A stretch of 64,000 nt of DNA, taken from positions 1,050,001 to 1,114,000 of the forward strand of contig NZ_CP129118.1 of NCBI RefSeq assembly GCF_033304615.1. The letters run 5' to 3'. The notes under the pieces were generated by a model that saw only the letters and a program-made list of their open reading frames with translations, was not told the origin of the DNA and searched no databases. A program made the translations under genes and the position numbers. Shown one piece after another: positions 1 to 64,000 of the stretch; within the stretch, counting starts at the first letter, position 1, and each line of letters opens with the position of its first letter. The DNA comes from Sporosarcina oncorhynchi. GTDB lineage: Bacteria; Bacillota; Bacilli; Bacillales_A; Planococcaceae.

Positions 1-1
1 T

Positions 2-1279
2 ATTATGGAAGCCTACATCAAAAAGCTTGAACAACAAATGGCCACACAGTTTGAAGATGTCTTTATTGAGAAATACCGTGTCATGCGTGGAAGCCGTCTG
101 AGGAAGTTATTTCTTGAAGACTTCAAATACATGCCTCTTGAGAAAAGAGTCGAACGGATCAAATTGATCATGCAAGCGGAAGTGAATCGAAAACGTAAAC
201 AGCTATATACGCTACTGTCTGATAAGTATGAGGAAGCGCTCGATAAAGCACTTTACGGCATCCGGGATGATAAAAAGCGGAAAGCAAGAATTACGAGGAT
301 TATGGACGAACGTGATGAGCGTCTGCCGTTCATTGAAAAAGAGGGAAAGAAAACCGTTTCTACTTATATGCGGAAGTTCAAAAAATTTAACGTTAAGAAA
401 TTATACAGGGAGTGGCTATCAGACCCAGCGTTGCATGATGAGTTGGCAAGTGACTGGTCACAACACAAGAAGAATATGTTTTTCTCGACACATCAGAAAG
501 AGTCATGGGAGCTAGAGGATTTAGCGGCTCTCTATTATTTGCATGCCCGATTGAAAGGAATCGCGGATGAATGGAAAATGCGTGTCGTCTTCATCGACGA
601 AGTGCAGGATTACAGTGAGTTCCAGCTGGCCGCACTGCAAGACGGACTTGAAACGGATATGTTCACAATGGTGGGAGACTTGGCCCAAGGAATACATAGC
701 TACAGGGCTTTAACTTCATGGGATCCCGTTAAGAAATTATTTCCACGAGCAACTTATATGACGCTCCAAAAAAGTTACCGGACTACAATCGAAATTATGC
801 AGTTGGCGAACAAAGTGCTTCAGCAGATGGACGAAGAGTTGCCGTTAGTGGAACCAGTTGTCCGTCATGGACGTGAACCCGAAATGTATAATATGGTCAA
901 CCTCGATGTTAAAAAGGTGGATGAAATTTATCAATCAATTGTAGAGCGTGGTCATCATTCAATTGCGTTCATCTGCAAAACACGTGTGGAAGCATCAAAA
1001 ATTCATAAGACACTAGAAGGTGCGGGCATACCCGTGCAATTGTTAGGGGAAGAATCGGATATAGCTAGGAATTGTCTCCTTATTGTTCCTAGTCACTTAT
1101 CAAAAGGTTTAGAGTTCGACGCAGTTATCATTGGGTCATTTGACGACCCATTTACGAATCATCCGATTGACCGTAAATTGTTATATGTAGCAATGACAAG
1201 ACCGATGCATGAGCTGCATATTCTATCTAGCACAATCACAAGCATCATATTCAATAATACAGAGAAAAGCATTCAGTAG
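2..1279 (+). CDS. HelD-like UvrD/Rep-family helicase, C-terminal part (5' end outside window)
   Basis: The reading frame is open to the window edge, so this is the C-terminal part of a longer protein; family members are about 770 residues. From the first Met in view, a Walker B-type VVFIDEVQD lies near residue 195, GDLAQG near 223, the motif IV-type KSYRT near 256, a KGLEFDAV motif near 366 and the motif VI-type VAMTR near 395. This order fits superfamily 1A helicases of the HelD type, which bind RNA polymerase and clear stalled complexes. The N-terminal Walker A is not visible. The family is fairly sure; HelD as opposed to another UvrD-like protein is inferred from the long charged coiled-coil stretch before the Walker B motif. 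Confidence 0.8.
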   Translation: MMEAYIKKLEQQMATQFEDVFIEKYRVMRGSRLRKLFLEDFKYMPLEKRVERIKLIMQAEVNRKRKQLYTLLSDKYEEALDKALYGIRDDKKRKARITRIMDERDERLPFIEKEGKKTVSTYMRKFKKFNVKKLYREWLSDPALHDELASDWSQHKKNMFFSTHQKESWELEDLAALYYLHARLKGIADEWKMRVVFIDEVQDYSEFQLAALQDGLETDMFTMVGDLAQGIHSYRALTSWDPVKKLFPRATYMTLQKSYRTTIEIMQLANKVLQQMDEELPLVEPVVRHGREPEMYNMVNLDVKKVDEIYQSIVERGHHSIAFICKTRVEASKIHKTLEGAGIPVQLLGEESDIARNCLLIVPSHLSKGLEFDAVIIGSFDDPFTNHPIDRKLLYVAMTRPMHELHILSSTITSIIFNNTEKSIQ

Positions 1280-1600
1280 TTTCAATGCTACTAATACGAG
1301 TAAAAGGTTTCCAAATGGAGATCTTTTTTATTGCCGAAAAGTGATAGAAAGTATGTAGCCACAACTGGCACTGGAATACTAGCCGATATGCTGCTGCACC
1401 ATTCGAGAAAGTTTGAAGTGACCATAGAGGCTGCTGAAGAAGATGGATATTTTATAATGATAAAGTGAAGTTGAAAATTTATCGTTTAACCAATTTAAAG
1501 TAGCGAAGTGACTCACTAATATCCACAATTGACTAAAAGCGCATGTGGTTTTTAACTCAACAGAGCAACTTGAATATTGGGAAAGATAGGTTGTCCTATT
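1280..1600. other. Intergenic gap, one doubtful small ORF
   Basis: There are 320 bases between the helicase and the convergent DUF421 gene. The only candidate is a 45-codon frame on the plus strand at 1331-1468: TTG start, GGAG ten bases upstream, product beginning LPKSDRKYVATTGTG and ending EDGYFIMIK. I recognise no family; it may be a decayed gene or chance. No clear terminator or repeat is seen. Confidence 0.3.
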
Positions 1601-2311
1601 TCACTCAAAAACATCATACAAATAAATTCTCAGATTTTCACTGGAGTCAACAGTTGCGAGTAGTACTTCTGGTAATTTCACGTTGTAATTAATGAATCTA
1701 TTTTGCAACCAATCCAGATCCTTGCCTACAAGTTTCAATGTATTAATTTCAATTATCCCTTCTTTAACGACCGTGACAGGAAAGGAAAATGGAGCCGAAA
1801 TCAGTTGCAATGATGCTTGCGTCACGACTTGATGCTGTGGATGTAGGAAAAAGGAAATGCTACCATCTGATTCCCACAACGCTAATGCGACTTTTTGAAC
1901 TTCTTCAATTTGAGATTTACGCAGTTCGGATAATAAATGATCAATTGTTATTCTCGCTTTTTTGATGTTTTGATAAATTAATTCACCATTCTTTATGAGC
2001 GGATAAGGTGAAGGTTCGACCAATTTTCGAAGTTTTCCCCATTTTAACATTGTAAACACAGATAGATTATACAGAATAATTAGCATGCTAGTAGTGACTA
2101 GCGCACCCTTTAAACCTAAACTATTATCGGCTAAAGGTTGAGCCAAAACATTCCCTAGAATTAAAGCTATCGTGAAATCGATTAACCTCAATTGAGATAT
2201 TGAACGTTCCCCTAACATCTTAGTCGCAAACAGTAAAAAGAAAAACGCTACAATGGCACGTAATATCCATTGAACAATCGTTAATGATTCTTGAGCAAAG
2301 AAAAAGTCCAC
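1601..2311 (-). CDS. DUF421 (YetF/YdfR family) membrane protein
   Basis: This is a 236-residue protein with three hydrophobic segments in the first 90 residues (about 13-30, 43-60, 68-88), followed by a soluble domain. The family signatures are LGERSISQL after the first segment, and PLIKNGELIYQNIKKARIT at the start of the soluble part. DUF421 proteins are inner-membrane proteins of Bacillota, several linked to sporulation, and have no settled biochemical role. GTG start at 2311 with a GGATGTGGAAG ribosome-binding region. A paralogue lies at 18990. The gene is downstream of thpR on the same strand. Confidence 0.85.
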   Translation of the reverse strand: MDFFFAQESLTIVQWILRAIVAFFFLLFATKMLGERSISQLRLIDFTIALILGNVLAQPLADNSLGLKGALVTTSMLIILYNLSVFTMLKWGKLRKLVEPSPYPLIKNGELIYQNIKKARITIDHLLSELRKSQIEEVQKVALALWESDGSISFFLHPQHQVVTQASLQLISAPFSFPVTVVKEGIIEINTLKLVGKDLDWLQNRFINYNVKLPEVLLATVDSSENLRIYLYDVFE

Positions 2312-2421
2312 GCTTCCACATCCTACTTTTTATGTTGATTTTTATCGGTAGTATGTGGACTGGAAATGGTAATCATACAGCGATAATCAAAATGAAGAAA
2401 ACGCAATAGTTCGGGTGACGA

Positions 2422-2976
2422 TCATCCCGAGGAATTTTTTAGTGAATAGGTAAATAACGCTTCATATTTTGGTGTTTTAGCAGGATGAATCTTATAGAGT
2501 GAAAACTGTTCCGTCGCGAAATCGACCTTGGTAAACTTCTCGATAGGAATAACCGAATCCTCCGTTGTCTTTCTTTTCTTCGCAATCGTAATATGAGGTG
2601 TGAATGGATTGGTCGCTTCTATTAAAAGCAATTCACTAACAATATTTGCAATCGATTGTTGCAACAAGTTGAGTTGATTAGATGGCTCGACAGATAGATA
2701 CACGACACGCGGACCTGTTGGGGAACCAAAGTAGGAAAGTCCATCGATTGAAAGAGGGAACGGTTGATGATTCATTGCAAGAGTCGCAAGCCGTTCATTC
2801 AATAGGTGGCATTGTTGGTCGGTAAGTGCTCCGATAAAAAATAAAGTGAGATGCAAATCTTCCATGACTGGTAACACTTTATATTGCTGGTCAAGCTGCA
2901 AAGTCTCGCGATAGCGTACAACTTGCGATTGAATCGATAGCGGCGCTTTGATGCCGACAAAATAATGTGAATTCAT
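2422..2976 (-). CDS. thpR: RNA 2',3'-cyclic phosphodiesterase (ThpR / 2H phosphoesterase)
   Basis: The 184 residues carry the two H-x-T motifs of the 2H phosphoesterase fold: HLTLFF near residue 43 and HITIAKK near residue 130. The start MNSHYFVGIKAP is typical of ThpR, which hydrolyses 2',3'-cyclic phosphate ends of RNA and can act as a 2'-5' RNA ligase in vitro. Length matches the family. ATG start with AGGAGGAA just upstream. It is divergent from the catalase gene, so the 136 bases between them must hold both promoters. Confidence 0.9.
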   Translation of the reverse strand: MNSHYFVGIKAPLSIQSQVVRYRETLQLDQQYKVLPVMEDLHLTLFFIGALTDQQCHLLNERLATLAMNHQPFPLSIDGLSYFGSPTGPRVVYLSVEPSNQLNLLQQSIANIVSELLLIEATNPFTPHITIAKKRKTTEDSVIPIEKFTKVDFATEQFSLYKIHPAKTPKYEALFTYSLKNSSG

Positions 2977-3112
2977 TCATATTCCTCCTTACGTTTACTC
3001 TTCTTCAATTGTAACGGATTGGATAGTCTGTGCAACTTGAGTTAAGTACCCATTGCCTACAAGACGCATATAGTATGGAGGATGGCTTAATGTCTATACG
3101 GAAGGGGATTGA

Positions 3113-5155
3113 ATGAAAGAATCAGAGAACGAGAAAATTGAGCAACTACAACCATATATTGTGGATGACACCGGTACTAAAATGACGACTAACCAAGGAT
3201 TGAAAGTATCTGATGATGAGAACTCTTTAAAAGCAGGTGTCCGGGGCCCAACATTACTAGAGGACTTCCACCTGCGTGAGAAGATTACACATTTTGACCA
3301 TGAACGCATTCCTGAGCGAGTCGTTCATGCGAGAGGATATGCGGCACATGGCGAATTTGAATTGTATCATTCCATGAAAGAATTTACGAAGGCAGGTTTT
3401 CTGCAGGAACCAGGGACGAAGACACCGATATTCATACGTTATTCAAATGTTGCGGGAAGTAAAGGTTCCGCAGACACGGTAAGGGATGTTCGAGGTTTTG
3501 CGATAAAGTTTTATACCGAGGAAGGGAACTTCGATCTCGTTGGAAATAATATGCCGATTTTTTTCATACAGGATGCCATTAAATTTCCTGATCTGATTCA
3601 TGCCGTGAAGCCCGAGCCGCATAATGAAATCCCTCAAGCTTCGTCAGCACATGATACATTCTGGGATTTTGTCGCAAATAACCAGGAAACTGCCCATATG
3701 GTTATGTGGCTCATGTCTGATTATGCACTTCCGAGAAGTTACAGGATGATGCATGGTTTTGGCGTTCATACGTTCAGATTGGTAAATGAACAAGGAGATG
3801 CGAAGTTTGTAAAGTTTCATTATAAGCCGAGGCTAGGTGTCCATTCACTCATTTGGGATGAAGCGCAAATGATTTCTGGTCATGATCCCGATTTCCACAG
3901 ACGGGATTTATGGGAAAACATTGAACATGGAAATATTGTCGAATACGATCTTGGTGTTCAAATGATTGATGAAAAAGATGAATTTATGTTTAATTTTGAT
4001 ATTTTGGATGCTACAAAAATATGGCCGGAATAACAAGTTCCGATACGTTTCTTCGGAAAAATTACATTGAATCGGAATGTAGACAATGTATTTGCTGAAA
4101 CAGAACAGGTCGCTTTCCATCCAGGGAATGTCGTCCCGGGTATCGATTTTTCAAATGATCCATTGTTGCAAGGTAGGCTGTTTTCATACTTGGACACTCA
4201 ACTATTACGCCTAGGTGGTCCGAACTTTACGGAAATCCCGATTAACCGTCCAGTTTGTCCGTTTCATAATAATCAGCGTGATGGCTTTAGTAGACAGCGT
4301 ATTAACAAAGGGCAAGTGAGTTATCACAAGAACAGTCTCGCAAATAATACACCTTCTACGTCCACATGGAAAGAAGGTGGCTATGTCCACTATGCGGAAA
4401 AAGTAGAGGGCCGTGTCATCCAGGCACGAAGTGATTCATTTAAAGATCATTTTTCCCAAGCGCGTCTTTTTTGGAACAGTATGTCTCCGGTTGAGAAGCA
4501 GCATATTAAAAACGCATTTATTTTTGAAGTCGGGAAAGTGAAATCGGAAAGTGTCAGACAGCAAGTGGTGGATATGTTCGTTAATGTCGATAAACGACTT
4601 GCAGAGGAACTCGCTCATGCAGTAGGTGTCAAACAACCGACAGGAGAGCAAGTTGATGTGACAGCATCTTCACCCGCGCTCAGTCTGGAAAATACACCGA
4701 AATATCCGTACACATTGAGAGTAGGCGTGTTAATCGGGGAAGAGTTCTCTGGCAAGGAAGTGAAAGATGTCGTCAAGGCTTTGTTGAACGAGGGTGTATC
4801 GGTAGACATAGTCGGTCAGAATCTCGGAAGTTTGAGAGGAGCTGACGGCGTAAAAGTTGTCGTCAATCAGACACTTGTCACAACGAATGCGGCATTATTC
4901 GATTCACTCTATATCGTTGGTGGTAAAGCAGGGAACCAAAAACAGTTTGATAGTAATATGATTGAATTCATCAATACTGCGTATCAACAGTATAAACCTA
5001 TAGGTGTAGCGTCCACTGGGATGGACATATTCAGCAGATCGGATGCTAAACCGGGTGCCGGAATTTTATTCTGGACAAATCCAGATTTCTCGGAGGAATT
5101 TATCAAAGCCATTGCGCAACAACGATTCTGGGATCGCAATATCTATATAACATAA
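3113..5155 (+). pseudogene. katE: Large-subunit catalase (KatE type) with an in-frame premature stop
   Basis: A complete 680-residue clade-2 catalase is readable in one frame, except that codon 307 (4031-4033) is TAA. Before the stop are the distal-His motif [14 protein letters not shown] and the [16 protein letters not shown] region. The text ends DATKIWPE, and after the TAA it resumes without frame change as [17 protein letters not shown], where relatives have an ordinary residue. After the stop come the haem-ligand tyrosine region (RLFSYLDTQ) and a C-terminal flavodoxin/DJ-1-like domain ([13 protein letters not shown] onward). The truncated product would lack the proximal tyrosine and could not be a working catalase. 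ATG 3113 is preceded by GGAAGGGG. Explanations are a recent null mutation, a base error in the sequence, or readthrough. A TTG inside (4067) lacks a ribosome-binding site, so a separate second gene is unlikely. Confidence 0.9.
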
Positions 5156-5160
5156 ACATG

Positions 5161-5192
5161 CCGCTCCAAACGTTTTTGGAGCGGTTTTTTGT
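5161..5192 (+). terminator. Rho-independent terminator of the catalase gene
   Basis: CCGCTCCAAA and its partner TTTGGAGCGG form a ten-pair stem around a short loop, followed by TTTTTT. It begins a few bases after the catalase stop codon. Confidence 0.9.
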
Positions 5193-5222
5193 GTATAATC
5201 GAGCAAAGGGGAGTGATGAAAG

Positions 5223-6023
5223 TTGATAAAGACAATCATTTTCGACTTAGATGACACACTTTTATGGGACAAGAAAAGCATTGCAACTGCATTTGAAAAT
5301 ACATGTAAGTATGCAGCTGAGCTCCTATATATTGATGCGTTTGAATTGGAGAATGCGGTACGAGAAGCGGCAAGAAAACTTTATGCTACATACGATACAT
5401 ATGAATTTACACAGAACATCGGTATTAACCCATTTGAAGGGTTATGGGGAATATTTGATGATGCAGAGGCTGCATTTGGACGAATGAAAGAAATCATTCC
5501 GCACTACCAGAAAGAAGCTTGGACAACCGGGCTGCAAAAAATGGGTATACATAATGCTGTAATTGGAGAAAAATTAGCTGCGATATTCATTGAAGAGCGA
5601 AAGATGAGCCCATTTGTCTATGAAGAAACATTTTCCGTACTGGACCAATTGAAAGGAAACTATACGCTCGTTTTACTGACAAATGGCGCTCCATCACTAC
5701 AAAACACAAAATTAGAAATCACACCTGAATTGAAACCGTATTTTGATGAAATAATTATTTCAGGTGCATTTGGAAAAGGAAAGCCTGATCCATCTATCTT
5801 TGAATATGTCATGAAGAAGACAGGTCATTCTGCGGGCGAGTCATTAATGATTGGTGATAACTTAATGACGGACATTTTGGGATCATCACGAGTTGGCATG
5901 CGTTCCGTGTGGATCAATCGCGAAAATCAACCGAAACGCGATGAAATTCAGGCGACATATGAGATCAATCATTTAGAAGAATTATTTCCGATTTTAGATC
6001 AACTTGGCCGTATCGAAATGTAG
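5223..6023 (+). CDS. HAD-superfamily hydrolase (YsaA-like)
   Basis: The 266-residue protein has all HAD motifs: the nucleophile motif FDLDDT (residues 7-12), LLTNGA (about 149-154), the lysine motif GKGKPDP (about 184-190) and the acidic motif IGDNLMTD (about 208-215). A helical cap domain lies between motifs I and II (C1 type). The substrate is unknown; B. subtilis YsaA is the closest relative I recognise. TTG start at 5223 is set by GGGGAG eight bases upstream. The last codons and the TAG stop are made by the first unit of the downstream repeat array, so the C-terminus GRIEM is repeat-encoded. Confidence 0.85.
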   Translation: MIKTIIFDLDDTLLWDKKSIATAFENTCKYAAELLYIDAFELENAVREAARKLYATYDTYEFTQNIGINPFEGLWGIFDDAEAAFGRMKEIIPHYQKEAWTTGLQKMGIHNAVIGEKLAAIFIEERKMSPFVYEETFSVLDQLKGNYTLVLLTNGAPSLQNTKLEITPELKPYFDEIIISGAFGKGKPDPSIFEYVMKKTGHSAGESLMIGDNLMTDILGSSRVGMRSVWINRENQPKRDEIQATYEINHLEELFPILDQLGRIEM

Positions 6024-6450
6024 AGTGCGCAACGAAACGTAACCGGCGCGTATCGAAACGTAGACAGCTCGTAACACAACGTATCTCCGTCGTATCGAAA
6101 TGTAGAGTGAGCAACGAAACGTAACCAGCGCGTATCGAAACGTAGACGGTTCGTAACACAACGTACCTCCGTCGTATCGAAATGTAGAGTGCGCAACGAA
6201 ACGTAACCGGCGCGTATCGAAACGTAGACGGCTCGTATCACAACGTACCTCCGTCGTATCGAAATGTAGAGTGCGCAACGAAACGTAACCGGCGCGTATC
6301 GAAACGTAGACGGTTCGTAACACAACGTACACCCGTCGTATCGAAATGTAGCAGGCGCAACGAAACGTAACCGGCGCGTATCGAAACGTAGGAGGCTCGT
6401 ATCACAACGTACCTTCGTCGTATCGAAATGTAGCAGGCGCAACGAAACAT
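6009..6450. repeat. Tandem array A1: CGAAACGTA-family repeats in an exact 82-bp higher-order unit
   Basis: About 22 copies of a 14-base core, CGTATCGAAACGTA or a variant (CGCAACGAAACGTA, CGTAACACAACGTA), separated by 5-7 variable bases. Four cores form an 82-bp unit that starts at 6009, 6091, 6173, 6255, 6337 and 6419, exactly 82 bp each time; the last copy is partial. The array fills the gap between the convergent HAD gene and serA. The minus strand has no stop codon in any frame of the core, which explains three overlapping false ORFs there. Confidence 0.95.
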
Positions 6451-6483
6451 TGTCAGCGCCACATTGCGCAAAAAACCTACAAA

Positions 6484-8067
6484 TTAAAGGTCAATTACAC
6501 GCACTTCATAAATATCCACAAGGTCAGTCAAATCGTTCGTCTCATTCTGTGCCACATGATTATCAATCGTCAACATCATGATTGCATTTCCGCCGACTTC
6601 GGAGCGACCGACTTGCATTGTTGCGATATTGATGTTTTTGGCTGCAAGCAATGTACCGACGCGTCCGATTGCACCGGGCTGATCTTTATGTTTAATGAAC
6701 AAGAGATGACCTTCAGGCACGACGTCGACTACATAGTCATCGACTTTAACGATGCGCGGGCCAAGGCCATTTAGCAATGTACCCGAGACGCGATGGCTAG
6801 CAACTGCAGTGCGCACTTCGACAGTCATGAGATTCAGGAACCCTTTAGTGGTAGTTGTTTTATGTTCTTCTACCTTGATTTCGAAACGTTCGGCAAGGAA
6901 TTTGGCATTTACATCATTGACATGATCTCCAAGATTTCGTTTCAGAATCCCTTTGACGGTATTACGTGTTAATGCCCTCACATCATAATCGGCAAGTTCT
7001 CCTGCGTAATGAATCGTCACACCGACGATTGTTTCATCCGTCAGACGCGACAGGAATGTACCAAGCTTCTCAGCAAGGTTCAAGAAGGGAGCAATTTTTG
7101 CAAGCACTTCCTTCGAAACAGAGGGAAGATTGACTGGATTTCGAACTGCTTCTCCATTGAAGAAATTCACGACATCCATACTGACGTCCACTGCGACGCT
7201 TTCCTGTGCCTCTTTCGTACTTGCCCCTAAATGTGGTGTTGCAATCACTTCAGGCAAGTCTAGCAAAGGATGACCGACAAATGGCTCCGTTTCAAAAACA
7301 TCGAGTGCAGCACCTGCAACTTTACCGGATACAATGGCATTATACAGGGCATCCTCGTCTATAATGCCTCCTCTTGCACAGTTTATAATCTGCACACCGT
7401 CTTTCATTTTTTCAAACGCTTCTTTATTCAATAAATGACGGGTCTCTTTTAATAACGGTGTGTGGACAGTTATAAAATCCGCCGCTTTTAACACGTCATC
7501 AATTGTACCAAAGCCGATGCCCATCTTTTTGGCCTTCTCTTCGGTTAGAAACGGATCATAGGCGATAACATTCATTCGCTGGCCTTTCGCGCGTGCGGTT
7601 ACTTCAGCCCCAATACGACCAAGGCCAATGACGCCGAGTGTCTTGTTTTTCAGTTCTACACCAATAAACGACTTTCGATCCCAATGTCCAATTTTCAACG
7701 AATTGAATGCTTGCGGAATTTTCCTTGCAAGTGCAGTCATCATCGCGATTGTATGCTCAGCTGCTGAATTTGTATTGCCATCTGGCGCATTGACGACGAT
7801 GATGCCATGTTCAGTGGCGGCCTCCAAATCGATATTATCGACACCAACACCAGCGCGTCCAATCATCTTTAATTGCATTGCTGCTTCAATCACTTCACGG
7901 GTAACTTGAGTCTGACTGCGTACGAGTATAGCGTCCACATCTTTTACGATTTCTAGTAACGCTTCATGCGATAATTCTGTAGCAAGGATAATTTCTAGAT
8001 TATCCGCTTGCCGTAGTGGCTGAATGCCTTCTTCACTAAGCGGGTCGCTCACAAGTATTTTAAACAT
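6484..8067 (-). CDS. serA: D-3-phosphoglycerate dehydrogenase
   Basis: First enzyme of serine synthesis: oxidises 3-phosphoglycerate to 3-phosphohydroxypyruvate with NAD. The 527 residues show the substrate domain, the Rossmann motif GVIGLGRIG (about 143-151), the catalytic Arg in NCARGGIIDE (about 229-238), the catalytic His in TPHLGAST (about 278-285), an intervening domain and a C-terminal ACT domain (LLFIKHKDQPGAIGRVG, from about 455) that usually senses serine. Length equals the Bacillus long form. The start overlaps the stop of the upstream aminotransferase by one base (TAATG), so the two are translationally coupled and share the T-box leader. Confidence 0.97.
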   Translation of the reverse strand: MFKILVSDPLSEEGIQPLRQADNLEIILATELSHEALLEIVKDVDAILVRSQTQVTREVIEAAMQLKMIGRAGVGVDNIDLEAATEHGIIVVNAPDGNTNSAAEHTIAMMTALARKIPQAFNSLKIGHWDRKSFIGVELKNKTLGVIGLGRIGAEVTARAKGQRMNVIAYDPFLTEEKAKKMGIGFGTIDDVLKAADFITVHTPLLKETRHLLNKEAFEKMKDGVQIINCARGGIIDEDALYNAIVSGKVAGAALDVFETEPFVGHPLLDLPEVIATPHLGASTKEAQESVAVDVSMDVVNFFNGEAVRNPVNLPSVSKEVLAKIAPFLNLAEKLGTFLSRLTDETIVGVTIHYAGELADYDVRALTRNTVKGILKRNLGDHVNDVNAKFLAERFEIKVEEHKTTTTKGFLNLMTVEVRTAVASHRVSGTLLNGLGPRIVKVDDYVVDVVPEGHLLFIKHKDQPGAIGRVGTLLAAKNINIATMQVGRSEVGGNAIMMLTIDNHVAQNETNDLTDLVDIYEVRVIDL

Positions 8068-9227
8068 TATTTAGTCCCCCTCATTGTCAGATAAACTTGT
8101 TGGGCGGCCGCGACACCTTTTCCAAGTTCTATTTTCTTACCGATTTTCAATAAACCGATTTCCATCATCGCCAAAGTCTGCAACATATCAGCAGGGGAAC
8201 AGTACCCCATATGGCCGATCCTCAAAATTTTTCCTTTTAAACGTCCCTGGCCGCCTGCAATACTTAATCCGAATTCACTCTTAAGCACTTTTCTAAAAGC
8301 ATCTGCGTCGAAGTCATTAGGTTGCACGGCTGTAACTGTTTCAGATGCGTCTTCGTCATTCGTAAGTAATGGGATATTTAATGAACGAAAAGCGGCACGA
8401 GTCATCTTTTTCATAAGTGTATGGCGAGCAAAAACTTCCGGAAAGCCTTCTTTTTCAAGCAGCTGAAGCGCTTCATCCAATCCGAAAAGAAGTGAAACGG
8501 CGGGCGTGAAAGGCGTGCTGTTTTGCTTCAGACCTTTTTTGTATTTCACCAAATCTAAATAGAATCCCCGGCCAGAATTCATTTCAATGCATTTCCATGC
8601 ACGGACACTAGCGGCAATGAATGCAAGTCCAGGAGGCAACATGAGCGCTTTTTGCGAACCTGTTACCAAGATGTCAATCCCCCAATCATCCATTCTTGTC
8701 TGTACGCCACCTACACAAGAGACGCCATCAACTATAGTCAAAGCCTCGCTCACTTCATTCACAGCTTTTGACAGGAGGGTTATAGGATTAATGACCCCTG
8801 TAGACGTTTCACAAAATGTTGCAAAGACCGCTTTGACGGCGGGATGCTTTTTCAAAGATTCTTGAACATCTTCAACCTGAAAGCTAGTACCCCACTCTAC
8901 ATCTAATCGATGGACGGTTATGTCATACGCTTCGCAAATGCCCACGAATCGTTCGCCGAATGAACCAGTAACGATAACAAGTACTTCATCACCCGCCTGA
9001 ACAGTGTTTACGACAGCGGCTTCCAATGCGGATGTGCCACTTCCGGTCAAAATTAGTACATCTTGTGTTGTTCCAAACACTTTGTGTAATCCGGGCTGAA
9101 GTGATGCGAATAATTCCGATGTTTCATTGCTTCGGTGCCCGCTCATCGGACGGCTCAAGGCCTGCTGAACGCTTGGTGGAATGGGTGTTGGTCCTGGAAT
9201 CCGTAAAAAAGTCTGGTCTTTTAACAT
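8067..9227 (-). CDS. Class V aminotransferase, likely 3-phosphohydroxypyruvate transaminase partner of SerA
   Basis: The 386-residue PLP enzyme is of the alanine/serine-glyoxylate aminotransferase family (fold type I, class V). Visible features are the N-terminal RIPGPTPIPP motif, the phosphate-binding loop TGSGTSALEAA (about 62-72), the Asp of TIVDGVSCVGG (about 168-178) and the PLP lysine in VTGSQKALMLPPG (about 189-201). It is first in an operon with serA behind a T-box, so a transaminase for 3-phosphohydroxypyruvate, or otherwise a serine-linked transaminase, is inferred. It is not an orthologue of classical SerC by sequence. ATG start with AGGAGG seven bases upstream. Confidence 0.85.
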   Translation of the reverse strand: MLKDQTFLRIPGPTPIPPSVQQALSRPMSGHRSNETSELFASLQPGLHKVFGTTQDVLILTGSGTSALEAAVVNTVQAGDEVLVIVTGSFGERFVGICEAYDITVHRLDVEWGTSFQVEDVQESLKKHPAVKAVFATFCETSTGVINPITLLSKAVNEVSEALTIVDGVSCVGGVQTRMDDWGIDILVTGSQKALMLPPGLAFIAASVRAWKCIEMNSGRGFYLDLVKYKKGLKQNSTPFTPAVSLLFGLDEALQLLEKEGFPEVFARHTLMKKMTRAAFRSLNIPLLTNDEDASETVTAVQPNDFDADAFRKVLKSEFGLSIAGGQGRLKGKILRIGHMGYCSPADMLQTLAMMEIGLLKIGKKIELGKGVAAAQQVYLTMRGTK

Positions 9228-9239
9228 GCTAATCTCCTC

Positions 9240-9523
9240 CTGTGGATAAAAATAAAAAAGCCTTCCGTCCCTTGCAACTAGTGCAAGGGGCGAAAAGCTT
9301 TTAAGCTACGCGGTGCCACCCTAATTCGCCGTCATTAAAGACAGCCTTCATAAAATGCGTAACGGGCATGAAGCGGATCGGCCTACAAAAAACCATTGTT
9401 CAGCTGACCTATTCAGAAGTGCTGCGACAAATTGGAACCGCTGATTTGCACCATCCATCAGCTCTCTGCAGGCTTCCATATAAGACGCTTGTCTTCATCA
9501 ACATAGTTTCGGAAATTCAATTA
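9240..9523 (-). ncRNA. T-box leader (probably tRNA-Ser) of the aminotransferase-serA operon
   Basis: On the minus strand the invariant T-box AGGGTGGCACCGCG is present (9322 down to 9309), followed by a terminator hairpin and U-run at 9254-9302. Upstream is a stem I with the expected AG-bulge/GGTG loop region (complement of about 9440-9475). A UCU serine triplet at 9417-9415 lies where the specifier loop should be; this triplet is a guess from position. Uncharged tRNA would favour the antiterminator and allow transcription. The class is certain; serine specificity follows from the downstream genes. Confidence 0.92.
9254..9302 (-). terminator. T-box attenuator terminator
   Basis: CCTTGCA and TGCAAGG form the core of a long stem, extended by AAGC/GCTT and G-C pairs, with a run of six U residues on the minus-strand transcript just before the gene. 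Confidence 0.85.
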
Positions 9524-9529
9524 AACTTT

Positions 9530-9557
9530 ATCATAGCAAAGTTAAATGTATTGTCAA
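9530..9557 (-). promoter_or_regulatory. Sigma-A promoter of the T-box operon
   Basis: Reading the minus strand, TTGACA (9557-9552) and TATGAT (9535-9530) are separated by 16 bases, giving a start near 9523, at the beginning of the T-box stem I region. Confidence 0.75.
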
Positions 9558-9671
9558 TATACTTTGTGCATTCAGTTAACAATTATTCGTGTATAAAATA
9601 GGCTGTTTTACACATCATAAGAACAAATCCATGATATCAATGGAAAAGTTCAAGAAAAGAGGGAGAAACAA

Positions 9672-10172
9672 ATGGGCATTTTAAGTGGAAATTCAAAAGA
9701 CGAACCAATGCATTATGGTGAGGTACTTGGTTGTTGGGCATATGTTGGAGCAAATAACGGCTTGATCAGTGGTTATCAAGGATTTCTTAATCAGGTTGGC
9801 GATGAAGGACTTAAAAAGCTTTTGCACGATGCAGTAGATATGATGAAAAAAGAAAATGATCAACTGGAAATGATTTTAAAGGAGAATGGTGTAACACCAC
9901 CACCTGCACTTCCAGACCGCCCTGAAGCGAATCGCGAAGACATCCCGGTAGGAGTCCGTTATACCGATCCTGAAATCGCCGGGGCAATATCCATCAATGT
10001 TGGTCAGGCACTTGTATCGATAAGCCAGGTGATCGGTCAATGTCTAAGAGAAGACATCGCCATGATGTTTAGTAAATTTCACGCTGAGAAATTGATGTTC
10101 GGCATGAAATTGCTGAAGATGAATAAAGAAAAAGGTTGGATTATACCTCCTCCGCTTCATAATCCTCGATAA
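9672..10172 (+). CDS. DUF3231 family protein
   Basis: This 166-residue soluble helical protein matches the DUF3231 family found in spore-forming Bacillota: a long helix around residues 40-75 (LKKLLHDAVDMMKKENDQLE), a proline-rich turn (TPPPALPDRPE), then a second helical half ending MNKEKGWIIPPP. Family members are often predicted to be ferritin-like or coat-associated, but no activity is established. ATG is preceded by GAGGGAG. It stands alone, followed by its own terminator. Confidence 0.75.
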   Translation: MGILSGNSKDEPMHYGEVLGCWAYVGANNGLISGYQGFLNQVGDEGLKKLLHDAVDMMKKENDQLEMILKENGVTPPPALPDRPEANREDIPVGVRYTDPEIAGAISINVGQALVSISQVIGQCLREDIAMMFSKFHAEKLMFGMKLLKMNKEKGWIIPPPLHNPR

Positions 10173-10182
10173 CGATATACTA

Positions 10183-10216
10183 AGCAGCCATTTACATACT
10201 GGCTGCTTTATTTTTT
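10183..10216 (+). terminator. Rho-independent terminator
   Basis: AGCAGCCA and TGGCTGCT pair around a nine-base loop, followed by TTATTTTTT, just after the DUF3231 gene. Confidence 0.85.
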
Positions 10217-10299
10217 GGTTTTATGAAATTCAATTTTCCTCTCTTTTCAGAACAATGTGGTAAAATGAAACCGGTAAAACAAACTTAGGGGGAATTTGG

Positions 10300-12339
10300 A
10301 TGACAGTACATACTAAAAGGGAAGTCGTCGAAGAAAATTATCACGGCACGAACGTCCAGGATCCATATAGATGGCTAGAGGATCCGGAAAATACAGAAGT
10401 GCAAGCATGGGTCGACGAACAGAATGAACAAACTCGAACGTATTTATCTACTTATGCCGATCGTCAGAAACTAAAAGAGAAATTGACGGATGTGTGGAAT
10501 TTTCCGAAGTATTCAGTTCCGCGAAAAGAAGGCGATTACTATTATTTTCATATGAATGACGGACTACAAAATCAGGCGGTATTTTACCGGACAGCAAATT
10601 TGGACGGTAGGGATTTTGAAGTCGTTTTGGATCCGAATACAATGAATGAGGAAGGAACTGCTGCAATTACAAATCTTGCTTTCACAAAAGACGGCAAACG
10701 TATGGCTTATGGTGTTTCCTTAAACGGAAGTGATTGGCAAGAGGTCAAAATCCGTAATCTTGAAACGGGGCAAGATGAGCAAGAAATACTGCAATGGTGC
10801 AAGTTCTCTAGAATCGCTTGGAACGAAGAAGGGACCGGCTTCTACTATAACCGTTTTCCGGATCCATCGACCGTTTTGGCTGGGGAGGAAAGCTATTATA
10901 ATAAAGTGTATTGGCATGAAATTGGTACTGCTCAGGAAGAAGATAAACTCATTTTTGAGGATTTGGCTAATAAAGAACATTCTTTTGACCCCATCCTATC
11001 AGACGATTATAAATACCTAATTCTCAATGTATGGAAAGGGACTGAAAACAAAAGCAGAATCTACTATAAAGACCTTGAAACAGATAGTGACTTCATCAAA
11101 TTGTTAGCGAATGATGATGCGCGGTATTCATTTATCGGAAACGAAGACAGAACGTTCTACTTCATGACGAACTATAAGGCGCCAAAAGAAAAAATTATCG
11201 CAATCAATTTAGATCACCCTTCTAGTGATGAATGGACAGACATCGTCCCTGAGCAAGAAGATGTCCTCTCGTTTGGGAGTATGATTAATAACCAGTTCGT
11301 CACAGGTTATTTGCATAATGCCTATTACAAGATGAAAGTCTATGCTACCGACGGGGCTTTCGTGAAAGAGATTCCATTGCCGTCATTCGTTTCATTGTCA
11401 GGCATGAGTGGAAAGAAAGAAGACACATCGATGTTCATCGGCTACACATCCTATTTGTCGCCAGGTACAACGGCAAGCTATGATTTTAAATCGGGTGAAC
11501 TGACATATGTATTTAAACGTGACGACAAATTCGACACGACTGATTTCGAAACGACGCAGATTTTCTATCCATCAAAAGACGGAACTAAGATTCCAATGTT
11601 CTTGACGCATAAAAAAGGAATTGAACTAAATGGGGAGAATCCGGTACTTTTATATGGGTACGGGGGCTTTAATGTCAGTTTGACGCCTTCATTCTCGCCT
11701 GCGCTCAGACTTTGGATGGAAGAGGGCGGTGTATATGCCGTCGCCAATCTTAGAGGTGGCGGGGAGTTCGGAGAAGATTGGTACAATGCCGGTACATTGG
11801 GCAATAAGCAGAATGTTTTTGATGATTTTATCGCTGCGGCTGAATGGCTCATCGAAAAGAAGTATACACGGACTGGAAAGCTTGCCATCATGGGCGGCAG
11901 TAATGGTGGATTGCTTGTCGGTGCGTGTATTACACAAAGACCTGATCTGTACGGGGCAGCGGTTTGCCAAGTACCTGTTATTGATATGCTCCGTTACCAT
12001 AAATTTACCGTTGGACGTTATTGGGTTACTGATTTCGGGAACGCGGAAGCGAATGCAGATCACTTCGAATTCATGATGAAATATTCACCGCTGCATAATG
12101 TGCATGAAGGAACATCTTATCCACCGACAATCATTACGACTGCCGATACGGATGACCGCGTCGTCCCATTGCATGCAAAGAAATTTGCTGCGACGCTACA
12201 AGCAGCTCAACAAGGTGAAAATCCGATTTTGTTGCGTGTAGAAAAAAATGCAGGCCATGGAATGGGGAAACCGACAGTCAAAATCATTGAAGAGCAAACA
12301 GACGTCTACTCCTTCTTGTTTAAAGTACTGAATATATAA
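10300..12339 (+). CDS. Prolyl oligopeptidase (peptidase family S9A)
   Basis: Cytosolic serine peptidase that cuts short peptides after proline. The 679 residues comprise an N-terminal segment with DPYRWLED (about 21-28), a seven-bladed propeller region, and a C-terminal alpha/beta hydrolase domain. The catalytic triad is visible: Ser in GGSNGG (about residue 533), Asp in DTDDRV (about 617) and His in AGHGMG (about 652). No signal peptide is seen. Length matches family S9A. Single-gene unit with a convergent neighbour. Confidence 0.95.
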   Translation: MTVHTKREVVEENYHGTNVQDPYRWLEDPENTEVQAWVDEQNEQTRTYLSTYADRQKLKEKLTDVWNFPKYSVPRKEGDYYYFHMNDGLQNQAVFYRTANLDGRDFEVVLDPNTMNEEGTAAITNLAFTKDGKRMAYGVSLNGSDWQEVKIRNLETGQDEQEILQWCKFSRIAWNEEGTGFYYNRFPDPSTVLAGEESYYNKVYWHEIGTAQEEDKLIFEDLANKEHSFDPILSDDYKYLILNVWKGTENKSRIYYKDLETDSDFIKLLANDDARYSFIGNEDRTFYFMTNYKAPKEKIIAINLDHPSSDEWTDIVPEQEDVLSFGSMINNQFVTGYLHNAYYKMKVYATDGAFVKEIPLPSFVSLSGMSGKKEDTSMFIGYTSYLSPGTTASYDFKSGELTYVFKRDDKFDTTDFETTQIFYPSKDGTKIPMFLTHKKGIELNGENPVLLYGYGGFNVSLTPSFSPALRLWMEEGGVYAVANLRGGGEFGEDWYNAGTLGNKQNVFDDFIAAAEWLIEKKYTRTGKLAIMGGSNGGLLVGACITQRPDLYGAAVCQVPVIDMLRYHKFTVGRYWVTDFGNAEANADHFEFMMKYSPLHNVHEGTSYPPTIITTADTDDRVVPLHAKKFAATLQAAQQGENPILLRVEKNAGHGMGKPTVKIIEEQTDVYSFLFKVLNI

Positions 12340-12340
12340 A

Positions 12341-12386
12341 ACAAAGGCTGTTTCATCAGAAAATCGATGAAACAGCCTTTGTTTGT
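12341..12386. terminator. Bidirectional terminator
   Basis: AAAGGCTGTTTCATC pairs with GATGAAACAGCCTTT across a short loop, with A- and T-rich flanks on either side. It serves both the peptidase gene and the convergent lytH-like gene. Confidence 0.88.
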
Positions 12387-12388
12387 CT

Positions 12389-13360
12389 TCACTTCTGCCT
12401 CTCCCAATTTCTTAAAGCGGGAAACGGATCAAATGACCATTCCGTCCGGCCGTTGTATTTGTAGACGCCATAATGGAGATGCGGTGGGAATTTTCCTGAC
12501 GTGCCTTCTTTACCGTATCCAGAACTGCCAACATACCCTAGCAACGTACCAGGCTCGACGACATCTCCTTCTTTAATGCCTTTATCAAAATAGGCTAAAT
12601 GGGCATAATAATGATAAGTGTTATGATTGTCGCGAATCCCGATTCGCCAGCCTCCATAGTTATTCCAACCCATCACTTCAATGACACCATAAGAAGTTGC
12701 GACGACAGGCACGCCGTATCCTGCGAACAGGTCTGTTCCTTCATGGATTCTGCGCCCGCCCCAGCCGCGGCTTGACCCGAATGTGCCGCGATAGCTGTAA
12801 TGATACCGTTTAGGGATTGGGAATGTGTGTGCATCCAGTTCAACCGTTCCAAAATGTCTGTAAAGCTTGGCAATCGCCAAAATTTGATTTACAGTCGCTT
12901 CCCGTTTGTAATAATGCCATAAAGCCGCCTTATACTCGGCTTCATTTGGTCCGTAAAAAGCCAGATGCGTAGCCATCGTTTGAAGAACATCTGATGGATT
13001 TGTTCGATCCGCTACTCCATCCCCATTGCCATCCGTTCCATTTCCACCGAAAAAGGAAATAGAAAGGGGAGACGTATCAAGTGAGTTTGGATTCAATGCA
13101 CCTATCCAGTACTCTAAAGGAAATTGAAGTGAAATCGGGCCAGGCGATTTCTCGATATCGGGTCGAACTTGTTGGATATTCCGTTCATATTGATCGATTG
13201 CAGCTAAATGATACCAAGGAACAAGTTCACTTGAGGATTCGAAGTAATGGCGCATTCGTTCATCGATAACTTCCGATTCAGATTGCGCTGATACGGAAGT
13301 TGATGACAATTGGCTGAAAATGAAAATGCTACCCATAAAAATAAACAAGTTAGTGCGCAA
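12389..13360 (-). CDS. lytH: M23 metallopeptidase, LytH-like spore cortex L-Ala-D-Glu endopeptidase
   Basis: The 323-residue protein begins with a signal peptide (LFIFMGSIFIFSQLSST then VSAQ). The middle has a conserved YHLAAIDQYERNI stretch and FFGGNGTDGNGDG. The C-terminal M23 domain shows zinc ligands in HEGTDLFA and the HLHYG motif. The overall pattern matches B. subtilis LytH, which trims cortex peptides during sporulation. A frame opens further upstream to 13432, but AGAAGGAGG lies seven bases before TTG 13360, which I take as the start. Confidence 0.82.
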   Translation of the reverse strand: MRTNLFIFMGSIFIFSQLSSTSVSAQSESEVIDERMRHYFESSSELVPWYHLAAIDQYERNIQQVRPDIEKSPGPISLQFPLEYWIGALNPNSLDTSPLSISFFGGNGTDGNGDGVADRTNPSDVLQTMATHLAFYGPNEAEYKAALWHYYKREATVNQILAIAKLYRHFGTVELDAHTFPIPKRYHYSYRGTFGSSRGWGGRRIHEGTDLFAGYGVPVVATSYGVIEVMGWNNYGGWRIGIRDNHNTYHYYAHLAYFDKGIKEGDVVEPGTLLGYVGSSGYGKEGTSGKFPPHLHYGVYKYNGRTEWSFDPFPALRNWERQK

Positions 13361-13495
13361 AGGGATTCCTCCTTCTATCACACATAGAATTCCCCGATTT
13401 GCTTCAATCATGAGTAATTTGTGCATTGTCATATGATGGAATGGGTTTTGGGTGATATACTCAACAAGAGATTGTCATTAGAGGAGGTTGTTACA

Positions 13496-13813
13496 ATGGA
13501 GAAATTAAAGTCAGTGGAACAATTTGAGCAATTGAAAAACGGGGAACGGACAATTTTTATGTTTTCAGCGGACTGGTGTCCTGATTGCCGCATCATTGAG
13601 CCATTATTGCCAGGATTAATGGCGGATTATCCAGAATATGAATTCATCTATGTAGATCGCGATGAGTTCATGGATATTTGCCAGCAACACGATATTTTCG
13701 GTATTCCTAGTTTCATTGCATATCACAGCGGAGAAGAAGTAGGTCGTTTTGTTAGCAAGGACAGGAAGACACGTGAAGAAATTGAAGCATTTATAAATGA
13801 ATTAAGTGCGTAA
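13496..13813 (+). CDS. Thioredoxin-like protein (WCPDC)
   Basis: The 105-residue thioredoxin fold has the active-site motif SADWCPDC near residues 24-31 and the cis-proline segment FGIPSFIAY near 68-76. It is cytosolic, with no signal peptide, and is likely a small thiol-disulfide oxidoreductase like B. subtilis YdbP. Because the inter-cysteine residues are P-D instead of G-P, its redox potential may differ from TrxA. The start is ATG 13496 with GAGGAGG upstream; an upstream in-frame ATG at 13421 has no ribosome-binding site. Confidence 0.85.
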   Translation: MEKLKSVEQFEQLKNGERTIFMFSADWCPDCRIIEPLLPGLMADYPEYEFIYVDRDEFMDICQQHDIFGIPSFIAYHSGEEVGRFVSKDRKTREEIEAFINELSA

Positions 13814-13821
13814 ATTAAAAG

Positions 13822-13858
13822 GAGGAGAAGCCAATACAGCGCTTCTCCCTTTTTTTAT
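13822..13858 (+). terminator. Rho-independent terminator
   Basis: GGAGAAG pairs with CTTCTCC around an 11-base loop, followed by a run of T residues. It ends the thioredoxin-like gene and abuts the convergent GDPD gene. Confidence 0.8.
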
Positions 13859-14580
13859 GACTTAGCTTGAAGTATGGTATACATTTTTTCCGGGTAATCT
13901 GTAAAAATGGCTTCAACTCCGGCTTGTTCCAGCATTTTTGCGTACTTTTCATCATTGACTGTGAATGTTCTGACAGGGAGCCCAGCCTCAAACACTTCCT
14001 GCATCGATGGTCGGATGGCGGCAGGGAAAAGTACATGTAACGCGTCTGCGGGTATGTTACGGATGTAGTCGACAGGATTGACGAGCACTTCCATGAAAAG
14101 TGCACCTGTTTTAATGGAAGGTGCAAGTTGTTTTGCTTTTTGAATAGCTCCGTGATCGAATGAAGATAGGATGACACGTGATTCCATTTGCATAGCGGTA
14201 ACTAATTCAATAACCTTTTCGACCATACCATCATAAGGGAAAATATCTGATTTTAGTTCGATATTCAAGACGTGATGCGTACTGCTGAATACCTCAAGAA
14301 CTTCTTGCAGTGTCGGAATCGTTTCGCCTGCGAAGTCAGCAGAAAACCAACTGCCAAAATCATGATTTTTCAATTCCGACAATGTCATATCCTTCACATA
14401 CCCCTTACCGTCAGAAGTGCGGTTAATCTTCTCGTCATGGATGACGACTAGCTCATTGTCTGCCGTCATATGTACGTCAAATTCCACGCCATGAACAGGC
14501 AAGTAGGAAGCCTCTTTAAAAGCACTGATCGTATTTTCAGGGTAAGTTCCTGAAGCACCCCTGTGTGCGAAAATATTCAT
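13855..14580 (-). CDS. Glycerophosphodiester phosphodiesterase
   Basis: The 241-residue TIM-barrel GDPD hydrolyses glycerophosphodiesters to glycerol-3-phosphate and an alcohol. Seen are the N-terminal metal/catalytic motif HRGASGTYPENT (residues 6-17), the catalytic His in VIHDEKINRTSDG (about 49-61) and ELKSD near 112. No signal peptide is present, so it acts in the cytosol. The C-terminal FTVNDEKYAKML...GVEAIFTDYPE is typical. ATG start with AGGAGGAG upstream. Confidence 0.92.
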   Translation of the reverse strand: MNIFAHRGASGTYPENTISAFKEASYLPVHGVEFDVHMTADNELVVIHDEKINRTSDGKGYVKDMTLSELKNHDFGSWFSADFAGETIPTLQEVLEVFSSTHHVLNIELKSDIFPYDGMVEKVIELVTAMQMESRVILSSFDHGAIQKAKQLAPSIKTGALFMEVLVNPVDYIRNIPADALHVLFPAAIRPSMQEVFEAGLPVRTFTVNDEKYAKMLEQAGVEAIFTDYPEKMYTILQAKS

Positions 14581-14612
14581 TGTACAGCTCCTCCTGTTTG
14601 AAAAAGTAATTT

Positions 14613-14650
14613 CACGAAAGAAAGGGCTTACGGTAGATCCGTAGCCCTTC
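14613..14650 (-). terminator. Rho-independent terminator of abrB
   Basis: AAGGGCT..ACGG and CCGTAGCCCTT pair, and on the minus strand the stem is followed by TTTCTTTC. It lies between abrB and the GDPD gene. Confidence 0.75.
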
Positions 14651-14672
14651 GATTATATCCTAACGAACATGA

Positions 14673-14951
14673 TTAATTCCATTTTTTGTTGTCTGCGATT
14701 TCTTTTTTTAGAATTTCAGCGCCTCTCGGACTAATATACATACCGTTTGACAGTTTTGTATTCTCTGGTGTAATTTCACCAGTTACGATACAAGCTTCGT
14801 CGACGACGTATTTTCGTAAGATAATCATGTCTTCATCTACAAAGATTTCCATAGGAGCACCTTTTTCAAGATGGAGTGAGTTCCTAAGTTCCTTAGGAAT
14901 GACAATTCGCCCAAGATGATCGACCTTCCTGACAATACCTAAACTTCGCAT
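14673..14951 (-). CDS. abrB: AbrB-family transition-state regulator
   Basis: This 92-residue protein carries the N-terminal swapped-hairpin DNA-binding domain (SLGIVRKVDHLGRIVIPKEL, residues 3-22) and a C-terminal dimerisation half with CIVTGEI near residue 54, as in AbrB and Abh. Such proteins repress stationary-phase and sporulation genes during growth. Length and domain order fit AbrB better than Abh or SpoVT (SpoVT is about twice as long). It lies divergent from the YitT-type gene. Confidence 0.85.
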   Translation of the reverse strand: MRSLGIVRKVDHLGRIVIPKELRNSLHLEKGAPMEIFVDEDMIILRKYVVDEACIVTGEITPENTKLSNGMYISPRGAEILKKEIADNKKWN

Positions 14952-15155
14952 AATATCCTCCCTGACATTGTGAATTTACTTGTGCAATTACTGTAAGCTT
15001 ATCCGTGTATAAGAAGAATTGCAAAAATATGAATATACTATCTTATCGTTCCCTATATCCTCTATTCCTCTTTTGGAAGTTTTAAAACTATTGTGAACAA
15101 ATATTTCTGTTAAAATAGGGTAGGTTTCACCAAACATTTTAAAAGGGGATACAGA

Positions 15156-16022
15156 ATGTCTATTATCCATAAGAAGTCTATAGTATTTGACTACATCCAG
15201 ATTATTGTCGGCGCCACGCTCGTCGGCCTCGCGTTCAATATATTTTTGCTTCCTTCGCGAATTGCTGCGGGAGGTGTATCGGGAATCAGCACAATTCTCT
15301 ATGAATTGTTCGGCTACAATCCTGCATACGTACAGTGGCTTATTAATATTCCGTTAATCATTCTCGGATTATTGCTAGCGGGGAAAGAGTTCAGTGCGAA
15401 AACGATTGTCGGGACATTCTTCGTTCCATTTGTCATTTTTCTAACTGCGGGAATTGATGTCTCAATTGAAAATCCTCTACTCAGTTCTATTTATGGAGGG
15501 ATTATGCTCGGGATTGGCCTCGGTATTGTGTACAGGGGAAACGGTTCAACGGGCGGGACAGCACTTATTGCCCAATTGTTAAAAAAATACACAGGTATGT
15601 CCAGCGGATTTTCTCAACTAATTGTTGATGGGGTCGTAGTAGTCACTTCGGCTTTCGTCTTTAATTTTGAATTGGCGCTGTACGCACTTATGTCAATCTA
15701 TGTGACAAGCAAAGTAATCGACTTCGTTCAATTACAAACTTCCCCGACAAAGCTAGTACTCATTATTACAGAAAGCCCTGATAAGATTCAATCGATTATC
15801 CAGAACGAAATTGATAGAGGTTTGACGAAAGTGCAGTCAACTGGGGGATTTTCGAATAATGAAAAGACGATGATCTTCTGCGTCGTGGAACAATCAGAAG
15901 CCGTTTATTTGAAAAAGTTATTACAGACAGCTGAACCGACATCTTTTGTCATCTTCTTGAACGCTTCTGAAATATTAGGATCTGGTTTTTCAAAGGCAAA
16001 AGTGCATGGGCTGAATAAATAG
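15156..16022 (+). CDS. YitT-family (DUF161/DUF2179) membrane protein
   Basis: The 288-residue protein has five or six membrane segments in residues 10-190 (for example VGATLVGLAFNIFLLPSRI, LINIPLIILGLLLAG, SIYGGIMLGIGLGIVYRG), the family motif GNGSTGGTALIAQLL near residue 128, then a cytosolic DUF2179 domain (about 205-285, KVQSTGGFSNNEKTMIFC). The family is widespread in Bacillota and its transported substrate, if any, is unknown. ATG start with AAAGGGGA upstream. Confidence 0.88.
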   Translation: MSIIHKKSIVFDYIQIIVGATLVGLAFNIFLLPSRIAAGGVSGISTILYELFGYNPAYVQWLINIPLIILGLLLAGKEFSAKTIVGTFFVPFVIFLTAGIDVSIENPLLSSIYGGIMLGIGLGIVYRGNGSTGGTALIAQLLKKYTGMSSGFSQLIVDGVVVVTSAFVFNFELALYALMSIYVTSKVIDFVQLQTSPTKLVLIITESPDKIQSIIQNEIDRGLTKVQSTGGFSNNEKTMIFCVVEQSEAVYLKKLLQTAEPTSFVIFLNASEILGSGFSKAKVHGLNK

Positions 16023-16069
16023 GTATACAATTCAGTTTTAAATGCTATACTAGTCACAATCGAATATTT

Positions 16070-16172
16070 CTTATCAAGAGAAGCAGAGGGAATTGGCCCG
16101 TTGACGCTTCAGCAACCTCTGCAATTGCAGGAAGGTGCTACCTCCAACAAGATGAAAGTCTTGAGAGATAAG
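16070..16172 (+). ncRNA. SAM-I (S-box) riboswitch
   Basis: All S-box landmarks are present: the P1 strands CTTATC and GATAAG, AGAGAAGCAGAGGGA, GGCCC, GACGCTTCAGCAACC and AAGGTGCTA. It precedes metA and is followed by a terminator hairpin, so binding of S-adenosylmethionine should stop transcription of metA. A TATACT -10 box lies at 16046-16051. Confidence 0.97.
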
Positions 16173-16186
16173 AGCGGAGAATTACT

Positions 16187-16230
16187 AAACATCCTCGTTC
16201 CTATCTATAGGGAGCGAGGATGTTTATTTT
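16187..16230 (+). terminator. S-box expression-platform terminator
   Basis: AAACATCCTCGTTCC pairs with GGGAGCGAGGATGTTT, followed by ATTTT, between the SAM aptamer and metA. It is the OFF-state hairpin. Confidence 0.92.
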
Positions 16231-16245
16231 GAGGGGGAATTCACA

Positions 16246-17154
16246 ATGCCGATTAATATACCTGAACAATTACCTGCACGCGAAATGCTGAAAGAAGAAA
16301 AAATCTTTGTTATGGATGAAATGAGGGCCACTTCACAGGACATCCGGCCGCTAAATATACTAATTTTGAACCTCATGCCGGAAAAGGAACGAACAGAGCT
16401 CCAATTATTAAGACTGCTTGGCAATACACCTTTGCAAGTGAATGTATCCTTTTTGAATACGGCTACCTATGAATCACGTAACGTCAGCAAAAATCATTTG
16501 GACTCATTTTACACGACGTTCGAAAAGGTCAGAAACCACCGTTATGACGGGTTGATTATTACCGGCGCACCCATCGAACATTTGGAATTTGAAGATGTGG
16601 CGTATTGGGACGAATTGAAGCAAATCATGGACTGGTCAAAAACGAACGTCACTTCCGTTTTGCATATTTGTTGGGGGGCTCAGGCTGCGCTTTATTATCA
16701 TTACGGAATTAATAAATTTGAGTTGCCTAAAAAGCTTTCAGGTGTATACAGTCATACATTGACTGATCCAACGATAGAATTGGCGCGAGGCTTCAATGAT
16801 CTGTTTAATGCACCACATTCAAGATACACGACCGTTTCTGTCGAACAGATTGAACAGGATCCGCGTTTACAATTGTTGGCTGTGTCAGAAGATGCAGGAG
16901 CTTTTATCATTATTTCCAAGGATAGCAAGCATATTATGGTCACGGGCCATCTCGAATACGATGCATGCACACTCGGTGAAGAATATGCACGCGATGTAGC
17001 AAAGGGGATTGATATTGCTATCCCTGAAAACTACTTCCCAGACAATGACCCTTCTAAAGAGCCATTGAACACATGGCGATCGCATACACATCTGCTGTTT
17101 TCGAACTGGTTGAATTACTACGTCTATCAGGAAACACCTTATGAGTGGGATTAA
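16246..17154 (+). CDS. metA: Homoserine O-acetyltransferase (MetA)
   Basis: Acylates homoserine, the committed step to methionine. The 302 residues show the nucleophile Cys142 in HICWGAQA, and downstream GHLEYD with the catalytic His and Glu. Residue 111 is Glu (TGAPIE); in this family Glu111 marks acetyl-CoA users and Gly111 succinyl-CoA users, so acetylation is inferred. Control by SAM comes from the leader. ATG start with AGGGGGAA upstream. Confidence 0.96.
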
Positions 17155-17165
17155 AATAATACTAT

Positions 17166-17208
17166 TGGAAAGACGGCGGCGGATACTACATTCCGACGTC
17201 GTTTTTTT
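17166..17208 (+). terminator. Rho-independent terminator of metA
   Basis: An eleven-base stem with one mismatch (ACGGCGGCGGA with TCCGACGTCGT), followed by TTTTTT. Confidence 0.8.
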
Positions 17209-17254
17209 AATTTGTAGTGAAAGAAAGTGATTTTTATATAAAGAGGAGGAACGA

Positions 17255-17440
17255 TGGGCTATTCATCGCAATATGCATCGCTTAGAGTTAACGGTGGTTA
17301 GTCGAAATGAAGCTGGTCTATCTTTATATAAAAAAATGGGTTTCGAAATTGAAGGAACAAAAAAGCACTCTTTATTCATCGGTGATGAATTTGTTGATGA
17401 ATATTACATGTCAAAGCTGATTGATCCTGTTCCCTGCTAA
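17255..17440 (+). pseudogene. Remnant of a GNAT acetyltransferase (C-terminal third only)
   Basis: The frame reads WAIHRNMHRLELTVV, then RNEAGLSLYKKMGFEIEGTK and a DEFVDEYYMSKL ending. This is the usual C-terminal part of a GNAT N-acetyltransferase, including the acetyl-CoA-proximal NxxAxxLYxKxGF motif. The N-terminal two thirds is missing and no start fits, so it is a dead fragment. An AGAGGAGG sequence sits just before it but drives only a 15-codon frame in another phase. Confidence 0.75.
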
Positions 17441-17605
17441 ACACGGTTGTTATTGAGTTTATTTACTCAGTAGCGGCAAGTTTTTCTGTGAAATGGAATA
17501 ATTATAGGGTTGAATGGGAAGAGACAAGTTGTTTTCGCCACAAATGTTAAAATAAACGAAACTCTAGCGAACACTTACTAAAGCTATGAGATAGGAATTG
17601 AATCC

Positions 17606-18454
17606 ATGTTAAAGAAAAAGTTAATATATATAATGGTTGGAATCGTTGCATTCGCTTATTTCGTTTACTTTCAAAATAATTCAATCGTCACAAGTAAAAC
17701 AGTTATTCGTTCAGCTGACATCCCTAATGGTTTCCATCAATACAAGATCGTCCATTTGTCTGATCTTCACAGTAAGAATTTTGGGAGAGACCAGCAAATA
17801 TTGGTTCGAAAAGTAAGTCAGCTAAAGCCGAATATCATTGTATTTACGGGTGACCTGATTGATTCTAATCGGGTGGGAGATGAGGCTAGCCTTATCTTAA
17901 TGAAAGAATTGACAACCATTGTGCCTGTTTATTACGTTTCTGGCAACCACGAATGGTGGTCTGGAACATTCAGCTCCTTGGAAAGTTCACTGAATGATCT
18001 AGGGGTACGGGTTTTGAGAAATGAGCATGATGTCGTGGATAAAGGAAATGACAAAATGTACATTGTTGGCATCGATGACCCGGCTCATGGCAGTAAGAGT
18101 TTAACTGAACGTGAGAGAACGGAGGACGTTATCGTGGAGTCGATAGAGGGAATTGAGAAAGACAGTTTCACGATTCTACTATCGCATCGTCCAGAAATGC
18201 TTGACCTTTATGCAGCGTCTGGTTTTGACATTGTGTTTGCAGGACATGCCCATGGTGGACAGGTTAGAATTCCTTTTATCGGCGGTTTAGTTGCACCGAA
18301 TCAAGGATTCTTTCCAACATATACTGCTGGCAAACATGAGTTGAATCAAACAGTGATGGTGGTAAGCAGGGGCCTTGGGAACAGTATAATTCCGTTGAGA
18401 TTATTTAATCGACCTGAGATTGTGGAAATCACATTGGAAGTGCTAGATAGTTGA
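17606..18454 (+). CDS. Membrane-anchored metallophosphoesterase (YkuE/YaeI-like)
   Basis: The 282-residue protein has an N-terminal membrane anchor (residues 5-21) and a calcineurin-like phosphoesterase domain with every metal motif in order: LSDLHSKNFG (about 50-59), FTGDLID (about 78-84), GNHEWW (about 114-119), SHRPEM (about 193) and GHAHGGQ (about 213-219). Relatives act on phospholipid or UDP-diacylglucosamine-like substrates, but the substrate here is unknown. The catalytic domain should face outward. A rhodanese gene follows after 35 bases. Confidence 0.9.
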   Translation: MLKKKLIYIMVGIVAFAYFVYFQNNSIVTSKTVIRSADIPNGFHQYKIVHLSDLHSKNFGRDQQILVRKVSQLKPNIIVFTGDLIDSNRVGDEASLILMKELTTIVPVYYVSGNHEWWSGTFSSLESSLNDLGVRVLRNEHDVVDKGNDKMYIVGIDDPAHGSKSLTERERTEDVIVESIEGIEKDSFTILLSHRPEMLDLYAASGFDIVFAGHAHGGQVRIPFIGGLVAPNQGFFPTYTAGKHELNQTVMVVSRGLGNSIIPLRLFNRPEIVEITLEVLDS

Positions 18455-18489
18455 TGATTTACTAAGTTATAACTTAGGAGGAAAAGAAT

Positions 18490-18831
18490 TTGTCGGTTAG
18501 AACAATTACACCTGAAGAATTATTCGAGAAAATGAGAGCACAAGAAGAATTTGTACTTGTGGATGTACGGGCTGAAGAAAAATATAACGATTTTCATATC
18601 GAAAACTCTAATGTATCGGATATGAATATACCTAAAACAGAAATTTTCAGGCTGGAAGACGAATCGGAAGAAAATATAGCTATGTTACCAATGAATCAAG
18701 AGCTGATCATTACATGTACGACTGGAAACTCCGCAACGAAATGTGCGAACATTCTCTCTGGTCGTGCCTATGATGTTGTCGTCTTGGAAGGCGGCATTAC
18801 CGCGTGGATAGAATTTATGAACAAAAAATAA
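18490..18831 (+). CDS. Single-domain rhodanese
   Basis: The 113-residue rhodanese fold has the active-site loop CTTGNSA with the catalytic Cys near residue 78, and the N-terminal ITPEELFEKM and VLVDVRAEEKY motifs. It probably carries sulfane sulfur as a persulfide. TTG start at 18490 is chosen because TAGGAGG lies eight bases upstream. It may be co-transcribed with the phosphoesterase. Confidence 0.88.
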   Translation: MSVRTITPEELFEKMRAQEEFVLVDVRAEEKYNDFHIENSNVSDMNIPKTEIFRLEDESEENIAMLPMNQELIITCTTGNSATKCANILSGRAYDVVVLEGGITAWIEFMNKK

Positions 18832-18944
18832 ATGACTCTTATACGAGGAATATAAAAAGTCAAAGCTAGCCCGTTGAATACTTGAATTTAGGATTTAGTA
18901 AAGGCTAAGAAGAGAGCTACCTTACCAAATCAACTAGTATAATT

Positions 18945-18981
18945 CACCTCCTCTGTTACACACTACAGTGAAACGGAGGTG
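18945..18981 (+). promoter_or_regulatory. Inverted repeat covering the Shine-Dalgarno of the DUF421 gene
   Basis: CACCTCC (18945-18951) pairs with GGAGGTG (18975-18981), which contains the ribosome-binding site, and an inner GTT.CAC/GTG.AAC stem extends it. If transcribed whole it would hide the ribosome-binding site. A TATAAT-like box at 18938-18943 would start transcription inside the left arm, so a DNA operator is an alternative. Confidence 0.5.
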
Positions 18982-18989
18982 CATTGTAA

Positions 18990-19694
18990 GTGACTGATTG
19001 GTTGGAAATTGATTTTTGGGAAATGATCATCCGTACAACTGTGGCGTTTATTATTCTTCTTATTCTTGCAAGGATTATGGGAAAAAAACAGATTTCGCAG
19101 TTGACGTTTTTCCATTATGTCACGGGCATTACAATAGGGTCGATCGCAGCGGAAATTTCTGTGAACGCCGAAACGCATTTTTTCAATGGATCCATTGCAT
19201 TAATATGGTGGGCGGTGTTGACAGTAATTGTGAACTTGTTGACGATTAAATCCATCAAGGCTAGGAAGCTACTTGATGACAAGCCGACGATATTAATCCT
19301 AAAAGGAAAAATTAGCGAGCAAGGTATGAAGAAAGCACGGTTTACGTTGAATGACTTAAATATGATGCTTCGTGAGCAAGGGGTATTTTCGATTATGGAT
19401 GTCAATTATGCGATTCTCGAAACGAACGGTGAGCTGAGTATTTTGAAAAAAGCGAGCCAAGAACCTGCTACTCGACAAGATGTCAAAGCTCCTGGCACTG
19501 AGCCTAAATATATTCCGACTGAAATTATTTCTGATGGGAATTTGATAAAGGAAAACTTGACTGAGTTGAAACTCACAGAGGAATGGGTCTATAGTCAATT
19601 GAAGAAAAAAGGTATCGGTACAATTGAACAGGTTTATTATGCGGAAATTCAAGGTGATGGGACTCTTCATGTTGATGAGAAAACAGGTAAATAA
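18990..19694 (+). CDS. DUF421 (YetF family) membrane protein, second paralogue
   Basis: The 234 residues hold three N-terminal membrane segments (about 10-27, 40-58, 62-82), MGKKQISQLTFFHYV after the first, and a soluble part with PTILILKGKISEQGMKKARFTLND. The architecture is as in the gene at 1601, with a longer, charged C-terminal domain. GTG start at 18990 with CGGAGGTG nine bases upstream. It stands alone and is convergent with the malic enzyme gene. Confidence 0.85.
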   Translation: MTDWLEIDFWEMIIRTTVAFIILLILARIMGKKQISQLTFFHYVTGITIGSIAAEISVNAETHFFNGSIALIWWAVLTVIVNLLTIKSIKARKLLDDKPTILILKGKISEQGMKKARFTLNDLNMMLREQGVFSIMDVNYAILETNGELSILKKASQEPATRQDVKAPGTEPKYIPTEIISDGNLIKENLTELKLTEEWVYSQLKKKGIGTIEQVYYAEIQGDGTLHVDEKTGK

Positions 19695-19698
19695 CATT

Positions 19699-20895
19699 TT
19701 AACCAACGGGTATGGCAGAAAGTGTGGCTGTTCCCGTTTTAATGGCAGCTTCACCGACAGCTTGAGCTACTGTATTGACGACGCGCTCGTCAAAGGGATC
19801 AGGGATAATGTAATCCGGATGTAAATCTTTTTCATCAATCAATGATGCGATTGCATAGGTAGCGGCCATTTTCATCTCTTCGTTAATGTCACCAGCACGG
19901 ACGTCAAGCGCGCCTCTGAAAATACCAGGGAAAGCGAGTACGTTATTGACTTGATTCGGATAATCTGAACGTCCTGTTGCGATAATAAAAGCACCATACT
20001 GTTTGGCAAGGTCAGGCATTATTTCGGGTGTAGGATTCGCCAAAGCGAAGAGTACAGGTGATTCGTTCATGGACTGAATCATTTTTTCCGTCAACAAGTT
20101 AGCGACCGATACACCTATGAAAACATCTGCATTAATCAGCGCGTCAGACAAGCTTCCGGTAACGCCGAATGGATTTGTACTATAAGCCATTTCTACTTTG
20201 ACGGGATTCATGCCATTAGTTCGTTCTTTATGGATTGTACCTTTTGAGTCACAAAGGATGATGTGACGGCAACCAAGTGTGGTCAGATGTTTAACGATTG
20301 CAATTCCTGCAGCACCAGCACCGTTGACGACGATTTTTGCGGTGGACAAGTCCTTTTTAATTAGTTTGAATGCATTGATTAGACCTGCTGCTACGACGAT
20401 TGCTGTTCCGTGCTGGTCATCGTGGAAAACGGGGATATCACATTCTTCCCGCAAGCGTTTTTCAATTTCAAAACAGCGGGGGGCCGAAATGTCTTCCAAA
20501 TTAATGCCACCGAAAGTTGGGCTTATCGCTTTTACTGTTTGAATGATTTCTTCCACATTCTTCGTTCCAAGACAAATCGGAAAGGCATCGACATCTGCAA
20601 AACGCTTAAGCAGAAGAGCCTTACCTTCCATTACGGGTAAAGCGGCCTCTGGACCAATGTCCCCTAGGCCCAGTACTGCGGTGCCATCAGTGATGACGGC
20701 AACAAGATTTCCTTTAATCGTATAATCAAAAACGGTGTTGCGGTCTTTCGCAATTTCCAGACAAGGTTCGGCAACCCCAGGCGAATAAGCCAAACTGAGA
20801 TCCGCTGCATTTTCGAGCGGTACCGTCGATACAATCTCCATTTTTCCTTTATGCAGTCCATGCATTTCCAAAGCAGAACGATAATCCCTGTCCAT
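19699..20895 (-). CDS. NAD(P)-dependent malic enzyme (YtsJ type)
   Basis: Decarboxylates malate to pyruvate. The 398 residues show the substrate-side YSPGVAEPC (about 37-45), the catalytic Lys region [20 protein letters not shown], the metal-binding [14 protein letters not shown] and [11 protein letters not shown], and the NAD(P) motif [11 protein letters not shown]. Length is that of the short bacterial form. A frame opens to 20910, but GGAGTGG places the start at ATG 20895 ([13 protein letters not shown]). Confidence 0.93.
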
Positions 20896-21096
20896 GAACG
20901 TCCACTCCATTCTTATAAGATAAAAAATGTATAATCATATTATTAGCAGGTAACCAGTTTTAAATCAAATTAATTATTCGGTTAAATCCCAATATTATGT
21001 GAATGGTACCGCTTACACACTCATTGTCATTATAAATAGTATGTGAAATATTTATTTTTCAAAACAGCTGAAATGAGCTGATTTCTATGTTAAAAT

Positions 21097-21119
21097 TAAT
21101 GAATGACAGTCATTCATTA
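21097..21119. promoter_or_regulatory. Palindromic operator of the TetR gene
   Basis: TAATGAATGAC, one central base, then GTCATTCATTA: a perfect 23-bp palindrome ending 15 bases before the TTG start of the TetR gene. A close copy lies before the SMR genes, so autoregulation is inferred. Confidence 0.8.
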
Positions 21120-21134
21120 ATGGGGGGACATACT

Positions 21135-21707
21135 TTGAACAAGAAAGAACGGATTATTGAAGCGGCTATTGAAGTGTTTCGTCAACAAGGAATTGAGAAG
21201 ACAAAAATCTCGGATATCGTGAAAGTGGCAGGCATTGCACAAGGTACTTTTTATTTGTATTTTCCATCCAAGTTATCATTGATGCCTGCAATTGCGGAAG
21301 TGATGGTTGCAAAGACATTGGAAATCGTCAAAGATCGAGTGTCGGAAAATGAACCTTTTCCAAAAAGATTGGATCAACTCGTTGATGCTATTTTTGAAGT
21401 GAATGAAGAATATCATGAAATCCAGGCACTCATTTACGCGGGCCTTGCATCCACAGAGCATCTGAAAAATTGGGAAACGGTTTACGCGCCTTTTTACGAA
21501 TGGATTAGTGATGGTTTGAAGCAGGCGATAGAAGACAATGTCATCCGTAACTCAGTTAATCCTGAACGGACAGCTAGACTTGTCATTGGTCTCGTCGAAT
21601 CTGCAGCGGAACAAATTTACCTATACGATACAGATAAAGAAGATGAAGCAATCGTTCAGAAAAAAGAAGTAAAAGAATTTTTGCGTCATGCGCTTTCGAT
21701 TAAATAG
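21135..21707 (+). CDS. TetR-family repressor of the adjacent SMR pump
   Basis: The 190 residues begin MNKKERIIEAAIEVFRQQG; the helix-turn-helix is TKISDIVKVAGIAQGTFYLYF (about 25-45), followed by a helical ligand-binding domain. Resembles B. subtilis YvdT, which sits next to the yvdS-yvdR SMR genes. TTG 21135 is chosen because GGGGGG lies just upstream; the frame extends to 21087 only through the operator palindrome. Confidence 0.85.
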   Translation: MNKKERIIEAAIEVFRQQGIEKTKISDIVKVAGIAQGTFYLYFPSKLSLMPAIAEVMVAKTLEIVKDRVSENEPFPKRLDQLVDAIFEVNEEYHEIQALIYAGLASTEHLKNWETVYAPFYEWISDGLKQAIEDNVIRNSVNPERTARLVIGLVESAAEQIYLYDTDKEDEAIVQKKEVKEFLRHALSIK

Positions 21708-21749
21708 AAAATTTAAGTAGATTCCAACTGGAAATATTTTATGGCGCTC

Positions 21750-21776
21750 GTTAATGAATGACAGTCAGTCACTAAC
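21750..21776. promoter_or_regulatory. Second TetR operator, before the SMR pair
   Basis: TTAATGAATGAC, one central A, then GTCAGTCACTAA. The left half equals the upstream operator; the right half differs at three positions. It overlaps the probable leader of the SMR genes. Confidence 0.72.
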
Positions 21777-21792
21777 GTTAGGAGTAGAAAAA

Positions 21793-22143
21793 ATGAATAA
21801 ATCATGGTTTTATGTAGCAATGACTAGTTTTTTTGAATTGGTTTGGATATTTGGTTTTAATGTAGCGAGTGAGTGGTGGCACTGGATTCCGATTGTGCTA
21901 TTCATTTTCATCGATTTTCATTATTTAGCAAAAGCATGTGAAGATTTGCCGACAGGAACAGTGTATGCAGTATTTGCTGCGGTCGGGACAGTCGGTACGG
22001 CTTTAATGGATGTGTTTTTATTCGGTGAAAGTTTAAGTGGAGGTAAGATATTCTTCATCTTCATACTTCTCTTAGGTGTAATCGGATTAAAACTAGCTGA
22101 TGATGTAGAAGAAAAAAAAGCGGAAAAAGGAGCTGTTAACTGA
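21793..22143 (+). CDS. SMR-family multidrug efflux subunit 1
   Basis: The 116 residues with four membrane helices carry the essential membrane Glu near residue 15 (TSFFELVWIFGFN) and GTVYAVFAAVGTVGTAL in helix 3. The second subunit starts within its stop codon, so the pair probably forms a heterodimeric proton-coupled exporter of cationic compounds or guanidinium, as in YvdRS/YkkCD pairs. ATG 21793 follows TTAGGAG; an upstream in-frame ATG at 21754 lies inside the operator and is rejected. Confidence 0.88.
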   Translation: MNKSWFYVAMTSFFELVWIFGFNVASEWWHWIPIVLFIFIDFHYLAKACEDLPTGTVYAVFAAVGTVGTALMDVFLFGESLSGGKIFFIFILLLGVIGLKLADDVEEKKAEKGAVN

Positions 22144-22457
22144 TGGGTTGGTTTTTAGTAATGCTCGCTGCTGCCGCTGAGTTCATCGGTGTTATTGGGT
22201 TGAATAAATATAATGAAGATAAGACGTGGAAAAATGTACTGTTATTCGGAGGTGGTTTCGGATCGGCATTTGCATTTCTCTACATGTCGTTCAATTACTT
22301 GCAAGTGAGCACTGCATACGCCGTCTGGATTGGAATCGGTACGGCGGGTGCCGTGCTCATCAATATGCTGTTTTTCGGGGAATCAAGAAGTAAGGGCCGT
22401 ATAGTAAGTGTCATACTTATCGTCATTGGTGTAGTCGGTCTAAAAGCGATATCATAA
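22143..22457 (+). CDS. SMR-family multidrug efflux subunit 2
   Basis: The 104 residues with four helices have the conserved Glu at residue 13 (AAAAEFIGVIGLN) and STAYAVWIGIGTAGAVLINMLFFGE in helices 3-4. The ATG overlaps the stop of the first subunit by one base (TGATG), typical of paired SMR genes that need equal amounts. Confidence 0.88.
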   Translation: MGWFLVMLAAAAEFIGVIGLNKYNEDKTWKNVLLFGGGFGSAFAFLYMSFNYLQVSTAYAVWIGIGTAGAVLINMLFFGESRSKGRIVSVILIVIGVVGLKAIS

Positions 22458-22464
22458 TAAATCG

Positions 22465-23127
22465 TTAGAGTACTTCCCAGCTTCTATCGTTCGCAATTTG
22501 GTGCAGACGTTTTTCAGGTTTTACAGCAATGGGATTTCCAACAAGTTCAAGTACAGGCAAATCAGAATAGCTATCGCCGTAAGCAAAGCTGTTCGACCAG
22601 TCAACTTCTTTGTCTGCCAATGCTTTCATGATCATTTCATTTTTGCGTTTTCCTTGGATATGATAGATTTTTGTCTGTGTATCGAACCGTCCATCTAGTG
22701 AGTAGGGTATTTCCGTTCCGATAATATCATTGAACGGAAGTCCGGTTGTAACGGCGTGCAATAAAGGTGTATAAGCACCCGAGACAAGCATAATATGTAT
22801 GCCAGCCAATTCATGTTGTTTGATTCGTTCGATGACGTCTTTATTGAAATTCGCCTGCATCGCTTCTTTCATTTCCTTAAAATACGCACTTTGTCCTGAT
22901 TTGTCCAACGATTGCAGAGCGCTAGCATACAATTGCATGGAACGTTCTTTCATCGTCGATTCGGGTACGACTTTCGCTTTGTAGCCTATATATAACGGTA
23001 GAATTTTTCTGAAGAATGATTTATATTTTGAGTTGTGTTGCGGGTGATGTTTTAGATGTTTCATCAATAATTGAAATGTTTCTTCAGCATAAAGTGTGCC
23101 GTCGAAGTCGAAAATCGCCACTTTCAT
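22465..23127 (-). CDS. HAD-IB phosphatase (SerB/PSPase-like)
   Basis: The 220 residues contain the HAD motif FDFDGTL (residues 6-12), motif II VSGAYTP (about 117), a lysine in KRKNEM (about 160) and the acidic motif YGDSYSDLPVLE (about 182-193). The cap and spacing match the HAD-IB group that includes phosphoserine phosphatase; relatives include non-SerB phosphatases, so the substrate stays open. Although serA is in this window the gene is not linked to it. Confidence 0.82.
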   Translation of the reverse strand: MKVAIFDFDGTLYAEETFQLLMKHLKHHPQHNSKYKSFFRKILPLYIGYKAKVVPESTMKERSMQLYASALQSLDKSGQSAYFKEMKEAMQANFNKDVIERIKQHELAGIHIMLVSGAYTPLLHAVTTGLPFNDIIGTEIPYSLDGRFDTQTKIYHIQGKRKNEMIMKALADKEVDWSNSFAYGDSYSDLPVLELVGNPIAVKPEKRLHQIANDRSWEVL

Positions 23128-23238
23128 AGAATCGCCCCTTTTGTGTACGTATGAAAAAGCTTGTACTGATTATGATACAGTGTTTGTATTCGAAGGGCAA
23201 TTTAAGGATAATAGAGGATAGAGAGTGAGGAGACAAAA

Positions 23239-24138
23239 ATGCATACAAATCGTTCTAAAAAAAGAGAAAACTCGCAACAATTCGATGTTACAGTAGAGGA
23301 GGAGTTGTTGCCGTTTTTACTTGAAAAGATGAATAAGAACTCTCGCAACTCAGTCAAGTCGATATTGACGCGGGGACAAGTTTCGGTGGATGGCCGTTCT
23401 GTAACAAAACATAATCACAAATTGCGTGTAGGACAACAAGTCGAAATCTTGTCGAACAAAACTGCGATGAGCGAAAGCATGATTACGGGTTTAACGATTG
23501 TCTACGAAGACGAGGCAATCATCGTCATTGATAAAGAGGCGGGTCTATTATCGATGGCTGCAAAGAATAAAGACGAGAAGACCGCGTTCAGTGAAGTATC
23601 TGCCTATATTAGAAATCAGAATCCGAAAGAGCGAGTTTACATCGTTCATCGTCTGGACAGAGATACGTCAGGCGTCCTGTTATTTGCCAAAAGCGAAGAA
23701 GTGAAGATGAAACTGCAAGATAATTGGGAGGAGATGGCAAAGGAGCGCATCTATACAGCACTTGTCGAAGGGAATGTTAAAAAGGATAAAGGCACCGTGA
23801 AGTCGTGGCTTAAGGAGACGAGGACGTTCAAAGTATATTCGAATCCTACAGACAACGGAGGTCAACTGGCGATTACGCATTTCCGTAAAGTTAGACATAA
23901 TCAAAGATATACCCTTCTAGAAATCGGACTTGAAACCGGTAGGAAGAATCAGATTCGTGTGCACATGGAAGAAATTGGCCATCCTGTCGTTGGAGACAAA
24001 AAATACGGTTCGACTGTCAATCCTTTGAAACGGCTCGGGCTTCATGCGACATCTTTAACAATTGTCCATCCTGTAACAGCCGAAGTGATGAAGTTTGAAA
24101 CAGATATTCCTCCCGCTTTTATTAATAAAGCATTATAA
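23239..24138 (+). CDS. RluA-family pseudouridine synthase (YhcT-like)
   Basis: The 299 residues comprise an S4 RNA-binding segment (about 15-75) and a catalytic domain with the family motif HRLDRDTSGVLLFAKS (about 137-152), whose Asp is the nucleophile. RKNQIRVHMEEIGHPVVGDKKYG near 235 is also diagnostic. It modifies rRNA or tRNA uridine at a site that cannot be told here. Next to the convergent coat gene it resembles the yhcT-yhcQ neighbourhood of B. subtilis. Confidence 0.9.
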   Translation: MHTNRSKKRENSQQFDVTVEEELLPFLLEKMNKNSRNSVKSILTRGQVSVDGRSVTKHNHKLRVGQQVEILSNKTAMSESMITGLTIVYEDEAIIVIDKEAGLLSMAAKNKDEKTAFSEVSAYIRNQNPKERVYIVHRLDRDTSGVLLFAKSEEVKMKLQDNWEEMAKERIYTALVEGNVKKDKGTVKSWLKETRTFKVYSNPTDNGGQLAITHFRKVRHNQRYTLLEIGLETGRKNQIRVHMEEIGHPVVGDKKYGSTVNPLKRLGLHATSLTIVHPVTAEVMKFETDIPPAFINKAL

Positions 24139-24147
24139 ATTGAAAGA

Positions 24148-24190
24148 AGCTGCCCAGGCTGTGAACGCCTATTGGGCAGCTTTTTTATTG
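24148..24190. terminator. Bidirectional terminator
   Basis: AAGCTGCCCA pairs with TGGGCAGCTT around a loop of about 16 bases, with TTTTTTATT after and an A-rich flank before. It is shared by the synthase and the coat-protein gene. Confidence 0.85.
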
Positions 24191-24823
24191 TACTGTATGG
24201 TCTTGCATCGGGGGTTGTCCTTGCATAGGCGCGAAGGAATTGATCATCTCTTGCATGTCTTGCTCAGACAGCTGAGGGATTTGATAGTACTGTTTCTTAT
24301 TCATATAGATCGAAAGCTCATAGGCCATTTCGATGCAATTCGGGATGGAATCCGCAAGAACTCGCCTTACAACGGGATGTGTGACTTCAATGGCGGCTGT
24401 TGTCTTTAACGAAGCGATACTTTTAACGGATCCGAGCATAAAGCCGGAAATCATATCGTCATTAAGTTCTTGAGCGTTTTGCATCGGTTTTTTCGGTTGA
24501 GATGGGGTGAAACCATAAACGAAATCATTGCCTGTTTTCATCTTGTAGCTTCCTGTCGGATGAGATGGATCTGTTCCTGATTTGAAACACTCCACCGTAA
24601 TATTGTACTCATCCAGTGAGAATCGGTATTGCCTGTCTAAAATGTCCACAAGTTCGGGATCTTTGATATGCGGTCGGAATAACGTCGCCTGATTCAAACA
24701 CGAAATTACAGCACCTAATACGTCTTTGATGCCGAATAATCCATTAGCGCCATGATTCATGTTGGATGGTACCGGACCGGTCTGCATATTTTGATGCATG
24801 TCACCATATTGGTTTTGGGTCAC
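24185..24823 (-). CDS. CotF-family spore coat protein (YhcQ-like)
   Basis: The 212-residue protein has a Gln/Met/Asn-rich N-terminus, then GLFGIKDVLGAVISCLNQAT near residue 29 and a four-helix ferritin-like body with TTAAIEVTHPVVRRVLADSI. The C-terminus is again Gln/Pro/Met-rich. It matches the CotF/YhcQ family of coat proteins, so it is expected to be made in the mother cell. No enzymatic residues are apparent. Confidence 0.85.
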   Translation of the reverse strand: MTQNQYGDMHQNMQTGPVPSNMNHGANGLFGIKDVLGAVISCLNQATLFRPHIKDPELVDILDRQYRFSLDEYNITVECFKSGTDPSHPTGSYKMKTGNDFVYGFTPSQPKKPMQNAQELNDDMISGFMLGSVKSIASLKTTAAIEVTHPVVRRVLADSIPNCIEMAYELSIYMNKKQYYQIPQLSEQDMQEMINSFAPMQGQPPMQDHTVQ

Positions 24824-24980
24824 TCTATGTCCTCCTTGTATAGTGTATTTTCAATCAGAGGTAGTATGGCTTGTTGATGAAGGTATATGTATTTTATTAA
24901 TAAAAATGATGCATAATCAGGCAGGTTGAATAATAGCATGGTGTAAACGGCAATTTGTCTATGAAAGGCAGAGGATGACT

Positions 24981-26267
24981 ATGCAAATCCATGTTGTGCG
25001 GCAAGGACAAAGTCTTTATGGTATTGGACAGGCGTACGGAATTTCGTATGAAAAAATAGCAGAAGCAAACAAATTGGCTGATCCCTCTAAACTGGTTGTT
25101 GGTCAAGCGCTCGTCATACCGATTAACGGCAGTTATCATTGGGTACAGCGGGGACAATCTTTGTATAGCATTTCGAAACTTTACGGGACGACGGTTGAAA
25201 ATCTTGCAAGAATCAATGGCATTTCTCCATCGAGCATATTACAAATAGGACAGCGGTTATACATTCCGAAGCGGATCAAAAAGGAAATTGAAACGTTATT
25301 GTATGTGGAACCGCGCCAAGCAATTATGCAGGAATTGACGGATGAAGTGGTTGAACGTGTCGATGATCTGACGTATTTGGCTATGTTCAGTTATGAAGCA
25401 CTACGGGATGGATCATTGAAAGAACCCCCACTTGGTGATATTCCAACAATTGCGACTGACGCAAGGGTACTGAATGCGATGGTCGTCAGCAATTTGGAGA
25501 ACTTCGGATTTAATGCAGATCTAGCGCATGTTCTTTTTACAGATATAGTCGTACAGAATCGCCTGTTTGAAAATATCGTGCGAACGGCGAAGAGAGTAGG
25601 CTATTCGGACATTCACTTTGATTTTGAATTTATTAAACCAACGGATAGGGAGTTGTATAACGCATTTTTGCGAAATGCACGCGCTCGATTCCATCCTGTT
25701 GGTCTGACATTATCAACCGCATTGGCTCCGAAAACTTCTTCCGATAAGACGGGTATTTATGGTGGCATCGATTATAAAGCACATGGAGAGATTTGTGATT
25801 TCGTAACATTAATGACGTATGAATGGGGATACTCATATAGTGACCCTCAGGCGGTAAGCCCGATTAATCAAGTGCGTAAGGTCGTGGAATATGCAGTCAG
25901 TCAAATCCCGCGTGAGAAAGTTTTTCTTGGTCAGAACTTGTATGGGTATGACTGGAAGTATCCATATCCACCTGAAACAGGAGTAGCCGCAAAAGCACTT
26001 AGTCCGTTGCAAGCAGTCAATCTAGCTATCCGTCAAAATGCAAATATCCAGTATGATCCGGTTGCACAAGCGCCGTATTTTCTATACTGGGATAATGAAG
26101 GCGTGCGTCATGATGTCTGGTTTGAAGATGCCCGCAGCATTCAGGCGAAATTTAATTTGTTAAAAGAATTTAAGTTGCGTGGAATGATGTACTGGAAATT
26201 GGGATTAGCTTTCCCGCAGAATTGGTTATTACTCACTGATAATTTCATTATTAAAAAGCGTAAATGA
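24981..26267 (+). CDS. LysM-GH18 spore peptidoglycan hydrolase (YaaH/SleL-like)
   Basis: The 428 residues begin with two LysM repeats (about 3-47 and 52-97, each with a GQSLY-type start), followed by a glycoside hydrolase 18 domain. The GH18 catalytic motif is DIHFDFEF, with the Glu proton donor near residue 219. No signal peptide is seen, as in YaaH/SleL, which enter the spore coat or cortex from the mother cell and act as N-acetylglucosaminidases in germination. GGCAGAGG fits ATG 24981 better than ATG 24975. Confidence 0.9.
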   Translation: MQIHVVRQGQSLYGIGQAYGISYEKIAEANKLADPSKLVVGQALVIPINGSYHWVQRGQSLYSISKLYGTTVENLARINGISPSSILQIGQRLYIPKRIKKEIETLLYVEPRQAIMQELTDEVVERVDDLTYLAMFSYEALRDGSLKEPPLGDIPTIATDARVLNAMVVSNLENFGFNADLAHVLFTDIVVQNRLFENIVRTAKRVGYSDIHFDFEFIKPTDRELYNAFLRNARARFHPVGLTLSTALAPKTSSDKTGIYGGIDYKAHGEICDFVTLMTYEWGYSYSDPQAVSPINQVRKVVEYAVSQIPREKVFLGQNLYGYDWKYPYPPETGVAAKALSPLQAVNLAIRQNANIQYDPVAQAPYFLYWDNEGVRHDVWFEDARSIQAKFNLLKEFKLRGMMYWKLGLAFPQNWLLLTDNFIIKKRK

Positions 26268-26312
26268 AAAAAAGGCCAAATGTGCAGATTTTGCACGTAT
26301 GGCCTTTTGCAT
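26268..26312. terminator. Bidirectional terminator
   Basis: AAAAGGCCA..GTGCA pairs with TGCAC..TGGCCTTTT around a short loop, with A- and T-rich sides. It separates the SleL-like gene from the small minus-strand gene. Confidence 0.82.
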
Positions 26313-26319
26313 GTTACGT

Positions 26320-26460
26320 TCATTCTTTCAAAATATATTTGATTGCGTTTTGGAAAAAGTCTACATCAGGATTGATTAGTAGAGCAGGTAGGAATGCAAA
26401 TGCCATCAGGATAACCACATTGGCCCCAATGATTGTACGTACAACTTTGGTGAATTTCAT
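26320..26460 (-). CDS. Small membrane protein (46 residues)
   Basis: The product starts MKFTKVVRTIIGANVV, has one strong hydrophobic segment (about 10-30), and ends charged (NAIKYILKE). ATG is preceded by GAGGAGA six bases upstream, and a terminator follows directly, which supports a real gene. I recognise no family. The spore-related neighbour is suggestive only. Confidence 0.65.
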   Translation of the reverse strand: MKFTKVVRTIIGANVVILMAFAFLPALLINPDVDFFQNAIKYILKE

Positions 26461-26792
26461 AAAGCATCTCCTCTTTCTCTTCATTGTAGTTTTCCAAATA
26501 ACTGTTTTATAGGCTTTTGGATAGTATCAATAATAGTATATGTTCAGATAGTTGTAAATGTTTTTATTTTACGGAATACAATTTCTGCAAGAAATGATTA
26601 TTTTGACAAAATGAGGTAGCGAAAATCCATGAAACTTAAAAAGAGGTTGTATCTATTCGGATTTTCGGTAATACTAGTAAAAACGAAGAAAGAATTTTAA
26701 AATATTATTCTTCAGTTTGTGATAAAATGGAAGTCTACTTTTTTATACTGAATTTCTATGTGGTTTTGTGCTATAAGAGTTTGAGGAAAGGG
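26461..26792. other. AT-rich promoter region before the glutamate dehydrogenase gene
   Basis: This stretch of 330 bases is divergent for the small membrane gene and gdhA. It is strongly AT-rich. I see no repeat, hairpin or convincing promoter pair. The gdhA frame stays open to 26727 without a ribosome-binding site. Confidence 0.4.
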
Positions 26793-28181
26793 ATGAGGCA
26801 ATTGACTAAAATCGAATCCACACAAGAAAATCGGAGTCGTGCTAATGATTATGTGCATGAAGTATATGAACTTATCAAAAAGAGAAATCCGGACGAAAAA
26901 GAATTTTTACAAGCGACGCGTGAAATTTTTGATTCGCTCCGACCGGTCTTTGCCAAGCATCCAGAATACATCCGTAATGGAATATTGGAACGGCTGACAG
27001 AACCTGAAAGAATCATTTCGTTCCGCGTCTCTTGGGAAGATGATCAAGGTAAAGTGCATGTCAATCGCGGTTTCCGCGTTCAGTTCAATAGTGACCTCGG
27101 CCCGTACAAAGGCGGCATTCGTTTTCATCCTTCCGTAAATACCAGTATTATGAAATTCCTCGCATTCGAACAAATTTTTAAAAACGCATTGACGGGACTC
27201 CCAATAGGCGCAGGAAAAGGTGGATCCGATTTTGATCCGAAAGGAAAATCTGAACGAGAAATCATGCGCTTCACCCAAAGCTTTATGACGGAATTAAGCA
27301 AGCATATTGGCCCGGATGTAGACGTTCCTGCAGGGGATATTGGTGTCGGAAGACGGGAAATTGGGTATATGTTCGGCCAGTATAACCGGTTAAAAGGCGG
27401 CTACGAAGCGGGTGTTCTAACAGGAAAAGACCCGAATCACGGGGGATCTCTTGGCCGGAAAGAAGCAACCGGATACGGAACTGTCTATTTCGTTGAAGAG
27501 ATGTTGAACGAAAATAGTCTTTCATTCAAGGATAGTAAGGTAATCGTTTCAGGATCTGGCAATGTTTCGACTTACGCAATAGAGAAGGCACTGCAACTGG
27601 GTGCGACAGTAGTTGCTTGCAGTGATTCGGGTGGTTATATTTATGATAAAAACGGCATTAACCTCGATACTGTGAAACGCTTGAAAGAAGTAGAGCAAAA
27701 GAGGATCTCGGAATATGTGAAGGAGCATCCTGAAGCTGAATATCATGAAGATTGCACAGCAATCTGGTCCATTCCTTGTGATATCGCCTTACCTTGTGCT
27801 ACACAAAACGAAATTGATGAAATCGCTGCACATATGTTAATTGGCAATGGTTTGAAAGCGTTAGGTGAAGGCGCGAATATGCCTTGTACAATTGAAGCAA
27901 TCACTATTTTTATGGAAAATGGAGTTTTATTCGCGCCAGCAAAAGCGGCAAATGCAGGTGGAGTTGCTGTATCGGCAATGGAAATGTCACAGAACAGCAT
28001 GCGTCTCGCGTGGACAGAAGAAGAAATCGATGAGCGTTTAAAGCTCGTTATGAAGAATATTTATGAAAGCTGTAAAACAGCCGCCGATAACTTCGGTAAG
28101 CCAGGTAACCTCGTCATGGGTGCTAATGTAGCTGGCTTCCTAAAAGTGGCAGACGCCATGGTCGCCCATGGTATTCGCTAA
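26793..28181 (+). CDS. gdhA: Glutamate dehydrogenase, probably NADP-specific
   Basis: Assimilates ammonium by reductive amination of 2-oxoglutarate. The 462 residues show the hexameric 450-residue-class architecture: PYKGGIRFHPSV, the catalytic Lys motif GAGKGGSDFDPKGKS, DVPAGDIGVG, and the NADP-domain motif VSGSGNVSTYA with SDSGGYIYD. The KGGSDF form, as opposed to the RocG-type KGGI sequence, points to the anabolic GdhA group. ATG 26793 is taken because AGGAAAGG is just upstream, though the spacing is tight; the frame opens earlier. Confidence 0.93.
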   Translation: MRQLTKIESTQENRSRANDYVHEVYELIKKRNPDEKEFLQATREIFDSLRPVFAKHPEYIRNGILERLTEPERIISFRVSWEDDQGKVHVNRGFRVQFNSDLGPYKGGIRFHPSVNTSIMKFLAFEQIFKNALTGLPIGAGKGGSDFDPKGKSEREIMRFTQSFMTELSKHIGPDVDVPAGDIGVGRREIGYMFGQYNRLKGGYEAGVLTGKDPNHGGSLGRKEATGYGTVYFVEEMLNENSLSFKDSKVIVSGSGNVSTYAIEKALQLGATVVACSDSGGYIYDKNGINLDTVKRLKEVEQKRISEYVKEHPEAEYHEDCTAIWSIPCDIALPCATQNEIDEIAAHMLIGNGLKALGEGANMPCTIEAITIFMENGVLFAPAKAANAGGVAVSAMEMSQNSMRLAWTEEEIDERLKLVMKNIYESCKTAADNFGKPGNLVMGANVAGFLKVADAMVAHGIR

Positions 28182-28186
28182 CAAGT

Positions 28187-28238
28187 ATCCATCTCAAACC
28201 CGTTAATGCAACGGGGAGAGATGGTTTTTTGTTTTGTC
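28187..28238 (+). terminator. Rho-independent terminator of gdhA
   Basis: CCATCTC..CCCGTT pairs with AACGGGGAGAGATGG and is followed by TTTTTTG, immediately after the gdhA stop. Confidence 0.82.
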
Positions 28239-28280
28239 TGAATGGAGGTTGTCGTGAGTGAATAGCGAGCTTGGCTGTGA

Positions 28281-28370
28281 ATCAATCGCATTGTGCGTAA
28301 ACGGCAGTTGTGCACGAGTAAAACTAGTAATCGCGCTCGTATGTGGCGGTTGTGGACCTGTAAAATTTGT
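28281..28370. repeat. Array D: decayed 21-bp repeat
   Basis: Four diverged units. GTA recurs at 28297, 28318, 28339 and 28360, exactly 21 bases apart, within units of the form GYGCNCGTA. The first and third intervals share GGCAGTTGTG / GGCGGTTGTG 42 bases apart. It is recognisable only by its phase. Confidence 0.6.
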
Positions 28371-28537
28371 TGCTTTCCTCGGTTCAAAAAGCAGACCAAG
28401 ATTAATATGTCAAAAGCATTCTGCGCGACGGATTAACACTTACGTATTGGGGTCCCCCGCGGAACGATAAAGGTTTAACAGCTTTTTAGTTCAGTGAATG
28501 GACCTACTGAAATCATCGAATTAGCACACCTTCAAAA

Positions 28538-28706
28538 CCGCTCAACCTGGGTTCATAACCGCTCAACATCGATTCAAATCCGCTCAACCTCGGTTCAAAA
28601 CCGCTCAACCTGGTCTGAAATCCGCTCAACCTAGTCCAAAAACCGCTCAACCTCGGTTTAAATCCGCTCAACTGCAGTTCGAATCCGCTCAACCTTAGTC
28701 TGAAAA
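28538..28706. repeat. Array C: eight 21-bp CCGCTCAACC repeats
   Basis: Eight units of exactly 21 bp start at 28538, 28559, 28580, 28601, 28622, 28643, 28664 and 28685. Each begins CCGCTCAAC and ends in a looser CGGTTCAAA-type half. It lies between gdhA and argG, which run in the same direction. The minus strand yields a false 75-codon frame of heptads (LSGFEPR). Confidence 0.93.
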
Positions 28707-28801
28707 ACACCCTACATCCATCCGAAAGTGCTTCAATCATGCGTTTAGCGGCAGAAAATCCGGCTTTTTCTAAAACTATTTAAACTAATTGATTCAAATC
28801 T

Positions 28802-28861
28802 ATTGAATTCTTATCAATTCATGGTATTATAAAAATACATAAAGATGAATAAAGATACATA
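28802..28861 (+). promoter_or_regulatory. argG promoter with two ARG-box-like sites
   Basis: TTGAAT (28803-28808) and TATTAT (28825-28830) are 16 bases apart. An imperfect palindrome, TTGAATTC..CAATTCATG, covers the promoter (28802-28823). A second site, GATGAATAAAGATACAT (28844-28860), resembles the ArgR/AhrC consensus. Repression of argG by arginine through ArgR is inferred. Confidence 0.6.
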
Positions 28862-28886
28862 ACGTTGTATAAGGAGGAAAAAATAA

Positions 28887-30095
28887 ATGACAAATAAAAA
28901 AGTGGTTCTAGCTTATTCGGGTGGGCTCGATACATCGGTGGCAGTTCAATGGTTGACGGATAAAGGGTACGATGTTGTGGCATGTTGTTTGGATGTCGGA
29001 GAAGGAAAAGACTTGGATTTCATTCAGCAAAAGGCGCTGCAAGTCGGTGCGGTGAATAGTTATGTGATTGATGCGAAAGAAGAGTTTGCGCAGGAATATG
29101 CATTGCTTGCACTACAGGCGCGTACATTTTATGAAGATAAATATCCCCTTGTGTCGGCTCTATCACGTCCGTTGATTGCAAAAAAACTTGTTGAAGTTGC
29201 TCATCAGGAAAATGCAACGGCTGTGGCACATGGTTGCACAGGAAAAGGGAACGACCAGGTTCGATTCGAAGTAGCGATTAAAGCGCTCGATCCGACACTT
29301 GAAGTGATTGCGCCGGTTCGTGAGTGGAGCTGGTCGCGTGAAGAGGAAATTGCGTATGCAAAAGAGAAGAACATTCCGATTCCAATCGACCTAGACAGTC
29401 CGTATTCAATTGACCAAAATCTATGGGGACGCAGCAACGAATGCGGAATCCTTGAAGATCCGTGGGCAGCACCGCCGGAAGAGGCATTCGGATTGACAGT
29501 ATCGATCGAAGATGCACCCGATCAGGCGGATACAATCGAAATCGAATTTGAAAAAGGAGTGCCTATCAGCATAGACGGCAAGCATTATCCATTAAGCGAA
29601 CTCATCCTTAAACTGAATGATCTCGCAGGAAAGCATGGCGTCGGACGAATTGACCATGTGGAAAACCGTCTTGTCGGTATCAAATCCCGTGAAGTGTATG
29701 AATGCCCGGGTGCCATGACATTGCTAAAAGCACATAAAGAGCTGGAAGACATTACGCTCGTCAAAGACGTCGCGCACTTCAAGCCAATTATTTCACAGAA
29801 ATTAAGTGAGTTAATTTACAACGGATTGTGGTTCTCGCCTTTGAGAAATGCACTCGAAGCATTTGTTAAGGACACGCAGCAATATGTTAATGGTGTCGTC
29901 CGCGTAAAATTGTTCAAAGGTCACGCAATCGTAGAAGGCAGAAAATCGGCCAATTCACTCTATGACGAAAAACTTGCCACATACACGTCTGACGATCAGT
30001 TCGATCAGTCAGCAGCGATTGGTTTCATCCAACTATGGGGCTTGCCGACCGAAGTTCATAGCAGTGTCAATAAAAAGCAAACTGTCAAAAGCTAA
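28887..30095 (+). CDS. argG: Argininosuccinate synthase
   Basis: Joins citrulline and aspartate with ATP to argininosuccinate. The 402 residues have the N-type ATP-pyrophosphatase motif AYSGGLDTS (9-17), [15 protein letters not shown] near residue 112 and [15 protein letters not shown] near 171, all characteristic. Length is normal. argH, its usual operon partner, is not downstream; a terminator and a repeat array follow instead. ATG start with AAGGAGG upstream. Confidence 0.97.
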
Positions 30096-30108
30096 TTTGC
30101 AAAACGAA

Positions 30109-30146
30109 CAACCTTCCGTCCAAATGGCGGAAGGTTAATTCAATTT
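30109..30146 (+). terminator. Probable terminator of argG
   Basis: AACCTTCCG pairs with CGGAAGGTT around an eight-base loop. The following AATTCAATTT is a weak U-tract. Confidence 0.6.
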
Positions 30147-30164
30147 ATATGTTGAGCGATTACA

Positions 30165-30690
30165 GTTTTACGAGCGCCCGCCCGCAGTATACGGGCGCGG
30201 CAACAGTATTTATGGGCGCATGTCCGCAGTATACGAGCGCAGCAACAGTATTTATGGGCGCATGCCCGCAGTATACGGGCGCGGCAACAGTATTTATGGG
30301 CGCATGCCCACAGTATACGGGCGCGGCAACAGTATTTATGGGCGCATGCCCACAGTATACGGACGCGGCAACATTTTTTATGGGCGCATGCCCGCAGAAT
30401 ACGGGCGCAGCAACAGTATTTATGGGCGCATGTCCGCAGTATACGAGCGCAGCAACAGTATTTATGGGCGCATGTCCGCAGTATACGAGCGCAGCAACAG
30501 TATTTATGGGCGCATGCCCGCAGTATACAGGCGCAGCAACAGTATTTATGGGCGCATGTCCGCAGTATACGGGCGCGGCAACAGTATTTATGGGCTCATG
30601 CCCGCAGTATACGGGCGCGGCAACAGTATTTATGGGCGCATGTCCGCACTATACGGGCGCGGCATTAAGTTATACGAGCGCATCAATAGC
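30165..30690. repeat. Array B: 42-bp repeats with GGGCGC every 21 bp
   Basis: About twelve 42-bp units, each made of two related halves (CAGTATACGGGCGCGG and CAGTATTTATGGGCGC). The GRGCGC hexamer recurs every 21 bases from 30172 to 30676 (25 positions). Because 42 is a multiple of three, plus-strand frames stay open and show 14-residue periodic peptides (ACPQYTGAATVFMG and MPAVYGRGNSIYGR). One of these frames is continuous with the downstream DUF218 gene. Confidence 0.95.
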
Positions 30691-30780
30691 TTTAAGCGGT
30701 TCCTGAAACTTTCATCCGTCCATTTCGTTTACATCATAAGCAGAATTCCCATACATATTCTGAATGGAGTGGATGTACTA

Positions 30781-31368
30781 GTGAATAGATCGAAGAAGGT
30801 GGGTATAACTGTGCTGCTTGGATTGATTGTAATCGTCTCGGGCTCGGCAATGTGGATTATGTCGGGCAAGTGGATAACAGAAGGACAGCAACCGACCGCC
30901 GATGGTTCAAACAAGTACGCGATCATATTAGGCGCTAAAGTAAATGGGGAAACACCGTCGCTCTCTTTGCGCTACAGATTGGAAGAAGCGCTAGCATATG
31001 CTGAAAAGTATCCTGACGTGCAGTTCATCTTGTCAGGCGGACAAGGACCCGACGAAGATATTAGCGAGGCTGAAGCGATGCGCAAGTATTTGACTGATTA
31101 TGGAATTAATGAAGAGAGGTTACTCCTGGAATCGGAATCGACTTCCACGTATGAAAATATTAGGAATTCCAAAAGACTGATGCCTGAGGATGTAAAAGAA
31201 GTGACAATCATCACTAGCGATTATCATTTAGCACGTGCGCGATATCTTGCAGAAAAGCTTGAATTGCAATCGGATGTCATTCCAGCGAAAACACCTACTT
31301 CCGTCAAAGCCCAGCAGCATATACGCGAACGTTTGGCGCTTATTAAAACGAAAATTGTAGGCAAATGA
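30781..31368 (+). CDS. YdcF/SanA-like DUF218 membrane protein
   Basis: The 195-residue protein begins MNRSKKVGITVLLGLIVIVSG (N-terminal membrane anchor) and continues into the DUF218 domain: AIILGAKVNGETPSLSLRYRLEEAL, FILSGGQGPDE, AEAMRKYL, and SESTSTYENIRNSK. The domain probably binds a nucleotide or envelope precursor; SanA relatives affect the envelope barrier. GTG 30781 is chosen because GGAGTGG is eight bases upstream. The frame runs on upstream through array B to 30220, but there is no ribosome-binding site there. Confidence 0.85.
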   Translation: MNRSKKVGITVLLGLIVIVSGSAMWIMSGKWITEGQQPTADGSNKYAIILGAKVNGETPSLSLRYRLEEALAYAEKYPDVQFILSGGQGPDEDISEAEAMRKYLTDYGINEERLLLESESTSTYENIRNSKRLMPEDVKEVTIITSDYHLARARYLAEKLELQSDVIPAKTPTSVKAQQHIRERLALIKTKIVGK

Positions 31369-31408
31369 AACACGGCAACCCGTCGAGACAGGTTGCCGTG
31401 TTTTTTAG
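31367..31408. terminator. Bidirectional terminator
   Basis: AACACGGCAACC and GGTTGCCGTGTT form a 12-pair stem around an 8-10 base loop, with TTTTTT after it. Shared by the DUF218 gene and the convergent hisJ. Confidence 0.9.
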
Positions 31409-32190
31409 ATGGAATGGAAAATCGGTTTTCTGTCCTCGAACGTTGTTACATAGTTAAATCCAATTGATTTTAGTAGCTCACGGGATTCCTTGAACTGGAA
31501 CGCGATATCTTCCGGCTTATGTGCATCCGAACCGAGCGTAATGATTTCCCCTCCACTTTGCTTGTACAACTCTAATACGTCGTCACTTGGCAGTCCGTTC
31601 GGTAATCCATAACGGACGCCAGACGTATTCAGCTCGATGCCTTTGCCAGCTGGTATGATCACGTTGAAAATTTCCCGCAATACATCGTGGAAGTCGTTTG
31701 CAACGAGTTCCGGTGCATAGCGTTTGATTAGATCGATATGGCCAAGTATTGAATAGTTATCGTAGTTCTTCACGCAATAAAGCAACTCATCATAATACAA
31801 TTGCGATGCCTGCTCGACCGACCGTCCTTCGAAAATCTCCCCAAAATGCAATCCTTTTCTGTTAACTGTATGCATGGAACAAATAATGAAATCGAATGAT
31901 TCCTTCTCCATAAGCGCATCATACTGACCGAGAATATGCGGTTGGACGCCAATTTCAACCCCCTTTTTAATGCGAATTCGACCTGCGTATTTCTCCCGTA
32001 ACGCAATAATCCGCTCGTCATATTTTTGTTTATCAAAATCAAAAACAAAGTTTTCATCGGGATAATCATAATCGATATGCTCTGTAAAGCAAATTTCCTC
32101 AAGGCCTTTGGCTATCGCAGCTTTCACCATGTCTTCCATATCAATAGTACAATCTGCCGAAAACGAGCTGTGCATATGATAATCAAACAT
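31405..32190 (-). CDS. hisJ: Histidinol-phosphatase, PHP type
   Basis: Removes phosphate from histidinol phosphate. The 261-residue PHP-domain protein has the metal motif DYHMHSSFSAD (3-13), FTEHIDYD near residue 42, the ICSMHTVN region and the C-terminal GSDAHKPED. Start ATG 32190 has TAGGAGGA upstream; the frame's earlier start at 32214 lacks one. It is divergent from the his operon, which itself has no phosphatase domain, so it completes that pathway. Confidence 0.92.
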   Translation of the reverse strand: MFDYHMHSSFSADCTIDMEDMVKAAIAKGLEEICFTEHIDYDYPDENFVFDFDKQKYDERIIALREKYAGRIRIKKGVEIGVQPHILGQYDALMEKESFDFIICSMHTVNRKGLHFGEIFEGRSVEQASQLYYDELLYCVKNYDNYSILGHIDLIKRYAPELVANDFHDVLREIFNVIIPAGKGIELNTSGVRYGLPNGLPSDDVLELYKQSGGEIITLGSDAHKPEDIAFQFKESRELLKSIGFNYVTTFEDRKPIFHSI

Positions 32191-32207
32191 AAAAATCCTC
32201 CTATCGG

Positions 32208-32236
32208 TTGACAAAACATTTTATAAGATTTATAGT
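32208..32236 (+). promoter_or_regulatory. Sigma-A promoter of the his operon
   Basis: TTGACA (32208-32213), a 17-base spacer and TATAGT (32231-32236), ending 55 bases before hisZ. No T-box or attenuator fits in the short leader. Confidence 0.8.
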
Positions 32237-32291
32237 ACGTAATAACTTTAACATAGTAAAGTGATGAAGTAAAAGTAAGGTGGTCATATAT

Positions 32292-33497
32292 GTGAATCCC
32301 TATTCGACTCAAAATGAAAAGTTCGAGAGAGTAATTGATGTTGTCAGCAACCGCTTTTCGACATACGGCTATACGCGTATGAAAACGTCCGCTTTTGAAA
32401 AATATGATCTTTATTCAACTGTCACAAGTTCTGTAAACAGACGAGAGATGGTGAAAGTGGTTGATACGAATGGAGAAGTGCTCGTCCTAAGGCCGGATGT
32501 CACAATACCAATAACACAGGAATTATCTCATGTCCGCAATTATCTAACAAGCGAGTATCGTTTTTATTATATACAGGAAGTTTTCCGTCAGTCCTTTGAA
32601 AAAAATGAAAAGATTGAACGAACACAAGCGGGCATCGAATATTTCTGTGAAAGCTCACCCGAAGCGGATGCGGAGACAATTGCGCTTGCCATACAGACGA
32701 TGAAAGATCTGGAGTTCAAGGAGATTAAAATTGAAATCGGCCATACTGCATTTTTGAATGAAATTATAGGTGAACTTCAATTGCAAGACAAACAACTTGA
32801 ACAGTTGAAAATGCTTATACAAGCGAAAAATATTGGCGAATTAAGTCCGTTCCTTCAACGATCGGGGGTTGACCCTCAATGGAGAAAGCCCCTTGAACAA
32901 TTACCATTCCTCTACGGAAAACCTGGAATTGTTTTGGAGCAGGCGAAGGACGTTTTGCCATTCGAAAGTGTCCTTAAAACGATAGCTTACTTAGAAGAGA
33001 TTTGCCGCATACTCAAATTATACGGGCTTGAAGAACATATAGTCATCGATTTTGGTTTGACGAATCATATGGATTATTATTCGGGCATTCTGTTTCAAGG
33101 ATATGTTGAACGGCTAGGCAAACCGGTTTTAATGGGTGGACGTTATGATGAGTTGGGAAAAAAGTTCGAAGCAGAACTGCCAGCAATTGGTTTTGCATGT
33201 GAAATAGAATCGCTCGTCAAAGCTTTACAGGAACGAGACGTAGGTAATGTTAATCAAATTGATGTAAAAATTATTTATAAAGAAAGTGAATTAGGGAAAG
33301 CCATTCAGTTGGCGGATCACTTGCGTGCACGAAATTTGCGAGTCATAGCAGTCCCGCAAAGAAATGAATCGATGTGCAGAATGCAATCAGTTGACCTTAT
33401 CCGATTGAATAGACAAGAAAGTATAGTCGTTCATCAAGGGGGGAAATTCCCTTACACGTCAATTGAGCAACTGGAATGGTTGGGAGGTAACGGTTAA
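32292..33497 (+). CDS. hisZ: ATP phosphoribosyltransferase regulatory subunit
   Basis: A HisRS-like protein without aminoacylation activity that is needed by short-form HisG. The 401 residues show class II synthetase motifs: VLRPDVTIPI, YRFYYIQEVFRQSFEKNEKIERTQAGIEYF and GFACEIESLVKAL. GTG 32292 is favoured over GTG 32280 because AAGGTGGT lies seven bases before it. First gene of hisZGDBAFIC. Confidence 0.93.
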   Translation: MNPYSTQNEKFERVIDVVSNRFSTYGYTRMKTSAFEKYDLYSTVTSSVNRREMVKVVDTNGEVLVLRPDVTIPITQELSHVRNYLTSEYRFYYIQEVFRQSFEKNEKIERTQAGIEYFCESSPEADAETIALAIQTMKDLEFKEIKIEIGHTAFLNEIIGELQLQDKQLEQLKMLIQAKNIGELSPFLQRSGVDPQWRKPLEQLPFLYGKPGIVLEQAKDVLPFESVLKTIAYLEEICRILKLYGLEEHIVIDFGLTNHMDYYSGILFQGYVERLGKPVLMGGRYDELGKKFEAELPAIGFACEIESLVKALQERDVGNVNQIDVKIIYKESELGKAIQLADHLRARNLRVIAVPQRNESMCRMQSVDLIRLNRQESIVVHQGGKFPYTSIEQLEWLGGNG

Positions 33498-34133
33498 ATG
33501 AATCGATTGACAGTAGCTATGGCAAAAGGAAGAACGGCAACAATGGCGCTGGAATTATTGGCGCGTGTTGGTATTGAATTTTCAAGTTACAGTGAAGCGA
33601 GTAGAAAATTAGTCTTTACGGATGATACAAATACGGTGATATTAATTTTTGTCAAATCCGTTGATGTGCCCACCTATGTCGAGAATGGAGCAGCGGACAT
33701 CGGGATTATCGGTAAAGACGTGTTGTTAGAAGAACAGAAAGAAGTCTATGAACTGCTTGATCTTGGTATAAGTAAATGTAAACTTGCTGTTGCAGGCTTT
33801 CCGGATAAACAATTGATGGAATCTTCCCGGTTAACAGTAGCTTCCAAATATCCAAATGTAGCAAAAGCACATTTTGACAAAAAAGGTATCCGAACAGAAA
33901 TTATCAAATTGAACGGTTCTATCGAATTGGCACCCCTTATCGGAATGAGTGACGTCATCGTCGATATTGTTGAATCGGGCAAGACGTTAAAAGAAAACGG
34001 TTTAGTCATACTAGAGGATATCGCGGAAAGCAGTGCGAGACTAATTGTGAATAAAGCAAGCTTTGCTATAAAGACGGAGCAAATACAGGAATTCATCGCC
34101 AAAGTGAAAAGAGGAGTGGAGGTTAGCGCATGA
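33498..34133 (+). CDS. hisG: ATP phosphoribosyltransferase, short form
   Basis: First committed step of histidine synthesis, ATP plus PRPP. The 211 residues are the short form, without the C-terminal regulatory domain, consistent with hisZ next door. Motifs are MAKGRTATMALELLARVG and the PRPP loop VDIVESGKTLKENGL near residue 154. The ATG follows directly on the hisZ stop. Confidence 0.96.
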   Translation: MNRLTVAMAKGRTATMALELLARVGIEFSSYSEASRKLVFTDDTNTVILIFVKSVDVPTYVENGAADIGIIGKDVLLEEQKEVYELLDLGISKCKLAVAGFPDKQLMESSRLTVASKYPNVAKAHFDKKGIRTEIIKLNGSIELAPLIGMSDVIVDIVESGKTLKENGLVILEDIAESSARLIVNKASFAIKTEQIQEFIAKVKRGVEVSA

Positions 34134-35410
34134 AGATTAGTAAACCGAACGATTTTCTAAATGAACTGCAAAACCGGAACTCCGAACAAATCGATGTCGA
34201 CTTTGATCGGACAGTACTAGGGATTATCGATGAAGTGAGGAGATTGGGTGATGCTGCACTTCATGCGTATACAGAACGTTTTGACGGCGTAAAGCTGGCA
34301 TCGTTCATTGTGTCTGACGATGAATTCGATGAAGCGTATACGATGGTATCTGAGGCATTTTGCACTTCATTGGCAAAGGCGAAAGAACGCATCACTTCCT
34401 ATCATAACGAACAAAAAGAACGATCATGGTTTGTGCAACGGGAGAATGGTGTGCTACTTGGCCAACAAGTGACACCGATTGAACGAGTCGGCATCTATGT
34501 CCCCGGTGGCAAGGCCGCTTATCCATCTACCGTTCTTATGAATGCCATTCCAGCAAAAATTGCTGGTGTCGGACATATTGCGATGACGACTCCTCCGCAG
34601 CCTGACGGAAAAGTGAATCCACATGTACTTGTTGCAGCAAAAGAAGCTGGCGTAGATATTGTCTATAAAGTTGGTGGCGCACAGGCGATTGCTGCATTGG
34701 CCTATGGCACGGAATCGATTCGCAAAGTGTTGAAAATAACAGGTCCCGGAAATTCGTACGTGGCACGGGCGAAGAAATGGGTGTTCGGAGATGTAGCGAT
34801 TGACATGATTGCAGGTCCAAGCGAGATTTGTGTACTGGCGGATGAGACTGCGAACGCAGCATATGTAGCGGCAGATTTATTGTCGCAAGCCGAGCATGAC
34901 GAACAGGCGGCTGCAATCTGTGTCACGACAAGTAGTGATTTTGCGGAAAAGTTATCTGTGGAAGTGGCGGAGCAGTTAGCGGTTCTTGATCGGTTTGAGA
35001 TTGCTGGCAAATCGATAGAGTCGTTTGGAAGAATCATACTTGCAGACACTTTACTAGAAGCAATAGACATTGTGAATGAACTAGCTCCCGAGCATTTACA
35101 AATCATGGTGGACAATCCGATGGAGAAACTGCCGTACATTCGCAATGCTGGAGCCATATTCATTGGTGATTATTCACCCGAAGCGCTTGGCGATTATATG
35201 GCTGGACCGAATCATACGTTACCGACTAGCGGAACCGCTGCTTTTTCTTCCCCACTTGGTGTATATGATTTCATGAAAAAATCTAGCATAATTTATTATA
35301 CAAAAGCGGAATTCGAAACAATCGCTGATGACATCATTGTTTTGGCAGAATCAGAGAAATTGACGGGACATGCCCAATCAATCCGTGTAAGGAAGGGGAG
35401 TGTGAAATGA
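34130..35410 (+). CDS. hisD: Histidinol dehydrogenase
   Basis: Zinc enzyme for the last two oxidations, histidinol to histidine. The 426 residues contain VGIYVPGGKAAYPSTVLMNA, PGNSYVARAKKWVFG, the zinc-site SQAEHDEQA near residue 257, and GPNHTLPTSGTA near 359. It overlaps hisG by four bases. Confidence 0.97.
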   Translation: MKISKPNDFLNELQNRNSEQIDVDFDRTVLGIIDEVRRLGDAALHAYTERFDGVKLASFIVSDDEFDEAYTMVSEAFCTSLAKAKERITSYHNEQKERSWFVQRENGVLLGQQVTPIERVGIYVPGGKAAYPSTVLMNAIPAKIAGVGHIAMTTPPQPDGKVNPHVLVAAKEAGVDIVYKVGGAQAIAALAYGTESIRKVLKITGPGNSYVARAKKWVFGDVAIDMIAGPSEICVLADETANAAYVAADLLSQAEHDEQAAAICVTTSSDFAEKLSVEVAEQLAVLDRFEIAGKSIESFGRIILADTLLEAIDIVNELAPEHLQIMVDNPMEKLPYIRNAGAIFIGDYSPEALGDYMAGPNHTLPTSGTAAFSSPLGVYDFMKKSSIIYYTKAEFETIADDIIVLAESEKLTGHAQSIRVRKGSVK

Positions 35411-35991
35411 GAAAGGAACAGATTACGCGGAGCACCGCAGAAACGAAGATTGAACTGACGTTCGCGATTGATGGAACGGGAAAAAAGACAATTGAAACAG
35501 GTGTCGGGTTTTTTGACCATATGCTCACGTTATTCGCTAGTCACGGAAGATTTGACCTTGACGTAAAGTGTGCAGGGGATCTGTCGGTCGATCAGCATCA
35601 CTCTGTGGAAGATGTAGGCATTGTACTTGGGCAGGCATTTGCAGCGGCGATAGGGTCGAAGGAGGGCATTGAACGGTATGCAATGGTCTCAACACCGATG
35701 GATGAGGCGCTGTCGACGGTGTCACTTGATATAAGCGGCCGTTCATTCCTTGTTTACAATGTGGAGGGCTTGAAAGACAAAGTTGGGGAGTTCGATACGG
35801 AACTCGTAGAAGAGTTTTTTCTTGCGTTCACACGTCATGCAGGTGTGACGCTTCATATCAATTTGAATTATGGAAAGAACAGTCACCATATTATAGAATC
35901 GATTTTTAAAAGTTTCGGCAGGGCATTGCGGATTGCTAGCTCAGTGAATCCGGATGTAGAAGGAGTTCCTTCGACAAAAGGGAGTTTATAA
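35407..35991 (+). CDS. hisB: Imidazoleglycerol-phosphate dehydratase
   Basis: The 194-residue monofunctional form has the manganese-site motifs FFDHMLTLFASHG, DQHHSVEDVGI and NSHHIIESIFKSFGRAL. The phosphatase domain found in enterobacterial HisB is absent; hisJ supplies that step. It overlaps hisD by four bases and ends 13 bases before hisA, the only non-overlapping junction from hisG to hisC. Confidence 0.96.
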   Translation: MRKEQITRSTAETKIELTFAIDGTGKKTIETGVGFFDHMLTLFASHGRFDLDVKCAGDLSVDQHHSVEDVGIVLGQAFAAAIGSKEGIERYAMVSTPMDEALSTVSLDISGRSFLVYNVEGLKDKVGEFDTELVEEFFLAFTRHAGVTLHINLNYGKNSHHIIESIFKSFGRALRIASSVNPDVEGVPSTKGSL

Positions 35992-36004
35992 GGGGGAGTC
36001 AATA

Positions 36005-36721
36005 ATGATTTTATTTCCAGCAATCGATATTCGCGACGGGAAGTGTGTCCGTCTTATACAAGGGGATTACGACCAGGAAGTCATTTATCACGATTCACCA
36101 TCAGAAATGGCGAAAGAATGGGAAAAGCAAGGTGCAACTTACATACATGTTGTGGATTTGGATGGAGCGCGATCAGGGAATGCATTAAATCGAACAGCAA
36201 TTGGAGAAATCGTTAGGAGTGTCTCAATTCCTGTGCAAGTTGGCGGTGGCGTTCGTGAAATGGGATCCGTCGAAGCCCACATCAATAGTGGCGTGAGTAG
36301 AGTTATTATCGGAACGGCGGCCATTGAAAATCCACAATTTGTGGAAAAGGCAGTTGCTAGTTACGGAGAGAAAATAGCGGTATCCATTGATGCGCGTAAT
36401 GGATTAGTAGCAACAAATGGATGGACCGAGACGAGTGATGTCAAAGCGGTTGATCTATTAAATAGACTTGCTGCAGTGGGCATCGAGACAGTCGTATATA
36501 CGGATATTTTAAAAGATGGCATGATGCAAGGTCCGAACTTCGATGAGCTGCGACTGATGAATGAGGCATCCAAAATAGACATTATCGCTTCTGGCGGAGT
36601 ATCGACGGAAAACGATGTCAAACGGTTGGAACAGATGGGCTTGTATGGCGCGATCATCGGAAAGGCACTTTATGAAGGAAGCATTTCGTTGGAACAATTA
36701 TTGGAGGTACGTAAATCATGA
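36005..36721 (+). CDS. hisA: ProFAR isomerase
   Basis: The 238-residue TIM barrel has the catalytic Asp in FPAIDIRDGKCVRL (residue 8), VGGGVRE near residue 80, and the second catalytic Asp in YTDILKDGMMQGPN near residue 166. It isomerises 5'-ProFAR to PRFAR, the substrate of HisF. Preceded by AGGGGGAG. In most Bacilli hisH would sit just before this gene; here there is no room for it. Confidence 0.96.
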   Translation: MILFPAIDIRDGKCVRLIQGDYDQEVIYHDSPSEMAKEWEKQGATYIHVVDLDGARSGNALNRTAIGEIVRSVSIPVQVGGGVREMGSVEAHINSGVSRVIIGTAAIENPQFVEKAVASYGEKIAVSIDARNGLVATNGWTETSDVKAVDLLNRLAAVGIETVVYTDILKDGMMQGPNFDELRLMNEASKIDIIASGGVSTENDVKRLEQMGLYGAIIGKALYEGSISLEQLLEVRKS

Positions 36722-37485
36722 CTACTAAACGCATTATTCCATGTATGGACGTCGATAACCGAAAAGTTGTCAAAGGAAAGAAGTTCCTCGATGTGCAGGA
36801 AGTCGCGGATCCATTGACACTCGCGAAAAAATATGTTGCCGATGGGGCAGATGAGCTCGTCTTTTATGATATTTCCGCATCAACGAGTAATCGAGCGATG
36901 TTTCTGGATTTGATTGAGGAAATTGCGAAAGAAGTGCCGATTCCCTTTATCGTCGGAGGAGGTATCCGTACAATTGCAGACATTGAAAAAATCTTTGCGG
37001 CAGGTGGCAATAAAGTATCGATTAACAGTGCCGCTTTAACAAATCCCGAATTGATTGAACAGGCCGCAACACAATTCGGTTCAGAACGAATTATGCTGTC
37101 GATGGATGTAAGAAGGTCTGGATTAGGTAAGTGGTCCGTCTATGCGAAGGGCGGCATGAAAGATACAGGAATGGCCGCAATAGAATGGGCAAAACGCGGA
37201 GAACAATTAGGTGCGGGTGAGCTTGTCGTTAACAGTATTGACGAAGATGGGGTGAAAGAAGGCTATGATATTGAGCTGAACAAAGCGATGGCTGAAGCTG
37301 TTTCACTTCCGATCGTTGCGAGTGGGGGCGCCGGGAAAATGAAAGACTTTTTTAACGTATTAACGGAGGGACAAGCAGACGCAGCACTTGCCGCATCGGT
37401 ATTCCACTTTGAGGAAATTTCCGTTGATGAGTTGAAAACGTATTTGCGACAACAAAATGTTTCAGTTAGGAATGAGCGACCATGA
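36718..37485 (+). CDS. hisF: Imidazole glycerol phosphate synthase cyclase subunit
   Basis: The 255 residues form a TIM barrel with the catalytic Asp of IIPCMDVD (residue 11) and the Asp in LSMDVRR (about 130). The residues that gate the ammonia tunnel in well-studied HisF are kept: Arg5, Glu in ADELVF, Lys in KVSINSA and Glu in GAGELVV. This suggests it still works with a glutaminase although no hisH is in the operon. It overlaps hisA and hisI by four bases. Confidence 0.95.
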
Positions 37486-38123
37486 TAATTGATATAAATA
37501 CGGTTTCTTTCGATCAAAACGGTTTGATTCCTGCCGTTATTCAGGACGAAAAAAACGGGGAAGTGCTTATGCTTGCTTATATGAACAAAGAATCGTTGGA
37601 GAAAACAGTACAAACGAAAGAGACATGGTTTTATAGCCGATCTAGACAGGAACTATGGCATAAAGGGGCAACATCTGGTAACCGTCAAATTGTTAAGCGA
37701 GTATCGTTTGACTGTGACAAGGATGCCGTACTAGTCCAAGTTGAGCCAATGGGTCCTGCTTGCCACACTGGAAAACAAACGTGCTTCCATGAAACGGCTT
37801 TTGAAGAACAGGCGTCTATCCGGACAATCGTTCATGAAATCGCAGCAGAAATTTCAGACCGACGCAATCATCCTGTGGAAGGTTCCTATACGAGCTATCT
37901 CTTCAATGAAGGTGTAGACAAAGTCCTCAAAAAGGTCGGGGAAGAATCAACAGAAGTTGTCATCGGAGCAAAAAATCAGGACAAAGAGGAATTGACAAAT
38001 GAACTGGCAGATTTGACGTATCACACATTAGTATTGATGGAACTTTTGGACGTCACAGTCGAGGACGTCAAAGGGGTTTTACGTGATAGAAGACCAAAGA
38101 ATGAAGTGTTGCGTGATGAGTAA
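37482..38123 (+). CDS. hisI: Bifunctional PR-AMP cyclohydrolase / PR-ATP pyrophosphatase
   Basis: The 213 residues hold two enzymes (HisIE). The cyclohydrolase half has [30 protein letters not shown] and the zinc cysteines in [12 protein letters not shown]. The pyrophosphatase half begins at about residue 125 and has [10 protein letters not shown] and [14 protein letters not shown]. They act on steps 2 and 3 of the pathway. Confidence 0.96.
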
Positions 38124-39171
38124 ATATTGGAGCGACATGGTAAAACGGACAGATCCGTATAAGCCAGGTGAACAGTTGAATAACCCACGTATTATTAAGC
38201 TAAATACGAATGAAAATCCCTATGAGCCGAGTCCTTCTGTGAAGAAAGCGATTGTCGATGAAATGGATAGTCGTTTGCAATTATACCCTTCTCCGACAGC
38301 AGATGGTCTTCGTTCTACCATAGCCGGCGCGCTCAATGTATCTATGGAGGAAGTATTCGTTGGGAACGGTTCCGACGAAGTGTTGGCATTTTCATTCATG
38401 GCGTTTTTCCAGCCAGGCAAAACGATCCGGTTTCCATCGATCACATATAGTTTTTATCCTGTCTATTCAAAGCTCTTTGCCATTCCGTACGAGCAAGTCG
38501 CGCTAAATGATGATTTTACAATTGATGGGGAGGCATTATTCGGCTCAGAGGGCGGCGTCATTCTACCGAATCCGAATGCACCTACAAGTATCTATGAAGA
38601 TCTTTCATCCATTGAACGAATTATTGAGAATAATCCTGATACAGTCGTCATCATTGACGAAGCATATATTGATTTTGCGGGTCCATCCGCTGTTGAATTG
38701 ATTCACAAATACGATAATCTACTCGTCATTCAAACTACATCGAAATCTCGTTCACTGGCAGGAATGCGTGTAGGATACGCAATTGGGAACCGCAATTTAA
38801 TAGAAGCATTGACGCGAATTAAGGATTCATTTAACTCCTATACAGTTGATAGGTTGGCAATGGTTGCTGCGAAAGCGGCTTTTGAGGACAAAGCACATTT
38901 GCAAGAGACGGTTGGAAAGATAAAAGCGACGAGGGATTGGACGGTACACGAATTGGAACAATTAAGATTTGATGTCCTCCCTTCAAGTGCGAACTTCTTA
39001 TTTGCAACCCATCAATCTGTAAAAGCTGTTGACCTCTATGATTATTTAAAAAAGGAAGGTATCCTTGTGCGTCACTTTAATTCACCGCGCATTGACAATT
39101 ATCTCCGCATATCGATCGGGACGGATGAGCAGATGCGCGTACTAGTTGAGAAAATCGGTAAGTATGTATAG
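38116..39171 (+). CDS. hisC: Histidinol-phosphate aminotransferase
   Basis: The 351-residue fold type I PLP enzyme has [12 protein letters not shown] near the N-terminus, [12 protein letters not shown], and the PLP lysine in [18 protein letters not shown] near residue 206. ATG 38116 overlaps the hisI stop by eight bases. In B. subtilis hisC lies with the trp/aro genes; here it closes the his operon. Confidence 0.94.
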
Positions 39172-39270
39172 AGGTAATGGCGTTTTCGATTAATGAAGTC
39201 AAACTACTATCATTAACTGGTATACTGAATTCATATGGAAGCTTTTGCTCCGGAAAGGAAGGCGTCTACT

Positions 39271-39444
39271 ATGAGTATGCCGAAATATGTGGATTTTGCA
39301 TTAATTATATTCCTGACATATTTTGCAGTTGATCGATTCAGCAAAGGGCAGACTGGAATCGGGATCTTATTCACAGTTTTAGCATTGATGAATGTATTTG
39401 TCGTAACGATGAAGATTCAACAGGATAAAAAGGAAAAAAAATAA
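39271..39444 (+). CDS. Small membrane protein after the his operon
   Basis: The 57 residues (MSMPKYVDFALIIFLTYF...) have two hydrophobic stretches (about 6-22 and 29-47) and a Lys-rich tail. ATG 39271 has AAGGAAGG upstream; the frame opens to 39235. Family unknown. A terminator follows. Confidence 0.6.
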   Translation: MSMPKYVDFALIIFLTYFAVDRFSKGQTGIGILFTVLALMNVFVVTMKIQQDKKEKK

Positions 39445-39453
39445 AGCGAAATA

Positions 39454-39486
39454 AGCTGGATCTTCGGATTACAGCTTTTTTCTTCG
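39454..39486 (+). terminator. Rho-independent terminator
   Basis: AAGCTG and CAGCTT pair around a 13-base loop, followed by TTTTCTTC. Confidence 0.65.
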
Positions 39487-39545
39487 GTTTTATTAAATTA
39501 TATGCTATACTTACTGAATGCAAAATTCAGAGGTGAGGAATTGAC

Positions 39546-40616
39546 ATGAAAAAATCAATTTACGGATTGACGTTGGAACAACTGACAGCGTGGTTACTAG
39601 ACAATGGACAAAAGAAATTCCGTGCTAAGCAAGTATGGGATTGGTTATATAAAAAGCGTGTCAGCAATTTTGCAGACATGACGAATATCAATAAAGAGTG
39701 TCTTGATTTGTTGGATGAGCATTTTGCAATCCAGACATTGGAAAAAAGCGTTAAACAAGTTTCAGACGACGGGACGATTAAGTTCCTGTTCAAAATGCAG
39801 GACGGCAACCTGATTGAGACGGTACTGATGAAATTTCCTTACGGTCAATCAGTATGTGTTACGACACAAGTCGGCTGCAATATCGGCTGCAGTTTCTGTG
39901 CGAGTGGTTTATTGAAAAAGAACCGGGATTTAGATGCTGGGGAAATTGTCGGTCAAATCATGATGGTGCAAGAACATCTCGATCAATTAGGAGAAGAGGA
40001 ACGTGTCAGTCATATCGTCGTCATGGGTATCGGGGAACCGTTTGATAACTATACGAACTTGATGAACTTCCTTCGCGTCGTAAACGATCAGGATGGATTG
40101 TCTATCGGTGCTCGTCATATCACAGTTTCTACGAGCGGATTGACACCGAAAATCCGTGATTTCGCGGAAGAAAATATACAAATCAACTTGGCGGTATCGC
40201 TGCATGCGCCAAACAATGATTTGCGTACGCGCATTATGAAAATTAACAAAGCGTATCCGATTGAAAAACTGATGGATGCGATTGATTATTATTTGGAAAC
40301 GACAAATCGTCGAATTACATTTGAATATATCCTTTTGAATGATGTGAACGATCATGTGACAGAAGCCGAGCAGTTAGCGAAACTTCTTTACAATAAGCGC
40401 CATCTTTCATACGTCAACCTGATTCCATACAATCCGGTTGATGAACACGGTCAATACCAGCGAAGCAATCCACAGGCGATTAAAGCGTTTTATGAAACAT
40501 TAAAAAAACGGGGCATCAATTGTGGCGTACGTCTAGAACATGGTACCGATATCGATGCTGCATGCGGACAGTTGCGCAGTAAGCAAATTAAGAAAGATAA
40601 AGAAAAAGTACGGTAA
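39546..40616 (+). CDS. rlmN: 23S rRNA (adenine2503-C2)-methyltransferase RlmN
   Basis: Radical-SAM enzyme that methylates A2503 of 23S rRNA and A37 of some tRNAs. The 356 residues contain the cluster motif [10 protein letters not shown] near residue 113, GEPFDNY near 164, the [16 protein letters not shown] segment, and the methyl-carrying Cys in [13 protein letters not shown] near the C-terminus. It does not have the cfr sequence pattern in the N-terminal region. RBS AGAGGTGAGG. Confidence 0.96.
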
Positions 40617-40621
40617 AAACA

Positions 40622-40662
40622 AGTAGAGGCTGGGATAAATTTTCCCCGCCTCTATTTTTTTA
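40622..40662 (+). terminator. Rho-independent terminator of rlmN
   Basis: TAGAGGC and GCCTCTA pair, followed by TTTTTTTATTT, just before array A2. Confidence 0.82.
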
Positions 40663-40671
40663 TTTAGGGGT

Positions 40672-41264
40672 CGCAACGAAAAGTAAACGCTCCGTAACGA
40701 AACGTAGCGCTGTCGCAACGAAAAGTAAACGCTCCGTATCGAAACGTAACGCTGTCGCAACGAAACATAACTCGCTCTTATCGAAACGTAAGCGGAGCAA
40801 CGAAAAGTAAACGCTCCGTAACGAAACGTAGCGCTGTCGCAACGAAACATAACTCGCTCGTATCGAAACGTAAGCGGAGCAACGAAAAGTAAACGCTCCG
40901 TAACGAAACGTAACGGGGTCGCAACGAAACGTACCTCGCTCGTATCGAAACGTAAGCGGAGCAACGAAACGTAAACGCTCCGTAACGAAACGTAACGCTG
41001 TCGCAACGAAACATAACTCGCTCGTATCGAAACGTAAGCGGAGCAACGAAACGTAAACGCTCCGTAACGAAACGTAACGCTGTCGCAACGAAACATAACT
41101 CGCTCGTATCGAAACGTAAGCGGAGCAACGAAACGTAAACGCTCCGTAACGAAACGTATCGCTGTCGCAACGAAACATAACTCGCTCGTATCGAAACGTA
41201 AGCAGAGCAACGAAAAGTAAACCCTCCGTATCGAAACGTAACGCTGTCGCAACAAAACATAGCT
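40672..41264. repeat. Tandem array A2: CGAAACGTA-family repeats, 82-bp higher-order unit
   Basis: About 29 cores of the family seen at 6 kb. The CGTATCGAAACGTAAGCGGA subunit recurs at 40777, 40859, 40941, 41023, 41105 and 41187, exactly 82 bp apart. Subunits are 20, 20, 21 and 21 bp. It lies between rlmN and a convergent membrane-protein gene. The spacers (CGCTCC, CGCTGT, TCGCT) differ from array A1, so the two arrays have homogenised separately. Long stop-free minus-strand frames (up to 268 codons) are artefacts. Confidence 0.95.
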
Positions 41265-41351
41265 CGCAAGCAAGTAGCCTACCCGAATCTTCTCAATAAA
41301 AAATACGTAGCACAGCAACAGGTAAATGTCGCCGTACAACGTATTTTCACG

Positions 41352-41735
41352 TCAAGCGTTATTATCTTCCTTCATTTTCTTGAAAATCATCACAATAAAT
41401 TCCACGATGACTGCTACACCAAAACCGAACGATGAAATCATGAACAAGGAGAGGACCCCTACAAGGTCGCCAAATCCGTCTGTATTCATAAGGAAGCTTC
41501 TGAAAAATTCAGCGAATGCCAAAACAAGGGCTACCATGAAAATTCGATAGGCGATTTTCATTTTATAGAAAAGCATGACGGCCGCTATAATGCCGACTGT
41601 TAAACTGAATACGCCAAAAGCTAAATAGTTTTTGAAAACCAATTCCGTTCCAAGTATTGTCCGAGTTCCTAAAATCATTAGGACGAATGATGTGAGTCCT
41701 GTGAAAAATCCGATTTTCCATAACTTTTTATCCAT
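41352..41735 (-). CDS. Four-helix membrane protein, unknown
   Basis: The 127 residues (MDKKLWKIGFFTGLTSFVLMI...) have four hydrophobic segments and a short charged C-terminus (KKMKEDNNA). I recognise no family. ATG 41735 is preferred to GTG 41744 because GCAGGTG lies seven bases before it. Single gene, convergent with rlmN across array A2. Confidence 0.65.
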   Translation of the reverse strand: MDKKLWKIGFFTGLTSFVLMILGTRTILGTELVFKNYLAFGVFSLTVGIIAAVMLFYKMKIAYRIFMVALVLAFAEFFRSFLMNTDGFGDLVGVLSLFMISSFGFGVAVIVEFIVMIFKKMKEDNNA

Positions 41736-41809
41736 AAACCGCACCTGCTTTCAGTACATATCATACTAGAAATTTCAGTGCTTGTGTTAAAAGTCGTATG
41801 AGTCACAAT

Positions 41810-41852
41810 GAAAAACAGTACAAACCGGAAAGTTCCTCCGATTTGTACTGTC
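41810..41852 (-). terminator. Terminator of the YflT-like gene
   Basis: ACAGTACAAA..CGGA pairs with TCCG..TTTGTACTGT, and TTTTTC follows on the minus strand. Confidence 0.8.
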
Positions 41853-41870
41853 TACAATCAATATTTGTTG

Positions 41871-42191
41871 TTACTTGTTGACGATAAGAACTAATTTGCC
41901 ATGGTCAAGTTCACGTTCAGCATCTGCTGCTTCTTCTTTCGTCAGACCAGCCGCTTCCATTTTACTGCGCAACTCGTCGCCGCGGGAAGTAAACATGTTT
42001 TTCATACTGTCTAGGAAGCCTTGTTCTTTCATGCCGACTTTTTCTGTATCGAGAGCATCCGTAATATCGTCAGAGCGCTTTTTGTCATGCGCGAAGATGT
42101 AGATGTCATCATGCGTATACCCTTGTCGAGTTAATTCTTCGATTTCACTCTTTGCTTGTACAGCATTTTCAACGATTTTTTTAATAGCCAT
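41871..42191 (-). CDS. General stress protein 17M-like (YflT family)
   Basis: The 106 residues match the YflT/heat-induced stress domain: an N-terminal beta-alpha unit (AIKKIVENAVQAKSEIEELTRQGYTHDDIYIFAHD), then a segment with LRSKMEAAGLTKEEAADAERELDHGKLVLIV. Biochemical role unknown; B. subtilis YflT belongs to the sigma-B regulon, which agrees with the promoter seen upstream. Confidence 0.85.
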   Translation of the reverse strand: MAIKKIVENAVQAKSEIEELTRQGYTHDDIYIFAHDKKRSDDITDALDTEKVGMKEQGFLDSMKNMFTSRGDELRSKMEAAGLTKEEAADAERELDHGKLVLIVNK

Positions 42192-42225
42192 TATAAAATT
42201 ACCTCCTAATGTATTTGTTCTATAT

Positions 42226-42250
42226 ATACCTCACTATATATATTTTAAAC
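42226..42250 (-). promoter_or_regulatory. Sigma-B-type promoter of the stress gene
   Basis: On the minus strand GTTTAA (42250-42245) is followed after 14 bases by GGTAT (42230-42226), close to the consensus GTTTAA-N12-15-GGGTAT. Confidence 0.72.
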
Positions 42251-42273
42251 AATTAAGAGGTAACCAAGGTTTG

Positions 42274-42648
42274 TCAGCAAAAGAAAGAATCTCCTTTTAA
42301 TCTCCGATAAGCGTTAATAAAATGATGTGGATCTGTGTTCACGCCATACGTAAAAACACCTTGGTTCGTATGAAGATAAAACAGCCCCGATCCATCAGAA
42401 AAAGGCTTATAAGACATGTCAAGAACTGCCTGAAGGGTGAAAGAGTGATTGGAAGTAGTCACCCATTCGGAATGCAGATAAATCGTACATTCCGTCTGCT
42501 TCTGCTTTTGTTGAAACCATTCAATGGATCGTTCAATTGTAAAATAGGTCAACGAAGAGATATAATCTTTATTCGGTTCATTCAAAAAGGATTCCTCCCG
42601 GATACGTCTTATTGCTCTTATGCTACCATTTTTTATTGTCCGTTCCAA
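42274..42648 (-). CDS. Hypothetical protein
   Basis: The 124-residue soluble protein (MERTIKNGSIRAIRRIREESF...) is mixed alpha/beta and ends FINAYRRLKGDSFFC. I know no family. TTG start at 42648 with CAGGTG six bases upstream. It follows the Sco gene by 12 bases on the same strand and may be the last gene of that operon. Confidence 0.6.
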   Translation of the reverse strand: MERTIKNGSIRAIRRIREESFLNEPNKDYISSLTYFTIERSIEWFQQKQKQTECTIYLHSEWVTTSNHSFTLQAVLDMSYKPFSDGSGLFYLHTNQGVFTYGVNTDPHHFINAYRRLKGDSFFC

Positions 42649-42660
42649 TCAACACACCTG

Positions 42661-43233
42661 TTATTTCAGTAATCCCTTCACTTCTTGTTGAATCTGTTCT
42701 GAAAATGAATCTTCTACGTAATTGAATTCATTTATAACATATCCATTTTGGTCGATTACGTAGAAGTTTGTCCCGTGAATGACTTGGTTAGAATTCACGG
42801 GTTTCTGCACAATTGTCTGGAATTGTTCTAACGCAAGATTTTTTATCACATCTTGAGAATAACCCGTCAAGAGATGCCAATTACTTTCGTCGTCCGTATA
42901 TTGACCAATGTATTCTTTGAGTACATCAGACGAGTCGATCGATGGATCTACTGTGAATGAAACAAATTCTACGTCCAAGCCTTCATTTGCAAACTGTTTT
43001 TGCAACTCGGCCATTTCAAATGTCATCGGGGGACAGACCGTTTCACACTTCGTGAAGATAAAATCAGCGATCCAAACTTGTCCATTCAACTGGTCCGAGC
43101 CGAAAGAATTGCCGTCTTGATCTGTAAACGAAAAAGACTCTACTAGCCTGCCTGTAGGTTTTGTTTGTCCACATGCAACAAGAAGTATTGAACAGAAGAG
43201 GAGCAATAGGAGCCTTCTACTAATTTTCATCAT
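42661..43233 (-). CDS. SCO1/SenC-family lipoprotein
   Basis: The 190 residues start with a lipoprotein signal (LLLLFCSILLVAC, lipobox LVAC). The thioredoxin-fold Sco domain has the copper-binding pair CETVC and the third ligand His in VIHGTNF. Sco proteins deliver copper to the CuA site of cytochrome oxidase or act as envelope thiol switches. Its start overlaps the histidine kinase gene by 14 bases, so it is in one operon with the two-component system. Confidence 0.9.
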   Translation of the reverse strand: MMKISRRLLLLLFCSILLVACGQTKPTGRLVESFSFTDQDGNSFGSDQLNGQVWIADFIFTKCETVCPPMTFEMAELQKQFANEGLDVEFVSFTVDPSIDSSDVLKEYIGQYTDDESNWHLLTGYSQDVIKNLALEQFQTIVQKPVNSNQVIHGTNFYVIDQNGYVINEFNYVEDSFSEQIQQEVKGLLK

Positions 43234-44647
43234 TCACCGCTTCTTTCTCTGTCGTTGGTTCGTCTAACAACCGGATCGTCACTTCAGTTCCTAAAGTAGT
43301 ATCACTTTTAATGGAAAACGTACCTCCATGTAGCCGCACAATCTCTTTCACAATAGAAAGGCCAAGTCCTGTGCCGCCTGTCGTTCGGTTTCGTGCTTTA
43401 TCCGTCCGGAAAAAACGTTCACCGATCCGATTAATATCTTCTTTTGCAATCAAAATCCCTTGATTGGAGACTCGAAATTCAATCCCGTCTTCCATCTTTT
43501 TAACATGTACGACAATCGTTTCCCCCGTCGAAGAATACTTGACCGCATTGTCGAGCACATTGTAAATAACCTGCTGTATACGTTGAGGATCGCCGATAAG
43601 AATCAGATCCTCTTCGATCGTCTGCTGAAGAGTCAGCTTTTTCTCAGTCATCCGGATATGGAATAGATCAAGCGTATCCAACACAATCTGGGCGATGACA
43701 ATCGGTTCGTGTACAAGAACATACAACTCTTCTTGCAATTGATTGAGTTCAACTAGATCGTTGATGAGCTTGTTTAAGCGTATTGTTTCTTTTTCAATCG
43801 TTGCCAAATAACTTTCCGCTTCTTCAGGGGACGAGTAGATTTTTTCTTTTAATGCATGGGTATAACCATTTATATATGTCAGGGGTGTTCTCAGTTCATG
43901 AACAAGATTGGACGTAAATTCTTTTTTACGCTGTTCCTGTTCTTCAAGGGACAAGCTCATCGTATTGAAGGCATTCGCTAATTGCCCAATTTCATCAGTA
44001 CGACCGGTTTCGATGCGGTTGCTATAATTTCCTTTAGACACTTCAGTGGATAGCTTCTGCAACATTTTTAAGGGGCGGAATAAGGAACGCCATACCCGGT
44101 TAATGACGAGAAAAAGGGTGAAAAAGAATAGAATACCGACGATAAGCAGGATTGGAATACTTTCCTTAAAGACATCCTGAATAGCTGCAAGTGGAACATA
44201 AATGTAAATAAAACCAATCAAGCCATTTTCGCCTTTAATCGGAAAAATGGCTCCTAGAATTTCGCGGTCGAGCTCTTCGACATATCCTTCTTTGAGGACA
44301 TATGCGCCTTTCTTTAACTGTTCATTATCAGCATTGTTAACTAAGTCTTCATAATTCACTTTATAAGGGAAGTAGGAAGTGAGATCTTCCAGCTGGTCGA
44401 CTACAATAATTTCGTATTCAGAAACGATATTGTACCATTGAATCTTTTCGATAATTTCATCACTTAATTCACCATAATGATAGTGTGAAGCAGTTCGTTT
44501 ACCTTGGTAAATAATTGAATCCTCAATACTCGATAAATACAGATTAGAATATAAAAAATGAATGAAGAAAAATGAAAAAAGGATTGTGAATGCAATACTT
44601 GATAGCAGAACGATCAAGATTTTTTTGCTCAAGGTGAGCTTCTTCAT
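43220..44647 (-). CDS. Sensor histidine kinase (HAMP, HisKA, HATPase)
   Basis: The 475 residues have a membrane helix (about 9-33), an extracytoplasmic sensor of about 130 residues, a second helix (about 165-185) with HAMP, the phospho-acceptor motif HELRTPLTYINGY, N-box NVLDNAVKYS and G-box GGTGLGLSIVKEI. ATG 44647 (GAGGTGAA upstream) overlaps the response-regulator stop by one base. The signal is unknown; linkage to Sco points to copper or envelope redox. Confidence 0.92.
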   Translation of the reverse strand: MKKLTLSKKILIVLLSSIAFTILFSFFFIHFLYSNLYLSSIEDSIIYQGKRTASHYHYGELSDEIIEKIQWYNIVSEYEIIVVDQLEDLTSYFPYKVNYEDLVNNADNEQLKKGAYVLKEGYVEELDREILGAIFPIKGENGLIGFIYIYVPLAAIQDVFKESIPILLIVGILFFFTLFLVINRVWRSLFRPLKMLQKLSTEVSKGNYSNRIETGRTDEIGQLANAFNTMSLSLEEQEQRKKEFTSNLVHELRTPLTYINGYTHALKEKIYSSPEEAESYLATIEKETIRLNKLINDLVELNQLQEELYVLVHEPIVIAQIVLDTLDLFHIRMTEKKLTLQQTIEEDLILIGDPQRIQQVIYNVLDNAVKYSSTGETIVVHVKKMEDGIEFRVSNQGILIAKEDINRIGERFFRTDKARNRTTGGTGLGLSIVKEIVRLHGGTFSIKSDTTLGTEVTIRLLDEPTTEKEAVNDEN

Positions 44648-45327
44648 TATTTCACCTCGAATTTGTAGCCGATACCCCAAACGGTTTCAATCAGACTTCC
44701 CGAATCACCCATCTTCAACCGTAATGTCTTAATATGTGTATCAACTGTGCGATCTGTGCTTTGATGCTGCTCGCCCCAAACAATCGTTAATAATTGCTCG
44801 CGGGAATAAACGCGCCCTTCATTTTTTGCTAGTGTTTCAAGAATGCCGAATTCTTTCAATGTGAGCGATAATGAGACACCATCTACTTTCGCCGTATGAG
44901 CGATGTGGTCAATGACGAGGGGCCCTACTTTTAATAGTTGGGTTGTGTTGGCTTCCTGATAGGATCTCCGCAGAACCGCTTCAACACGTGCCATTAATTC
45001 ACCTGGCATGAACGGTTTAACGATATAGTCATCTCCGCCGAGTTTGAGTCCTTCGATTTTGTCCCATTCTTCTCCTTTGGCAGACAAGAAAATCAAAGGT
45101 ATTTTTGCAGAACGCTTCATCATTTCCTTCGCAAAAGCGAAGCCATCCATATAGGGCATCATGACATCGACGATGCATAGATGCGGCTGGAGGCTTTCTA
45201 CTTTGGCTAACGCATCGATCCCGTCCGTCGCTTCATGGACCTCGTACCCGTCACGTTCCAAAAAGGTGCGAATCAGTTTCCGCATTTGAGGTTCATCATC
45301 TATAATTAATAAAGAAAAAGGCTTCAT
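44647..45327 (-). CDS. OmpR-family response regulator
   Basis: The 226 residues have a receiver domain with acidic pocket IIDDEPQ, phospho-acceptor Asp in CIVDVMMPYMDG, and the conserved Lys in YIVKPF, followed by a winged-helix DNA-binding domain ending GIGYKFEVK. Partner of the kinase that follows. First gene of the operon, divergent from the YtkA-like lipoprotein gene. Confidence 0.94.
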   Translation of the reverse strand: MKPFSLLIIDDEPQMRKLIRTFLERDGYEVHEATDGIDALAKVESLQPHLCIVDVMMPYMDGFAFAKEMMKRSAKIPLIFLSAKGEEWDKIEGLKLGGDDYIVKPFMPGELMARVEAVLRRSYQEANTTQLLKVGPLVIDHIAHTAKVDGVSLSLTLKEFGILETLAKNEGRVYSREQLLTIVWGEQHQSTDRTVDTHIKTLRLKMGDSGSLIETVWGIGYKFEVK

Positions 45328-45380
45328 TCTATTATCTCCATTTCAGGTCATTAATTGTAGTTTATTATAAAGAAAAGGTA

Positions 45381-45408
45381 TGAAGTTATTATGAAGCGAT
45401 AGACTTCA
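45381..45408. promoter_or_regulatory. Possible response-regulator binding repeats
   Basis: TGAAG occurs at 45381 and 45392, 11 bases apart in the same direction, with an inverted CTTCA at 45404 and another TGAAG at 45442. Direct repeats 11 bp apart are typical of OmpR-family sites. They lie in the divergent region between the regulator and the lipoprotein gene. Confidence 0.4.
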
Positions 45409-45487
45409 TCCTTATTTCTTATTTACTTGATAATATCATACTGAAGCAAAATTAAATCGCGAAGAAAACTAAGTGGAGGTTTGGGAA

Positions 45488-46252
45488 ATGAAAAAGAAAT
45501 TACTTGGGTTCAGTCTACTCGTAGGTCTGACGGTACTGGCGGCTTGTGGAAAAGATGATGTAAATGATGGTTCGGATGTTGAAGTGCTACCATTAAACGT
45601 CGAATTGACTGTTCCAGAAAAAGCCGAAGTCGGTGAAACTGTAAAAATGGAAGCATTCGTCACATATGGTGACGAAAAAGTAGACGATGCCGATCAAGTG
45701 AAGTATGAGATTTGGGAAGAAGGAAAAAAGGACGATTCAGTCATGATTGAATCGGTGAATGAAAAGAATGGTGTGTATTCAGCTGAAACAACATTTGAAC
45801 ATGACGGACTTTACACAATTCAAGTACATGTGGATGCGAAGCAACTGCACAGTATGCCGTTGAAAGAAGTAATAATTGGTCATGGAAGTCACGCAAATGC
45901 AGAACATGATGACGATCATGGTGAGGAAAACGGGGAGCATGAACATGGACATACGGATGGATTTGTCCTTCATTTCATGAAACCTGAAAATGCGGTGACG
46001 ACTGAACCAACACAACTTGTTACACACTTACAAATGGAAGGGCAACCGTTTGAACATGCTGCAGTTCGGTATGAGGTTTCGAGTGAAGTGCTTGGAGACA
46101 AACACGAATGGATTGACGCGGAAGAGTCTGTTGCAGGCGAATATACAGCTGCTGCGACATTCGACAAAGCGGGTTCCTATACAGTGAAAGTGCATGTGAA
46201 AGACGATCACGATTTACATGAACATGAAGAATACACATTCGATGTGAAATAA
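45488..46252 (+). CDS. YtkA-like lipoprotein with two domains and a His-rich linker
   Basis: The 254 residues begin with a lipoprotein signal (lipobox LAAC). Two YtkA-like Ig-fold domains (about 32-130 and 160-254) flank a linker rich in His, Asp and Glu (residues about 138-160) that could bind metal. Each domain ends with a similar sentence, DGLYTIQVHVDA and AGSYTVKVHVKD, showing an internal duplication. ATG 45488 with GGAGGTTT upstream. Divergent from the two-component/Sco operon. Confidence 0.82.
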   Translation: MKKKLLGFSLLVGLTVLAACGKDDVNDGSDVEVLPLNVELTVPEKAEVGETVKMEAFVTYGDEKVDDADQVKYEIWEEGKKDDSVMIESVNEKNGVYSAETTFEHDGLYTIQVHVDAKQLHSMPLKEVIIGHGSHANAEHDDDHGEENGEHEHGHTDGFVLHFMKPENAVTTEPTQLVTHLQMEGQPFEHAAVRYEVSSEVLGDKHEWIDAEESVAGEYTAAATFDKAGSYTVKVHVKDDHDLHEHEEYTFDVK

Positions 46253-46387
46253 TTACGAAGAGTGTAAGCAGGAGTCTAAGTGGCTCCTGTTTTATTGTAG
46301 AAGAAAAGGCAATAAAACCGTTTAAATGGATAAACTGTTGAATAATCGTTAAAATAAATAGTAGATATAGAAGAGGAGCGATGCCAA

Positions 46388-46720
46388 ATGGATAATCTGC
46401 CAGAAAAGACATGTTCAGTTGAAAGACTTGTTACTGTACCGGAAGATGTACAGAAAGTATTAAATGGTGAGAAGACGGCAACGAGAAGAAATGGTGTCTA
46501 TGCATATCCGGACGAGATTATGGTATTGGATGGAAAAGAATTTAAAGTGGATAAGTTATATAAACAGTCACTTGGCGAAATGACGGACGAACACGCAAAA
46601 CAAGAAGGGTTCTCAACAATGGAAGAGTATAAGGAATCGATCCTTGCCATGCATCCTAAAATGCCTTGGATTCCGACAATGAGCGTGTGGGTACACGAAT
46701 TTAGCCCTGTTGTAAAATAA
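46388..46720 (+). CDS. ASCH-domain protein
   Basis: The 110 residues carry the ASCH/PUA-like signature VLNGEKTATRRNGV near residue 24. Its end, WIPTMSVWVHEFSP, closes the beta-barrel. ASCH proteins are thought to bind RNA; some are N4-acetylcytidine amidohydrolases (YqfB), but this one is not clearly that subgroup. RBS AGAGGAG. Confidence 0.75.
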   Translation: MDNLPEKTCSVERLVTVPEDVQKVLNGEKTATRRNGVYAYPDEIMVLDGKEFKVDKLYKQSLGEMTDEHAKQEGFSTMEEYKESILAMHPKMPWIPTMSVWVHEFSPVVK

Positions 46721-46729
46721 GCCCTGTTA

Positions 46730-47170
46730 ATGTTCTACTTTTATGGGGCAATTGTATTTGTCCATGTCGTTTCCGCAGTCCTATCAATCGGCCCCTTATT
46801 TCTATTAATGCCGATTATCAAAAGGCTACAAAACGTCGAAACGCCAATTGAACATGCCTTTTTATCAATTATCAAGGTGATTATTAGAATTGTCATGCAT
46901 GCGGGTCATGTACTGGTCGTATCGGGCGTAATGCTCTTACTGACTGGTCCATGGCCATGGTATACATCATGGATTATTGCAACAGTCGTAGTACTCTTGC
47001 TGTCAGGTTTCTTCCTTTCCACTGGTTTCACGAAAGTGTTGAAGAAATCCCATCTTCCTGATAGCAATAAAGTGGAGATTCTGGCGAAATTAAACCAGAC
47101 ATCTTGGATTTATATCGGTCTGATGCTAATCATGCTTTGGCTGATGGTCCAAAAACCGGTATTGTGGTGA
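46730..47170 (+). CDS. DUF2269-like four-helix membrane protein
   Basis: The 146 residues have four membrane helices with conserved histidines in the first and second (VFVHVVSAVLSIG; IRIVMHAGHVLVVSG). The pattern resembles DUF2269-type membrane proteins, some of which have been suggested to bind haem. ATG lies ten bases after the ASCH stop and has no clear ribosome-binding site, so translation may depend on coupling. Confidence 0.65.
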   Translation: MFYFYGAIVFVHVVSAVLSIGPLFLLMPIIKRLQNVETPIEHAFLSIIKVIIRIVMHAGHVLVVSGVMLLLTGPWPWYTSWIIATVVVLLLSGFFLSTGFTKVLKKSHLPDSNKVEILAKLNQTSWIYIGLMLIMLWLMVQKPVLW

Positions 47171-47195
47171 ATTGAATAGTGAGTTACATACGAGA

Positions 47196-47229
47196 AGGAT
47201 ATGCAGAAGTGAGCATATCCTTTTTTTAT
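47196..47229 (+). terminator. Rho-independent terminator
   Basis: AGGATATGC and GCATATCC pair around a seven-base loop, followed by TTTTTTT. Confidence 0.85.
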
Positions 47230-47355
47230 GGTTCTTTGTCCAATGACATGGGTGATGAATAGTAGCCAACCGTAACTTAGTTTTGTCAGGCTATCCAAGA
47301 AGTCAGTAAAGCTGATTTTTTAGGATAGTCCTTTTCGTATAATCTTCCAAGTATC

Positions 47356-47482
47356 CCGTTGTTTTCCGTTCCAGATGGACGCTTTCCGCCGGCACGGCTT
47401 CAGCCTCCTCGTCGCGAAAAGCACGCTCCTGTGGGGTCTTCAGCTCGCGCTGTTCCCGCTGGAGTCGCCATCTTGCACTACA
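47356..47482 (-). repeat. Dispersed Bacillales-type intergenic repeat, copy 1
   Basis: On the minus strand this reads GACTCCAGCGGG, GCTGAAGACCCC, GACGAGGAGGCTGAAGCC, GGCGGAAAGCGTCC and TGGAACGGAAAACAACG in order. I recognise this succession of blocks as a GC-rich element common between genes of Bacillales. It is GC-rich against its surroundings. A second copy lies at 51790 on the other strand. An 83-codon frame over it is not considered a gene. Confidence 0.75.
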
Positions 47483-47637
47483 AACAACTAGTATTGCAGT
47501 TATAAATTTCATAAAACTAGAAAAAAGACTTTCAAGGCTATCACCAAACGTCATTTATTGTACAACCTTTTTTATTCAATCATGACAAATATCGTGGACA
47601 TCTGTATAATTCTATGGAAAGAAATGGGGGAGAGCGA

Positions 47638-48486
47638 ATGGAGTTTGTTCAATATGAACGTGCAGAAAAATTTTTTGATTCGGTTGAAACGGAGATTATT
47701 GAACAAGAAGACGTATTCAGTCTTTTTTTAGGCGTATTAGGGGCAATTAAGCAAGGCAAATACGAGAATCCATTCATGGCAACAGTGGAAGAGCAAGGTA
47801 ACGTGCTGGCGATTATGCAAATGACACCTCCGCATCCGTTGAATGTAATCATTGTAGATGAGAGTCGCACAGATGAATTGATCAAATTTATCGTACGGCA
47901 ATTGATAAAACATCGAATTGACATACCTGGTATCGTAAGCATTAAATTATGGGCTACTGCATTTGCTGATCAATGGGAAAAGGCAAAAGGCGGAAAGCAA
48001 AGACTGTTGATGAAACAAGGAATTTACAGACTTGATGAGATAAATGATACGTTGGAAACAAGCCAAGGACATTGGCGTTTTGCGCGTAATGAAGACTGTC
48101 CATTAATTGAAAAATGGTTTTCGCTTTTTGAAGAGGATACTCATCTTCCGAAAAGTCCACCTGAAGTTGTAAAAGAAAGAGTCGCTTCTTTCATAGCTGG
48201 AAAAGAGATTTTCCTTTGGGAGAATGAAGGTAAGGTTGTTTCCATGATGAAAAAAGCAAGACCAACAAAAAATAGTGTCACCGTCTCCTTAGTCTTCACC
48301 CCGAAAGAGGAACGGAAAAAGGGGTATGCACGTACAATGGTCATGCACGGATCTGAAGAGTTATTAAAAGACTATCAGTTTTGTGTGCTCTACACAGATA
48401 TGCTGAACCCGACATCTAATAAAATTTATCAGGAAATCGGTTATAAGCAAATTGCCGACTCCGTTCATATTGGTTTTGTGGATTGA
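47638..48486 (+). CDS. GNAT-family N-acetyltransferase
   Basis: The 282-residue protein has an N-terminal degenerate half and a C-terminal GNAT domain: VSLVFTPKEERKKGYARTM (acetyl-CoA binding R/QxxGxA-like loop, here RKKGYA) near residue 222, and DMLNPTSNKIYQEIGYKQI near 258. Substrate unknown. ATG 47638 with GGGGGAGA upstream; the frame opens to 47614. Confidence 0.85.
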   Translation: MEFVQYERAEKFFDSVETEIIEQEDVFSLFLGVLGAIKQGKYENPFMATVEEQGNVLAIMQMTPPHPLNVIIVDESRTDELIKFIVRQLIKHRIDIPGIVSIKLWATAFADQWEKAKGGKQRLLMKQGIYRLDEINDTLETSQGHWRFARNEDCPLIEKWFSLFEEDTHLPKSPPEVVKERVASFIAGKEIFLWENEGKVVSMMKKARPTKNSVTVSLVFTPKEERKKGYARTMVMHGSEELLKDYQFCVLYTDMLNPTSNKIYQEIGYKQIADSVHIGFVD

Positions 48487-48559
48487 GCAAACACGTTAAT
48501 GATACTAATGATTTAAATTGAAACTACTGCATAGGAGTTATCAAGAGGGGATGCATACT

Positions 48560-49030
48560 ATGAAACCTATCATGCACAAAAAAGAGTTAATGGAGAATAA
48601 CGACATATGGAATGCAGTTATAACAGTCCTATCAGAGTCTGATCAAACTACTAGAGACACAGTTTTACACGAAGCGACGATTGTATTTCAATACTATACG
48701 GAGCTTGAGAGTGGGGGACATGAAAGCTTACTTTACTGGGCTGAGTCGTATATAAAGAAAGTTGGAATAGATGGATACGTAAGCGAGTTAGTAGCTATCC
48801 TTGAAAAAATGGGTGCTCACGGCTATGCAGTAATTGAGAGTAATTATGCTCAAGAATTGTGGAGGTTGTACATTTCTCTAGAAAGTAATGATAGTAACGA
48901 AAAAGAGTTTCTAGAAGTTATTAAAAAAGCAGACGATGAATACCACGGGCTGCATAGGAAGTTAGACGATCTATTAGAAAGATATTTTATTCACATTCAC
49001 ACTGAATTAATAGAAGTAGTTGAGGAATAA
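48560..49030 (+). CDS. Hypothetical protein (perhaps DUF4375/DMP19-like)
   Basis: The 156-residue, acidic, all-helical soluble protein contains TIVFQYYTELESGGHESLLYW, which faintly recalls the DMP19/DUF4375 signature of an acidic residue followed by GG and aromatics. That match is weak. ATG 48560 fits GAGGGG nine bases upstream better than the ATG at 48551. First gene of a patch of small orphan genes. Confidence 0.55.
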   Translation: MKPIMHKKELMENNDIWNAVITVLSESDQTTRDTVLHEATIVFQYYTELESGGHESLLYWAESYIKKVGIDGYVSELVAILEKMGAHGYAVIESNYAQELWRLYISLESNDSNEKEFLEVIKKADDEYHGLHRKLDDLLERYFIHIHTELIEVVEE

Positions 49031-49192
49031 TGTGAATAAGTAGAACTCCTGTTTTCGGAATATTCAATACGTAGGATATAGTGGAATTGGAATTGTTCAG
49101 TAATCGGACCATTTTGCGGAGTATAGACTTGGAAAGCAATCTGGTTAAATTAATTCCTGGATTTGCTGGGAAGGAAATGAGGAAATTCAAAA

Positions 49193-49600
49193 ATGACGAC
49201 TAACTATAAAGAAACCTTTGACCGCTTTTCTCTTTATTTTTTAGCGATTTTAATTTCTCCTATACTTTTTGGTGGAGTATTGGCTATTTATTCGATTATA
49301 TCATTTGAAGACTCTTGGGGTTTTGGACCAACCGTCTTACTAGGAGCACTTTATTCATTCCCATTTTTTGCGTTTGCAGCATTTCCCATTTCGTTGTACA
49401 TTGATTTTTCTGCTAGATTCAAAGGTTATCCAAACTGGATAAAGGCATTATTATTTGCAGGCTTCGGCAGCTTGGCAGGACTTTTTGGAAGCGTTGTTCT
49501 ATATGATCTTTTTCCAATAACCTTTATGTTCTTATTTGGTATGATTGGTGGACTTATTAATTTCTTAATATTGGCACTAATAAAAAAGGGGATCAGGTAG
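49193..49600 (+). CDS. Four-helix membrane protein, unknown
   Basis: The 135 residues have four hydrophobic segments (about 13-35, 47-66, 80-100, 106-130) with FAGFGSLAGLFGSVVLYDLF in the third. It carries no known motif. ATG 49193 with a GAGG about ten bases upstream. AT-rich, like its orphan neighbours. Confidence 0.6.
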   Translation: MTTNYKETFDRFSLYFLAILISPILFGGVLAIYSIISFEDSWGFGPTVLLGALYSFPFFAFAAFPISLYIDFSARFKGYPNWIKALLFAGFGSLAGLFGSVVLYDLFPITFMFLFGMIGGLINFLILALIKKGIR

Positions 49601-49636
49601 CAATGCTTCCAAACTTATATTAGGACTTCCGCAAAT

Positions 49637-49700
49637 GGGTGCATTAGTTGAATAAGCCCTGTACAGCTATCGGGCCAGTTTAGTTAAAGAAAGGGAAGGT
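49637..49700 (+). repeat. Dispersed GGGTGC element, copy 1
   Basis: GGGTGCATTAGTTGAATAAG, then CAGCTAT, then CGGGCCAGTTTAGTTAAAG, ending at the ribosome-binding site of the next gene. The same order of blocks occurs near 52268, and the first block again near 52545. Confidence 0.6.
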
Positions 49701-49706
49701 GGGAAT

Positions 49707-50126
49707 TTGAAAAGAATAATATGGTGGTTGAGTTTAACTCTATTAATAGTTGCGGTTTTTTTATACATTAGTTATGAAATGGCACATTCGGATGTAACGG
49801 TCGTTTATCATCTTCCTGCAGGCTTCGATGGCTGTATGTATCTACTATATAATCAACCTAATGAAGAACCGTTAAAAATAGACGATGAAGAAATAATCAT
49901 TAAAATTCCTGATGATGGGATAGTATCAACATCATCTTCGTCAGATGTTATCTCTGGTTTAGGGTGGCATAAAGTAAAAGCTTTTTATGTCAATAAAAAA
50001 GGAGAACGACTTGAAGAGATTCCAAATGAAAAATTCACAAATGGTAGTACATCAATAAGAAATAATAACCCTCAAACTGAAAAATTCAGTATCTCTTTTG
50101 ATACTAGAAATGGTTTTTGTCATTAA
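49707..50126 (+). CDS. Signal-anchored extracytoplasmic protein, unknown
   Basis: The 139 residues start with a membrane anchor (MKRIIWWLSLTLLIVAVFLYI), followed by an all-beta domain with VTVVYHLPAGFDGCMYLLYN and a Ser-rich stretch near residue 75. Two cysteines are well apart (about 43 and 138). Family not certain. TTG start with GGGAAGGTGG upstream. Confidence 0.6.
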   Translation: MKRIIWWLSLTLLIVAVFLYISYEMAHSDVTVVYHLPAGFDGCMYLLYNQPNEEPLKIDDEEIIIKIPDDGIVSTSSSSDVISGLGWHKVKAFYVNKKGERLEEIPNEKFTNGSTSIRNNNPQTEKFSISFDTRNGFCH

Positions 50127-50277
50127 CTATTAAAGTCAGCACATGTGGGGTTTAGTAATTAAACTCCCATGAAAATTAAACTCTCAACTTCGCTGAAAAA
50201 AGCAACACTAAAGAAGACGCAGCTCAGGTTTTTTAAAAAAATGCAGCGCCTAGGATTGGATCAAATTATTTGTTGGA

Positions 50278-51501
50278 TCAGGAGGCTTCTGGTTCAGTGA
50301 TTGTAACGCTGTAACCTAAGTTTTCGAGCCTTCGAACAGAATACCGTACAATGGATTGCTGTTTTTGTTTATCGAAGTAATCCTCACCCAAGTCTACGTA
50401 CATTTCTTTTCGTGTTAAAAGATAATAGGCAATCCTCAAAATGGCGTGGGCGACTGAGATACCAGCACGTTTTTTACCTTTCCGTGCTGCTGTACGTCTA
50501 TACATCGCTCCGAGATAAGTTTTTGAACCTCTTAATGAGTGAGCGGCTTCTATCAAAGCTGACTTTAGATATTTGTTTCCTTTTTTCATAGTTGACGATT
50601 TCCTTTTGCCAGCACTTTCGTTATGGCCGGGTACTAATCCTGCCCAGGAACATAAATGGGAAGAGCTAGGGAATTGATTCCCAACATCGGTTCCTATTTC
50701 AGCGAGGATTTGTTCAGCCATACGAGTCGCAACGCCAGGAATGGAATCCAAACGTTCAATATCTGCTTGGTGAGAGGATAGTCGATTAGCTATCTCTTGA
50801 TTTAGAATCTCAACCTGTTCAGTTAGAAAGTCGATATGAGTGAGAATGGTTTTTATCATGAGGCGTTGATGTGAACTAATATATCCGCGAAGGGCAAGTT
50901 CTAGTTCATCTTTTTTCTTTTTCATTGAACGACGAGCGAAGTCCGCAAGTTTTTCCGGATCGTCTACGCCATCTGCGATGGCATTAAGCATGTCACGAGC
51001 CGAAACGCCCATAATATCGGAGACAACGGAGCCTAGCTTGATATTCGCTCCTTCTAGTACTTTTTGAATCCGATTATGTTGTCTTGCGCGCTCTTCAATG
51101 ATACTTCTACGGTATCGGACTAACTCTCGTAGTTCTCGCTGATTTCGGTCGGGGATGAAACTTGCTTTAAGCAGACCATGTCGAAGAAGTTTGGCTATCC
51201 ATTCAGCATCCTTCACATCGGTCTTGCGACCGGGTACTGCTTTCATATGTTGAGCATTGACTACTAAAAACTCGATATTCTCTGCTTCAAGTAAGTTAAC
51301 GATCGGCTTCCAAAATACACCTGTACTCTCCATTGCTACGTGGGTACACCCATGCTCCTTGATCCAGTCGATTAACTGTATTAGAAATACAGTTTTAGTG
51401 GAAAACGTTTGAATCTCCTTTCCTTTTGGAGTCATGATACATGCGGTAATGGAATCCTTGTGAACGTCCATCCCACATGCGCGTTCAATGATTACTTCCA
51501 T
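50278..51501 (-). CDS. IS110-family transposase
   Basis: The 407 residues hold an N-terminal RuvC-like DEDD domain (Asp in GMDVHKDS, Glu in [11 protein letters not shown], two Asp in [16 protein letters not shown]), a coiled-coil middle, and the C-terminal Transposase_20 domain ([32 protein letters not shown] with the likely catalytic Ser). The gene is intact. ATG 51501 has AAAGGATG upstream; the frame opens to 51606 through the leader. Confidence 0.93.
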
Positions 51502-51519
51502 TGTAATCATCCTTTCCAC

Positions 51520-51775
51520 GGCAAATAGTATTGGAGGCTGGTGCATCAACCAGAGTAGGATTAATCTCCCATGAGTGCTTCCCGTAAGGGAGCGACATTC
51601 TGTCATGCACCGTGGTCGATGGAGTCAGACTAACGGACGGGCTCTATGGCACCATAGTTGATCGACCTTCCTCTCCCAGCCGTAGTATCCGATACCCGTT
51701 CTACACACATTTTCATCCTCTGTGGTGTAGTGCTGTTTTTGCGCTACATGGATGGCTAACGGGGCGATTGTGAAG
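51520..51775 (-). ncRNA. Candidate bridge RNA region of the IS110 element
   Basis: About 260 non-coding bases precede the transposase. On the minus strand there are hairpins (GCTCCCTTACGGGAAGC; TGGTTGATGCACCA) and a long-range pairing of GGTCGAT with ATCGACC that encloses about 45 bases. Non-coding ends of IS110 elements are known to produce bridge RNAs that choose donor and target. This assignment is inferred from position and folding potential. Confidence 0.5.
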
Positions 51776-51789
51776 TACTACACTTTAAG

Positions 51790-51923
51790 TTGATTGGAAG
51801 TGCAAGCCTTCGACTCCGGGAGGATTAGCGTGTGCCTTGAGACCCTGGACGTAGCGTAGCGAAGGAAGCGGCTCAAGCCACGCCCTCCGGAAAGCGTAAG
51901 GCTGGAACGGAAATCAACGTTTG
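51790..51923 (+). repeat. Dispersed Bacillales-type intergenic repeat, copy 2
   Basis: GTTGATTGGAAGTG, GACTCCGGGAGGATTAGCG, CTTGAGACCCTGGACG, CCACGCCCTCCGGAAAGCGT and GGAACGGAAATCAACG follow in the order seen in copy 1 at 47356, more diverged, on the opposite strand. It starts where the IS110 leader ends. Confidence 0.72.
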
Positions 51924-52059
51924 CAAGACTATACTATGTCTTGTAATTCTAAAGGCTTTGTACAACATAAGGGTGCGATAATGGAATAAAATTATACCGA
52001 AACTTGACCAAGCAAGGAATGTTTTAAATAGCTATTAGCAAGCATTCGAGGGGGAAAGT

Positions 52060-52239
52060 ATGAAATTCATAGGGAACTTTTGCATCGTATTGGGAGTAGT
52101 TTTAAGCTTGATAGGTTTATATTATCAGCTTGGAGAAACGGACTCCTTTTATTTTCAATATGCTTATGGAATAGGCATAATCTTGTTTGGTATTGGTATT
52201 CTACTCGATGGTATAAGTGGTATAAGCAAAAAGAAATGA
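52060..52239 (+). CDS. Small two-helix membrane protein (59 residues)
   Basis: The product starts MKFIGNFCIVLGVVLSLIGL and has a second hydrophobic stretch GIGIILFGIGILLDGISGI, ending in SKKK. ATG is preceded by GAGGGGG. No family recognised; part of the orphan patch. Confidence 0.65.
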   Translation: MKFIGNFCIVLGVVLSLIGLYYQLGETDSFYFQYAYGIGIILFGIGILLDGISGISKKK

Positions 52240-52267
52240 TGAAATAGATTGTATTTATTCAGCACAC

Positions 52268-52345
52268 GGGTGCAATTCTTTAAAAAGGATTTGCAGCGAT
52301 TTCAGAAACGGGCCAAATTATTAGAAGCAATTTAGGGTTTGGAGG
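52268..52345 (+). repeat. Dispersed GGGTGC element, copy 2
   Basis: GGGTGCAATTC, AAGGATTTGCAGCGATTTC and CGGGCCAAATTATTAGAAG, in the same order as at 49637, again ending at the ribosome-binding site of a small gene. A shorter third copy (ACGGGTGCAATTACTGAATA) starts at about 52543. Confidence 0.6.
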
Positions 52346-52352
52346 AGACAAA

Positions 52353-52529
52353 ATGAACAAATATCATCGGTCTAGCCTACAGTTAATTATTATTGTATCT
52401 GTAACGATAATTTTATCTACGTATTGGTTAGATTTAGAGATTAGATATGGAATTATACTTTTGATCATAGCTGTTGTGTATACTATTTATCTAAATTTTA
52501 AAGCACTAAGAAATGAACAAAATAGGTGA
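52353..52529 (+). CDS. Small two-helix membrane protein (58 residues)
   Basis: The product is MNKYHRSSLQLIIIVSV onward, with two hydrophobic segments (about 9-24 and 31-49) and a polar C-terminus. ATG follows GGAGGAG by about six bases. No family recognised. Confidence 0.62.
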   Translation: MNKYHRSSLQLIIIVSVTIILSTYWLDLEIRYGIILLIIAVVYTIYLNFKALRNEQNR

Positions 52530-52626
52530 GCAGCTTCGATAAACGGGTGCAATTACTGAATAAGCAATTCGCTAGTTATAGTAATAGATCCCATTCCATT
52601 AGAACATCTTATACGAGGAGAATAAA

Positions 52627-53391
52627 ATGACAGTTGATATTTTTGAGAGTAATTTAGAAAAGTACGCAGATCCACAGAAATATGATGAATTATATAATAA
52701 CTATAAGGAAGATCTGCATTTCATCATGGAATGTGCAGAAAAGTTAACTACGCCAATAATTGAATTAGCATGCGGGACAGGAAGAGTAACGATTCCGATG
52801 GCTGAGCACGGTTTCTCGATGTACGGAGTGGATATTCATGAAGGAATGCTCGATTTGGCCAAACAAAAAGCAGATTTGGCAAACGTTAATATCCACTTCT
52901 CAAAACAAGACTGTACTCAACTAGACTTGCCGATTAAAGCCTCATTAATCGTTATGGTCGGTAATTCATTTCAACACTTTTTGACGAATGAGAGTCAGAG
53001 TGATTTGTTGAATTCAGTTCGCTCACACTTGCTACCAAATGGTGAATTTATCTTTGATACTCGGAATCCGATTTTAAAGGATTTAGCTTTCGTTGATGAA
53101 GTAGAGGAAACGTATACTAATCATAACGATCAAGTGGTGACTGAGATAAACCGCGAGGAATATAACCACGAAACACAAATTTTACAGTGTACCACAGTCC
53201 AAAAAGTCACTGTTAATCATGTACGTACTACTTACAAAGATTCAATTTCCTTGCGTTATACATACCCGATGGAGATGCGAAGGCTTCTGTCAGAACATCA
53301 TTTTGAACTGGTTTCCATGTATGGTTCTTGGAAAAAGGAGCCTTTTACCAAAGAGAGTGAATCCATGATTATTCGTTGCCGTCTTTTGTAA
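52627..53391 (+). CDS. Class I SAM-dependent methyltransferase
   Basis: The 254 residues show the Rossmann motifs: motif I ELACGTGRVTIPMAEHG near residue 46, the acidic GVDIHEGML near 66, motif II KQDCTQLDLP near 93 and NSFQHFL near 113. It resembles Methyltransf_25-type small-molecule methyltransferases; the acceptor is unknown. ATG with CGAGGAG upstream. Confidence 0.85.
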   Translation: MTVDIFESNLEKYADPQKYDELYNNYKEDLHFIMECAEKLTTPIIELACGTGRVTIPMAEHGFSMYGVDIHEGMLDLAKQKADLANVNIHFSKQDCTQLDLPIKASLIVMVGNSFQHFLTNESQSDLLNSVRSHLLPNGEFIFDTRNPILKDLAFVDEVEETYTNHNDQVVTEINREEYNHETQILQCTTVQKVTVNHVRTTYKDSISLRYTYPMEMRRLLSEHHFELVSMYGSWKKEPFTKESESMIIRCRLL

Positions 53392-53397
53392 TTGTTG

Positions 53398-54219
53398 TTA
53401 CTTGGATAGCGCTTTATTCGGTGACCCATTCAATAAAACGTACACTAATCCATCTTGCTGTAAAAAGGGCGAAATCATTACCGATTTGCCCTTTTCTTTA
53501 TTTGCCAAAATCGTTTTTGTCTGGAATTTCAGTCCGGCAATTTCCTCGTTCGTCAAGTGGCGCCATTGACCGCGGCTTAATGAACCGAGCTGGAGATGTT
53601 TGATGCGAACTCTTTGTAAGTGTGTCACTGTATATTGAAAACGTCTGCACATTCTACGGATTTGTCGATTCAAGCCTTGTGAAAGTATGATGCGGAAAGT
53701 ATAATCATCCACTTGCATGACAGCGCATGGATTTGTTCTTGTATAGTCCTTTTTTCTAGGATTATAAATGTCGACACCGTTTGCTAACTCAACGATAAAG
53801 GAATCAGTGATTTTTTTATCGACGGTTACAATATATTCTTTTTCCTGATTGTTTTCTTTTTTCATTAATTCATTTACAATAATTCCGTCATTTGTTAATA
53901 AAATAAGACCTTCCGTTTCTTTATCTAGACGACCAACTGGAAATATTCGTTCAGGATAGGATACAAAGTCAATAATATTATTGGCAATAGTAGGGGAGGC
54001 AGTGCAAATAACCCCGCTTGGCTTATTGAGCATTATATAAATATCCTGAGAAGAGTGCTTGATTATATGACCATCGACTTGGACTAAATCGTTCTCTTCA
54101 ACAAAATAAGTATGAGGTGCAACCACGCCGTTCACTAGAACTTTTTCAGCACTAATATAGCGCTCCGCTTGCCTTCTCGAACAGAATCCGGAAGAACTAA
54201 TATATTGATTTAACCTCAC
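53398..54219 (-). CDS. RsuA/RluF-family pseudouridine synthase
   Basis: The 273 residues have an N-terminal S4 domain (MRLNQYISSSGFCSRRQAER...VLVNG) and a catalytic domain with GRLDKETEGLILLTNDG near residue 96, whose Asp is the nucleophile, and SQGLNRQIRRMCR. The last motif and the KRVRIKHLQLG-type end are as in RluF (23S rRNA U2604). The C-terminal extension of about 40 residues is unusual. Confidence 0.87.
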   Translation of the reverse strand: MRLNQYISSSGFCSRRQAERYISAEKVLVNGVVAPHTYFVEENDLVQVDGHIIKHSSQDIYIMLNKPSGVICTASPTIANNIIDFVSYPERIFPVGRLDKETEGLILLTNDGIIVNELMKKENNQEKEYIVTVDKKITDSFIVELANGVDIYNPRKKDYTRTNPCAVMQVDDYTFRIILSQGLNRQIRRMCRRFQYTVTHLQRVRIKHLQLGSLSRGQWRHLTNEEIAGLKFQTKTILANKEKGKSVMISPFLQQDGLVYVLLNGSPNKALSK

Positions 54220-54370
54220 GTTTTTCGCTCCTTGTCTTTCCCCTATTGCTCTGTGGTCTAGTATATCATGAATGTACTTCCGCTTAATAAATTCATTTGA
54301 CCATCGTAATTCAAGCGTCGCATCAATCGCTTCTTTTTAGCAGTAATGCTTTAGATTATAAAAGAAAATA

Positions 54371-54394
54371 GCCTAATCCATTTACGGGATTAGA
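54371..54394 (-). terminator. Possible terminator of the aminotransferase gene
   Basis: CTAATCC and GGGATTAG pair around a short loop, and a T-rich tract (CTATTTTCTTTT) follows on the minus strand. Confidence 0.5.
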
Positions 54395-54458
54395 CTCAAT
54401 TGGTATTTACTATAGTTTTTTATCATTGAACTAAAAGTAAGCTACAACTAAACTAAAC

Positions 54459-55637
54459 TCAAATACCACTCCTCGAAAAAATTCCGAGTTTTTCAATTCT
54501 GGCGACAGCTTCTTTAATACGGTCTTCGTTTGCGAGCAGGCCAACACGGACATAGCCTTCACCGTGATTGCCGAATCCGTGTCCCGGGGCAACGACGACA
54601 CCTGCTTTCTGCAACAGAATATCTGCGAACGACTCGCTCGTATAACCATCAGGGACTGGAAGCCAGGCGAAGAATGAAGCTTTCGGAGCTCCGACATCCC
54701 AACCAATACGTTGACACTCAGCTATTAAAACGTCTCTTCGACCTTCATATAGCGCGGTCAATTCCTTTACGCATTCCTGGTTGTCCGACAACGCGGCAAT
54801 GGCTGCATGTTGGATGGCAGGGAAGATACTGATGAACAGATGATCTTGCAATGTGTTGATGGCTTCAATCATTTCAGCATTCCCGACAGCGAATGCAACA
54901 CGCCAGCCCGCCATATTGTATGTCTTTGATAATGTGTACATTTCAATACCGATATCTTTTGCACCTTTTGCCTGCAAGAAGCTGACCGGTTTTTGACCAT
55001 CGAAACCAATGCCGCCATATGCCATATCATGCAAAATATAGATGTCATTCTCTTTTGCAAAAGTAATCGCTTCCTCAAAAAACGGAACGGATGCAACGGC
55101 GCTCGTCGGGTTGTTCGGGTAATTCAAGTACATCATTTTCGCTTGCTGTTTCACTTCATCCGTCAAGGCATCGAAATCGGGCAGGAAGCCATTTTTTTCA
55201 AGGAGGGGCATCGTTTCAAAACGAATGTTTGCTAAACTTACGCCTGATAGGTAATCAGGGTAGCCTGGGTCGGGCAATAGTAGCAATTCACCTTCATTCA
55301 TCATCGCAAGTGGTAATTCAACGAGTCCGATTTTGGAACCTCCAATTATCGCAACTTCCGTATCGGGGTCAACGTCAACGTCATATTCACGTTTGTAAAA
55401 GTCAGCAACAGCATTCCTGAATTCAGGAATACCTTTAAAAGGGGAGTACCCGTGTGTATCGGGTCGCTCAGCCGCTTCTTGCAGTGCCTGAATGATGTGT
55501 GGCGGTGTCGGCTGATCGGGATTCCCTCTACCGAGATTGATGATATCTAATCCGGAAGCTTTTGCAGCCTCTACCTTTTTAACTAATGACGAAAAGAAAT
55601 GGGGTGGCATGTTCTTAACTCTGTCTGAAATCACCAT
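54459..55637 (-). CDS. PLP-dependent aminotransferase (class I/II, MtnE/DapL-like)
   Basis: The 392-residue fold type I aminotransferase has INLGRGNPDQPTP near residue 36, YSPFKGIPEFRNA near 86, the Asn of YLNYPNNPT near 170, and the PLP lysine in TLSKTYNMAGWR near 235. It is close to the group containing B. subtilis MtnE and MalY/PatA-type enzymes; the amino acid substrate cannot be told. No methionine-salvage genes adjoin it. Confidence 0.85.
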   Translation of the reverse strand: MVISDRVKNMPPHFFSSLVKKVEAAKASGLDIINLGRGNPDQPTPPHIIQALQEAAERPDTHGYSPFKGIPEFRNAVADFYKREYDVDVDPDTEVAIIGGSKIGLVELPLAMMNEGELLLLPDPGYPDYLSGVSLANIRFETMPLLEKNGFLPDFDALTDEVKQQAKMMYLNYPNNPTSAVASVPFFEEAITFAKENDIYILHDMAYGGIGFDGQKPVSFLQAKGAKDIGIEMYTLSKTYNMAGWRVAFAVGNAEMIEAINTLQDHLFISIFPAIQHAAIAALSDNQECVKELTALYEGRRDVLIAECQRIGWDVGAPKASFFAWLPVPDGYTSESFADILLQKAGVVVAPGHGFGNHGEGYVRVGLLANEDRIKEAVARIEKLGIFSRSGI

Positions 55638-55729
55638 GATATGACCTCGTTTTCATATTTTTTGAATTTGTCTGACTAGGTTATTCTATCATTCTACTAT
55701 ATGCTTCCATGTAAACTCAACATGAATCA

Positions 55730-55769
55730 GAAAAATTAAAAGCCGCCATCACATTTAAGGATGGCGGCT
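55730..55769 (-). terminator. Terminator
   Basis: AGCCGCCATC pairs with GATGGCGGCT around an eight-base loop, with TTTTAATTTTT after it on the minus strand. It ends the gene at 55775. Confidence 0.85.
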
Positions 55770-55774
55770 CTCGT

Positions 55775-56506
55775 TCATTTTTGATTCATAATAAATGTTA
55801 ATAAAGAAACCCAATGTTCGACATCATCTTTTACTTGTGTAAAATCTTTTGACGTCTTTTTAATTCGCTTATCCAAATTATTGTAAAAGCGGATAATTCG
55901 ATAGGGTTTTTCTTCATCATCAATGAGTAATTTCATCTCAACGGTAGCTATTTTTCGGTTAATCAATTTTCTAACGAGCGGTATTTTATTCGTGATAATC
56001 TGTTCGACGGATTGACCAAGTTCTTCAATTCGTTGCAAAGTACCTGGAGAGTCTTTCACAATCGTTTCTTCCCGTGTCCCATTGATGAATACTTCGACAG
56101 CTAGCAACTGTTTGTAAGAATAATCTGCATGTACGTAAGGCATATGTAAATAAGCTTTTTTAACTTGTTTACCATCAAGTTTTCCAGGCTCAAGGAAATG
56201 GATACGCTTCTTTTTTTCATCTACCGCGATTTTAGAGAGTAAATCGTAGGAGATAAACGCGTGCGACTCCGTGTACCCGGATTTCGGTACATATGAATTG
56301 ATATGGACTTTTTGTTTTTCTTTCGTTTTTTCCTCGGCTTTTGTTGATAGCATTAAAAACAGGACAGCAAAACCAAAAAACAACCCAAAAAATAAAAAGC
56401 CGGATAGAACTGAATCTCGATTGACGAAGTAAATCAATGATGCAATGGCGATAATCGGTGCAAGGCAACCGAATCGGACATACCAGTTGGATTGTGCAGA
56501 AACCAA
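55775..56506 (-). CDS. Membrane-anchored hypothetical protein
   Basis: The 243 residues have two hydrophobic segments near the N-terminus (about 13-28 and 33-55), then a long soluble, charged domain with KKRIHFLEPGKLDGKQVKKAY and a C-terminal helix. No family recognised. The frame opens to 56548, but GAGGGG lies six or seven bases before TTG 56506 (MVSAQSNWYVRFG), which is preferred. Confidence 0.65.
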   Translation of the reverse strand: MVSAQSNWYVRFGCLAPIIAIASLIYFVNRDSVLSGFLFFGLFFGFAVLFLMLSTKAEEKTKEKQKVHINSYVPKSGYTESHAFISYDLLSKIAVDEKKKRIHFLEPGKLDGKQVKKAYLHMPYVHADYSYKQLLAVEVFINGTREETIVKDSPGTLQRIEELGQSVEQIITNKIPLVRKLINRKIATVEMKLLIDDEEKPYRIIRFYNNLDKRIKKTSKDFTQVKDDVEHWVSLLTFIMNQK

Positions 56507-56585
56507 AAAAACCCCTCGTTTCAATAATGATAATTCTCTATCTATCATAACGAAAGATTAGATATGTGACAATGCGTGTGTTTAA

Positions 56586-56626
56586 CAAAAAACTGCCTCT
56601 CCATTTCAGGGGAGAGGCAGTTTAGT
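56586..56626 (-). terminator. Rho-independent terminator of pepF
   Basis: AACTGCCTCTCC pairs with GGAGAGGCAGTT around a short loop, followed on the minus strand by TTTTTTG. Confidence 0.88.
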
Positions 56627-56639
56627 TGTGAAAATGTGA

Positions 56640-58460
56640 TTAGCCGATTTTGACGCCTTCAATTTCTTCAGTCAATTCAACAAGTTGATCAATCAATTCT
56701 CCGATATAAGCAATTGTTTCTCTCAATGGTTGCTCTGTCGTAATATCGACTCCTGCCATTTTCGCAAGTTCAGCAGGAGATTTTGTTCCGCCTGCCTGCA
56801 AGACTTTCAACCATTCATCAACAGCTGGTTGACCTTCAGATAAGATGCGTTTGGAAACTTGCGTGGAAATAGTCAGTCCTGCACTGTACGTATATGGATA
56901 TAAGCCCATGTAATAGTGAGGTTGGCGCATCCATGTCAACTCTGCACCTTCATTGATTTTCACGTCTTCTCCCCAGAACTTCTCAAGTACTTCACGCTTC
57001 AATGTGTTCAACACATTAGCATTGACACTTCCACCTGCATCGATGCGGTCATACACTTTACGCTGATATTCAGCTTCAAGTAAGTGGGTCACGAAGTTGT
57101 GGTAATACGTACGCGCTACGATGGAAGAGATGACCCATCGTTTGAACTTAGGATCTTCTGAATTCGAAAGTAAGTGATTGGCTACTAGCATTTCATTCAT
57201 CGTTGATGGTGCTTCGATGAAGTAAAGTGACGGACGTGAATTGAAGATGTTCTGATGCTTATGGGCATTGTAGAAATGTCCCGCGTGTCCAAGCTCATGT
57301 GCAAGAACAAATACATCTTCCATGCTGCCTGTCCATGAAATAAGGATGTATGGGTGGACGCCATAAGGGCTTGAACAGAAAGCACCTGTCGATTTGCCCG
57401 CGTTTTGCGCAAAGTCAGTCCAACGCTCTTCATACGAACGATTCACCATATCGATGTAGTCGTCACCCATAATGGAAAGTGCATCATCAATATATTTCTT
57501 TGATTCTTCGATTGTGATTTTTGGCTCGTAATTTGGATCTAATGGTACTTTCAAGTCAGAGAATGTCATTTCATCCAGACCATGTACCTTCTGAAGAAGT
57601 TTTGCATACTTGCGCATATGTGGAGCAAGTTCTGTTGATATTAAATCGATTTGACGGTCGTACATCGAACGATCTACTTCTTGGTTGAACAAGAGGGAAT
57701 CAAAGACCGTGTCATAATTACGCAAATCAGAAGTCGTTTTTTCACGTTGTAAGTGCATATCATAGGTTTTTGCCTGAGTATGTTGGTACTGTCTTAGCTT
57801 TGCATGGAATGCATCATAGGCTGCGCGTCTTTTTGTAGTATCAGGATTCGATTCCCAGCCACCTTCGAATGATGTGTAGCTTAATGGGAACTTTTCTCCA
57901 TCTACTTCGAAATCATCAAACTTCATATCAACTAATTTTGTCGTGTTATACAAACCATATGGCGCGTTCAAAACAGAAGATAATGCAGCTAATGTACGCT
58001 CAACTTCAGGGTGTAATTTATGCGGTTTCTGGCGAATTAGCTCGTCCAAATAATTTTTATACTCGTCTGATCGGTTCATGGCCTTTTCTAATTGCTCAAC
58101 TGGCAAGTCGGAAAGCTCACTTGTGAAGAATGACAATTGGCTACCAAGTTTAGCTGCAATTGAACCATAATTGCTTGCACGCATTTGTGCTTCATCATTT
58201 GTCTGGTCGACGCTCAATGAAAGACTTGTGTACGTGCCGATGGGAATCATCTTCCCCATGATTGCAGCATAGCCATCCAATGCATCAATGATCGTTTGTT
58301 CATCATTAATATTCCCTTTAAAACGTTCTGCAAATGCAGTTACATCCGTTTCAAGTTCTTGGAGTGCATCATTGTATGCTTCTTCCGTTTTGAAAAGGTC
58401 ATCTAAATTCCATGTCTCTTGTATCTCTACTTCTGAACGTGCTGGTAAACTTTTAACCAT
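56640..58460 (-). CDS. pepF: Oligoendopeptidase F (M3B)
   Basis: Zinc peptidase that degrades oligopeptides in the cytosol. The 606 residues contain the HExxH motif in VLAHELGHAGHFY near residue 388, with the third ligand Glu in FIEAPSTMNEM about 28 residues further. The N-terminal helical region and the CSSPYGVHPYILISWTG segment are typical. ATG 58460 is preferred because GGGAG lies eight bases upstream of it. Confidence 0.95.
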   Translation of the reverse strand: MVKSLPARSEVEIQETWNLDDLFKTEEAYNDALQELETDVTAFAERFKGNINDEQTIIDALDGYAAIMGKMIPIGTYTSLSLSVDQTNDEAQMRASNYGSIAAKLGSQLSFFTSELSDLPVEQLEKAMNRSDEYKNYLDELIRQKPHKLHPEVERTLAALSSVLNAPYGLYNTTKLVDMKFDDFEVDGEKFPLSYTSFEGGWESNPDTTKRRAAYDAFHAKLRQYQHTQAKTYDMHLQREKTTSDLRNYDTVFDSLLFNQEVDRSMYDRQIDLISTELAPHMRKYAKLLQKVHGLDEMTFSDLKVPLDPNYEPKITIEESKKYIDDALSIMGDDYIDMVNRSYEERWTDFAQNAGKSTGAFCSSPYGVHPYILISWTGSMEDVFVLAHELGHAGHFYNAHKHQNIFNSRPSLYFIEAPSTMNEMLVANHLLSNSEDPKFKRWVISSIVARTYYHNFVTHLLEAEYQRKVYDRIDAGGSVNANVLNTLKREVLEKFWGEDVKINEGAELTWMRQPHYYMGLYPYTYSAGLTISTQVSKRILSEGQPAVDEWLKVLQAGGTKSPAELAKMAGVDITTEQPLRETIAYIGELIDQLVELTEEIEGVKIG

Positions 58461-58560
58461 TCTCATCTCTCCCTTATTACGGTTTACGAACTAAATTCAG
58501 TATATAGCAGAATGATTGAAAAGGAAATGAAATAAGAACATTCTGTATCTGTTTTTTATC

Positions 58561-58860
58561 TCACTTTCTTTGAAAGCGTGAAATTTCATCAGATACAACA
58601 AATGCAAGGTCTTCATTGCCGAACATTTGAAGGACATCGAGCATCGTTTCATTGTCAATGAATAATTCTTCGAAACCGTCATCGGATTCAATGACCGCAT
58701 TCAATGCCTCATTAGCTTGCTGATGAGGGTACGCTTTTTTATATAATAATTGGGGATCTAATTGATGATTCGCACACCATTGCACAAACAGCCGAATCAT
58801 GAGCGTTTCATCCTCTCTATATTTCTGGATGATCTGCTCATCGATATTCTTGAATTCCAT
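58561..58860 (-). CDS. Hypothetical acidic helical protein
   Basis: The 99-residue soluble protein (MEFKNIDEQIIQKYREDETLMIRLFVQW...) is acidic, with predicted helices throughout and no known motif. ATG 58860 with GGAGGG seven bases upstream. It precedes pepF on the same strand by about 100 bases. Family unknown to me. Confidence 0.65.
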   Translation of the reverse strand: MEFKNIDEQIIQKYREDETLMIRLFVQWCANHQLDPQLLYKKAYPHQQANEALNAVIESDDGFEELFIDNETMLDVLQMFGNEDLAFVVSDEISRFQRK

Positions 58861-58923
58861 TGTCCGTCCCTCCATGAATACGTTATTATTTTAAGTATAT
58901 AGGAAAAAAGGGGGATTTCAAAA

Positions 58924-59340
58924 GTGAATCGAGTCGATGTTGTCTATGTTTTAATCATAAAAGAGGGAAAAGTACTGATGGTGAAGAATAAAAAATATAT
59001 GAATTGGACGCTGCCTGGCGGTGGAGTGGAAAAGGGAGAAACATTGGACGAGGCTGCACTTCGCGAAGTATGGGAAGAGACGGGGTTAAAGGTCAATTTG
59101 GGGAGATTATTAGTTGTGAATGAAACATTCCGGCAGCAGGAGAACAATCATGTCTTATTTTTCACTTTCCAAGGAGAAACGGAAGATCGTGAAGTCGCTG
59201 TTCAGGATACAGTTGGCATAATGGAAGCTGCATGGATCGATATAGCTGAAGCAAATAAAGAAGTCCCTTACTATAGAGAAGGCATTGAGAAATTACTGCA
59301 GACTTCATTATCATATACTTTTCAAGGAGTACAGTCTTGA
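58924..59340 (+). CDS. Nudix hydrolase
   Basis: The 138 residues carry a complete Nudix box, [24 protein letters not shown] (residues about 35-58), with all metal-binding Glu residues. Substrate not predictable. GTG start at 58924 with GGGGGA about nine bases upstream. A second Nudix gene follows in the same direction. Confidence 0.9.
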
Positions 59341-59418
59341 ATAGTTTTTGGTAGTTTTTAAGAGAAGTTTAAGTTGATGACAGAATGACAGTTAAGGGAG
59401 CAGAGAGGGGTTGGGATT

Positions 59419-59886
59419 ATGGGGTATATAGAAGATTTACGTGGAATTGTTGGGGACACGCCGCTTCTTTTAACAGGTGTGGGGGTTGGCATTTTCAATG
59501 AACAGGGAGAAATTCTTCTGCAGAAAAAACTCGATGGACGTTGGGGGATTCCAGGAGGATTTATGGAACTTGGTGAGTCCACTGAACAAGCGGGCAGAAG
59601 AGAAGTACTTGAAGAAACCGGATTAGAAATTGGTGAAATGCAACTTGTAACTGTCGTATCAGGTGCTCATACACATACAGTATTGAAAAATGGCCATGAA
59701 TATTATTCGGTGACGATTGTCTATGTCAGCAATGATATTCGCGGCGGTGAGCTAAAAGCAGATGGCATAGAAACGACTGAAGTCGAGTTTTATAAATTGA
59801 ATGAGTTGCCTGAAAACCTGAATCCGATGATCCGGGCAATGATTCTAGAGTATGCAACTGCGCAACGAAATGTAGAATCGGCGTAA
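59419..59886 (+). CDS. Nudix hydrolase, ADP-ribose pyrophosphatase-like
   Basis: The 155 residues have an N-terminal helix (YIEDLRGIVGDTPLLLTG) and a Nudix box GGFMELGESTEQAGRREVLEETGL (about 53-76) with all catalytic residues. Its C-terminal AQRNVESA is encoded by the first unit of array A3 (CGCAACGAAATGTA at 59861), so the array has reached into the coding end, as at the 6-kb HAD gene. Confidence 0.9.
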   Translation: MGYIEDLRGIVGDTPLLLTGVGVGIFNEQGEILLQKKLDGRWGIPGGFMELGESTEQAGRREVLEETGLEIGEMQLVTVVSGAHTHTVLKNGHEYYSVTIVYVSNDIRGGELKADGIETTEVEFYKLNELPENLNPMIRAMILEYATAQRNVESA

Positions 59887-60440
59887 TTACTATAGGTTTG
59901 GTGCAACGAGAAGTATTTGTGTTGTATCGAAACGTAACTGCGTCGCAACGAAACGTAACCCGTGTATCGAAACGTAACGCGCTCGCAACGAAACGTAACT
60001 GCGTCGTATCGAAACGTAACCCGCTCGTAACGAAACATAACCGCGTCGTATCGAAACGTACGTAACGCGTGTATCGAAATGTAACGCGCTCGCAACGAAA
60101 CGTAACCGCGTCGTATCGAAACGTAACGCGCTCGTAACGAAACATAACTGCGTCGTATCGAAACGTAACGCGCTCGTAACGAAACATAACTGTGTCGTAT
60201 CGAAACGTAACCCACTTGCAACGAAACGTATCTGTGTCGTATCGAAACGTAACGCGCTCGCAACGAAACGTAACCGCGTCGTATCGAAACGTAACGCGCT
60301 CGTAACGAAACATAACCGCGTCGTATCGAAACGTAACGCGTTCGTAACGAAACATAACTGCGTCGTATCGAAACGTATCTGCGTCGTATCGAAATGTAAC
60401 GCGCTCGCAACGAAACATAACTGCATCGCAACGAAATGTA
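59861..60440. repeat. Tandem array A3: CGAAACGTA-family repeats, mostly 42-bp unit
   Basis: About 27 cores alternating CGTATCGAAACGTA and CGTAACGAAACATA with GCGCT/GCGTC spacers, at exact 21-bp steps over long runs (60005, 60026, 60047; 60133, 60154, 60175). The unit here is mostly 42 bp instead of the 82 bp of arrays A1 and A2. The array lies between the Nudix gene and a convergent gene at 60498. Minus-strand frames of up to 230 codons are artefacts. Confidence 0.95.
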
Positions 60441-60461
60441 ACCTGTGCACAACAGCTAGCA

Positions 60462-60495
60462 AAAAACCTCCCGCAAACTTCTACGGGAGGTTTAG
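60462..60495 (-). terminator. Rho-independent terminator
   Basis: AAACCTCCCG pairs with CGGGAGGTTT, followed by TTTTTTG on the minus strand. It ends the gene at 60498. Confidence 0.88.
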
Positions 60496-60497
60496 AC

Positions 60498-60944
60498 TCA
60501 AAATGATCGATTGCTAACGAAAAACTTCACAATCCAGTTTACGTCTAGCGGACCATCGACGACTTCATAATACAAATTTTCATTTTGGATAATAATATTT
60601 TCTTCAATCATGACTGTGATTTTATTGCCATCGTCATCAATCAACTCAATGCTAAGCACATCAATTTCATCTTTCGAATCAATCTCAGAAGCGTTGAGCT
60701 TTTTTATAGAATAGTTTTGAAGAAAATCTATCAGCTGATTTACTTCGTGTTCATCATCAACCACCCATGTTTCAGCAGGAGAGTCTTGTGTTGTCGGCTT
60801 GGTGAAAATGAGCGAATTGAAATCATTGCCAATCGTGTTGAACAGATCAGAGAAACTTTTTTCGTTGGTCTCATTATACGTCTGGAGCATTACGTAAGTT
60901 CCGCCGATTAGAAGGGCAATCAGCAATAGGGCTCTTATTTTCAT
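60498..60944 (-). CDS. Membrane-anchored hypothetical protein
   Basis: The 148 residues begin with a signal anchor (MKIRALLLIALLIGGTYVML) followed by an extracytoplasmic alpha/beta domain with IELIDDDGNKITVMIEENI. ATG with AGGAGGAT upstream. Family not known. Confidence 0.65.
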   Translation of the reverse strand: MKIRALLLIALLIGGTYVMLQTYNETNEKSFSDLFNTIGNDFNSLIFTKPTTQDSPAETWVVDDEHEVNQLIDFLQNYSIKKLNASEIDSKDEIDVLSIELIDDDGNKITVMIEENIIIQNENLYYEVVDGPLDVNWIVKFFVSNRSF

Positions 60945-61218
60945 GAAAATCCTCCTGTTACTCGTTTGTATAGTATACGCTGATGATTCTACGTCGAATA
61001 GTACTCATGTTATGTAATTGGAGAGCAAAACATTAATAGCAGAAGAAGTTGTGTGAATACCTAGTAATAGAGTAGTTGGAAATCTTCAAGGTAGATGAGG
61101 TGCCAAACAGATACGAAATAATCCATTAACACATACGGGAACTTACGAAAGAGATTCTCGAAGATTAATGCTATAATAATACTATTCAAACCAATGAAAA
61201 ATATGGAGGTTGACTATA

Positions 61219-61701
61219 ATGAATAAAAAAATTGAACAAGCTATTCAAGATGGATACGCAGACGATTTCGCCTGGTGTTACGGTTGTGGACGATTGAACG
61301 AAGATGGCCATCATTTCCGCACAGGATGGGATGGTGAGAAAACGGTTACATACTTCCAACCATCAGAAAAGCATACAGCAATTCCTGGATTCGTCTATGG
61401 GGGCATCATTGCTTCATTGATAGATTGTCATGGAACGGGCTCTTGTGCATTGGCGCTTTACAGGAAGAATGGTCATGAGCCAGGGGACGAAGCTGAAGTA
61501 CCGCGTTTCGTGACGGCTTCACTGAATGTCAATTATGTAAAACCGACACCTCAAGGCGTGACACTAAAAGCAGTCGGAACCGTGGAAGAAATTCACCCGA
61601 AAAAATTCAAAGTAGCAATCGAAGTATTTGCGGATGATGAAATATGTGCAACCGGTGAAGTAGTGGGAGTCGTTATGCCTGCAACATTCATGGCGAAATA
61701 A
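61219..61701 (+). CDS. PaaI-type hotdog thioesterase
   Basis: The 160 residues have the hotdog-fold motif GFVYGGIIASLIDCHGTG near residue 56, where a catalytic acid is expected, and TASLNVNYVKPTP near 98. An N-terminal CYGCG motif resembles that of longer PaaI-like thioesterases. It probably hydrolyses an acyl-CoA. ATG 61219 is preferred for its GGAGG; the frame opens to 61210. Confidence 0.85.
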   Translation: MNKKIEQAIQDGYADDFAWCYGCGRLNEDGHHFRTGWDGEKTVTYFQPSEKHTAIPGFVYGGIIASLIDCHGTGSCALALYRKNGHEPGDEAEVPRFVTASLNVNYVKPTPQGVTLKAVGTVEEIHPKKFKVAIEVFADDEICATGEVVGVVMPATFMAK

Positions 61702-61706
61702 GGTAA

Positions 61707-61739
61707 GTGAAGCTGAATACGAGAAGTATTCAGCTTTTT
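61707..61739 (+). terminator. Rho-independent terminator
   Basis: AAGCTGAATAC pairs with GTATTCAGCTT around a five-base loop, followed by TTTT. Confidence 0.88.
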
Positions 61740-61784
61740 AATCATCTTAAAAAGAAATATTAGAAATAAGGAGGGGAAAGATTG

Positions 61785-62015
61785 ATGATTGGAATGGGGA
61801 TTGTAGCGATTGTCATGTGTGTTCCGATAACGGCCATCATAACGGAACATAAGCAAAAGATGATGAGAGCTAAGAGAGAGATGCTGAGTGATGAAATTGA
61901 ACTTGAGAAATTGAAACAGCAAAATTTCATTATCGAAACAGAGAAGATGAAATTGGAACTGGAACAGATGAAACTCGATTACACAAGCGGTAAAAACGAT
62001 TTAATGAAACTCTGA
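61785..62015 (+). CDS. Small membrane protein with coiled coil
   Basis: The 76 residues have one N-terminal membrane helix (MIGMGIVAIVMCVPITAII) and a long charged coiled coil (ELEKLKQQNFIIETEKMKLELEQMKLD). The shape resembles PspB-like or phage-shock small proteins, but I do not claim homology. ATG 61785 with GGAGGGG upstream. A DUF1992 gene follows after 14 bases. Confidence 0.7.
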   Translation: MIGMGIVAIVMCVPITAIITEHKQKMMRAKREMLSDEIELEKLKQQNFIIETEKMKLELEQMKLDYTSGKNDLMKL

Positions 62016-62029
62016 ACAGGAGGATTCAA

Positions 62030-62419
62030 ATGGCTGAAGACAATGTAATTCCGCCGTACAATGACTTGATTGGGGATATCCTAAAAAGTCATACAAAAGA
62101 TGGTGGTATGGATAACTTGAAAGGTCAGGGAAAGCCTTTGCCGAAAGATTATTTTTCGGGTGACACATACCAACGCTTTCAAAAGATCGCCAATGATGCA
62201 GGATATAAACCGCACTGGTTGAAACTGCAGCATGAAATAAAGGAGCAATTGCATACGATCTCAGTCCAGAAAGCGCAAAACCAATCATCGGATCTACTAC
62301 ATCTCATTGATGCTGTGAATGAAAAGATCAATGAACATAATAAGCATTGCCCGCCACCGATGCTTAAAGGAAGAGTAACATTGGATTCCATTGAACGGGC
62401 AAAAAAACTGTGGACATGA
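62030..62419 (+). CDS. DUF1992 (DnaJ-homologue subfamily C28-like) protein
   Basis: The 129-residue soluble protein has the DUF1992 signature GMDNLKGQGKPLPKDY near residue 25 and an N-terminal DLIGDILKSH helix. No J-domain is present; the DnaJ name comes from eukaryotic relatives. Function unknown. AGGAGG before ATG. Between the coiled-coil gene and nagZ with short gaps, so probably one transcript. Confidence 0.85.
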   Translation: MAEDNVIPPYNDLIGDILKSHTKDGGMDNLKGQGKPLPKDYFSGDTYQRFQKIANDAGYKPHWLKLQHEIKEQLHTISVQKAQNQSSDLLHLIDAVNEKINEHNKHCPPPMLKGRVTLDSIERAKKLWT

Positions 62420-62431
62420 GGAGGAGTAGAA

Positions 62432-63667
62432 ATGAATGCGATGAAACCTATATTTTGGCTCATCGTATTTTCGATTTTTTTCTTAACAGGATGTGCACAA
62501 ATGGAAACTGTGGATGATCAAGCGGAGTCTCTTTCGTTCAGAGAAAGAGCACAAATTAACAATAACATTGAAATGGTCTATTCTCCGATAGAAGAACAGC
62601 TCGCACAGATGACAGTTGAAGAGAAAATCGGTCAATTGCTTATTGTAGGAATGGAAGGGACGACGTATGGTGATCAGTTGGATAAGCTGATCAGACAGCA
62701 TCACGTTGGCGGTATCATCTTGCTCGGTAAGAACATTTCTACAGCAGATCAAATTGTTGGACTGCTCAATCATGCAAAAACTGCAAACAAGGAATATGGC
62801 ATTCCGTTATTCCTCTCGGTTGACGAAGAAGGCGGTCGTGTTTCCCGTTTACCAACAGGTCTGAAAAAATCACCTTCCGCAGCTAAAGTAGGTAATAAAA
62901 ATGATGAAACACTTGCTTATGACAGTGGTGTCTATCTGGGCGAGCTCCTTAATGCGTTCGGCTACAACATGAATTACGCACCTGTGTTGGATGTGAATAG
63001 CAATACACAAAATCCTGTTATCGGAGACCGCTCCTACTCTGCAGATCCAGCTCAGGTTACAGAAGTCGCACTCGCTGTCAGACGTGGAATGATTGATCAA
63101 CAGATTATTTCAGTAGTCAAGCACTTTCCCGGTCACGGGGATACTCATACCGATTCCCATAAGGCATTACCGGTAATCAATAAAAGTCTCGAAGAACTGC
63201 AAAAAACAGAACTGATTCCATTTCGGCAGGCGATAGCAGATCATGTAGACGTGATTATGGTCGCTCATATTCTATTTCCAACGCTCGACCCCACAAATCC
63301 CTCATCCTTGTCAAAACGAATTATCGATGGGTTGCTAAGGAACGAAATGGGCTATGACGGGGTCGTCATAACAGATGATTTAACAATGGGTGCAATCATA
63401 AATGATTACACAGTAGCTGAAGCTGCCCTTAAATCATTTTTAGCTGGAAGTGATTTACTGCTGATCGTTGGGGATTACAAAAATCAGATTGAAACGGTTG
63501 AGAAACTCGATGCGGCAGTGGCAACTGGCACTATTACCGAAGAGCGGCTTAACGAAAGTGTACGACGTATTTTACAGTTGAAAGCACGTTATGGGTTGGA
63601 AGACAATGTAAAAGGGGAATTTGATGTTAATGTAATGAATAAGAGATTTAAAGAACTGATTCGCTAA
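62432..63667 (+). CDS. nagZ: Beta-N-acetylglucosaminidase NagZ (GH3), lipoprotein
   Basis: Removes N-acetylglucosamine from peptidoglycan fragments. The 411 residues start with a lipoprotein signal (lipobox LTGC at residue 20). The GH3 domain shows SVDEEGGRVSRLP near residue 130, the KHFPGHGDTHTDSH loop near 230 with the catalytic His/Asp of bacterial NagZ, and the nucleophile Asp in VVITDDLTMGA near 311. The short form lacks the second GH3 domain of B. subtilis NagZ. RBS GAGGAGG. Confidence 0.93.
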   Translation: MNAMKPIFWLIVFSIFFLTGCAQMETVDDQAESLSFRERAQINNNIEMVYSPIEEQLAQMTVEEKIGQLLIVGMEGTTYGDQLDKLIRQHHVGGIILLGKNISTADQIVGLLNHAKTANKEYGIPLFLSVDEEGGRVSRLPTGLKKSPSAAKVGNKNDETLAYDSGVYLGELLNAFGYNMNYAPVLDVNSNTQNPVIGDRSYSADPAQVTEVALAVRRGMIDQQIISVVKHFPGHGDTHTDSHKALPVINKSLEELQKTELIPFRQAIADHVDVIMVAHILFPTLDPTNPSSLSKRIIDGLLRNEMGYDGVVITDDLTMGAIINDYTVAEAALKSFLAGSDLLLIVGDYKNQIETVEKLDAAVATGTITEERLNESVRRILQLKARYGLEDNVKGEFDVNVMNKRFKELIR

Positions 63668-63730
63668 AAATGAAACTTCCTTTCTATTCATCCGTATATT
63701 ATAGTAAGGATATGGAAGGAGGTTATACAT

Positions 63731-64000
63731 ATGGAAAACAACAATATGGGATTGAAGATTCTAGTTCACGCAAGCGCATTTTTTGCACCTTTTTTAGTAC
63801 CATTCATTCTTTATCTGGTCATTGACGATTCTGAGGTTAAAAGATTGTCCATACAGGCATTATTATTCCAATTAATTATGGGTGCTTTGATTTTTATTTC
63901 AGCGATTCTAGTTATCGTACTCATTGGTATTCCAATGCTTATCGGATTCGGTTTAATGACAATAATTGTTCCGATTATCGGTATTGTAAAGACTTTGCAA
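63731..64000 (+). CDS. DUF4870-like membrane protein (3' end outside window)
   Basis: Ninety codons are visible, starting MENNNMGLKILVHASAFFAPFL and containing three hydrophobic stretches; the N-terminal helix pair with LVPFILYLVIDDSE and RLSIQALLFQL fits the Tic20-like DUF4870 family. GAAGGAGG lies upstream. The frame is open at the window edge. Confidence 0.75.
   Translation, partial: MENNNMGLKILVHASAFFAPFLVPFILYLVIDDSEVKRLSIQALLFQLIMGALIFISAILVIVLIGIPMLIGFGLMTIIVPIIGIVKTLQ

Follow-up and report, generated by a model that had tools for sequence, protein, structure and literature searches.

Plasmid iteron and centromere-like arrays are built from head-to-tail sites about two helical turns apart that are cooperatively bound, and they sit at an origin or a centromere beside the gene of their protein. 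CRISPR arrays, in turn, combine conserved repeats with variable spacers. The arrays described here come from Sporosarcina oncorhynchi, where they were noticed in a stretch of 64,000 nucleotides (contig NZ_CP129118.1, positions 1,050,001 to 1,114,000; hereafter the window). They resemble iteron and centromere-like arrays in their head-to-tail, near-two-turn sites, although here 23 arrays are dispersed over the chromosome, and they differ from CRISPR arrays in that the core has 14 bp, the spacers have 5-7 bp and the spacers are common to the units of an array. The class to which they belong is that of the noncoding bacterial satellites of 20-21 nt which, like those of 52 nt, are of constant size and variable, species-specific sequence (Subirana and Messeguer, PMC8161180, PMC6749651, PMC8625621). 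Constraint on size, protein polymerisation on DNA or transcription have been suggested for these satellites by the same authors (PMC8161180).

Satellites of this kind comprise at least four tandem repeats of 20-21 nt, at least 60% of them of equal length within 1 nt. In the S. oncorhynchi genome, a single contig of 3.48 Mb, the CGTATCGAAACGTA core (family 1) forms 23 arrays with 587 cores, on both strands; 433 of the 564 core-to-core steps measure 21 bp, and a further 122 measure 19 bp and fall outside the 1-nt tolerance. The arrays are noncoding (82 is not a multiple of three, Pfam gave no match for the one ORF tried across each of the window's three arrays, and the arrays sit between ORFs, the ends of which are touched in two window cases). 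Their sequence is restricted to few related species: among 261 genomes of the taxonomic family, two contain the exact two-core pattern, the S. oncorhynchi genome itself and a congeneric one, G187, which is probably of the same species as Sporosarcina quadrami. Three families with steps near 21 bp occur in the genome. In all these features, as in the short conserved sequence within each repeat, the arrays are like the 20-21-nt satellites as they are presented in the main text of Subirana and Messeguer (2021, PMC8161180). They are unlike them in the four-core, 82-bp order created by a 19-bp fourth step, in the recurrence of this order with an unrelated core and in their scarcity near the terminus. 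That main text nowhere uses the terms '82 nt', 'higher-order', 'terminus' or 'Sporosarcina', and neither the 82-bp order nor terminus avoidance was found in the literature searched, the 2020 J Bacteriol paper cited by PMC8161180 being outside it.

The repeat unit in the window and in the genome

The repeat consists of a 14-letter core placed at fixed steps of 21, 21, 21 and 19, so that the pattern returns every 82 letters. Three arrays of this family, A1 to A3, lie in the window (Table 1). In A1, the steps 19-21-21-21 repeat faultlessly, TRF reports a period of 82 with 5.4 copies and 93% matches (6009-6448), and the upstream reading frame, with its stop at 6021-6023, runs into the first core. 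In A2, the plain 21-bp steps at the start precede the 82-bp units, and for the array TRF again reports a period of 82 (7.3 copies, 93% matches, 40670-41267). At core positions the unit consensuses of A1 and A2 agree by 87.5%, at spacer positions by 34.6%. The window also holds two arrays whose cores are unrelated to CGTATCGAAACGTA and whose periods are 21/42 bp; the gene between them is presumably argininosuccinate synthase-like.

Table 1. Arrays, neighbouring genes and other annotated elements of the window
Feature	Position	Strand	Description
Array A1	6009..6451	+	22 cores; five consecutive 82-bp units (6009, 6091, 6173, 6255, 6337) and a partial sixth (core start 6419)
Array A2	40672..41261	+	29 cores; five 21-bp steps, then five consecutive 82-bp units from 40777; unit starts 40777, 40859, 40941, 41023, 41105, 41187
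Array A3	59861..60440	+	Family of the CGTATCGAAACGTA core; period of 42 bp with a single 19-bp step; departs from the 82-bp rule
HAD-type hydrolase gene, left of A1	5223..6023	+	Pfam PF00702/PF13419
D-3-phosphoglycerate dehydrogenase-like gene, right of A1, convergent	6484..8067	-	Pfam PF02826, PF00389, PF19304, ACT
RlmN-like rRNA methyltransferase gene, left of A2	39546..40616	+	Pfam PF21016, PF04055
Reading frame right of A2, convergent	41352..41744	-	No Pfam match
NUDIX hydrolase gene, left of A3	59419..59886	+	Pfam PF00293
Reading frame right of A3, convergent	60498..60944	-	No Pfam match; relative in 68/68 genomes of the genus
Array of another core family (CCGCTCAACC)	28531..28695	+	21-bp steps; TRF; many further places in the genome
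Array of a further core family (GGGCGCATGCCCGC... / GGGCGCATGCCC)	30162..30664	+	42-bp unit; TRF; many further places in the genome
T-box leader	9283..9510	-	Rfam
SAM riboswitch	16068..16174	+	Rfam

The arrays of family 1 were found by a search with A3, in which all 24 candidates were scored, together with a core profile. Beyond the 555 steps of exactly 21 or 19 bp, there are five of 22 or 23 bp and four longer gaps, and not one of 20 bp; the count takes in two stray cores, one ahead of the 292-kb array and one leading A3, which are omitted from the lag analysis. The strongest lag is 82 in 20 of the 23 arrays, the exceptions being A3 (42), one array with 21 and 61, and one array of four cores, while the full 19-21-21-21 unit is present in 22 of the 23. 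In 79 of 100 intervals between successive 19-bp steps, the number of 21-bp steps is exactly three, a share that would be about 10% if the steps were placed independently. Whole cores are gained and lost, which leaves intervals of 61, 103 and 124 bp. The 82-bp unit is therefore real and extends beyond A1 and A2. The first-pass annotation, made on the window, had given the unit starts of A1 and A2 correctly throughout; its statement that the units of both arrays measure exactly 82 bp in spite of different spacers agrees with the TRF periods and the consensus comparison, and its dismissal of coding stands. It had also held that many different periods, with no preference for 82 bp, would speak against the unit, and the lags show that preference. 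All 193 exact copies of CGTATCGAAACGTA in the genome lie inside arrays, so that the core belongs to the arrays rather than being an operator scattered over the genome, and the core profile found no opposite-strand cluster of three or more cores in any of the 23 arrays.

According to a simple ORF picker, seven arrays lie between convergent genes, three between divergent genes and 12 between genes of the same direction, with which the array is co-directed in four cases and opposed in eight; one case is unclear. No rule linking array strand to neighbouring genes was seen among the 23 arrays, and this counts against the reading that the arrays act as transcripts, structured or sponge-like. Transcription is reported for 52-nt satellites of Bacillus coagulans by Subirana and Messeguer (PMC8161180, PMC8625621), and the interior of A2 carries, on the minus strand, ten terminator-like hairpins (11 in the stretch, against a mean of 3.0 in shuffles). 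However, such sites are absent from A3 and from the inside of A1, and a terminator role was set aside as no trait of the family. A stem screen over 22 array consensuses gave a best z of 3.2 and a pairing of 0.72 against 0.69 in permuted sequences, a small effect; the folds of A1 and A2 are unremarkable (z +1.87, -0.21 and -1.30), and Rfam, run over the window, has no match inside the arrays. RNA hairpins with the cores in their loops, to which some A2 spacers, apparently complementary by eye, had pointed, were rejected on the small stem-screen effect and the ordinary folds. With no conserved or covarying secondary structure found in the stem screen, the folds or Rfam, an action as transcripts is highly unlikely.

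Conserved cores, free spacers and fixed lengths

Between arrays, the consensuses differ at 12.7% of core positions and 55.7% of spacer positions; within arrays, the corresponding differences are 4.1% and 18.9% (13 arrays with at least four units). Several core columns are invariant across 22 array consensuses, whereas the spacers vary freely. A yardstick for length change is provided by the noncoding flanks, which, compared with S. quadrami, show 1,425 substitutions and 89 indels in 8,002 aligned bases, or 0.062 indels per substitution. At this ratio, spacers that have changed at half their positions would often be expected to change in length as well, yet their lengths hardly vary. Unit statistics are based on exact 19-21-21-21 units (96 from S. 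oncorhynchi, 44 from S. quadrami and 80 from family 2, described below) and step counts on all steps; the units compared were thus picked for their exact pattern, but the count of all steps agrees.

The units have been homogenised by locus, as the first-pass annotation had proposed: mean unit identity is 0.907 within and 0.724 between arrays, and for 87 of 93 units the nearest unit belongs to the same array. Cores that occupy the same slot of the unit are also more alike between arrays than cores of other slots (0.873 against 0.846, a difference reached in 0 of 200 permutations; here and in the position tests, the loci were taken from search lists and clustered by us). This similarity points to a descent of family 1, probably from one four-core unit. 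The annotation had left two options, that the length itself matters or that the arrays descend from one 82-bp seed. The seed gains support from the same-slot similarity, and the length from the fixed extent of spacers whose letters vary and from an unrelated core with the same order. Some findings speak against length as a general rule: A3 has 42 bp, two other families of the genome have 21/42 bp in the arrays read, and the second family of one relative has 61 bp.

The main rival to a functional reading is a selfish or neutral satellite, in which copies of a four-core, 82-bp seed reached many intergenic sites and have grown there in whole units by unequal exchange or slippage, its length being kept without function. 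This would account for the length shared by the arrays of family 1, and the locus-by-locus homogenisation, the same-slot similarity of cores, the gains and losses of whole cores and the existence of A3 with its 42 bp all agree with it. It leaves unexplained why cores persist while spacers change, both within and between arrays, and why the identical 21-21-21-19 order occurs with the unrelated core AACTGTCATGGCAA; the near absence of 1-bp length changes, with zero 20-bp steps, also speaks against it. A satellite of this sort is a real possibility, to which we give clearly less than even weight.

Relatives, other core families and position in the chromosome

A three-core scan of a collection of species genomes returned 28 stretches, 21 of them from S. 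quadrami. Of 316 steps at the S. quadrami loci, 311 measure 21 or 19 bp, and the full unit is present in 21 of 23 sampled arrays, although the best lag is 82 in just 13 of 21 arrays of 150 bp or more; these arrays were found by the three-core pattern, and several are clipped by contig or locus ends. The conserved cores, the quantisation of steps at 19 and 21 bp, the 82-bp unit in most arrays and the presence of this unit in two species are observations. The flanks of 17 of the 23 S. oncorhynchi loci match S. quadrami array loci over 0.9-5.9 kb with 79-87% identity; of the other six, two match over merely 62 and 187 bases and four are without a match. Some loci match on a single flank, which for A2 is the right one, and the match of the 764-kb locus lies at the far end of its neighbour's locus, not at an array. 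At loci set as shared (19 array pairs), identity is 50.4% for spacers and 89.1% for cores; the 443 other pairs give 42.5% and 87.6%. The spacer letters have thus been almost completely replaced, and the unit has persisted. The A3 locus has an 82-bp period in G187, against 42 in S. oncorhynchi, and TRF detected no array scoring at least 90 at the G187 RlmN locus.

Candidate relatives outside the genus were rejected: seven contigs, from Prevotella, Lachnospiraceae and Bacteroidetes, carry repeats that differ in sequence around CGAAACGTA, and since the three-core pattern itself demands a 19-21-bp step, these matches are taken as convergent or due to chance. One contig of an uncultured Bacteroidetes (L110, 3500-3705) carries a 21-bp array of about ten units with CGAAACGTA-like cores in an otherwise different sequence, and contigs of an uncultured Prevotella MAG (L117, L122-L124, L135) carry short dispersed 21-bp repeats with inverted ends and CGAAACGTA-like cores. 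A plasmid or phage origin was likewise set aside, as A2 has no match in the plasmid and phage collections; seven viral contigs match the two-core pattern, with one match each and an otherwise different sequence.

At the end of the RlmN gene, the place occupied by A2 in S. oncorhynchi, the relative G216 has an array of the unrelated core AACTGTCATGGCAA, again with an 82-bp period. This second family was found in 9 of 68 congeneric genomes; in 30 of its arrays, 592 of 618 steps are 21 or 19 bp, with 11 of 20 bp and four of 18 bp, and three 21-bp steps separate the 19-bp steps in 64 of 119 intervals, against about 10% expected. Its best lag is 82 in 19, 61 in four and 81 in one of the 24 arrays of 220 bp or more. 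In G175, family 2 has passed from 82 to 61 bp, that is, to three cores, in 32 of the 35 intervals at loci L204, L213, L222 and L231. The flanks of 3 of the 23 family-1 loci match a family-2 site of another species, among the 30 family-2 loci compared: the A2 flank has such counterparts in G216 and G190, the 408-kb locus in G175 and G223, and the 3,085-kb locus, more weakly, in G218. A AACCGATCATAACC family, present in 17 of the 68 genomes of the genus, has steps of 20 and 21 bp (28 arrays) and a period of 40-42 in most arrays. For both the AACTGTCATGGCAA and AACCGATCATAACC families the lists are partial, at most nine candidates per genome being scored and 30 loci of each used, and the same holds for the other families of S. 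oncorhynchi, with 40 of 64 candidates scored. G184 carries an 82-bp family and a 40/41-bp family side by side. The 82-bp order thus accompanies two core families that are unrelated to each other, and not all arrays of a genome need follow it.

These families also bear on the idea that the mean pitch counts, rather than 82 itself, in that about 20.5 bp per site are reached either by 21-21-21-19 or by 21-20, as in DNA wound on a protein filament. When only the commonest steps are considered, the mean steps of families 1, 2 and 3 are indeed 20.56, 20.50 and 20.61 bp, but family 3 has steps of 20 bp throughout in some arrays and of 21 bp throughout in others, and in the CCGCTCAACC family 77 of 87 steps are at 21. 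The agreement of the pooled means may be an accident, and a rule of mean pitch appears very improbable. Two more repeats were noted in the S. oncorhynchi genome: a 52-bp repeat array with a 104-bp higher period (L292, about 2,807,288-2,807,709), which has the other length class of Subirana and Messeguer, and a further core family with 20-bp inner repeats (CAAAAGTCCAAACC) and a 150-bp higher period (L277, about 505,805-506,709).

From the perspective of the chromosome, dnaA lies at 3,479,655, and the sign of the GC skew switches from the sample at 1.65 Mb to that at 1.70 Mb. The three S. oncorhynchi families with steps near 21 bp comprise 23, 32 and 12 loci as clustered by us, and 3 of these 67 loci, from partial lists, fall in the quarter nearest the terminus (P 8.7e-6); when loci less than 10 kb apart are merged, the figure is 3 of 50 (P 0.0005). 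In the same partial lists, an empty stretch of 801 kb extends from 1,331,705 to 2,133,067 (simulated P 5e-5). Among the matches listed for the exact three-core CCGCTCAACC pattern, none lies between 1,177,513 and 2,133,067, and in twelve 10-kb samples taken between 1.3 and 2.1 Mb, TRF found no array of such a kind of at least 100 bp. Family 1 by itself provides weak evidence (1 of 23 in the terminus quarter, P 0.012; KS P 0.1). In eight one-contig relatives in which dnaA was placed, 0 of 44 loci fall in the terminus quarter (P 3e-6; partial lists, rounded genome sizes). The few arrays in the terminus quarter are an observation, as are the intergenic position and the 82-bp order with an unrelated core; the scarcity near the replication terminus may have other causes, such as the gene content of that region.

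A putative head-to-tail assembly

Conserved sites, free spacer letters, fixed near-two-turn lengths and one orientation per array are what a cooperative head-to-tail protein would select. Each 14-bp core would accordingly be read as one site for a putative DNA-binding protein of this type, which probably organises the nucleoid. Sites 21 bp apart, that is, two turns, would lie on the same face of the helix, and every fourth step, with 19 bp, would leave the next block turned by two base pairs of twist. Four in-phase sites followed by a step 2 bp shorter suggest that assembly proceeds in four-site blocks separated by joints, which would give the 82 bp. Spacer lengths would be constrained while their letters are free, and the family would have spread from a four-core ancestor and been homogenised locus by locus. 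The protein, its assembly four sites at a time and any nucleoid function are what we infer from the arrays. A motif and a spacing that persist, with drifting letters in between, suggest that the arrays serve as a landing strip for such a protein, and the arrays bear the marks of an iteron-like platform (fixed spacing, conserved sites and free spacer letters).

Several observations count against such a platform. The copying of whole units keeps a length without selection, and the same-slot similarity indicates common descent. The unit is also not universal, as illustrated by A3 with its 42 bp, the array with 21/61, the relative with 61 bp and the 20/21 and 21/42 families; finally, the S. quadrami lags are divided and the terminus avoidance of family 1 is weak. 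With these points weighed, the arrays as head-to-tail sites for a putative cooperative DNA-binding protein, arranged in blocks of four and probably nucleoid-organising, are a reading that we hold with evenly balanced confidence. A bolder version, which we consider unlikely, is that a fast-turning satellite and a co-evolving DNA-binding protein form chromatin-like, four-site particles of 82 bp, by which the chromosome beyond the terminus domain is organised, the core being replaced even at the same locus while the 82-bp frame is kept. If true, this would be a bacterial counterpart of centromeric satellites with a fixed unit length.

Bacterial satellites of constant length and variable sequence have so far been reported without an explanation of their length. 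The Sporosarcina arrays provide a sharp, testable rule: cores follow one another at 21 or 19 bp and hardly ever at 20 bp, and in other species the 21-21-21-19 order is found again with an unrelated core. This step rule and the small number of arrays near the terminus jointly point to a DNA-bound assembly.
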